Origin: Victivallis vadensis
GTDB taxonomy: Bacteria; Verrucomicrobiota; Lentisphaeria; Victivallales; Victivallaceae
Direction of reading: 5' to 3'
Assembly: GCF_003096415.1 (NCBI RefSeq)
Contig: NZ_QEKH01000044.1
Coordinates: 1-32,047, forward strand
Length of the DNA: 32,047 bases
Under the pieces are notes generated by a model. That model did not search any database and was not told the origin of the DNA. It saw only the letters and a program-made list of their open reading frames with translations. Below, one piece after another: positions 1 to 32,047 of the stretch; position 1 is the stretch's first letter; every line of letters starts with the position of its first letter. The position numbers were made by a program, and so were the translations under genes.

Positions 1-1
1 G

Positions 2-94
2 GAGGACTACTGGCAAAAACGTATGCAAATTATCGGCAACGTCGTTATCGGCGTTGGAAACTACAAGTGTGTTTCACAAAATTTGGGACAATAA
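2..94 (+). CDS. Possible 3' end of an unidentified gene (partial)
   Basis: An open frame runs in from the left edge for 30 codons and stops with TAA at 92-94. The visible peptide begins EDYWQKRMQIIGNVVIGVG and ends in CVSQNLGQ. I do not recognise it. The last codons overlap a 17-bp sequence (74-90) that recurs in inverted orientation near the right edge of the window, so this may be the tail of a repeated or mobile gene. Frame 1 is also open here, up to a TGA at about 121, so the choice of frame is uncertain. Confidence 0.2.
   Translation, partial: EDYWQKRMQIIGNVVIGVGNYKCVSQNLGQ
74..90 (+). repeat. 17-bp inverted match to the right end of the window
   Basis: The sequence tcacaaaatttgggaca is the exact reverse complement of 31958-31974. 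The next 12 bases inward also match at 10 of 12 positions. The two copies face each other from opposite ends of the window, as expected if each edge lies in or beside a copy of one dispersed repeat, possibly an insertion sequence. Confidence 0.5.
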
Positions 95-178
95 CAATTT
101 TTTTCCGGGCGGCGGGTTGAAAAACGGAACCTGCTGCATTCTATTTCCAAAGATGCAAACAGGAGAGTGATTCGGCCC

Positions 179-601
179 ATGCCCGGAACAACAGCGATTT
201 CCCCTTTCGACCGGGCCATGTGCACACTTTTTTTCGCAACAGGCCTCTATCTCTTCTGTTACCCCTACCTGTTCCCGGAAAAATTCAAGACTTTACGTTG
301 GGGTAATCCTCCACATCAGAAAATAACCCGGCTCGGTCTGCTTGCTTCCTCCATTTCACTTCTGCTGTTTCCTGCCTGCGCCATCGCCCAATACCTCCAG
401 TGCCACTGGCTCTTCGACTTGGGTCGCGGATTGCTCATCGTCTGTTTCCCGGCATTTTTTCTGGACAGATTAATCAGCCCTTTCGTTGATTTTCCACCCC
501 GGCAACATCCCCGGAGCCGTCAAAAGCCGGAAAAGCGCCGGAAACACCGCCGCATCAAAACCCGCGATCTCCTGATCGGCCGTACCTCCCGCACCCCCTG
601 A
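179..601 (+). CDS. Small hypothetical membrane protein
   Basis: I do not recognise this 140-residue protein. It has three hydrophobic stretches: about residues 14-31 (CTLFFATGLYLF...), 50-72 (LGLLASSISLLLFPACAIA) and 81-98 (GRGLLIVCFPAFFLDRLI). A strongly basic tail rich in Arg, Lys and Pro follows (from about residue 105). This suggests three membrane segments with a cytoplasmic positive C-terminus. An AGGAG at 161-165 precedes two possible starts. The ATG at 179 has workable spacing, whereas the in-frame GTG at 167 is only one base from it, so ATG is preferred. It converges on tsf, and a shared hairpin lies between them. It could be a false ORF, but the membrane pattern and ribosome binding site argue for a real gene. 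Confidence 0.5.
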   Translation: MPGTTAISPFDRAMCTLFFATGLYLFCYPYLFPEKFKTLRWGNPPHQKITRLGLLASSISLLLFPACAIAQYLQCHWLFDLGRGLLIVCFPAFFLDRLISPFVDFPPRQHPRSRQKPEKRRKHRRIKTRDLLIGRTSRTP

Positions 602-624
602 CCGCCTTCCTCACCGAAACACAA

Positions 625-653
625 AAAGAGAGCCGGGATTCCCGGCTCTCTTT
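625..653. terminator. Bidirectional rho-independent terminator
   Basis: Perfect 13-bp arms (aaagagagccggg at 625-637 and its complement at 641-653) close on a 3-base loop. The A-run on the left becomes a U-run for minus-strand transcripts and the right end gives UUU for plus-strand ones. It sits between the convergent membrane-protein gene and tsf and probably ends both. Confidence 0.85.
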
Positions 654-674
654 CGTATCGTTTCAGCGGAACTC

Positions 675-1487
675 TCAGAGTTCTTCGCCGACTTCCCAGC
701 GGACGAAGCGCTTCACCTTGAGGTTCGGCTTCAGTTTCGCGAGGCAGGTCTTGTCGTCCTTGACCCACGGCTGGTTCATCAGGCAGACTTCGGTATAGAA
801 CTTGTTGATCTTGCCGCTCAGAATTTTGTCGAGCATCTCGGCCGGCTTGTTCGCCAGCTTCGGATCGGCGGCCTTGGCGATCTCCTTCTCCTTGGCAATC
901 ACATCCGCCGGGATATCGGACGGAGCGATGTACTTCGGATTGAACGCCGCGATATGCAGACACAGATCGTTCAGGATCGCCGGATCGGTTTCGCCTTCCA
1001 CCTCGACCAGCACGCTGACGCGGCCGTCCATATGGTGATAGCTCGCGAACACGCTCGCTTCGGAAGCGTTCCACTTCGTCGCACGGCGGATCTGCATATT
1101 CTCGCCGATCACGCCGATGTGGTCGGTCAGGTTGCCCTTCTCGGCGGCGTTCACCGCCTCGGTCACATCGCCTTCGCCATCCAGCGCGAGGGTGTTCCCG
1201 GCAACCGTCTTGACCAGATTGGTGAATTTGTCGGTTTTGGCCGCGAAGTCGGTTTCGCAGAGCACTTCCACGATCGAGGCCTTGCCGTCCTTGATGGAGG
1301 TCAGGACCTTGCCCTGATTGGTCGCACGGCCGGACTTCTTTTCCGCCTTGGCGGCGCCCGACTTGCGGAGGTTCTCAATCGCCAGCTCCATATCGCCGTC
1401 GGCGGCGACCAGAGCCTTCTTGCAGTCCATCATACCGGCGCCGGTCTTCTCCCGGAGCTCGGAAACCATTGCAGCAGTAATAGCCAT
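675..1487 (-). CDS. tsf: Elongation factor Ts
   Basis: EF-Ts is the guanine-nucleotide exchange factor that recycles EF-Tu from its GDP form during translation. The 270-residue product opens with the N-terminal UBA-like domain (residues about 3-45, with the LREKTGAGMMDCKKAL signature). This is followed by the CETDFAAKTDKF motif that in this family contacts EF-Tu, and the usual core and C-terminal segment (MNQPWVKDD...VKRFVRWEVGEEL). Length is normal. The ATG is preceded by a GAGGAG site. It lies 33 bp downstream of rpsB on the same strand, the classic rpsB-tsf operon, and is closed by the hairpin at 625-653. Confidence 0.97.
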   Translation of the reverse strand: MAITAAMVSELREKTGAGMMDCKKALVAADGDMELAIENLRKSGAAKAEKKSGRATNQGKVLTSIKDGKASIVEVLCETDFAAKTDKFTNLVKTVAGNTLALDGEGDVTEAVNAAEKGNLTDHIGVIGENMQIRRATKWNASEASVFASYHHMDGRVSVLVEVEGETDPAILNDLCLHIAAFNPKYIAPSDIPADVIAKEKEIAKAADPKLANKPAEMLDKILSGKINKFYTEVCLMNQPWVKDDKTCLAKLKPNLKVKRFVRWEVGEEL

Positions 1488-1520
1488 TTTTATCGTCTCC
1501 TCTACTGGAAAATTCTCAGA

Positions 1521-2366
1521 TTACTCGGCGCTCTTGGCTTCGGCTTTCGCTTCGGCGGGCTTGCGGCGCGGAGCGCGGCGGGGCTTGTCGGCCTTCTCTT
1601 CCTTTTCGGCGTCATCGGCCTTTTCCTGGGCAACCTTCTTGGCGGCTTCGGCGGCGTCGCGCTCTTCGGTGACCTTCTTCCGGTAGATTTCACGGGCAAC
1701 CTTGATCGCCTCGGCGAAGAGGTTGGTGATGATCTGAACCGACTTCACCGCATCGTCGTTCGCGGCGACGGGATAATCGACCAGCGACGGGTCGCCGTTG
1801 GTGTCGACGATCGCGACGATCGGAATATTCAGCTTGTTGGCTTCGCGGACCGCATTGATCTCGTTGTAAACGTCGATCACCACCAGCGCGGCGGGCAGAC
1901 GCTTCATCCCGGCGATGCCGTCGAGGTCGCGATGCAGCTTCTCGGCGCGGCGGGAAAGACCGGCGATTTCCTTTTTCTTCATCGACTTGGCGGCATCGGA
2001 ATTCAGAGTGCCGTCGATTTCCGCCATCTTGGTGATGCTCTTGCGGATGGTCACGTTGTTGGTCAGCGTGCCGCCGAGCCAGCGTTCGGAAACGCAGTAC
2101 ATGCCGGTGGTATCGGCCAGTTCCTTCACGATCTCGCGGAGCTGCCGCTTGGTGCCGACAAACAGGATTTCACCGCCGTTGGCGACGGTGCGCTGCAGAA
2201 AGTTGCAGGCCGCGGCGATCTGATACATCGTCTTGGTGAGGTCGATGATCGAAATCCCGTTCTTGGCGCCATAGACGTAATCCTTCATCTTCGGGTTCCA
2301 GCGGCGGGTCTGATGTCCGAAATGACACCCGGCTTCCAACAGATCATTGATACTGATTTTCGCCAT
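1521..2366 (-). CDS. rpsB: 30S ribosomal protein S2
   Basis: Structural protein of the small ribosomal subunit. The N-terminus (ISINDLLEAGCHFGHQTRRW, then NPKMKDYVYGAKNGISIIDL) is diagnostic. The P-A-A-L-V-V-I-D and NIPIVAIVDTNGDP segments follow in family order. The C-terminus is extended by about 50 residues rich in Ala, Lys, Glu and Arg, a low-complexity tail seen in S2 of several phyla. I chose the ATG at 2366 because AGGAAG lies about 10 bases upstream and the protein then begins MAKIS, like other S2 proteins. A GTG two codons earlier (2372) is possible but too close to the ribosome binding site. It is the first gene of the rpsB-tsf operon. Confidence 0.96.
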   Translation of the reverse strand: MAKISINDLLEAGCHFGHQTRRWNPKMKDYVYGAKNGISIIDLTKTMYQIAAACNFLQRTVANGGEILFVGTKRQLREIVKELADTTGMYCVSERWLGGTLTNNVTIRKSITKMAEIDGTLNSDAAKSMKKKEIAGLSRRAEKLHRDLDGIAGMKRLPAALVVIDVYNEINAVREANKLNIPIVAIVDTNGDPSLVDYPVAANDDAVKSVQIITNLFAEAIKVAREIYRKKVTEERDAAEAAKKVAQEKADDAEKEEKADKPRRAPRRKPAEAKAEAKSAE

Positions 2367-2439
2367 TTTCACGGCTTCCTTTCCTGTTTGCGGCGCTTTT
2401 CAAATTAGTAAGACGCCTTCACGTTTGGTTGTTATTTCC

Positions 2440-2457
2440 GCCGCACGATCATGCGGC
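2440..2457 (-). promoter_or_regulatory. Small hairpin in the rpsB upstream region
   Basis: Six-base arms (gccgca / tgcggc) flank a six-base loop about 75 bases upstream of rpsB. It may form in the rpsB leader RNA. Many bacteria regulate rpsB through its leader, but this hairpin matches no leader motif I can name. Confidence 0.25.
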
Positions 2458-2471
2458 AGATTCGATAAAAT

Positions 2472-2516
2472 AAACCGTGCGGGCCGTTTTTTCAAGTCCG
2501 AACCGCACGGTTTTTT
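2472..2516. terminator. Terminator downstream of argH
   Basis: Eleven-base perfect arms (aaaccgtgcgg at 2472-2482 and its complement at 2503-2513) are separated by 20 bases. A T-run follows on the plus strand and an A-rich run precedes it, so it can act in both directions. For the minus strand it lies just after the argH stop and separates argH from rpsB. Confidence 0.75.
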
Positions 2517-2535
2517 CAAAAAATCCGAAGCCTTT

Positions 2536-3906
2536 TCAGGCGAGAACCTTTTTCCAGTACCCGATCTGTTTCTCGACCTGCCGGAAACCGGTCGCGCCGG
2601 TCACGTCGCGCTTGGCGACGCTCTGCTCCGGGTCGAACAGCGTCAGGAACTCCGCGGTCGCTTCCGGAATCGTCTCGCGCATCTCCTCAAGGGTCACCTC
2701 GTCGAGCCGTTTGCCGCGCTCCTTGCAGTACTTCACAAACGAGCCGACCCGGTGGTGGGCGGTCCGGAAGGGAACCTTGAGTTCGACCAGCTTTTCAGCG
2801 ATGTCGGTCGCCATCAGCGCCGGATCGCTCGCCGCGGCGCGCATGTTTTCCGCCTTGATCTTCATGGTTTCGATCATCGGCGGATAGACCTTCAGGATCA
2901 TCTTCACGGTATCGAGCGCGTCGAAAATCGCGACCTTGTCCTCCTGCAGATCCCGGTTGTAGGTCAGCGGCAACCCCTTGCACATGGTCAGCAGCGCGGT
3001 CAGGTCGCCGTAGACGCGGGCGGTCTTGCCGCGGGTCAGTTCACAGACATCCGGATTCTTTTTCTGCGGCATCAGAGAAGAACCGGTGCAGAATGCGTCG
3101 TCCAGCTCCACGAAGTTGAACTCCTGGCTGCACCACAAAATCAGATCCTCCGACAGCCGGCTGGTGTGCATCGCGAAGATCGCCAGCGCGTTGACCAGCT
3201 CGATCGCGAAATCGCGGTCGGCGACCGCATCCATGCTGTTGCGGGTGACCCGGTCGAAGCCCAGCTCTCTGCAGACCATCTCCCGGTTGATCGGCAGCGT
3301 GGTTCCGGCCAGCGCGCCGGAGCCGAGCGGCATCACATTGACCCGCCGGCGGCAGTCGGCCAGCCGCTCCGCGTCGCGGTCGAGCATTTCGACATACGCG
3401 AGCATGTGGTGGGCGAACAGCACCACCTGCGCGTGCTGCAAATGGGTGAAGCCCGGCAGGATCGCCTTCGGATTCGCATCCGCCTGCGCGACCAGCGCCC
3501 GCTGGAAGTGGCGAAGCTCGCCGATCAGGAAATCGATTTCGTCGCGCAGATAGAGGCGGATGTCCAACGCCACCTGGTCGTTCCGGCTGCGGGCGGAATG
3601 CACGCGCGCCCCCTCCGAACCCAGCACGTCGATCAGCGCGCTTTCGATGTGCATATGGATGTCTTCCATCGAAATATCGTAAGCGAAATCCCCGGCTTCG
3701 ATCCGGCGGCGGATGTTGTCAAGCTCGGCCCGGATCGCTTCGCAGGTCGCTTCCGGAATGATTCCCTGCGCCGCCAGCATTTTCACATGCGCCTTGCTTC
3801 CCTCGATATCATGCCTGTAAAGCCGTTTGTCGAAAGAGATCGATTCCGAATAAAGCGCGACCTCGTCGCGCGTGGCCGAACTGAACCGGCCGCCCCAGAG
3901 CGCCAT
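2536..3906 (-). CDS. argH: Argininosuccinate lyase
   Basis: Catalyses the last step of arginine synthesis, splitting argininosuccinate into arginine and fumarate in the cytoplasm. The 456-residue protein has the normal length and order of motifs: N-terminal LWGGRFSSATRDEV, VHSARSRNDQVALD, GFTHLQHAQVVLFAH, and the fumarase/ASL superfamily signature GSSLMPQKKNPDVCE near residues 275-288. That signature lies in the mobile loop carrying the catalytic serine. No other arginine genes are visible, so it stands alone between its own terminator and the divergent zinc-ribbon gene. Confidence 0.97.
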   Translation of the reverse strand: MALWGGRFSSATRDEVALYSESISFDKRLYRHDIEGSKAHVKMLAAQGIIPEATCEAIRAELDNIRRRIEAGDFAYDISMEDIHMHIESALIDVLGSEGARVHSARSRNDQVALDIRLYLRDEIDFLIGELRHFQRALVAQADANPKAILPGFTHLQHAQVVLFAHHMLAYVEMLDRDAERLADCRRRVNVMPLGSGALAGTTLPINREMVCRELGFDRVTRNSMDAVADRDFAIELVNALAIFAMHTSRLSEDLILWCSQEFNFVELDDAFCTGSSLMPQKKNPDVCELTRGKTARVYGDLTALLTMCKGLPLTYNRDLQEDKVAIFDALDTVKMILKVYPPMIETMKIKAENMRAAASDPALMATDIAEKLVELKVPFRTAHHRVGSFVKYCKERGKRLDEVTLEEMRETIPEATAEFLTLFDPEQSVAKRDVTGATGFRQVEKQIGYWKKVLA

Positions 3907-4012
3907 TGCAATACCTCGTGTCTGTTTCCTGAAGTTTCAAAACGATATTCCCTATTAAAATAACCGCCTCCGACTGGAAATTCAATTTACAACGAGTATA
4001 TTATCCGCTATT

Positions 4013-4237
4013 ATGGCAAATAAAACAGAAAAAATCAATACCGGCGTCCCGCTCTACGAACAGGTTTTCTGTCCGCGCTGCGGCGAACGCCTCGCCCCGG
4101 CGGACCTCGAAATCTTCGCGGCCTGCCCCTACTGCGATTACGTGTTCACGCGGGACAACAATCTGGAGGACTTCGTGCTTCTCCCGCTGATCACCCGCTG
4201 GGCCGGACGCGCCCACAACCAGTTCCCCGCCGGCTGA
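4013..4237 (+). CDS. Small zinc-ribbon protein
   Basis: A 74-residue protein with two CxxC knuckles, CPRC at about residues 20-23 and CPYC at about 38-41. This pattern makes a single zinc ribbon. The rest is not recognisable, and the role (nucleic-acid or protein binding) is unknown. It is divergent from argH, with about 106 bp between them. The ATG has no strong Shine-Dalgarno sequence, only a weak acgag 20 bases upstream, so it may be leaderless or poorly expressed. It converges on the four-helix-bundle gene with a 10-bp gap. Confidence 0.65.
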   Translation: MANKTEKINTGVPLYEQVFCPRCGERLAPADLEIFAACPYCDYVFTRDNNLEDFVLLPLITRWAGRAHNQFPAG

Positions 4238-4247
4238 AAACGCGCCG

Positions 4248-4826
4248 TCAGCGGCTGCCGGAGAGCGCCCGCTTCCGCACTCCGCTGAGGTGTTCGGAAA
4301 AGCCGCCGTTCCGTTCAAAATCGCGAATTTGCGCGGCCCGTTGGCGTTCCAGCAGCAGGATGGCAAGATTCAGCAGCGACAGGATGCCGTTGGCGGCGAT
4401 TTCCGAATACGCGGCAGAAGTTTCCGCCCGACTCCCGGCTGCCCATTCCTGAAAATCGGCAAGTGTGGAAATCCGCAGTTCCCGCAGCCGGATCAGCGCC
4501 GGATGCTGCGACGGCCACGACGCAAGATTGCGCCGGCGAAGGAAATCCTCATAATCCAGCTTCAACTCCTCCAGACTGCCGCGGGCAACGTTGGTAAGAT
4601 TCAATTCGAGTTTCCGGGAAGTCCGGCCGTCCACGCTGCCCTCGGCGATATTCTGTACACCGGAACGCGCCGCCTGCGTCATCTGGTCACAGGTGCGGCT
4701 GGCGGGATCAACATATAATTCAACAAAGCGGCAAGTCAGATCATACACCAGCCGCGCAATCTGAAAACTTTTCAATCGGCGGTAACCGCCGCCCGGCAGC
4801 AGAAGCGGTTTGGATGGAGTGCGCAT
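4248..4826 (-). CDS. Four-helix-bundle protein of the S23 / 23S rRNA intervening-sequence family
   Basis: The segment YRRLKSFQIARLVYDLTCRF, then DQMTQAARSGVQNIAEGS, TSRKLELNLTNVARGSLEEL and DYEDFLRRR, is the signature of the S23/IVP four-helix-bundle family. That family was first seen inside 23S rRNA intervening sequences and is now found dispersed in many genomes. Its biochemical function is not established; homologues such as Avd act as accessory proteins of diversity-generating retroelements. At 192 residues it is longer than the basic ~120-residue form, with an added helical region, as in the suffix-domain subset. The ATG at 4826 has GAAGG about 9 bases upstream; an in-frame ATG at 4859 has none. 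The upstream DNA is the CACGGA repeat array. Confidence 0.85.
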   Translation of the reverse strand: MRTPSKPLLLPGGGYRRLKSFQIARLVYDLTCRFVELYVDPASRTCDQMTQAARSGVQNIAEGSVDGRTSRKLELNLTNVARGSLEELKLDYEDFLRRRNLASWPSQHPALIRLRELRISTLADFQEWAAGSRAETSAAYSEIAANGILSLLNLAILLLERQRAAQIRDFERNGGFSEHLSGVRKRALSGSR

Positions 4827-4850
4827 AACTACGCCCTTCGGATTGGGAGA

Positions 4851-4962
4851 CACGGACATTCACGGACAAGCACGGAAGACACAGATAAACACAGACCGCC
4901 GACTCCACCGGAGGGCCAAACCGCCTTCCGTGCCTTCCGTGGCTGTCCGTGCTTGTCCGTGC
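4851..4962. repeat. Array of ~10-bp CACGGA repeats with inverted halves
   Basis: The left half reads cacggacatt, cacggacaag, cacggaagac, acagataaac, acagacc: a degenerate ten-base unit. The right half (4923-4962) is the same kind of unit in reverse complement (ccttccgtgc, cttccgtggc, tgtccgtgct, tgtccgtgcc). The two halves could fold on each other around 4905. It fills the gap between the S23-family gene and the pseudopilin stop codon. Both strands have open frames through it with repetitive peptides, which I take to be spurious. Confidence 0.75.
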
Positions 4963-4967
4963 CGACG

Positions 4968-5603
4968 TCAGAAATTGGTGATATCGTCGCAATCCTTCTC
5001 TGTCGCCGTAGCGGAAGGATAATATCCGGTTCGCTCCGGTGCCGGTTTGCTTCGATCTGTAACCGTATCATTTCCAAACTTGCCATCTGCCCCAGCTGAA
5101 ACAAGATCAAATCCCGTTTTGTTAATCGTTCCCGGATACTTATAGTAAATCGTACCGCCCCAGCCGTCCTGCAACTGCTCATCTCTCACACTTTTCATCA
5201 AAGACTCAGCCTCTATAACTCGCCAAAAGTCTTTCATTTGATCTCCAACTTGCTTAGTTGCTTCAACTGTACTCGGCTTAGTGTCATCAAATGTGATAAC
5301 ATAGCCTAATTCAATCTCTTTGGGGTTCGCGGGATCATCAGGATTAGGGACTTTATATTTTTTTTCATTATAGGCAACTTTTATTGCTTGATAATCTCCT
5401 TTGCTAGCTGGGTAATACCCATACTTAGTCCGATGGTTCTCCAAGGCGGCTTCCAGCCGCTTGATCAGGGCTTTGGTGCTGGACTCCTTGGCGGAGTTCA
5501 TCGCATAGGTGTAGGCTCCGAAGCCGATCGCGGTCAGGATGCCGATCAGCGCGACTACGGCGAGGATTTCGACGAGAGTGAACTTATTGCAATACTTTTT
5601 CAT
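4968..5603 (-). CDS. Type II secretion / type IV pilin-like pseudopilin (GspG-like)
   Basis: The N-terminus MKKYCNK|FTLVEILAVVAL, then IGILTAIGFGAYTYA, is a class III pilin signal. It has a short basic leader, a predicted cut before Phe8, Glu at mature position +5, then one hydrophobic helix. The body keeps the GspG-like helix (IKRLEAALENHRTKYGYYPAS) and a C-terminal region with DLVSAGADGKFGNDTV, where GspG proteins bind calcium. The residue before the cut is Lys rather than the usual Gly, a variant common in PVC bacteria. The central part (about 5170-5400) is clearly more AT-rich than the flanking genes. No assembly ATPase or secretin gene is nearby. An ATG at 5612 is an alternative start. 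Confidence 0.87.
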   Translation of the reverse strand: MKKYCNKFTLVEILAVVALIGILTAIGFGAYTYAMNSAKESSTKALIKRLEAALENHRTKYGYYPASKGDYQAIKVAYNEKKYKVPNPDDPANPKEIELGYVITFDDTKPSTVEATKQVGDQMKDFWRVIEAESLMKSVRDEQLQDGWGGTIYYKYPGTINKTGFDLVSAGADGKFGNDTVTDRSKPAPERTGYYPSATATEKDCDDITNF

Positions 5604-5691
5604 CACAACCATTCCCGGTAAAGTTGATTTCAGGGTTCTGAAGCAATATAATATGTAAATTTCGATTTTTCAAAGCACGCGGAGGTATTTT

Positions 5692-6402
5692 GTGAAGATT
5701 GCGGGAAAAAGAGTGCTGGTCACCGGCGGAGCCGTCCGGGTCGGAGCCGAACTGGTCCGGGCGTTTGCCGAAGCCGGAGCCGACGTCCTGATCCACTGCC
5801 GCAATTCGCACGCCCAGGCCGAAGCACTGGCCGCCTCGCTGCCGAATCCCTCCCGGCACCGGGTGCTCGCCGCCGATCTCGCCCTGCCCGGCGAGGCGGA
5901 GCGGCTGTTCCGGGAGGCCGGCCGGATCGACATTCTGGTCAACAACGCCTCGCTGTTCCGGCTCAAAGAGTTGGCCGACTCCGACGAGATGTCGGATCGC
6001 GCCCACTTCGAGGTCAATTTCTGGAGCCCGCTGACGCTGATGAAACTCTTCGCCCGTCAGGGACTTTCCGAAGGAGCGGTGATCAACCTGCTCGATCAGG
6101 AGGTGCTGCAGGCCAGTCCGCACGGCGGCGCCTATTCGCTGTCGCGCCGCGCGCTGGCCGAAGCGACCCTCGAACTCGCCCGCGAACTCGGCCCGCGCAA
6201 TCTGCGCTTCAACGCGGTCGCCCCCGGTCCGGTGCTGCCGCCGGTGGGACTGGAAGATTCCAGGATGGTCAAGACCCTGCCGACCGTTCCGCTCCGCCGT
6301 AAAGTCGAACTGGACGACCTGGCCCGGGCCGTGCTGTTTCTCGCCTCAAACGATTCGATCACCGGCGCCATCCTGAATGTCGACGGCGGGCAGCACCTGT
6401 AA
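5692..6402 (+). CDS. Short-chain dehydrogenase/reductase resembling pteridine reductase (PTR1/FolM type)
   Basis: A 236-residue Rossmann-fold NAD(P)H reductase. The cofactor motif TGGAVRVG is at residues 11-18, NNAS at 84-87, and the C-terminal DGGQHL is typical. The active-site stretch NLLDQ...SPHGGAYSLSRRAL matches the pteridine-reductase branch, where Asp replaces the usual Ser thirteen residues before the Tyr (here Asp135 and Tyr148). This suggests reduction of a pterin or dihydrofolate-like substrate. The canonical YxxxK lysine is Arg152 here, which is unusual and may lower activity or change cofactor binding. The GTG start is fixed by GGAGG at 5681-5685, six bases upstream. It is transcribed alone, and the next gene has its own promoter. 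Confidence 0.82.
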   Translation: MKIAGKRVLVTGGAVRVGAELVRAFAEAGADVLIHCRNSHAQAEALAASLPNPSRHRVLAADLALPGEAERLFREAGRIDILVNNASLFRLKELADSDEMSDRAHFEVNFWSPLTLMKLFARQGLSEGAVINLLDQEVLQASPHGGAYSLSRRALAEATLELARELGPRNLRFNAVAPGPVLPPVGLEDSRMVKTLPTVPLRRKVELDDLARAVLFLASNDSITGAILNVDGGQHL

Positions 6403-6471
6403 AAAAGCTCTTTTTCCACCGTATTTTCATCTCTTCTGAAATGATCATGAATGGTCATTTTTCGTCGCATC

Positions 6472-6495
6472 CCGTTTATAAATATCCATAAACGG
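6472..6495. promoter_or_regulatory. Hairpin or palindromic site in the SDR-nrdD gap
   Basis: Eight-base perfect arms (ccgtttat and ataaacgg) surround eight bases in the AT-rich 307-bp gap between the SDR gene and nrdD. No T-run follows, so it is not an obvious terminator and could be an operator. The rest of this gap holds the NrdR-type box, the promoter and the nrdD leader. Confidence 0.3.
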
Positions 6496-6563
6496 TTGAT
6501 AAAAAGTCATAACTCATTGAGTGTGATGCAGAATATATTTTTTCCAATAAAAATCTCGCAAAA

Positions 6564-6579
6564 ACACAATATATTGTGG
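6564..6579 (+). promoter_or_regulatory. NrdR box
   Basis: acacaatatattgtgg is an almost perfect 16-bp palindrome matching the known NrdR operator (acaCwAtATaTwGtgt). NrdR is the ATP/dATP-sensing repressor of ribonucleotide reductase genes. The box ends nine bases before the -35 element of the nrdD promoter. A weaker half-like copy (aatatatt core at 6532-6539) lies 36 bases upstream; NrdR boxes usually come in pairs about 31-32 bases apart. No nrdR gene is in the window. Confidence 0.8.
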
Positions 6580-6588
6580 ATTCAGCTC

Positions 6589-6616
6589 TTGCCTTATCAA
6601 CATTCTGTGGTATAAT
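6589..6616 (+). promoter_or_regulatory. Sigma-70-type promoter of nrdD
   Basis: TTGCCT (6589-6594), a 16-base spacer and a consensus TATAAT (6611-6616) lie about 95 bases before the nrdD start and immediately after the NrdR box. Confidence 0.7.
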
Positions 6617-6709
6617 TAATATCATACGCTCCATTTACGGCCGGGGGGATCCGGATCGCCGGGATGGATATCGGAAACACTTTAATTTGCCGGAGGTGTC
6701 GTAAGTCTT

Positions 6710-8719
6710 ATGGAAATCAAGTCGTCCATCCTGAAGATGAAGAAACGCGACGGGCGCGTCGTCGAGTTCGATCCGGAACGCATTGTAATCGCAGTCGGCA
6801 AGGCCCTGAAGGCCGCCGGCACCGCCAGCGACAAAGTCGCCCGGCACGTGACCCGCGATGTGGTCGCGGAACTGGTCGCCAAGGGGTATGACGATCCCGA
6901 AATGATGCCCGATGTCGACCTGATTCAGGATCTGGTCGAACACGCTCTGGTCAAGCGCGGGCTGTCGCAGGCCGCGAAGCTCTACATCCTGTACCGCGCC
7001 AGCCACGACAAGATCCGCGAGGCGCGCAAGCTGATGATGGACGTGCAGGACCTGGTTTCGAGCTATCTCGGCCAGGAGGACTGGCGGGTCAACGAAAACT
7101 CCAACTCCGGCTACTCCTACGCCAGTCTGCTGAACCACGTTTCCGGCGCGGTGATCGCCAACTACACGCTGGCCAACATCTATCCGGCCGAAATCGCCGA
7201 GGCGCACCAGTCCGGCGACTTCCATCTGCACGACCTCTCCTGCGGCATCGTCGGCTATTGCGCCGGCTGGAGTCTGCGCGATCTGCTCGAGCGCGGTTTT
7301 CAGGGGCGCGGCGGGCGCGCATCGGCGGCGCCGGCCAAACACTTCGACACCGCGACCGGCCAGATCGTGAATTTCCTCTCCACCTTGCAGACCGAATGGG
7401 CGGGCGCGCAGGCGTTCAGCTCCTTCGATACCCTGCTCGCTCCTTTCGTGCGGCGCGACAAGCTCACCTACCAGCAGCTCAAACAGAATATCCAGCAGTT
7501 CGTGTTCGGTTTGAACATCGCGAGCCGCTGGGGGCAGACCCCTTTCACCAACCTGACCTTCGACTGGGTCGTGCCGGAGGACCTGCGCGACAACCCGGTG
7601 ATCATCGGCGGCGAACTGCAGGAGGAGACCTACGGCGAATTCCAGCATGAGATGGATATGATCAACCGCGCGTTCCTCGAAGTGATGTCCGAGGGCGACC
7701 GCGACGGCCGGATCTTCACCTTCCCGATCCCGACCTACAACGTGACCAAAGATTTCAACTGGACCAGCGACAACGCGAAGCTGCTGTTCACCGTGACCGG
7801 CAAGTACGGGCTGCCCTACTTCCAGAACTTCATCAACAGCGACCTGCGTCCCGGCGACGTGCGCAGCATGTGCTGCCGTCTGCAGATGGATATGCGCGAA
7901 CTCCGCAACAAGACCGGCGGCCTCTTCGGCGCCGGCGAACAGACCGGTTCCATCGGCGTGGTCACGATCAATATGCCGCGCCTCGGCTATATCTCGCAGG
8001 ATGAAAAGGAGTTCTTCGCCCGACTCGACCACCTGATGCAGCTCGCGATGGAGTCGCTCGAAATCAAGCGCAAAGTCGTGCAGAAGCACCTCGACGGCGA
8101 CCTGCTGCCCTACACCAAAACCTATCTGCCGAATCTGGAACACCACTTCAGCACCATCGGCCTGGTAGGCATGAACGAAGCGTGTCTGAACTTCCTCGGC
8201 TGTTCGATCTGCGACCCGGAAGGCGCGGAGTTCTCCCGGCGCGTCCTGCTGCACATGGCCGAGAAAATCAAGGATTTCCAGGAGTCCAGCGGCCACATCT
8301 ACAACCTCGAAGCGACTCCCGCCGAAGGCACCAGCTTCCGGCTCGCCCGCCTCGACCGCAAAAAGTATCCGGGAATCATCTGCGCCGGAACCGACAATCC
8401 GTACTACACCAACTCCACCCAACTGCCGGTCGGCTACACCAGCGACCTCTTTGAAGCTCTGGAGCTTCAGGCCCCGCTGCAGCAGCTCTACACCGGCGGC
8501 ACCGTATTCCACTCGTTCATCGGCGAGCGGATCGACGATCCCGAACTGGTCGCGTCACTGGTCAGGCGGATCGCCACCAACTACCGGATCCCGTACTTCA
8601 CGCTGACGCCGTCGTTCAGCATCTGCCCGGTTCACGGCTACATCCCCGGCGAACACACCGAGTGTCCGCTCGAAGCCGAAAGCGGCAGCGAAGAACCGGA
8701 ACTCAAAATGGCGGAATAG
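6710..8719 (+). CDS. nrdD: Anaerobic ribonucleoside-triphosphate reductase, large part, lacking the glycyl-radical domain
   Basis: Class III ribonucleotide reductase makes deoxynucleoside triphosphates without oxygen using a glycyl radical. Residues about 4-95 form the ATP-cone (KKRDGRVVEFDPERI...), the allosteric site. The catalytic barrel follows, with SCGIVGYCAGWSLRDLL, a Cys pair in MCCRLQ (387-392) and GSIGVVTINMPRLGY. The protein stops at 669 residues inside the C-terminal zinc site: Cys639, His642 and Cys652 (ICPVHGYIPGEHTECP) are present. The fourth cysteine and the RVxGY radical motif are absent and are encoded by the next ORF. After ECP comes a 16-residue acidic tail unlike other NrdDs. 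The ATG is preceded by GGAGGTG at 6692-6698. The stop is TAG, in frame with the downstream ORF. Confidence 0.96.
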   Translation: MEIKSSILKMKKRDGRVVEFDPERIVIAVGKALKAAGTASDKVARHVTRDVVAELVAKGYDDPEMMPDVDLIQDLVEHALVKRGLSQAAKLYILYRASHDKIREARKLMMDVQDLVSSYLGQEDWRVNENSNSGYSYASLLNHVSGAVIANYTLANIYPAEIAEAHQSGDFHLHDLSCGIVGYCAGWSLRDLLERGFQGRGGRASAAPAKHFDTATGQIVNFLSTLQTEWAGAQAFSSFDTLLAPFVRRDKLTYQQLKQNIQQFVFGLNIASRWGQTPFTNLTFDWVVPEDLRDNPVIIGGELQEETYGEFQHEMDMINRAFLEVMSEGDRDGRIFTFPIPTYNVTKDFNWTSDNAKLLFTVTGKYGLPYFQNFINSDLRPGDVRSMCCRLQMDMRELRNKTGGLFGAGEQTGSIGVVTINMPRLGYISQDEKEFFARLDHLMQLAMESLEIKRKVVQKHLDGDLLPYTKTYLPNLEHHFSTIGLVGMNEACLNFLGCSICDPEGAEFSRRVLLHMAEKIKDFQESSGHIYNLEATPAEGTSFRLARLDRKKYPGIICAGTDNPYYTNSTQLPVGYTSDLFEALELQAPLQQLYTGGTVFHSFIGERIDDPELVASLVRRIATNYRIPYFTLTPSFSICPVHGYIPGEHTECPLEAESGSEEPELKMAE

Positions 8720-8779
8720 TCCAGACTACGGAACAAGTCGTCCCGCAAACAAATAATTCCAACTCAAGGAGGTAGAATC

Positions 8780-8905
8780 ATGGCCAAGTGTGGAGAAAAA
8801 ACCGAAGTGTACAGCCGCGTCTGCGGCTACTTCCGCCCCGTGTCCAATTGGAACAAGGGCAAAAAAGAAGAATTCAAAGACCGCAAAACTTACGAAGTCA
8901 AATAA
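8780..8905 (+). CDS. Separate glycyl-radical C-terminal domain of NrdD (41 residues)
   Basis: This ORF starts MAKCGEKTEVYSRVCGYFRP and continues with an SNWNKGKKEEF segment. That corresponds to the last ~40 residues of an intact NrdD of the CPxHGY type. Gly16 in RVCGY is the predicted radical site. Cys4 corresponds to the fourth zinc ligand missing from the upstream protein. AAGGAGG at 8766-8772 sits seven bases before the ATG, a strong independent translation signal. The ORF is in the same frame as nrdD but separated by a TAG stop and 20 non-homologous codons, so it is not a simple point-mutation break. The small protein probably docks on NrdD to complete the enzyme, comparable in principle to GrcA (YfiD), which supplies a radical domain to damaged pyruvate formate-lyase. 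Experimental support is needed. Confidence 0.9.
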   Translation: MAKCGEKTEVYSRVCGYFRPVSNWNKGKKEEFKDRKTYEVK

Positions 8906-8921
8906 CCATTCGCTTTCGGAG

Positions 8922-9031
8922 CTTTGCCTCCGGCGGCCGGGGGCGCTTCGCCCCCCGGTCCCCCCGACCGGCAAGGTGCCGGCGCCGGGTACGGTTTTGA
9001 AATTTCTGCTGCGCAGAAATTTCAAAACCGG
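8922..9031 (+). repeat. Left arm of inverted-repeat pair 1
   Basis: This 110-bp segment is nearly the reverse complement of 9188-9296. It has three parts: a GC-rich hairpin around gggcgcttcgcccc (8941-8954), the core ccgaccggcaaggtgccgg (from 8964), and a 37-base perfect hairpin (8993-9029; 17-base arms, loop tgc). It begins 16 bases after the small glycyl-radical ORF. Confidence 0.9.
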
Positions 9032-9187
9032 GGTTATTTCAGGGGAACAGTCTTTTTATCTTTGAACAATAAAAATTTATCCTATGCTTTGTATGCAGGC
9101 AAAAGCTCAAATACACAGCAAGGAAATAATTCGTCTTTTCCTGAATCAGCCACGACTGACTGGCTGTTACATTAATAAATAATTTTC
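9032..9187. other. AT-rich spacer between the arms of repeat pair 1
   Basis: 156 bases of AT-rich DNA contrast sharply with the GC-rich arms. No convincing gene, RNA or terminator is visible. It is the only unique sequence in the 414-bp gap between the small nrdD ORF and the activase gene. Confidence 0.6.
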
Positions 9188-9296
9188 CCGGTTTTGAAAT
9201 TTCTGCTGCGCAGAAATTTCAAAACCGTACCCGGCACCGGCACCTTGCCGGTCTGGGGTCCCGGGGGCGAAGCGCCCCCGGCCGCCGGAGGCAAAG
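9188..9296 (-). repeat. Right arm of inverted-repeat pair 1
   Basis: Near-exact reverse complement of 8922-9031, including the 37-base hairpin (9190-9226), the core (9232-9253) and the gggcgaagcgccc hairpin (about 9264-9277). It ends 23 bases before the activase start codon, so the activase ribosome binding site lies just outside the repeat. Confidence 0.9.
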
Positions 9297-9319
9297 TACC
9301 GCGAAGTAAGGATCGTAAG

Positions 9320-10036
9320 ATGGATTTGCGTGGATTCGATAAGTTTACGTTGGTGGATTATCCGGGGAAGATCGGATGTATTGTGTTTACCGGGGGATGC
9401 AATCTGCGCTGTCCGTTCTGCCATAACCCCTGCCTGGTATTCGACCCGGCGAGCCAGCCGAAAGTGACGGAGAAGGAGTTCTTCGGCTTTCTGGAACGCA
9501 GGAAGGGATTGCTGGAAGGGGTGGTGATTTCCGGGGGCGAGCCGATGCTCCAGCCGGATCTCGTGCCGTTTGTGGAACGAATCCGCAAAAGCGGTTTTCT
9601 GGCGAAGGTGGATTCCAACGGCACGTTCCCCGACCGGGTGAAAACGTTGCTCCATACGGCGGGGGCGGATTCGATGGGGATCGACTACAAAGCGCCGCGC
9701 GCGAAGTACGCCGAACTGACCGGGCTTGACGAGCCGGACCTCGGAGAACGGGTCGCCGAAACCATCCGCCTCGCGCTGGAGGCCGGCGTTGAGCTGGACA
9801 TCCGCACGACCGTGCACAAGGCCCTGCTGAGCGAAGACGATCTGGCGGCGATGCGCGACGAGTTGAGCGCGATCGGCGTTTCCCGCTGGACGCTGCAGCA
9901 ATTCAATCCGGTGGAGGTGATCGACGACGACCTGCCCCAAGCGGAAACCTACAGCGACCGCGAACTGGTTGCGGCCGCCCGCCGCCTCGGCAGCGATGTG
10001 CGTGTGCGCGGACTTCACGGCCACATTATTCTGTAA
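9320..10036 (+). CDS. nrdG: Anaerobic ribonucleotide reductase activating protein (radical SAM)
   Basis: The activase uses a [4Fe-4S] cluster and S-adenosylmethionine to put the glycyl radical on NrdD. The cluster motif is CNLRCPFC (CxxxCxxC) near residues 27-34, in the context FTGGCNLRCPFCHNP. ISGGEP near residue 73 is the typical SAM-binding GGEP motif. At 238 residues it fits the longer NrdG-like branch rather than the short E. coli type. The ATG at 9320 has TAAGGA about 8 bases upstream; the frame stays open further 5' only because it reads through the repeat. Its target here would be Gly16 of the 41-residue ORF. Whether it shares the nrdD transcript, given the strong hairpins between them, is unclear. 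A terminator follows. Confidence 0.9.
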   Translation: MDLRGFDKFTLVDYPGKIGCIVFTGGCNLRCPFCHNPCLVFDPASQPKVTEKEFFGFLERRKGLLEGVVISGGEPMLQPDLVPFVERIRKSGFLAKVDSNGTFPDRVKTLLHTAGADSMGIDYKAPRAKYAELTGLDEPDLGERVAETIRLALEAGVELDIRTTVHKALLSEDDLAAMRDELSAIGVSRWTLQQFNPVEVIDDDLPQAETYSDRELVAAARRLGSDVRVRGLHGHIIL

Positions 10037-10044
10037 AGCATCTT

Positions 10045-10074
10045 CGCCCGGCACACTCCGCCGGGCGCTTTTTT
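10045..10074 (+). terminator. Rho-independent terminator after the activase gene
   Basis: Eight-base GC-rich arms (cgcccggc / gccgggcg) with a 7-base loop are followed by six T within two bases. It closes the anaerobic RNR locus. Confidence 0.9.
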
Positions 10075-10185
10075 ATCCTTCCGATTTGCATGAGAATTCA
10101 GTTCCGCCCCCTTGAAAGGGAGTGGCTTTGCGCTATATTATAAAGATCATTTAGAAATAAGATTTTTCCGGAAACAGGATCGTTT

Positions 10186-11526
10186 ATGACCCATGATATG
10201 ACCACGGGCAGCCCGATGCGGCTGATCGTAATGTTCACGATACCGCTGCTGATCGGCAATGTGTTCCAGCAACTGTACAGCATGGCCGACACGGTGATCG
10301 TCGGGCGGACCATCGGAGTACAGGCGCTGGCGGCGGTCGGAGCAACCGGGCCGCTCTGTTTTCTGGTGCTCGGCTTCTTTTTCGGCTTTTCGAGCGGCGT
10401 CACGGTGGTCACCGCCCAGCGGTTCGGAGCGAAAGACGCTCGCGGAGTGAGGCGGTCGATCGCGATGGCGACGACGCTGTGCGCCGCCATTTCGGCGGCG
10501 GCGACCATCGGCAGCGTGATCCTGACCGGGCCGCTGCTGCGGCTGATGAATACGCCGGAAGACATCTTCGACGGCTCTTACGCCTATCTGGTCGTGATCT
10601 TCATCGGAATCGGCGCGACGGTGTTCTACAACCTGATTTCCGGCATCATCCGGGCGCTCGGCGACAGCCGCACGCCGCTGATCTTCCTGATCATCGCATC
10701 AATCCTGAATATCGCGCTGGACTTTATTTTCATCCTGTGGTTCGGGATGGGCGTGGCCGGGGCGGCGTGGGCGACCGTGATCTCCCAGCTGGCCTCCGGC
10801 GTCTGGTGTCTGCAGTTCGCCCGGCGCAAATACAGCCAATTCCAATTGAAACGGCAGGATTGGCGCTTCGACTGGAACTTTGCGTGGGAACATCTGCGCA
10901 TCGCGCTGCCGATGGCGTTCCAGTTTTCCATCACGGCGGTCGGCGTAATCGTGATGCAGACGGTATTGAACACCTTCGGCTCCACCGCGGTGGCGGCGTT
11001 CACCGCCGCGGCCAAGATCGACCAGCTCGCGGTGCAGCCGGGCTTCTCCATCGGTATTGCAATCGCAACCTACGCGGCGCAGAACTACGGCGCGGGACTC
11101 TACAGGCGCATCCGTGAAGGGGTCAACAAATGCAGTTTGCTCTCCACCGTTTTCGCAATACTCATGGGGGCGGCGGTGATCGTCTTCTGCCCGCAGTTCA
11201 CCCGGCTGTTCGTCGGCGACGGGCATCCCGAAGTAATTCCGCTGGTCCGTACCTACATGCTGACCAACGGCAGCTGTTATGTGATTCTCGGGCTGCTCTT
11301 CGTATACCGCAATGCGCTGCAGGGCATCGGCCGCGCCTTCGTGCCCATGATGGCCGGGGCCAGCGAACTGGTGGTCCGCACTGTCGCCGCCCCCGTGCTC
11401 GGAGGCGCAATCGGCTACGTCGGGGTCTGCCTTTCCAACCCGCTGGCCTGGGTCGGCGCCACCATCCCGCTGGCCATCGCCTACTTCTGGGTAATCAAGC
11501 GCCTCACCGGACGCTGCATCGGCTGA
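10186..11526 (+). CDS. MATE-family multidrug efflux transporter
   Basis: An inner-membrane exporter of the multidrug and toxic compound extrusion family, driven by a Na+ or H+ gradient. The 446-residue length and about 12 hydrophobic helices are standard. The N-terminal LIVMFTIPLLIGNVFQQLYS, then MADTVIVGR, and the second-half FQFSITAVGVIVMQTVLNTF and GFSIGIAIATYAAQNYGAG segments are family hallmarks. The substrate cannot be told from sequence. The ATG has an ACAGGA about 8 bases upstream. It is monocistronic, following the activase terminator and converging on the ion-transporter gene. Confidence 0.93.
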   Translation: MTHDMTTGSPMRLIVMFTIPLLIGNVFQQLYSMADTVIVGRTIGVQALAAVGATGPLCFLVLGFFFGFSSGVTVVTAQRFGAKDARGVRRSIAMATTLCAAISAAATIGSVILTGPLLRLMNTPEDIFDGSYAYLVVIFIGIGATVFYNLISGIIRALGDSRTPLIFLIIASILNIALDFIFILWFGMGVAGAAWATVISQLASGVWCLQFARRKYSQFQLKRQDWRFDWNFAWEHLRIALPMAFQFSITAVGVIVMQTVLNTFGSTAVAAFTAAAKIDQLAVQPGFSIGIAIATYAAQNYGAGLYRRIREGVNKCSLLSTVFAILMGAAVIVFCPQFTRLFVGDGHPEVIPLVRTYMLTNGSCYVILGLLFVYRNALQGIGRAFVPMMAGASELVVRTVAAPVLGGAIGYVGVCLSNPLAWVGATIPLAIAYFWVIKRLTGRCIG

Positions 11527-11534
11527 ACATATCC

Positions 11535-11580
11535 GGGATTTCGCCGGTCGGCGGCCCGGAGCGCCGAAGACGAAATTCCC
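11535..11580. terminator. Weak hairpin between convergent genes
   Basis: gggatttcg at 11535-11543 pairs with cgaaattccc at 11571-11580, with one extra base. It lies between the converging MATE and ion-transporter genes. No T-run follows, so its terminator role is uncertain. Confidence 0.3.
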
Positions 11581-11587
11581 GAATTTC

Positions 11588-13333
11588 CTATTTGCCGGCG
11601 GCTTTGACGGGAGCGGATTGCTCGACGATCAGGACATGGGGGTATTTGCCCGGAAGATCGACGGTCTGGAGACGGCCCTGTACGGCGGAGATTCCTGCCG
11701 GGAGTTCGGTGTCGAGGGGCCATGCGGCGAGAATGGCGGCCTCGGCGTCTTCGGCGGAGGAGAGCCGGACGGTGCGGTAGGCGGAGGGGGTGAACTCCTT
11801 CAGGACCGGGAGGGGGGCGGTTGAAGGCGTTATCCGGCCGGTCAGGATCACGTTTTTGTTGTCGAAGTTTTTACCGGAGGCGCGTTGGAGAGCTTCGAAT
11901 TTCACGGAGGCATGGCGGTCGGGCATCAGGGGCTCCAATACCAGCAGGCCGACGACGGCGACCGTGCCGGCGAGGACGGTGGAAAGCGCGCCGATCCTGA
12001 ACCACTGAAAAAAGGTGATGTGGCTGCCGGAGCGTTTTTCGAGCATGCCGAGCGCGACGATGTTGGCGGTACTGCCGATCATGGTGATATTGCCGCCGAA
12101 GCAGGCGCCGAAAAGCAGGGCCCACCAGAGGGGCAGGTCTTTGATGCTGCCGGAGAGCTGTTCGATCACGGGGCAGAAGGCGGCCACGAAAATCACGTTG
12201 TCGATGAAGGCCGAACCGATGGCGGAAACGACGAAAATGAACGGCACCAGGATTCCGGCGGAGTTGCCGCACGCCCCGGTGAAATAGTGGGCCATCACCC
12301 GGTCGACATGGGTGTATTCGAGGGTTCCGGCGACCGCGAAAAGCAGCATGAAAAAGAGCAGCGTCCACCAGTCCACCTCCTGCTCGATGTAGTGGCGGGC
12401 GCGGTTCTGCTTCAGGATCATCACGATTCCGGCGCAGACCAGCGGGGTGATCAACAGCACACTGTTCTTGGCGAGTCCGAAAAGGTTTTCCAGCGGATGG
12501 TGCGACGCGATCGCGAGGATGGTCAGCGTGATCAGCAGCAGCCCCTGCTTATAGGGAACTTTCACCAGCGGCGCCAGCGTCAGCCCCTGCGCGAGACGGT
12601 CCTTGAGCTGCACGTCGAATTCACGCAGCTGGCGGCGGAAGTAGAACAGCGTCAGCCCGACTGTCGCGAACAACGCGACCAGCATGAGCGGAAACGCCCA
12701 AAGCATGAAGTCGCCGAAGGTCAGCATTCCCTTGGTCCCGATGTAGATGCCGACCGGATTGCCCATCATGGTCCCGGCGCTGCCGACGTTGGTGCAGAGC
12801 ACCGCGATCAGGATGTACGGAGTCGGGTTGAGCTTCAGCCGGTCACAGACCTGAAAGATCAGCGTGGAGACGAAGATGATCGAGGTGACCTCGTCGACCG
12901 CGCAGGCCAGCAGCGCCGACGCGATCGCGGTGACGGTGATGAATTTCCTGCCGGTCAGGTTGGGCATCGCGACGATCAACTGCACGATCCAGGTGAAGAA
13001 GCCGAGGTCGCGCAGCGCCCCGACGATCACCATCATGCCGACCAGAAACAGGATCACTTCCAATGAGGAGGAGGTCACGAACTGCGGAATGTTCAGTGAA
13101 TTCGTAAAGATCAGCACCGCCAGTCCGAGAAAGGCGATCGCGAGCCGGAAGCCCCAGAAAAACAGCGTACCGAAGATGATTCCGACAAAGACGGCGCAGG
13201 CGGTCGCCTGATGGGAGTCGAGGACGGTCAACCCGCCGCCGAGCCCTGCGGCGAGGCTGGCCGCCAGCAGGATTCCGAAGCGGGAGAGCAGGGCTTTGAC
13301 AGACATGGAGGCGGAAGCGGCTTCATCGTGCAT
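11588..13333 (-). CDS. NhaD/ArsB-type ion transporter (Na+/H+ antiporter-like permease)
   Basis: A 581-residue polytopic membrane protein of the ion-transporter (IT) superfamily. CAVDEVTSIIFVSTLIFQVC and NVGSAGTMMGNPVGIYIG near the middle, and ACFGGNITMIGSTANIVALG in the second half, are the paired re-entrant motifs typical of NhaD/ArsB/SLC13-like permeases. The ion or substrate is inferred, with Na+/H+ exchange most likely. The last ~95 residues (after LVLEPLMPDRH) form a soluble tail with no family I recognise. The ATG has AGGAG about 8 bases upstream. It follows the EIIA-CBS gene by 20 bp, so the two are co-transcribed and that protein is a likely regulator of transport. Confidence 0.88.
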   Translation of the reverse strand: MHDEAASASMSVKALLSRFGILLAASLAAGLGGGLTVLDSHQATACAVFVGIIFGTLFFWGFRLAIAFLGLAVLIFTNSLNIPQFVTSSSLEVILFLVGMMVIVGALRDLGFFTWIVQLIVAMPNLTGRKFITVTAIASALLACAVDEVTSIIFVSTLIFQVCDRLKLNPTPYILIAVLCTNVGSAGTMMGNPVGIYIGTKGMLTFGDFMLWAFPLMLVALFATVGLTLFYFRRQLREFDVQLKDRLAQGLTLAPLVKVPYKQGLLLITLTILAIASHHPLENLFGLAKNSVLLITPLVCAGIVMILKQNRARHYIEQEVDWWTLLFFMLLFAVAGTLEYTHVDRVMAHYFTGACGNSAGILVPFIFVVSAIGSAFIDNVIFVAAFCPVIEQLSGSIKDLPLWWALLFGACFGGNITMIGSTANIVALGMLEKRSGSHITFFQWFRIGALSTVLAGTVAVVGLLVLEPLMPDRHASVKFEALQRASGKNFDNKNVILTGRITPSTAPLPVLKEFTPSAYRTVRLSSAEDAEAAILAAWPLDTELPAGISAVQGRLQTVDLPGKYPHVLIVEQSAPVKAAGK

Positions 13334-13353
13334 GGCGGATTCTCCTTATTGCG

Positions 13354-14277
13354 TTATTCCCAGAAGAGCTTGGCGCAGAATTCCTTGAGCTCCACGACTC
13401 CGGCGAGCCGTCCGTCTTTTCCGGTGATTACCAGCTGCCGGAGGTGGTGGACCAGAAAGAGCTTGGCCAGCTGGATCGCCGGCACGTCCCGGTCGACCTT
13501 CAGGAACTCCTCGCGCATCACGTCCGCGATGCGGGTGTCGCCGGAGCTTTTGAGCATATCCGCGAAGGGCTGGAAACGGTAGATCGGGGAGAGGTCCTCC
13601 ATCCAGAGCAGATGCTCCGGCAAACTGAATTGCAGCAGGTCCCGAAGCGCGACCACGCCGCGCAGGTCCCCTTCGCGGTCCAGCACCGGAATCTCCTCCG
13701 CCTGCGAAGTGGCGAACATCGCGATCGCGTGCCGCAGCGTGTCGGTTTCTTTCAAGGTGGGAATGTTTTCCCGCATCACGTCCCCGGCGGTCAGGTAGTC
13801 GGCAATCGCGATCAGGTTGCCGGAAAAGTAGGCGATCACCTCGGCGGGCGTCGCCAGATGGGATACGGTCCCGATCGCGTCCGGCTGGCTGAAATCCATC
13901 GCCAGCGCGGCCAGCAGCTGCATGTGCAGGTTGGGGTCGTCTTCCGGGGTCAGCACCAGAATCATCACCCGCACCGGATCGTCCTCCGGGGAACCGAAAG
14001 CGACTCCCTCCCGGCTCAACCCCATCGCGACCAGCGGCTCCGCCAGTCCGGGCAGCCGGGCGTGGGGAACCGCCAGCCCCGGAGCGATCAGGGTGGGGAA
14101 AAGCTCTTCGCGGGCCATCACCTCCCGCAGCGCGCAGTCGCGGTCCAGCTCCGGGAAGTGGCGCTTCAGAATGTCCAGCAGCGTGACCAGGAGTTCCCGG
14201 CCGTCCGCCGCCTTGCTGCGGCAGACGATGTTATTCGGGGAGAGAAAGTCGTGGAAATTGCGGTTGCCTTCTGCCAT
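13354..14277 (-). CDS. PTS EIIA-like domain fused to two CBS domains
   Basis: Residues about 10-150 form a fructose/mannitol-type PTS EIIA domain. His72 in LAVPHARLPG corresponds to the phosphorylated histidine. Residues about 163-225 and 250-305 form a pair of CBS domains (VMRENIPTLKETDTLRHAIA and VMREEFLKVDRDVPAIQLAK), which normally bind adenine nucleotides. No EIIB or EIIC partner is encoded nearby, so it is probably a sensor and not a sugar-transport component. The gene is directly upstream of the NhaD/ArsB-type transporter, and similar EIIA-CBS or EIIA-antiporter pairings are known. The ATG is preceded by AAGGAGG. Confidence 0.87.
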   Translation of the reverse strand: MAEGNRNFHDFLSPNNIVCRSKAADGRELLVTLLDILKRHFPELDRDCALREVMAREELFPTLIAPGLAVPHARLPGLAEPLVAMGLSREGVAFGSPEDDPVRVMILVLTPEDDPNLHMQLLAALAMDFSQPDAIGTVSHLATPAEVIAYFSGNLIAIADYLTAGDVMRENIPTLKETDTLRHAIAMFATSQAEEIPVLDREGDLRGVVALRDLLQFSLPEHLLWMEDLSPIYRFQPFADMLKSSGDTRIADVMREEFLKVDRDVPAIQLAKLFLVHHLRQLVITGKDGRLAGVVELKEFCAKLFWE

Positions 14278-14382
14278 GTCGGGAGCCTCCTTCTACAATG
14301 ATTTCTCGTATGCCGGATTGCGCTGTCGCTGCTAATATAGGAGCCGTTTCCCGGATTTGCAACTCCCCGCCGGAAAAACCGG

Positions 14383-15453
14383 TCAGAAATCGAATTCGAG
14401 CTGGACCGGCCGGTTCAGCTCCTCCGGCGACGGGAAGTTGCTGACCGTCACGCCGATCAACCGGATCGGCCGCGAATCCATCTCGGTTTTGCGGGACAGC
14501 GCCAGCGCGATATCCCCGATGCGCACCCCGTCCTGCGTCGGCTCGGTGAAACTTTCGGAGCGGGTCACCGTCTGGAAATCCTCGTACCGCACCTTGATCG
14601 TGACCGTCCTGCCCGCCAGTCCCCGTTTCTGCAGCGAACGGGCGACCTTGTGCGCCAGCGAACGCATCAGGATGCGCAGCCGCCGCCGGTCAGTGCAGTC
14701 CTCGGAGAGGGTGATCTCCTTGCCGATGGACTTGCGCTCCTCGTCCACTTCGACCGGCCGTTCGTCGATGCCCCGGACGATTCCGTAATAGAAGGCGCCG
14801 ACCTTGCCGAACAGCGCGGTCAGCGTCGCCACATCGAGCTGGCGCAGGTCGTGGCCGGTCCTGATGTTCATCGAGCGGAACTTCGCGGCGGTGACCCGGC
14901 CGATCCCGTGGAATTTTTCGATCGGCAGTGAATCGAGGAAGGCTCCCGCCTGGTCGGGACGGATCACGGTCAGCCCGGCGGGCTTTCTCAGGTCCGACGC
15001 GATCTTGGCCAGAAACTTGTTGTAGGAGACTCCGGCGGAGGCGGTCAGCTTCGTTTTCAGGAAAATCTCGCGCTGGATTTCCCGCGCCAGCCGGGTGGCA
15101 GACTCCATGCCGCGCTTGTTTTCGGTCACGTCAAGGTAGGCTTCATCGATCGAAACCGGCTCGACGAGGTCGGTGAAGGTGTGGAAAATTTCCCGGATTT
15201 CCTCGGAGACCCGGGAGTATTTGCGGTGATCCGTCTCCAGAAACACCGCATTGGGGCAAAGCCGCACCGCGGTGCGCATCGGCATCGCCGAGTGCACCCC
15301 GAACGCCCGCGCCTCGTAAGAGCAGGTCGACACCACCCCGCGCCGCTCCGGCGAACCGCCGACGATCACCGGGAGCCCCCGGGTTTCGGGGCGGTCGCGC
15401 TGTTCGACCGACGCGAAAAAGGCGTCCATGTCGATATGGATGATCTTACGCAT
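14383..15453 (-). CDS. dinB: DNA polymerase IV (Y-family translesion polymerase)
   Basis: Low-fidelity polymerase that bypasses damaged template bases. The 356-residue product begins IIHIDMDAFFASVEQRDRPE (catalytic Asp residues, steric-gate region), followed by SYEARAFGVHSAMPM, and the YSRVSEEI and EPVSIDEAYLDVT motif carrying the SIDE catalytic acids. Helix-hairpin-helix and little-finger domains follow. It ends QLEFDF, a plausible beta-clamp-binding peptide at the extreme C-terminus, as in many DinB proteins. The ATG overlaps the upstream stop codon by 8 bases, and GGAGG lies just before it inside that gene, so the two are translationally coupled. No LexA box is evident nearby. Confidence 0.95.
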   Translation of the reverse strand: MRKIIHIDMDAFFASVEQRDRPETRGLPVIVGGSPERRGVVSTCSYEARAFGVHSAMPMRTAVRLCPNAVFLETDHRKYSRVSEEIREIFHTFTDLVEPVSIDEAYLDVTENKRGMESATRLAREIQREIFLKTKLTASAGVSYNKFLAKIASDLRKPAGLTVIRPDQAGAFLDSLPIEKFHGIGRVTAAKFRSMNIRTGHDLRQLDVATLTALFGKVGAFYYGIVRGIDERPVEVDEERKSIGKEITLSEDCTDRRRLRILMRSLAHKVARSLQKRGLAGRTVTIKVRYEDFQTVTRSESFTEPTQDGVRIGDIALALSRKTEMDSRPIRLIGVTVSNFPSPEELNRPVQLEFDF

Positions 15454-16981
15454 CGACCTCCGTCCTGAGCTTCAGCACCTTTCCCGCCGCCGCCAGCCTG
15501 CAGCCGCCGGGAATGCGTTCGATCGCTCCCGCTTCGGCCAGCAGCCGGTAGGAGCGGCGGTTGTGGCGGAACTCCAGTCTGCCGGCTTCCAGCTCCACGG
15601 CGGTGCGGTGGCGCTCCGCGACGGCGGGATCGAAGCGGTATTCCAGCGCCTCGGCTTCCTGCGAGAACTCCAACAGCACCATCCCCGGTTTCAGGGTGAT
15701 CGTGACGATGCCGCCGTTGTCGCGTTTCCATTCGATCCGCATCGTCTCGTCATCGAGCCGTTCGATCGCGCCGAATCCGCCGGGGCCGCCCGGCAGCGCG
15801 ATCGCCGCCGGATGCCACAGCATCCCGTCCATCACCGGCAGCGCGTCGTAAGTGCAGGCCGGGGTGCGGCAGACGCTGTTCAGGAACGGCTCCTCGCAGT
15901 TCTCGTCGAAGAGCTGCCAGTCCCGAATCGTCAACTCCCGTTTTTCCGTGCGGAATAGATTGAGCCGCCCGAACCGGGAGAGATACCAGACTCCGGCGTG
16001 ATCCTCCTTTTTCCAATCCTCCAGCGTGACCACTGCGCTGACCGGCGTGACCCTGAAGTTTTGGCGGAACCACTCGCCGCTTTCGCCGAGCGTTTCCACC
16101 CGGATCGCGCCCTCGTCGCGCAACCGCGCAAGCCGCTCATACTGGTAAGGGAGCCCCGGCCGCATCTTCGGCCAGCCGAAGGAGTTCTCCTGCCCGGCCT
16201 GCGCATAGGCCATCGCGAAATGCGGTTCGCGGAAGTTTTCACGGAGAAACCAGTCGATCCACGGCTTGCTGCCGCCGCCGATGCCTTCGTAGACGGGTTC
16301 GAGGGTGATCACCGACTGGCCGTTGCCGCCGACTCCGGCGGTGTACTGGTAGAGCGGATCGCTGCCGAGCATCCGGAACACCGGAACCGGAATCTGCCCG
16401 GATTCGTGCTGCGCGGGCAGATAGGAGTTTTTGCGGCTCGGATAGTAGGCGTTCGCCCAGTAGCCGCCCCACAGCGTGTAGCCGTCGGTGCCGTACTGGT
16501 CCTTGCAGTTGCAGGCGGTGCGCAGGCCGTGTTCGCGCCGCAGGTACTCCAGCAGATGCGCGTCGAAAAGCCAACTGCCCATCACCGCCGGTTTGCGGCC
16601 GAATATTTCGGCGAATTTCGCGACGAACACATCGGCGATCCGCTCGCGCTCCTGCGGCGTGTAGCCGACCGAAAAGCCGACGTCGGTATGCCAGTCCCAC
16701 GCCCAGCGGCCCCGCCACTTGATCCCGGCGGCCTCCACGTTGGGCTGTACGGTTTCAAACCAGATGCCGACCTCGTGATTTTCCGGCATCTCCCGCTTCA
16801 GGAACTCCACGAACGGCCCCTGAATCAGCGCGTCGTACTGCAGCAGCCAGGTGGTCGGCAGCTTGAGCCGTTTTGCCATCGCCATTTGTTCGCGGACCGG
16901 TTCAAAGAGGTCCAGTTCCCCGCGGCCGACCCGCGGTTCGATCGCACGGATGAAATTCACGATGTTCACGATGTTGTTCAT
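15446..16981 (-). CDS. Uncharacterised enzyme, polysaccharide-deacetylase/glycosidase-like barrel
   Basis: A 511-residue protein with no family I can name confidently. The N-terminal ~300 residues have the strand-helix rhythm of the carbohydrate-active seven-stranded barrels: FIRAIEPR, then LPTTWLLQYDAL, HEVGIWFETV, and later MGSWLFDAHLLEYLRREHGL. This resembles NodB-type deacetylases or GH57-like folds. The C-terminal ~150 residues look beta-rich, possibly a carbohydrate-binding or jelly-roll domain. There is no signal peptide, so it acts in the cytoplasm. I chose the ATG at 16981 because AAGGA precedes it; one at 17014 has no such site. It is divergent from an AraC regulator, which probably controls it, and overlaps dinB. 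Confidence 0.65.
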   Translation of the reverse strand: MNNIVNIVNFIRAIEPRVGRGELDLFEPVREQMAMAKRLKLPTTWLLQYDALIQGPFVEFLKREMPENHEVGIWFETVQPNVEAAGIKWRGRWAWDWHTDVGFSVGYTPQERERIADVFVAKFAEIFGRKPAVMGSWLFDAHLLEYLRREHGLRTACNCKDQYGTDGYTLWGGYWANAYYPSRKNSYLPAQHESGQIPVPVFRMLGSDPLYQYTAGVGGNGQSVITLEPVYEGIGGGSKPWIDWFLRENFREPHFAMAYAQAGQENSFGWPKMRPGLPYQYERLARLRDEGAIRVETLGESGEWFRQNFRVTPVSAVVTLEDWKKEDHAGVWYLSRFGRLNLFRTEKRELTIRDWQLFDENCEEPFLNSVCRTPACTYDALPVMDGMLWHPAAIALPGGPGGFGAIERLDDETMRIEWKRDNGGIVTITLKPGMVLLEFSQEAEALEYRFDPAVAERHRTAVELEAGRLEFRHNRRSYRLLAEAGAIERIPGGCRLAAAGKVLKLRTEVDA

Positions 16982-17172
16982 GGCTGCATTCCTTCTGGTT
17001 TGTAACTGTATCACAGGGCCGGCGCTTTTTCAACCCGCGCTCCGGAACCCGGCGGGCGAAAAGCCGGAGATTTTGTCATATTATAGCAAACCGGACCGGG
17101 AAAGTAAATGTTCGATTTGCAATTTCTTTTGTCTGATTTGCCAATTCCGGAAAGTGTGATATATTTGCAGCC

Positions 17173-17994
17173 ATGAAACAGAAAAACGAAATCCGGTTCG
17201 ACGCGACTGCGCGCAGCGTTTTCCGCTGCGCGGGCCGCCTGCAGGCCGGCACCTCCGTGCTGAACACCGCCGCCGCGGTGCTGCGCAGCAACATCCGCAA
17301 CGATTTCCTGAATCCGACTTACATCCTGCGGGGCACCGGTCAATACATCACCGCGACGGGGCGGAAAATCCCTTACGGCCCCGGCTCTCTGATGATCCGC
17401 ATGCCGGGCGTCCTGCACCACCAGTTCCACGATGCCGGAGAATATGTGGACAAATATTTTGCGATTCCGGCCCCGTTCTTTCAGGCCCTGCTCGAACAAA
17501 AGCTGCTCTCTCCCGACCGCCCGGTAATCGATGCGGGACTCCACTCCTGGCTGGTTGCGCGCTTCGACGGCCTGGCCGATGAACTGGCGGCGCGCGGCGA
17601 ACGGGAGCTGGCGCTCTCGATGGGAAGCTGTTTCGGTTTTCTGACCGAAATCCTGCTTTCCGTCACCGTCCGGGAGCCGCATTACGCCGAAATCCGCGAG
17701 GGCGCTTCGCTGCTCGAACAGAATCTCGGGCAACGCATTTCCCCTGCCGAAGTCGCCGCGAAAGTCGGCATGACCTACCCGAACTTCCGCCGCCTTTTCA
17801 CCCTCCACCTCGGAATCTCTCCCGCCGAATACCGCATCCGCCGCCGGATCGAAAAGATCCAGTCGCTGTTGAAAAGCTCCGAGCTTCCCCTGAAAGAGAT
17901 TGCCGCAACATTCGGTTATGCGGACATTTACACATTCAGCCGCCAGTTCAGCCGGTATGCCGGTATGCCGCCGGGCGAATTCCGCCGTCACTGA
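17173..17994 (+). CDS. AraC-family transcriptional regulator
   Basis: Residues about 1-150 form a cupin-like sensor domain (LNPTYILRGTGQYITATGRK, YGPGSLMIRMPGVLHHQFHD). Residues about 175-273 form the paired helix-turn-helix DNA-binding domain (ISPAEVAAKVGMTYPNFRRLF and LKEIAATFGYADIYTFSRQF, ending MPPGEFRRH). The sensor type suggests a small-molecule ligand such as a sugar. It is divergent from the barrel-enzyme/dinB pair with a 191-bp shared upstream region, so it likely regulates that operon. There is no clear Shine-Dalgarno sequence before the ATG. It is followed immediately by the large palindrome. Confidence 0.92.
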   Translation: MKQKNEIRFDATARSVFRCAGRLQAGTSVLNTAAAVLRSNIRNDFLNPTYILRGTGQYITATGRKIPYGPGSLMIRMPGVLHHQFHDAGEYVDKYFAIPAPFFQALLEQKLLSPDRPVIDAGLHSWLVARFDGLADELAARGERELALSMGSCFGFLTEILLSVTVREPHYAEIREGASLLEQNLGQRISPAEVAAKVGMTYPNFRRLFTLHLGISPAEYRIRRRIEKIQSLLKSSELPLKEIAATFGYADIYTFSRQFSRYAGMPPGEFRRH

Positions 17995-18002
17995 TCATCG
18001 GC

Positions 18003-18264
18003 GGGGATTTCGCTCCTCCCGGAGCGAGCAGGGCGCTTCGCCCCTGCACCCCGACCGGCAAGGTGCCGGTGCCGAATACTTGAGATTCGGGAAAACCGTT
18101 CCGGTTTCCCCTCCGGGTGGGGGAGGCTCCGGTAGAGACAGGCAAGGTTGTACAGGAGCGGCACACCGCTCCGGTCGGCGCAAAGCCCGCTTTTTTGCGG
18201 GCTTTAGGCACTCCCTGCGCCTGCTGCCGCCGGAGGTCACGCGCAGAACCTCCAGATGCTGACC
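18003..18264 (+). repeat. Left arm of the large palindrome (repeat pair 2)
   Basis: 262 bp that match the reverse complement of 18456-18714 with scattered differences. In order it holds a gggcgcttcgcccc hairpin (18031-18044), the core ccgaccggcaaggtgccggt (18051-18070), a variable hairpin, and a terminator-like hairpin (aaagcccgc TTTTTT gcgggcttt, 18182-18205). A conserved stretch ending gatgctgacc follows. The first two modules are the same as in repeat pair 1. Confidence 0.9.
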
Positions 18265-18455
18265 AGACAATGTGAAATTACACTCATGGAGGCTGAACTC
18301 TGCCTATCTCTATCATACAGGCAAGGTTTAATAAGGCTCGCATTCAAAGATATGCTTGCCTGTGATATGACAATTGCATTGTTGCCTGACCTCGCTTTGC
18401 GTATATCGGCAGATAAACTCTTATCAGCCTCCATCGGGGTATCTGTCTATTACCC
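18265..18455. other. Spacer of the large palindrome, with nested short inverted repeats
   Basis: 191 bp of less GC-rich sequence. It contains nested inverted repeats placed symmetrically (atggaggctga near 18287 against tcagcctccat near 18425, and caggcaag against cttgcctg closer to the centre), so the palindrome continues imperfectly to its middle near 18345. Open frames of 65 and 75 codons cross it on opposite strands and end in similar peptides only because of the inverted arms. I do not call them genes. Confidence 0.6.
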
Positions 18456-18714
18456 GGTCAGCATCTGGCCGTTCCGCGCGTGACCTCCGGCGGCAGCAGG
18501 CGCAGGGAGTGCCTAAAGCCCGCAAAAAAGCGGGCTTTGTGCCGACCGAAGCGGTGTGCCGCTCAGGTACCCGCCTGCCTGTCCACAGTAGACCCTCCCC
18601 CCCCCGGAGGGAAAGGCGTGCCGCCTTTCCCGGATCTGAAGTATTCGGCACCGGCACCTTGCCGGTCGGGGTGCAGGGGCGAAGCGCCCTGCTCGCCCAA
18701 AGGGCGAAATCCCC
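18456..18714 (-). repeat. Right arm of the large palindrome (repeat pair 2)
   Basis: Reverse complement of the left arm with substitutions. Its terminator-like hairpin is at 18515-18538, the core at 18646-18669, and the gggcgaagcgccc hairpin at 18676-18689. A run of nine C at 18597-18605 lies in the variable part. It ends about 80 bases before iorB. The 800-bp gap between the AraC gene and iorB holds this element and little else. Confidence 0.9.
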
Positions 18715-18794
18715 GATATTTTCATGCCGGGGGATTGCAGGATGAAGCGAGGCGCGGTATTTTAACTGGATACAAGATAAAGGTGTTGCTGAAC

Positions 18795-19367
18795 ATGATA
18801 AAGAACATTATTCTGGTCGGAGTGGGTGGGCAGGGAATTCTGCTGGCGGCCCGCATCATCGCTTCCGCGGCCGGACACGCCGGATACGACGTGACCACCA
18901 ATGAAATTCACGGCATGGCGCAGCGGGGCGGCTCGGTGACCGCGCAGATCCGTTACGGCGAAGTGGTGCATTCCCCGCTGATTCTGGAAGGGACGGCGGA
19001 TGTGCTCGGGGCGCTGGAACAGGTCGAGGCGCTGCGTTACGCGGCCTGGCTGAAGCCGGGCGCGTTGGCGGCGGTTTCGGCGGAGTCGATCATTCCGGTT
19101 ACGGTTTCGAGCGGGCGCGCGAGTTACCCCGGGGATGTGGAGACGCGGCTCCGGGAATGCTTTTCCAATCTCAAATATCTCGACTGCGCCGGGATCGCGG
19201 CGCAAAAATTCGGCAATCCGAGGGCGGCCAACACGATTCTGCTCGGCGCGCTGGCGAACGGGCTTGACCTGCCGGAGCCGGCGTGGCGGGCCGCAATCGA
19301 CGAGTGTGTGAAGCCGCAGTTCCGTGAATTGAACCGGCGGGCCTTTGAATATGGGAGAACGTTGTGA
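18795..19367 (+). CDS. iorB: Indolepyruvate ferredoxin oxidoreductase, beta subunit
   Basis: Small subunit of the anaerobic enzyme that converts aryl pyruvates, CoA and oxidised ferredoxin to aryl-acetyl-CoA, CO2 and reduced ferredoxin. The 190-residue protein is a pyruvate-ferredoxin-oxidoreductase gamma-type domain: IILVGVGGQGILLAARIIAS at the N-terminus, then NEIHGMAQRGGSVTAQIRYG, both hallmarks of IorB. The ATG at 18795 has AAAGGTG about 9 bases upstream. The frame is open further 5' only through the palindrome. It is the first gene of iorB-paaK-iorA, and its stop overlaps the next start. Confidence 0.93.
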   Translation: MIKNIILVGVGGQGILLAARIIASAAGHAGYDVTTNEIHGMAQRGGSVTAQIRYGEVVHSPLILEGTADVLGALEQVEALRYAAWLKPGALAAVSAESIIPVTVSSGRASYPGDVETRLRECFSNLKYLDCAGIAAQKFGNPRAANTILLGALANGLDLPEPAWRAAIDECVKPQFRELNRRAFEYGRTL

Positions 19368-20665
19368 AAATGGAAAAAATCCGGTTTTTCAACCCTGAGA
19401 TGGAGACGATGTCCGGCGATGCGCTTCATGCTTTGCGCGACGAACGGCTGCGCGGCGTGGTGCGGCACGTCGCGGCCGGCAACGGATTTTTCGCGGAGCG
19501 GTTCAAGGCCGCCGGGGTGGATGTGAATGAATTCCGCGGTCTGGAGGACCTTGCGAAACTGCCGTTCATGTGCAAGGAGGATTTCCGGCGCGAGTATCCG
19601 CTCGGCATGTGCTGCGTGGACCGCCGGGAGCTGGCGGAGATGCACATGTCCAGCGGTTCGACCGGAACTCCGGTGGTGATGCCCTATACTCCGGCGGACC
19701 TCGAGCAGTGGGCGGAGTGCATGGCGCGCTGCTATGCGATGTCCGGGGCGCAGCCGCACGACGTGTGCCAGATCACGCCCGGACTCGGGCTGTTCAACGG
19801 CGGTTTCGGCTGCTATCACGGCGCGCGCAAGTACGGAATGTTCATCGTGCCGTGCGGTCCGGGCAATACGGTGCGGCAGATCAGGCTGGCGCGGGATTTC
19901 GGTACGACAGTGCTGACCGGGGTGGTCTCCTACGGCATTCGGATCATGGAGGTGATGGAGGAGGAAAAGAGTTCGATGCCGGAGCTGAAGATCGGCATCT
20001 TCGGCGCGGAAACCTTCTCGGATGCGATGAAGGAACGCCTCCGCTCCGGCCTCGGAATCGACGTGTTCGATATCTACGGCATGACCGAAACCGGCGGCAT
20101 CGGCACGCTCGGCATGGACTGCAGCGACCACTCCGGCATCCACGTGTGGATGGACCACTATATCGTCGAGGTGATCGATCCCGGAACCGGTCTGCCGCTG
20201 CCGGACGGCGAGGAGGGTGAACTGGTGGTGACTTCGCTGACACGCGAGGCGCTGCCGGTGGTCCGCTACCGGACCGGCGACCTGACGCGGATCGTTTCGC
20301 GGGAACGGTGCGCCTGCGGCCGCACCCATTTGAAGATCGCCGGAGTCACCGGCCGGGTGGACGATATGCTGATCATCAAGGGAGTCAACTTCTTCCCGAA
20401 GCAGATCGAGCAGTCGCTGCTGAAAATTCCGGGCGTGCTGCCGAACTACCAGATCATCATCGACGAGGAACACGGTGTGCGCAATCTGCATATCAATGTC
20501 GAAGCGCAGCCCGGCGTGACCGGCTATATGATAGAAAAGCAGCTGAAGGAGGATCTCGGCTTTTCGCCGGACGGCGATGTGTACGCTCCCGGCACGCTCC
20601 CCCGGCAGGAGGGCAAGGCGAAGCGGGTGTTCTACCGGAAAAACGGCGAAGATGTGAAGAAATGA
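19364..20665 (+). CDS. paaK: Phenylacetate-CoA ligase (aryl-CoA ligase)
   Basis: AMP-forming ligase that activates phenylacetate, or a related aryl acid, to its CoA thioester. The 433-residue product has the usual length. The nucleotide-binding loop is MSSGSTGTPVVMPYT, the YGMTETGG motif contacts the adenylate, VRYRTGDLTRI is conserved, and GRVDDMLIIKGVNFFP precedes the C-terminal swivel domain. The GTG at 19364 overlaps the iorB stop (GTGA), with GGGAGA five bases upstream; an ATG at 19370 is an equally reasonable start. Between the two IOR subunit genes it could recycle free aryl acid to aryl-CoA or, working backwards, gain ATP from the CoA ester. Confidence 0.94.
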   Translation: MKMEKIRFFNPEMETMSGDALHALRDERLRGVVRHVAAGNGFFAERFKAAGVDVNEFRGLEDLAKLPFMCKEDFRREYPLGMCCVDRRELAEMHMSSGSTGTPVVMPYTPADLEQWAECMARCYAMSGAQPHDVCQITPGLGLFNGGFGCYHGARKYGMFIVPCGPGNTVRQIRLARDFGTTVLTGVVSYGIRIMEVMEEEKSSMPELKIGIFGAETFSDAMKERLRSGLGIDVFDIYGMTETGGIGTLGMDCSDHSGIHVWMDHYIVEVIDPGTGLPLPDGEEGELVVTSLTREALPVVRYRTGDLTRIVSRERCACGRTHLKIAGVTGRVDDMLIIKGVNFFPKQIEQSLLKIPGVLPNYQIIIDEEHGVRNLHINVEAQPGVTGYMIEKQLKEDLGFSPDGDVYAPGTLPRQEGKAKRVFYRKNGEDVKK

Positions 20666-22431
20666 GCGATATGATGGAAAAACAACTGCTTTCGGGCAAT
20701 GAGGCGATCGCGCGCGGCGCGTGGGAAGCCGGCGTGAAGGTGGCGGCCGGATATCCGGGCACACCCTCCACCGAAATTCTGGAAAATCTGGTCAGGTTCA
20801 AACAGGACGTCTACTGCGAATGGGCCCCGAATGAAAAGGTCGCGCTGGAGATGGCCGCCGGGGCCGCGTTGACCGGCGTCCGCGCCCTGGTCACGATGAA
20901 GCACGTCGGGCTGAACGTCGCGGCCGATCCGCTGATGACGCTCTCTTATATCGGCATCGTCGGCGGGCTGGTGATCGTGGCGGCGGACGATCCGGGGATG
21001 CACTCCTCGCAGACCGAACAGGACACCCGGCAGTACGCGCGGCTGGCGAAGGTGCCGGTTTTCGAGCCGGGCAACGCGCGCGAAGCGTCGGCTTTCATCA
21101 GGCGGGCGTTTGAGATCAGCGAAAAATACCGTACTCCGGTGATCTTCCGCACCACCACCAGCGTCAGCCACTCGCGCGCGCTGGTCGAAGTCGGAGCGCG
21201 CACCGGGGCCGGGACGGCGAATTTCGAGAAGAATCCGCCGCAGTTCGTGCCGATTCCGGTCTGGGGGCGCAAGCTGCGCGTCCGGGTCGAGGAGCGGGTC
21301 GCGGAGCAGGCGGCCGAAGCCTCCCGCGCCGCCGACTTGAACTTCGTGCTGCGCGGGACGGAAAGGGGGGGGCTGGGAATCATCTCCTCCGGTCTGACCG
21401 CGCTGCACTGCACCGATATCTTCCCGGAGGCGGATATCCTGAAGCTGGGCTGGTCGTGGCCGTTCCCGGATGAACTGATCCGGAGATTCGCGGCGGAGCA
21501 CGAGTCGGTCGCAGTGATCGAAGAGGCCGACCCGATCCTCGAAGAACATGTGAAGTCGCTCGGCATCGACTGCCGGGGCAAGGATGTGGTGCCGCGCGTC
21601 GGGGAGCTGGTGCCGCTGAAGCTCAGGGAGGTGCGCGCGAAATTGTTCGGCGAATCCTTCGCCCCGCCGCAGCCGCCGCCGGAAGATTTGCCGGGGCGGC
21701 CCCCGATCCTGTGCGCCGGGTGCCCGCACCGCGGCGTCTTCTACGCGCTCGGCAAGTTCGACGTGATCGTGACGGGCGATATCGGCTGCTACAGCCTGGG
21801 CGTGTTTCCGCCGCTGTCGCGCACTGACGTGATCCTCTGCATGGGCGGCGGTTTTTCGATGTCGCAGGGGATGGTCAAGGCGGGGGAGAAGAGGCCGGTG
21901 GTCGGCATCGTCGGCGATTCGACCTTTTTCCACTCCGGCATCACCGGATTGCTGGACATCGTCTACAACAAAGGCAATTCCACTTTGATCGTGGTGGACA
22001 ACCGCACCACCGCGATGACCGGCCATCAGGACCACCCCGGCACCGGGCGGACCCTGATGGGCGAGCCGACCGCCGCCGCTTCGATCGAAAAGATCGCCGA
22101 AGCGTGCGGCATGAAACGCATCCGGGTGGTCGATCCCTATCGGCTCGACGAAGTGGCCGCGGTGTTGAAAGAGGAACTGGCGGCCGATGAGCCGTCGCTG
22201 ATCATCTCCCGCGCCCCCTGCCTGCTCAAAGAGCGCAAGCCGGTCGGCCCGGTGCAGGAAATCGACCACGAGGCGTGCCGGAATTGCCGGAGCTGCCTGA
22301 AACTCGGCTGCCCCGCAATCGAATCTTCCGGCAAATCGAAGCCCGCGATCAACGCCCAGCTCTGTGCCGGCTGCGATATGTGCCGCCAGGTGTGCCGCTT
22401 CACCGCGATTCACGAAAAGAGCTGCTGCTGA
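20662..22431 (+). CDS. iorA: Indolepyruvate ferredoxin oxidoreductase, alpha subunit
   Basis: Large catalytic subunit, 589 residues. The N-terminal pyrimidine-binding domain begins LLSGNEAIARGAWEAGVKVA, AGYPGTPSTEI. A thiamine-diphosphate domain near residues 370-455 has GDIGCYSLG, CMGGGFSMSQG and GDSTFFHSGITGLLD...N. The C-terminus carries two [4Fe-4S] sites, CRNCRSCLKLGCP and CAGCDMCRQVC. All expected cofactor motifs are present. The ATG at 20662 overlaps the paaK stop (ATGA), showing translational coupling. It works with IorB to oxidise aryl pyruvates from Trp, Phe or Tyr, or in reverse to carboxylate aryl-acetyl-CoA. Confidence 0.95.
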   Translation: MSDMMEKQLLSGNEAIARGAWEAGVKVAAGYPGTPSTEILENLVRFKQDVYCEWAPNEKVALEMAAGAALTGVRALVTMKHVGLNVAADPLMTLSYIGIVGGLVIVAADDPGMHSSQTEQDTRQYARLAKVPVFEPGNAREASAFIRRAFEISEKYRTPVIFRTTTSVSHSRALVEVGARTGAGTANFEKNPPQFVPIPVWGRKLRVRVEERVAEQAAEASRAADLNFVLRGTERGGLGIISSGLTALHCTDIFPEADILKLGWSWPFPDELIRRFAAEHESVAVIEEADPILEEHVKSLGIDCRGKDVVPRVGELVPLKLREVRAKLFGESFAPPQPPPEDLPGRPPILCAGCPHRGVFYALGKFDVIVTGDIGCYSLGVFPPLSRTDVILCMGGGFSMSQGMVKAGEKRPVVGIVGDSTFFHSGITGLLDIVYNKGNSTLIVVDNRTTAMTGHQDHPGTGRTLMGEPTAAASIEKIAEACGMKRIRVVDPYRLDEVAAVLKEELAADEPSLIISRAPCLLKERKPVGPVQEIDHEACRNCRSCLKLGCPAIESSGKSKPAINAQLCAGCDMCRQVCRFTAIHEKSCC

Positions 22432-22433
22432 GG

Positions 22434-22459
22434 GATTTCGCTCCGAAAGGAGCGAAATC
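22434..22459 (+). terminator. Hairpin after iorA
   Basis: Eleven-base perfect arms (gatttcgctcc / ggagcgaaatc) close on a GAAA tetraloop two bases after the iorA stop codon. No T-run follows, so it may stabilise the 3' end and not terminate transcription by itself. Confidence 0.55.
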
Positions 22460-22504
22460 TCCGCCGAAAAGGCATTGAATTGCCTGATTTCCCTGATTCT
22501 TCTC

Positions 22505-22533
22505 TTGACAACGGGGAAATCCTGTGTCATACT
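22505..22533 (+). promoter_or_regulatory. Sigma-70-type promoter of the gntR operon
   Basis: A consensus TTGACA at 22505-22510, a 17-base spacer and CATACT at 22528-22533. TACTAT at 22530 is an alternative -10 with longer spacing. Confidence 0.6.
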
Positions 22534-22540
22534 ATAAGCA

Positions 22541-22559
22541 TGTTGTATCAATGTTGCAT
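22541..22559 (+). promoter_or_regulatory. Possible operator: direct repeat TGTTGTAT / TGTTGCAT
   Basis: Two near-identical 8-mers, eleven bases apart start to start (about one helical turn), lie between the promoter and the gntR start codon. GntR regulators commonly bind close to their own promoters, so this is a candidate autoregulatory site. Confidence 0.3.
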
Positions 22560-22576
22560 ATAAATATGATGACAGT

Positions 22577-23644
22577 GTGATCAAAATGCAGAAAGCGAAA
22601 TACCAGGAAATTGCGGGGGCGCTGGAAAACGGCATCCGGAACGGGGAGTACCGGGGGCGGCTGCCGTCAGTGCGGCTGCTGGGGGAGCTGTTCGGGGTGA
22701 ATCCGCGGACGGTCCTGCGGGCGTTGCAGCAGCTCACCGCGGGCGGATTGATCGTGCCGAACGGCAATCGCGGTTTTCTGATCCCGGAAGAGGGAAGCCG
22801 CCGCCCGGTTTCGGGGAACATTGTGATTTTCCATCCGGGACCGGTCAGCGACAATCCCGGGCAGCTCGACCGGCTGATCACTGAGGCGGGGATGCGGCCG
22901 ATTTCGATCAGCACGCCCGCCGCCGATCTCTGCGGAGTGCGCTCCTTCTGGGAGACGCTGAGCGCGGACGGGGTGATCTTCATGAACAGTTCGCTCGACC
23001 GGGAATCCGCCTACCAGCTGAAACTTTCGGGGATTCCCTTTGTGGCCGCGAACCGGATGCCGCGCGAATGGGGGGTGAACTGCGTGGAGTTCGACCATGA
23101 AAGCGCGCTGCGGCTGTTTCTGAAAGCGTTGATCCGGCGCGGGCGCCGGAGGATTGCGCTGCTGAACCCGCGCTATCCGCTGCACTACTTCCGGGAAATC
23201 ATCTTTTCGGCCTACTTTGAAGTGATGAACGCCTATGCGATCTTCGACCCGGAACTGTTCGTCTATCCGGATGAATCGCAGCCCTATGAGGCGGCGCTGG
23301 CCGCCGGGGTGGAGCGGCTGCTGGCGCTGCCGCGCCCGCCGGATGCGATCTACAGCTCCGTGCCGGAACCGGAACTGCGCCGGATTCTGGCCGAACACCG
23401 CGTCACGCTGCCGAAGGCGGTGGAGTGCGGTTTCTCCCGGATTTTCGAGGAACCCGCGCCGGACGGCGGTGAACCGGGCCTGGTCTACCGCTACGACCGG
23501 TTGCGCGAATCGCTGTGGCGACTGCTGCAACTGGTGATCGCCGATCCCGTGCGCACTCCCGAAACCCGCCTGATCCCGGTGCCGGTCATCGGGCCGGACG
23601 GAGAACTCCTGACCGCCGCAACCAACTCCCAACCGAGGAATTAA
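22577..23644 (+). CDS. GntR-type regulator with a LacI-like sensor domain
   Basis: Residues about 5-70 form a GntR winged helix (KYQEIAGALENGIRNGEYRG, LPSVRLLGELFGVNPRTVLR). The remaining ~280 residues look like the periplasmic-binding-protein fold used by LacI regulators (DGVIFMNSSL, GIPFVAANRM, RRRIALLNPRYP). This architecture usually senses a sugar or other small ligand. The start is uncertain: the GTG at 22577 and the ATG at 22586 are in frame, and neither has a clear Shine-Dalgarno sequence. A strong promoter lies about 45 bases upstream. The next gene starts 6 bp after the stop, so this regulator probably controls its own operon with the oxidoreductase. Confidence 0.88.
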   Translation: MIKMQKAKYQEIAGALENGIRNGEYRGRLPSVRLLGELFGVNPRTVLRALQQLTAGGLIVPNGNRGFLIPEEGSRRPVSGNIVIFHPGPVSDNPGQLDRLITEAGMRPISISTPAADLCGVRSFWETLSADGVIFMNSSLDRESAYQLKLSGIPFVAANRMPREWGVNCVEFDHESALRLFLKALIRRGRRRIALLNPRYPLHYFREIIFSAYFEVMNAYAIFDPELFVYPDESQPYEAALAAGVERLLALPRPPDAIYSSVPEPELRRILAEHRVTLPKAVECGFSRIFEEPAPDGGEPGLVYRYDRLRESLWRLLQLVIADPVRTPETRLIPVPVIGPDGELLTAATNSQPRN

Positions 23645-23650
23645 GTCATC

Positions 23651-24943
23651 ATGATTACCGCGATTATCGTCGGAGCCGGCCACCGGGCGCTGATCTACGC
23701 CGGCTATGCCCTGAAAGCTCCGGAAGAACTCCGCATCGTCGGCGTCGCCGACCCCTCCCCCGAACGGCGCGCGCTGGCGGCGCAACGCTTCGGACTCACC
23801 GCCGAACAGTGCTTCGAGTCGGCGGAGGAGCTGGCCGCCCGCCCGAAGCTGGCCGACGCGGTGATCAACGGCACCATGGACCGCCAGCACGTCCCGACCA
23901 CCCTGCCGCTGCTGGAACGCGGCTACGACGTGCTGCTGGAAAAACCGTTCGCGGTTTCCGAGCAGGAGCTGCGGCGGCTGGAACAGACGGTCCGCCGCAC
24001 CGGCCGCCGGGTGATGATCTGCCACGTGCTGCGGTACGCACCGTTCTACGCCGAACTCAAACGGCGCGTGCTCGCCGGTGAAATCGGCGACATCGTGACG
24101 CTGGAGACCGCCGAACATGTCAGCTATCACCACTATTCGACCGCGTTCGCCCGCGGCAAGTGGCGGCGGGAGGATGTCTGCGGCTCCTCGTTCCTGATGT
24201 CCAAGTGCTGCCACGACCTCGATCTTCTGACCTGGTTCAAGAGCGGGGTCGCCCCGGTCCGGGTCGCAAGTTTCGGCGGCAGGCGCTTTTTCACGCGGGA
24301 GAACGCCCCGGCGAACTCCGGCGAACACTGTCTGCTGGACTGCCCGGTGGAAGCGGAGTGCCCCTACTCGGTGCGCAAACTCTATTTGAACCACCCGGAC
24401 CGCTGGGTGTTCTACGTGTGGCCGGAGCTGGAGGATTCCGGCGACCTCTCCATCGAATCCAAGACCGCCCGGCTCCGCGATCCGGCCAATCCCTATTCGC
24501 GCTGCATCTGGAAGCTCGACAACAACGTCGCCGACCGCCAGTCGGTGCTGGTCGAATTCGCCGACGGTTCGGTCGCCACCCACAACCTGGTCGGCGGGAC
24601 CTGCCGCCCGATGCGGAAAATCCATCTGCTCGGCACCGCCGGGGAGCTCGAAGGCGTGTTCGACGACAACAAGTTCACGCTCCGCCACATGGACGCCCGG
24701 CCCGGACACGAATTCACGGAGCAGGTGTTCGACCTCGCCGACCTCGGCGACACCACCGGAGCTTTCGGCGGGCACGGCGGCGGCGACGAGCGGCTGGCGG
24801 CGGATTTCGTCTCCCTGCTCTCCGGCCGCACCCCGTCGATCTCCTGCACGATGCTGTCGGATTCGATCAACGGGCACCTGATCGGCTTCCTGGCCGACCG
24901 CTCGATGAACTCCAATCAGGTGATGACTCTGCCGCGGGAGTGA
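23651..24943 (+). CDS. Gfo/Idh/MocA-family NAD(P)-dependent oxidoreductase
   Basis: A 430-residue sugar- or polyol-type dehydrogenase. The N-terminal Rossmann domain shows IIVGAGHRALIY (about 5-16), and the family Glu-Lys-Pro motif is LLEKPFA (EKP at 97-99). The SSFLMSKCCHDLDLLTWF helix then carries a histidine in the position often used for catalysis. A cysteine cluster, GEHCLLDCPVEAECPYS, near residues 223-240 is found in a subset of the family; its role is unknown. The substrate cannot be deduced, but the LacI-like sensor of the co-transcribed GntR suggests a sugar or sugar acid. GAGGA precedes the ATG by about 12 bases. Confidence 0.9.
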   Translation: MITAIIVGAGHRALIYAGYALKAPEELRIVGVADPSPERRALAAQRFGLTAEQCFESAEELAARPKLADAVINGTMDRQHVPTTLPLLERGYDVLLEKPFAVSEQELRRLEQTVRRTGRRVMICHVLRYAPFYAELKRRVLAGEIGDIVTLETAEHVSYHHYSTAFARGKWRREDVCGSSFLMSKCCHDLDLLTWFKSGVAPVRVASFGGRRFFTRENAPANSGEHCLLDCPVEAECPYSVRKLYLNHPDRWVFYVWPELEDSGDLSIESKTARLRDPANPYSRCIWKLDNNVADRQSVLVEFADGSVATHNLVGGTCRPMRKIHLLGTAGELEGVFDDNKFTLRHMDARPGHEFTEQVFDLADLGDTTGAFGGHGGGDERLAADFVSLLSGRTPSISCTMLSDSINGHLIGFLADRSMNSNQVMTLPRE

Positions 24944-24952
24944 CGCCGCGCC

Positions 24953-25654
24953 TCACCTGCGGCACAGCAGCATCGACAGATACTCTTCCGGGCGGGCGGC
25001 GATCTCTTCCGGGTCGCCGGAAACGAACTCGTCGTCCAGCCCCAGATTCGCCCCGTAAGTGACCCGGTATCCGCCCTGCGACAGCAGCCTGACCAGTTCT
25101 TCGCGGGTGCGGTAGCATTTCAGGAGCACCGAAGTTCCATGTTCCTGCAGCATCGCGGCGAGCTTTTCCGATTCCGGCGGAACGGCGGTCGGGATGATCC
25201 GCAGCACCTCCCGGTCCTCGACCAGCGCGGTCGCGGTGGCGGCGGCAAGCGCGCTCCACGAGTTCACCCCCGGAATAATCTCATATTCCAGCTCCGGCTC
25301 CATGCGCCGCAGCGCGCGCAGCAGATAGCTGCAGGTGCTGTAGGTCATCGGGTCGCCGATCGTCACGAAAGCGGCGTCCTCTCCCCGCCGGATTCCGGCC
25401 AGAATCAGCGCGGCGTGCTCGTCGATCCGCGCGAGCCGCTCCCCGAAATCTTTGGACATCGTGAATTCCAGCTCGGTGCGCTCCGCCGTAATTCCCGGCA
25501 GCGCGTCGAGAATGCGCCCGGAGATGCTCCGGTCGCTCTGCCGCGATGCGACCGAATAGATCGCCTTGACCGAACGCAATGCGTCCGCCGCTTTCAACGT
25601 GACCAGCCCGGGATCGCCCGGCCCGAGTCCGATTCCATAAAACTTACCCGCCAT
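24953..25654 (-). CDS. cobI: Precorrin-2 / cobalt-factor-II C20-methyltransferase
   Basis: SAM-dependent methyltransferase adding the C20 methyl group in corrin ring synthesis (cobalamin pathway; CobI/CbiL). The tetrapyrrole-methylase fold shows at GIGLGPGDPGLVTLKAADAL (about 7-26), VTIGDPMTYSTCSYLL in the middle and IIPGVNSWSALAAA. The GDPMxYS motif is characteristic of this step. The 233-residue length is normal. It is a lone gene: no other cob or cbi gene is in the window and no cobalamin riboswitch is visible upstream. AAGGCGG sits a few bases before the ATG. Its end is only 9 bp from the convergent oxidoreductase gene. The CobI/CbiL distinction (cobalt-free or cobalt-containing substrate) cannot be made here. 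Confidence 0.88.
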   Translation of the reverse strand: MAGKFYGIGLGPGDPGLVTLKAADALRSVKAIYSVASRQSDRSISGRILDALPGITAERTELEFTMSKDFGERLARIDEHAALILAGIRRGEDAAFVTIGDPMTYSTCSYLLRALRRMEPELEYEIIPGVNSWSALAAATATALVEDREVLRIIPTAVPPESEKLAAMLQEHGTSVLLKCYRTREELVRLLSQGGYRVTYGANLGLDDEFVSGDPEEIAARPEEYLSMLLCRR

Positions 25655-25867
25655 ATTCCGCCTTTTCCAGCTAAAGATTACAGTTCAATCCTCATACGGG
25701 AAATATGCCGTTTCAATCCGGTAAAATCAACCTTGCAATCAGCGATCCGCCGAAAAAAAGCAAAATAATTTCTCCTCTTACGTTGCTTTATTGATAAATA
25801 ACGTTATCTTATGGATAACAATAAAAACAATTTTCACAGCATATCGAGAATCAGGGAGAACAGCATC

Positions 25868-27103
25868 ATGTCCAATCATCTGGTCTTTTCCGTCTGGCTG
25901 ATCATGCTCGGGGCGGCCCTCCAATGGGGAAACATCTGGTGGACCTGCGGAGTGATCGCATGCGGCCTATTCACACTCCTCCTCCGGCGCCGCGGCAGAA
26001 CCTCAAACACATTGCCGGAATACGCCGCTCAGATCCCCGAAGAGTTGTTTTCCGTCCCGCCCCTGATCGCCTCAGGGCCATTTCTGGAGCAGAATGAACT
26101 GGATGGACAACTGCAGCAGGCGGAAAACCGCCTCCGACACTGGGAAAGCCACTCCCGCAACTTTGCTTTTCTTATCGCGGTGTCGGGAATTGCGGCAGTC
26201 GCCGTAACCGCATGGCTGACCAGTTGCCGCCAATTATTCACGGCCCTGCTCCTCTGGGGAAGTCTGGAAAGCATTCTCCTGCTCTTCTGTCTTGGCGTGA
26301 AACGGTATCTCCGAAATCAGTTGAAACACCGGAGCATCGACCTGCAATCAACACGCGCCCAATGGCTGCTCAACCATCCCCGTCCGCCTCTTTGTCTTGA
26401 CCGGCAGCAGGACCGCGACCACTTCTGCCGTTTCTACCCCGGCAAGGCCGAAGCACGCTGGGCCTGTATTCTGACCGAATTGGCCGGAATCGATTTTCTG
26501 GTTTATCCTCAGGATTCACTCCGGCTGGCCGCCGGGGGCGGTTATGCACAATTCCTGCAGCAGACGGCACGGCATGGCTTGAAAATCACCGGAACCACCT
26601 TTCATGAAGTCATTCGCAGTATTCTCGGCCAATCCCCTTCCGCCCTGCCGGAAGATCTCGCAGTCGCCGGAACAGCCTCCGCACCTCCCTTATCCACTTT
26701 TCTGGTTAAAGTCCGGAAAAATATGCTTCGCAAAAACTGGAAAAGCCTTTCCGAAGAGCTGCTGCTTCAGGAGATTCAGCAACGGCCGGAGATGTCGGTA
26801 CGGCTGTTCTGCTCTTACTGGCCGACCCGGGAACAAGCCGTAATTGCACTGGCAATCCGGGAACTGGCGATTCAGAATATGGACCGCCCGGCAACAATGA
26901 TGTGCTATCCCAACGATCCCGCACCATTGCTGCTTTACGTCGACCTCGACTCACTGGAGTCCGCTGAATTCATCCTCGGCATGGAGGAAAAGTTCCACAT
27001 CAGAATCACCGATGCCGAGGCGGAAAATCTGCTTTCGGGCAGCTTTGCCGAGATTGTGGAGTATGTCCAGCGCAAACAGACCGAACCAATGGAAAAATCC
27101 TGA
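25868..27103 (+). CDS. Membrane protein with a C-terminal acyl-carrier-protein-like domain
   Basis: I recognise no family for the whole 411-residue protein. Two pairs of hydrophobic helices lie near residues 5-38 and 98-150, followed by a soluble middle region. The last ~60 residues read like an acyl carrier protein: LYVDLDSLESAEFILGMEEK, then FHIRITDAEAENLLSGSFAE and IVEYVQRK. Ser362 sits in D-S-L, where carrier proteins bear phosphopantetheine. The usual Gly two residues earlier is replaced, so modification is not certain. The ATG at 25868 follows AGGGAG by 9 bases; an ATG at 25811 lacks a site. Base composition is more AT-rich than its neighbours. A lipid- or polyketide-related role anchored at the membrane is conceivable but unproven. 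Confidence 0.7.
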   Translation: MSNHLVFSVWLIMLGAALQWGNIWWTCGVIACGLFTLLLRRRGRTSNTLPEYAAQIPEELFSVPPLIASGPFLEQNELDGQLQQAENRLRHWESHSRNFAFLIAVSGIAAVAVTAWLTSCRQLFTALLLWGSLESILLLFCLGVKRYLRNQLKHRSIDLQSTRAQWLLNHPRPPLCLDRQQDRDHFCRFYPGKAEARWACILTELAGIDFLVYPQDSLRLAAGGGYAQFLQQTARHGLKITGTTFHEVIRSILGQSPSALPEDLAVAGTASAPPLSTFLVKVRKNMLRKNWKSLSEELLLQEIQQRPEMSVRLFCSYWPTREQAVIALAIRELAIQNMDRPATMMCYPNDPAPLLLYVDLDSLESAEFILGMEEKFHIRITDAEAENLLSGSFAEIVEYVQRKQTEPMEKS

Positions 27104-27179
27104 GATTCTTCCCGGCGTTATTTTACTTTTTCAACAGATACCAGTATTGTAATAATTGCAACACCAAGGAGAAAAGTCA

Positions 27180-27470
27180 ATGGATATTCTGCCAAGGATC
27201 ATCGGCTCGCAAAGCCGCGCGGAGATTCTGAGGCTGCTTTTCACGCCGGATGCTCCGACCTTTTATTTGCGCAAGCTGGCGCGTGAAGCGGGGCTGAGCG
27301 CCCCGGTCATCCATCGGGAGCTGCAGAGCCTGCTGGAACTGGAGCTGGTCCGCCAGAATTCCGACGGAAACCGGGTCAACTTTTCCGCCAATACCGGCCA
27401 TTTGCTCTATCCCGTGCTGTGTGAGCTGGTCAGGCTGGCCGGACAGATCCCCAAAAGCGGTTCCGCCTAG
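27180..27470 (+). CDS. Small winged-helix DNA-binding protein (ArsR-like)
   Basis: A 96-residue protein that is essentially one winged helix: IIGSQSRAEILRLLFTPDAP, then FYLRKLAREAGLSAPVIHRE and LQSLLELELVRQNSDGNRV. This arrangement resembles the small winged-helix regulators often encoded beside MNT-type nucleotidyltransferases, but no such partner is adjacent. It has no visible metal-binding cysteines. The ATG at 27180 has AAGGAG eight bases upstream. It follows the ACP-like membrane gene by 76 bp on the same strand and may be co-transcribed. Its stop codon overlaps that of the convergent gene. Confidence 0.82.
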   Translation: MDILPRIIGSQSRAEILRLLFTPDAPTFYLRKLAREAGLSAPVIHRELQSLLELELVRQNSDGNRVNFSANTGHLLYPVLCELVRLAGQIPKSGSA

Positions 27471-28033
27471 AACAGCTCCTTCCGCCGTTTGCGCACTTCG
27501 GCCACGGCGATATCGGTGAGTTTCAGCAACGCGTTCTGCTGTTCCTCGCGCGACAGGGCGAGGAAACTTCCCATCACCCGGTTTTCCAGCGGAGTCAGGC
27601 TTTCAAAGGCGGTCGGAGCCGTTTCCGCCCCCGCCATCTCCTCCATCCACGCGATAACCTTCTTCTGCTCCGGTTCGGCGAGGACGTCGAATTCGTCCAG
27701 CAATACCTTCTGGTCGCTGAACATCTCCACCAGCTCGTGATGGCGGCGATAAGCGGGGCCGACGCGCGGCGGCGGCTCATGGGCCGGTTCAGGGCCGACC
27801 AGATAGGGCTTCAGCGCCGGGTAGATCTTGTCCCAGGTTTCCGCCCGCGCCCGGCGGGTCTTTTTGGAAATGAAGCGGCGCAGCAATTCGATGCGCACGC
27901 CGGTCACACGCGACAACTCATTCAAAGACAGAGCATTGGCGCAGCTCTCAAACGCATTGGCCACTTCATCGTTCAACTTCTGGATCGGGGCGGGCTCTTT
28001 GCGCCCGGTTTCTTTGGTCTGGTTCTCTTTCAT
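27467..28033 (-). CDS. Hypothetical protein with a helix-turn-helix-like N-terminus
   Basis: A 188-residue, highly charged protein. Residues about 33-75 (NALSLNELSRVTGVRIELLR, then RFISKKTRRARAETWDKIYP) look like a helix-turn-helix of the lambda-repressor type. The rest is predicted helical with many Glu, Arg and Lys residues and no recognised domain. It follows the lipoprotein gene on the same strand with a 5-bp gap and without a strong Shine-Dalgarno sequence, so it is probably translationally coupled. Function unknown; a regulator is the simplest reading. Confidence 0.7.
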   Translation of the reverse strand: MKENQTKETGRKEPAPIQKLNDEVANAFESCANALSLNELSRVTGVRIELLRRFISKKTRRARAETWDKIYPALKPYLVGPEPAHEPPPRVGPAYRRHHELVEMFSDQKVLLDEFDVLAEPEQKKVIAWMEEMAGAETAPTAFESLTPLENRVMGSFLALSREEQQNALLKLTDIAVAEVRKRRKELF

Positions 28034-28038
28034 CGTAT

Positions 28039-29748
28039 CTAATCCAATTCGAATTGCTGATCGAGGGCGGCCGCCTTCTGCATCAGCTGTTTGAATTCCG
28101 GTTCGGTATAGTGGTAACGGGTGTGCAGATAGCTGACCACCCGGCGGCAGTTTTCCGGATTCTCAAGCTCCAGCGTCTCGACGGAACCGTCGACCAGAAT
28201 CACGTTGACCGCATCGGCGTGATTGAACGGCCAGTCGATCACCAGCGGCAGCTTCGGATTCGATTTCCGGTTGAATCCGCCGAAATAAACATAGGAACAG
28301 TTGTCAAAGGTAAAACTTTCGGTATCAGCCGCCGCCTCATCCTCCGTCCCCGGACAGATCAGCGCGGAAGGCGCAATCAGCCCGGCTTCCAGCAGCGTTT
28401 TCAGCCCGGCAATCCCCTCCTCCGCCGGGAAACGGCCATCATGTTCCGCCGCATATTTCTCCAGTGCGTCCGCCAGCGGCTTGAGCTGAAGACGGCACTT
28501 CTGCTGTGCGGCCTTGTCATCAAGCATTTCCCGGTGCTCAGTCAAATAGGGCGAAACCAGTGTGATCAGCCCCACCGCCGGGATCAGCGCCTGCTCGGCG
28601 AACTCCACCTGATTCAGATCCCAGTTGCTGCGGCTCACCGTCAGCTTGCCGTCCGGCTCGTTGCGGAACACGGTCAGCTCCTGCTGGTCAAGCTCCGCCA
28701 ATGCCGCCGCCGATTCGGCTCCGGTCAGGGAAGCAAGCTCATTCCGGAGCAGCGCGAGCCCGCCGCCGGAATACAGGAAGCCGCTGCCGCTTTCCGGCAG
28801 CCCTGCGGCCAATTTGCGGAATTCCGGCGTATCGGCAAGGCGCGGCGCGCTCTCATCCGCCAGATAGTCGAGCATATCCTGACTCGAATAGAGGTAGAGC
28901 CGGCCGTCGTCGAAATGCAACTCCGGGCGCCAACTGATGCCGAACCGGTTCAAAGGCCCGAAAACGACCCGGTTCTCCCCGCTCACGGTTCCCGGCACCA
29001 GCTGGGCGACTCCGGCCAGATAGCGGAAAAGCCGGCCGCCGGCATCGGGCAGCGTAACCAGCAGCCGTATGCCTTCGAGCGTATCGGCGGAAGCATCCCC
29101 GTCCGCGGTCACCAGAACGCTCCATTCACCGGAAATTCCGGCCAGCAGCGGCTCCAGCGGCGTTTTGAAGATGGAATCGGCCAGTTCGTCCCCCTGCCGG
29201 GAAGTCGTCTCAAGCTGCTTCAGCGCCCGGGCCAGCACCACCGGCTCCAGTGTCAGGTCGGCAGCGAACACGGTATCGGCCGGCAGCGCCCGGAACTCCT
29301 CCCGGAGCGGCCGGTTTCCGCTGCCGGTCAGCCCCCACAGAAATCCCTGCGGTTCACGCGGCAGCGCCAGGAACATACGGTTTTCAAAGAGACCGGACTC
29401 CCCTTCCAACGGTACGGAACTGGCGCCGCAGGCGGCAAGTTCGTCAACCCCGGCCAATTTCCAAGCCAGCGCAAACGCGGCGCTGAACTGCTGGAGTTCG
29501 CGCACGAACTCCGGCGGCAACTGGCTGTCCGGCGACGCCAGCGAAAGCTCCAGGCCGTGGAACAGCCGTTCCAGCGATGCGAACAGCCGCACCGGATTTG
29601 AAATCTTATAGTAAGTCCCCCCGACCTGAATGCGGCGGGCGGCCTGCTCATACGGCTTCGCCGCTTCCGATGTTGCGGAACTCCGGCACCCGCCGGCGAG
29701 CCACAGCATGGAACCGGCTGCGGCAACGGCTAAAATTCGAGTCAACAT
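28039..29748 (-). CDS. Lipoprotein with a C-terminal H-x9-DG motif
   Basis: A 569-residue secreted protein with a lipoprotein signal peptide: LAVAAAGSMLWLAGGC, lipobox LAGGC with Cys21 the lipidated residue. The long middle (residues about 40-390) is unrecognised and rich in Leu, Ala and Glu. The final ~150 residues resemble the body of PVC pseudopilin-like proteins: a helix (LKPLADALEKYAAEHDGRFP), then ICPGT and SYVYFGGFNRK. It ends with FNHADAVNVILVDGSVETLE, which contains His, nine residues, then Asp-Gly. It therefore looks like a pilin-type globular domain on a lipoprotein instead of a prepilin helix. A GGGGG run before the ATG is a weak ribosome binding site. Confidence 0.75.
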   Translation of the reverse strand: MLTRILAVAAAGSMLWLAGGCRSSATSEAAKPYEQAARRIQVGGTYYKISNPVRLFASLERLFHGLELSLASPDSQLPPEFVRELQQFSAAFALAWKLAGVDELAACGASSVPLEGESGLFENRMFLALPREPQGFLWGLTGSGNRPLREEFRALPADTVFAADLTLEPVVLARALKQLETTSRQGDELADSIFKTPLEPLLAGISGEWSVLVTADGDASADTLEGIRLLVTLPDAGGRLFRYLAGVAQLVPGTVSGENRVVFGPLNRFGISWRPELHFDDGRLYLYSSQDMLDYLADESAPRLADTPEFRKLAAGLPESGSGFLYSGGGLALLRNELASLTGAESAAALAELDQQELTVFRNEPDGKLTVSRSNWDLNQVEFAEQALIPAVGLITLVSPYLTEHREMLDDKAAQQKCRLQLKPLADALEKYAAEHDGRFPAEEGIAGLKTLLEAGLIAPSALICPGTEDEAAADTESFTFDNCSYVYFGGFNRKSNPKLPLVIDWPFNHADAVNVILVDGSVETLELENPENCRRVVSYLHTRYHYTEPEFKQLMQKAAALDQQFELD

Positions 29749-29837
29749 GGACTGCCCCCCGGATGATAGTGTGATTCAGTACAATATGCCACTGTATAAA
29801 TATAAGTTGCAAACCGCTCCGCCGCAAATCCGCGGCT

Positions 29838-30530
29838 CTATTTTTTACCGATTTTATCCGGCTCGAAACATCCGAAATCGAGGAAATTGAGGATCAGCCG
29901 CTGCGCCTCCGGCTTGTTCATCATGAAAGCGTGCGCCGAATCGATCACGACCCGGTCGCACTCCGTGCCGAGCCGGGTGGAGCTTTCGCTGACCTTGCTG
30001 TCGCGGCTGCCGACGATGATGCCGATTTCAACGCCGCTCGGCACGGGCAGCCGGTGGACCGCCGCCTCCGGCGTATCGGCCAGATCCGGCAGCGAACGCA
30101 CCAGCACCCGCGAAGGAGGGAAGTGCGACACCCACCAGCTCGCGACCTCCGAACCGTGGTGGGGCGGAGCCAGCATCACCACCCGGCCGATCCCGTCCAG
30201 ACGCCCCTGCCGGGCCAGCCGGTCAAGCGCGACGCGGGTCAGCAGACCGCCCATGCTGTGTGTGACGATATCCAGCTTCGGGCAATCGAGCTTCATCAGG
30301 AAATCGGCCAGTTCGACGCCGTGCGCCTCCACCGGCTTGCGGGTGGTCTTGTAGTCGTAGACATAGACCTTCCGCCCCGCCCGGCGGAGCGCCGCCGCAA
30401 ACGTCCGCATCACGATGCCCCGGTGAAGCAGGCCATGCACGATCACGACCGGCGGATGGTCGGAGGGTATCTCCGGCTCGTACACTTCAAACCGGCGCTG
30501 CCCGAGCGCATATTTCAGCAGTGATTCCAA
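29838..30530 (-). CDS. Alpha/beta hydrolase (lipase/esterase-like)
   Basis: A 230-residue hydrolase of the alpha/beta fold. VVIVHGLLHRG carries the oxyanion-hole HG region, the nucleophile elbow is VTHSMGGLLTR (Ser in HSMGG), the acid is probably the Asp in VGSRDSKV, and the base is the His in DSAHAFMM. The order is typical of triacylglycerol-lipase-like or PGAP1-like enzymes acting on esters. No signal peptide is visible, so it is likely cytoplasmic. The start is TTG, decided by GGGGAGG seven bases upstream; no ATG fits. It lies upstream of the lipoprotein gene on the same strand, with an 89-bp gap. Confidence 0.83.
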   Translation of the reverse strand: MESLLKYALGQRRFEVYEPEIPSDHPPVVIVHGLLHRGIVMRTFAAALRRAGRKVYVYDYKTTRKPVEAHGVELADFLMKLDCPKLDIVTHSMGGLLTRVALDRLARQGRLDGIGRVVMLAPPHHGSEVASWWVSHFPPSRVLVRSLPDLADTPEAAVHRLPVPSGVEIGIIVGSRDSKVSESSTRLGTECDRVVIDSAHAFMMNKPEAQRLILNFLDFGCFEPDKIGKK

Positions 30531-30597
30531 ATTTCAGCCTCCCCGGGATTGCATTTTCCTGTCTGATGTTTCAATAAAAAGATAACGCCGGACAGTG

Positions 30598-30624
30598 AAA
30601 ATGCAAGTTTTCCGCTTGCATTTT
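30598..30624. repeat. Perfect hairpin in the hydrolase-FmdB divergent region
   Basis: aaaatgcaag pairs perfectly with cttgcatttt across a seven-base loop, in the 165-bp region between two divergent genes. It lacks a U-run. It could be an operator for one or both promoters. Confidence 0.5.
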
Positions 30625-30653
30625 CCGGCGGGAAACGGTATTTTATTGTATCT

Positions 30654-30682
30654 TTGCCACAGTCAACCAATTGAAGCATAGA
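30654..30682 (+). promoter_or_regulatory. Possible promoter of the fmdB-like/rsmA pair
   Basis: TTGCCA (30654-30659), a 17-base spacer and CATAGA (30677-30682). The -10 match is only moderate. Confidence 0.35.
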
Positions 30683-30695
30683 ATAGAGGTGCGAC

Positions 30696-30932
30696 ATGCC
30701 TATTTTCCGTTATCACTGCCCGAAGTGCGACGAAACCGTGGAGCTGCTGGTGCCGCGGTTCGACTCGGAGGCGGAATGCCCGAAGTGCGGTTCTCCCGAG
30801 CTCGAAAAGCTGCCGAGCGTTTTCGCGGCGGTGACCCAGACCGGCCCGGCCGGATGTCCGTCCCGGCGCGACTGCCCTTCCGCCGGAAGCCACCAGTGCG
30901 GCTGCGGCTGCGGCTGCCACGGCGGGCACTGA
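30696..30932 (+). CDS. FmdB-family zinc-ribbon protein with a Cys/His-rich tail
   Basis: A 78-residue protein beginning MPIFRYHCPKCDETVELLVP, the FmdB-type zinc ribbon (CPKC at residues 8-11 and again at 28-31). FmdB proteins are small putative regulators named from methylotroph amide/formamide genes; their general role is not settled. The C-terminus is unusual: GCPSRRDC and then HQCGCGCGCHGGH, which could hold an extra metal site. GAGGTG precedes the ATG. It ends 3 bp before rsmA and is co-transcribed with it. Confidence 0.85.
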   Translation: MPIFRYHCPKCDETVELLVPRFDSEAECPKCGSPELEKLPSVFAAVTQTGPAGCPSRRDCPSAGSHQCGCGCGCHGGH

Positions 30933-30935
30933 TCC

Positions 30936-31766
30936 ATGAATAAGCAACAGCTCACCGCCGCGCTGGAGTCGATCGGGATGCGCCCGGGGCGCGGCCTCGG
31001 CCAGAACTTCCTGCTCGACGGCAACCTTCTGGATTACATCGTGCGCCTCAGCGCGCCGCAGCCCGGCGAAACCGTGCTTGAAGTCGGTCCCGGCTTCGGG
31101 GCGCTGACCCGCAAGCTGCTCGCTTCGGGGGCCGATGTGTATGCGGTCGAATTCGACCACCGCATCGCGGAATATCTGCGTACCCATCTGGAGGCGAACA
31201 ACTTCCACCTGACCGAAGCGGACGCCTGCCGGGTCAATTACCTGGAACTGCTGCCGCAGGGGCGCCCTTTCCGCGCGATCGCCAATTTGCCCTACTCGAT
31301 CAGCACGATCTTCATCGCCCGGATGCTGGATCTCCCGGCGCCGCCGGAGGCGATGTTCTTCATGCTCCAGCGCGAGATGGGTGAACGGCTCGCCGCGCCG
31401 GTCGGAACCAAGGATTACGGCGCGCTTTCGGTCCGCACCCAGCTCCGCTACGAGGTGAAACTTGAAAAAATCGTGCCGCCGGAGGTGTTCTTCCCGCCGC
31501 CGGAGGTGGACTCCGCGATCGTCTCCTTCCGCCGCCACGAGCGTTATTCGGCGGACAAAGAGCTGTGCCGGCTGCTGCCGGGCGTGGTCAAAACCGTTTT
31601 TGCGCAGCGCCGCAAACAGCTCGGCAAGCTGCTGTCGAACAACTACGGCAAAGAGAAGGCGCTTCCGGCGCTGGAGGCGCTGAACATCCCGACCGAAACC
31701 CGGCCGGACAAGCTCTCCGTCGATCAGTACGCCCAATTGACCCGGCTGCTCTTCGACCTGCCCTGA
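30936..31766 (+). CDS. rsmA: 16S rRNA dimethyladenosine transferase
   Basis: RsmA (KsgA) dimethylates two adjacent adenosines near the 3' end of 16S rRNA late in small-subunit assembly. The 276-residue protein has GLGQNFLLD at the N-terminus, the SAM-binding motif VLEVGPGFGALTRKL (about 47-61) and the catalytic IANLPYSISTIF motif (about 113-124). It also has MLQREMGERLAA, then FFPPPEVDSAIVS, all standard. The length is normal. The start is 3 bp after the fmdB-like stop, so translation is coupled. A terminator follows. Confidence 0.96.
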   Translation: MNKQQLTAALESIGMRPGRGLGQNFLLDGNLLDYIVRLSAPQPGETVLEVGPGFGALTRKLLASGADVYAVEFDHRIAEYLRTHLEANNFHLTEADACRVNYLELLPQGRPFRAIANLPYSISTIFIARMLDLPAPPEAMFFMLQREMGERLAAPVGTKDYGALSVRTQLRYEVKLEKIVPPEVFFPPPEVDSAIVSFRRHERYSADKELCRLLPGVVKTVFAQRRKQLGKLLSNNYGKEKALPALEALNIPTETRPDKLSVDQYAQLTRLLFDLP

Positions 31767-31809
31767 CCTTTTCCGTAAAACACTCCCGCCGTTTCCCGCA
31801 ACCGATAAC

Positions 31810-31839
31810 AAAGGGCGGAAACGGCGCGCGCCCTTTTTT
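31810..31839 (+). terminator. Rho-independent terminator after rsmA
   Basis: Eight-base arms (aaagggcg / cgcccttt) with an 11-base loop run into a T-run at 31834-31839. A competing outer pairing (cgccgtttc at 31787-31795 with gaaacggcg at 31818-31826) could form first. Confidence 0.85.
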
Positions 31840-31882
31840 ATTCTCCAATGCTTTATGCCTGCCGTTTATGCCAAAATTTGTA

Positions 31883-32002
31883 TTAATCCAAATTATTTCG
31901 TATCGTGTCTAAGCATTCATTAAAAGCATTTTCTCCATTATCTGTAAAAATTGATAATGTCCCAAATTTTGTGATGGGATGTGTTGTTTGACAAGGTTGC
32001 AT
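31883..32002 (-). CDS. Very small unidentified ORF or gene fragment at the right edge
   Basis: An ATG-to-TAA frame of 39 codons reads MQPCQTTHPITKFGTLSIFT and ends CLDTIRNNLD. It lies in AT-rich DNA unlike the rest of the window. An in-frame TGA ten codons upstream prevents a longer form. Its KFGTLSIF stretch overlaps the 17-bp sequence shared with the left edge, where frame 1 reads KFGTITIF. I cannot assign it; it may be part of a repeated or mobile element that continues past the edge. Confidence 0.2.
   Translation of the reverse strand: MQPCQTTHPITKFGTLSIFTDNGENAFNECLDTIRNNLD
31958..31974 (-). repeat. 17-bp inverted match to the left end of the window
   Basis: tgtcccaaattttgtga is the exact reverse complement of 74-90. 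It lies in the AT-rich tail of the window after the rsmA terminator. Confidence 0.5.
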
Positions 32003-32011
32003 CTGCCTTTT

Positions 32012-32030
32012 ATTTTGAGTAACTCAAAAT
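32012..32030. repeat. 19-bp palindrome near the right edge
   Basis: attttgagt and actcaaaat are perfect nine-base arms around a single base. This could be a protein-binding site or part of a repeated element; nothing else identifies it. Confidence 0.45.
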
Positions 32031-32047
32031 CTCAACATAAAGGGAAT

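Follow-up and report, generated by a model that had tools for sequence, protein, structure and literature searches.

As a rule, carrier proteins either move freely in the cytosol or belong to synthases. Their fold can also act at a membrane protein: in mycobacteria AcpM is reported to be bound to MmpL5 (PMC11633376, PMC12346298). Membrane proteins can also bind small repressors, as SdpI does with SdpR in Bacillus subtilis (PMC11995493). In this study, we compare these systems, together with acyl carrier protein (ACP) AcpP (PF00550, TIGR00517) and the MNT-type HTH-nucleotidyltransferases (PADLOC PDC-M05A), with a locus of Victivallis vadensis lying in a 32,047-nucleotide stretch of contig NZ_QEKH01000044.1 (hereafter the window). 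The locus encodes a membrane protein with four helices and, toward its C-terminus, two ACP-like domains (25868-27103), and a winged-helix protein that is probably its repressor; these and all other features of the window are on the plus strand unless stated. As in AcpM-MmpL5, an ACP fold would work on the cytosolic side of a membrane protein; yet AcpM is described as a free-standing protein that binds a transporter (PMC11633376, PMC12346298), whereas the ACP fold in the window is a covalent part of a small membrane protein. It resembles SdpI/SdpR in pairing a polytopic membrane protein with a small, here probable, repressor, but SdpI spans the membrane with six helices, is not described as having an ACP domain, and differs in both toxin and sequence family (PMC11995493). 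With AcpP the second domain shares the fold, a helix II DSL motif whose serine holds the Ser36 position, an acidic helix II and an IxIxDxxAE helix III region; unlike AcpP, it is fused to four transmembrane helices behind a degenerate copy of itself, carries a YPNDP loop between helices I and II, scores under the curated cut-offs, and has relatives that vary at the serine.

A duplicated ACP fold in a membrane protein

Read from its first ATG, the membrane-protein gene spans 25811-27103 and encodes 430 aa. A start at ATG 25868 appears likelier, since ATG 25811 falls within a conserved operator palindrome; with an RBS-like AGGGAGA at 25853-25859 and the agreeing N-termini of the homologues, the protein is probably 411 aa long. 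Its long-form homologues are L004, L005, L006, and L039/L064. Residue numbers here follow the 430-aa frame, in which Ser362 of an earlier note on this DNA becomes Ser381. That note had remarked that the gene differs from its neighbors in base composition, and the open reading frame indeed has 55.1% GC (GC3 64%) against 60.6-66.4% (GC3 75-87%) in the neighbors measured. The four membrane helices it had read are likewise supported by hydropathy. Transmembrane helices 1 and 2, followed by RRRGR (25877-25984), are also helical in the AlphaFold2 model, with low to moderate confidence there; helices 3 and 4 are followed by KRYLRNQLKHR (26162-26299). By the positive-inside rule Arg/Lys-rich segments mark the cytosolic side, so the loop after helix 2 and the C-terminal half of the protein are predicted to be cytosolic. 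The full-length model is of moderate confidence only (pTM 0.44).

The second ACP-like domain covers residues 325-425 (26783-27085). AlphaFold2 gives a confident ACP fold for residues 325-430 (pLDDT 89.5, pTM 0.83), complete with helix I, the YPNDP loop, DSL, and the acidic helix II. A profile built from the C-terminal 101 residues of five homologues has ACPs as its top PDB matches (E 3.5e-7), aligning DSL to DSL, and a similar profile retrieves short acpP-like genes from many related genomes, those read out being AcpP. The NCBIfam ACP models match residues 377-423 at E 4.6e-6 to 1e-5, under their curated cut-offs (TIGR00517: 25.7 bits vs. 70.45), and the PP-binding family PF00550 is also sub-threshold (E 0.064, 14.0 bits vs. 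20.8). The Foldseek matches shown are ACPs or ACP-containing complexes (probability 0.99-1.00, TMt up to 0.85), with E-values of 0.016 at best, as is usual for a small helical domain. VIA alignments to ACPs reach Z 10.7 over 79 residues at 1.9 Å, and the AcpM/MmpL5 chain 9mx0_B is among the best fold matches (Z 10.2). The four-helix ACP fold is thus recovered by AlphaFold2, Foldseek, and VIA, and the NCBIfam matches, the PDB profile search, and the predicted fold rule out a chance resemblance. The carrier-protein pattern that the earlier note had seen at the C-terminus, including DSLESAEFILGMEEKF..ITDAEAE, is therefore confirmed, ACPs being the best solved-structure matches by both sequence and fold; the domain is larger than had been noted, its helix I starting at about 26783. 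DUF1493 is another ACP-like family; it was absent from the Pfam matches up to E 1 among the proteins scanned, and no link between it and ACP was found in the literature searched. That the tail might be degenerating or ACP-like by chance, and without function, would suit a family so variable and patchy; we hold this to be very improbable given the confident fold, the intact frames, the conserved operator, and a core conserved across two bacterial families at less than 40% full-length identity.

Ahead of this domain lies a degenerate first repeat (residues ~188-275; 26372-26635), which the earlier note overlooked, as it did the operator/repressor pairing. A repeat-1 profile (A7, drawn from five homologues) aligns to repeat-2 profiles in hhalign with a probability of 93% and E 2e-7 to 3e-7, and the helix order in the AlphaFold2 model is similar. 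Its YPQD motif occupies the place of YPND in the second domain; it has no carrier serine. A relative in another genome (L046:1174-2274, G056:C195) runs off its contig end and consists of two tandem units, each a transmembrane pair with an ACP-like domain, in both of which Asp replaces the carrier serine. Away from L002, the main acpP locus, there is another and divergent ACP gene (L003:1384-1653, G000:C12), which adjoins acyltransferase-like and ketosynthase-like genes.

The carrier serine and its conservation

The codon of Ser381 lies at 26951-26953. As the earlier note had proposed, this residue holds the carrier position: the profile alignment to ACPs of known structure sets it against Ser36, and in the model helix II begins one residue later, as it does after Ser36 in AcpP. 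The same note had asked whether the serine is conserved, and here the answer is divided. Four of the five long forms have it, in the context DSL (window) or DSM (G002, G003, and G139), and the fifth has Thr (ETI, G026); wider relatives have Cys (G427), Gly (G375), or Asp (G056), and the short forms (~240 aa) show no clear equivalent. The serine is thus not conserved among homologues. Where it varies, the Pro-x-Asp motif that separates helices I and II persists (W13, A22, P43, and D45 are the invariant columns of alignment A5), and the long forms also retain the acidic helix II (E386, F387, E392, and F395). In a domain tree, built from a short alignment and with many weak forks, the window protein groups with that of G026, its nearest relative (support 90/83), which makes a loss of the serine on the G026 branch probable. 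The exchange of DSL for ETI would be conservative, keeping the helix N-cap but not the serine. Given this variation, and above all ETI in G026, attachment at this position would not appear essential across the family.

Since relatives retain the fold and mostly lose the serine to which an acyl chain would be attached, the domain is probably an adapter or sensor and not a true carrier. The reading that we favor, at about even chances, is that of an ACP-derived, membrane-tethered docking or sensing domain which, with its paired repressor, forms a self-regulated two-gene operon. Two observations run against it. No gene for a partner enzyme adjoins the membrane-protein gene. Moreover, the serine, its Asp-Ser-Leu/Met context, and the acidic helix II occur in all four homologues that come with a probable repressor, as would be expected of a true carrier (a correlation drawn from only five long forms, which stand for about three separate lineages). 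AcpS would then phosphopantetheinylate Ser381, and a membrane enzyme would be offered the acyl group that the domain carries. This role is possible because the residues matching D35, S36, L37, E41, E47, E48, and D56 of Escherichia coli AcpP are kept, the genome has one ACPS-family phosphopantetheinyl transferase, and all four proteins partnered by a winged helix have the serine that aligns with Ser36. Yet the residues listed above for the other relatives, Thr in G026 included, do not fit a carrier, the Gly usually found two residues before Asp-Ser is lost, and neither an acyl-activating nor an acyl-transferring enzyme is encoded in the operon. We therefore consider a true carrier distinctly less probable than a docking or sensing domain, although it is the strongest of the rivals. 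The earlier suggestion that the protein presents an acyl group at the membrane stands as a possibility for this protein, but, the serine being split among homologues, not as a trait that the family conserves: Ser381 may bear a covalent acyl chain here, and the family's function would not depend on one.

The winged-helix gene and the palindromic operator

The second gene (27180-27470) encodes a stand-alone winged-helix protein of 96 aa, a probable repressor, whose HTH_IclR match exceeds the Pfam cut-off. It is co-conserved with the long-form gene, adjoining it in four of the five long-form genomes (G000, G002, G003, and G139); G026 has the long form without it. Across these genomes the winged helix is 63-71% identical, against 28-35% for the four-helix forms of the membrane protein. 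The sole other winged-helix match among 11 genomes lies within the HTH-nucleotidyltransferase of G007, to which the window protein is 53% identical. The window's winged helix is of the same family as those of the MNT-type HTH-nucleotidyltransferases (PDC-M05A, E 4.3e-14); it stands alone, in contrast, ending at 96 aa, and the nucleotidyltransferase which follows the winged helix in MNT-HEPN systems is absent behind it. In G007 itself (L086:753-1749, G007:C99) the HTH-nucleotidyltransferase gene overlaps a gene for 149 aa that is HEPN-like by eye and has no Pfam match, possibly an MNT-type toxin-antitoxin pair. Two small DNA-binding neighbors had been reported for the membrane-protein gene. The winged helix is real and linked; the other, a gene for 188 aa at 27470-28033 (minus strand), is rejected as a part of the system and is an unrelated neighbor, since it occurs in all 11 genomes with or without the operon. 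It is adjoined by a gene for a putative lipoprotein of 569 aa (28039-29748, minus strand).

A palindromic operator, GATAAATAACGTTATCTTA, lies over the operon start (25793-25811), followed by a further half-site GATAAC (25814-25819). The same site, GATAAC-n4-GTTATCTTA, precedes the membrane-protein gene in G002, G003, and G139, usually with a third half-site; the left arm in the window is GATAAA. A second copy in G139 (L064:4330-4440) precedes the winged-helix gene, and the two genes may be under separate control there. With at most one mismatch the palindrome occurs at these five places only in the 11 genomes, with zero control matches, and it is absent from G026, which is without the winged-helix gene. 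A looser search for a larger regulon gave only two-mismatch sites, at background level. As the pattern was written from the very sites counted, what carries weight is that it is conserved between bacterial families, is missing from G026, and has no other copies. A palindrome over the operon start in all four winged-helix genomes, with no near-exact copies elsewhere in the 11 searched, suggests that the winged-helix protein probably represses its own operon. A scan of 25650-25950 found no sigma-70-type promoter, and the promoter position is thus taken from the conserved operator alone.

Conserved gene linkage and a dedicated palindrome, with a predicted repressor, also invite the comparison with SdpI/SdpR. 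On that account, the locus would be an immunity or stress cassette in which the membrane protein senses or neutralizes a membrane-active agent from outside and, by sequestering the repressor, induces the operon, comparable to the binding of SdpR by membrane-bound SdpI (PMC11995493). The pairing of a membrane protein with an ArsR-type winged helix and its own operator fits, as do a weak match to the SdpR model (E 0.065), a patchy distribution (5 of 198 genomes of the class), different flanks, and a fast-evolving membrane protein. We nonetheless regard it as unlikely: there is no Pfam SdpI match, the family being absent among matches at E up to 1 (although a distant homology is possible), a toxin gene was not found alongside, and a cassette of this kind by itself leaves the ACP fold unexplained. 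In the favored docking or sensing reading the fold has a part. The first gene would yield an inner-membrane protein of four helices with two cytosolic ACP-fold domains, the first degenerate and the second close to a true ACP, with a serine at the 4'-phosphopantetheine position; the second gene would yield a small winged-helix protein repressing the operon through the GATAAC/GTTATC operator. The acidic helix II would bind either an ACP-recognizing partner, such as an enzyme of fatty-acid or phospholipid metabolism, or the repressor itself, and operon expression would change with the status of the membrane or of acyl groups. Repression, partner binding, and the signal are what we infer here; the ACP fold, repeat, topology pattern, gene linkage, and conserved operator were computed directly.

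Distribution and biological meaning

Beyond the five long forms in the class, no others occur among the 388 genomes sampled in the phylum, and the flanking genes differ in each genome; with so few carriers of the gene and such changing flanks, the locus appears to be a sporadic accessory cassette. No relative was found on the viral contigs searched, and, PHROG matches being weak only, a phage gene is rejected; so is a known defense protein, PADLOC giving no match for the membrane protein. Comparison with the empty site of G001 is uninformative, both flanking genes being on separate contigs there. The short-form neighbors compared have no common partner. There is a four-base overlap between one short-form gene (L120:3665-5838, G184:C3) and the stop of a Sel1-repeat gene, another short-form gene (L122) lies near a gene that is SUKH-like by eye, and both surroundings are possibly immunity-type neighborhoods.

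Tentatively, and with considerable doubt, we suggest that these proteins form an undescribed family of the phylum, in which a duplicated ACP has been repurposed to sense acyl or lipid state from a fixed place on the cytosolic side of the membrane and controls its own small repressor within a cassette of two genes; in the long-form members a loaded phosphopantetheine may even be the signal. If this is true, an ACP fold that is duplicated, fixed to the membrane, and has mostly discarded its attachment serine would represent a carrier turned adapter or sensor, and, with a dedicated operator beside it, the regulatory side can be tested directly.
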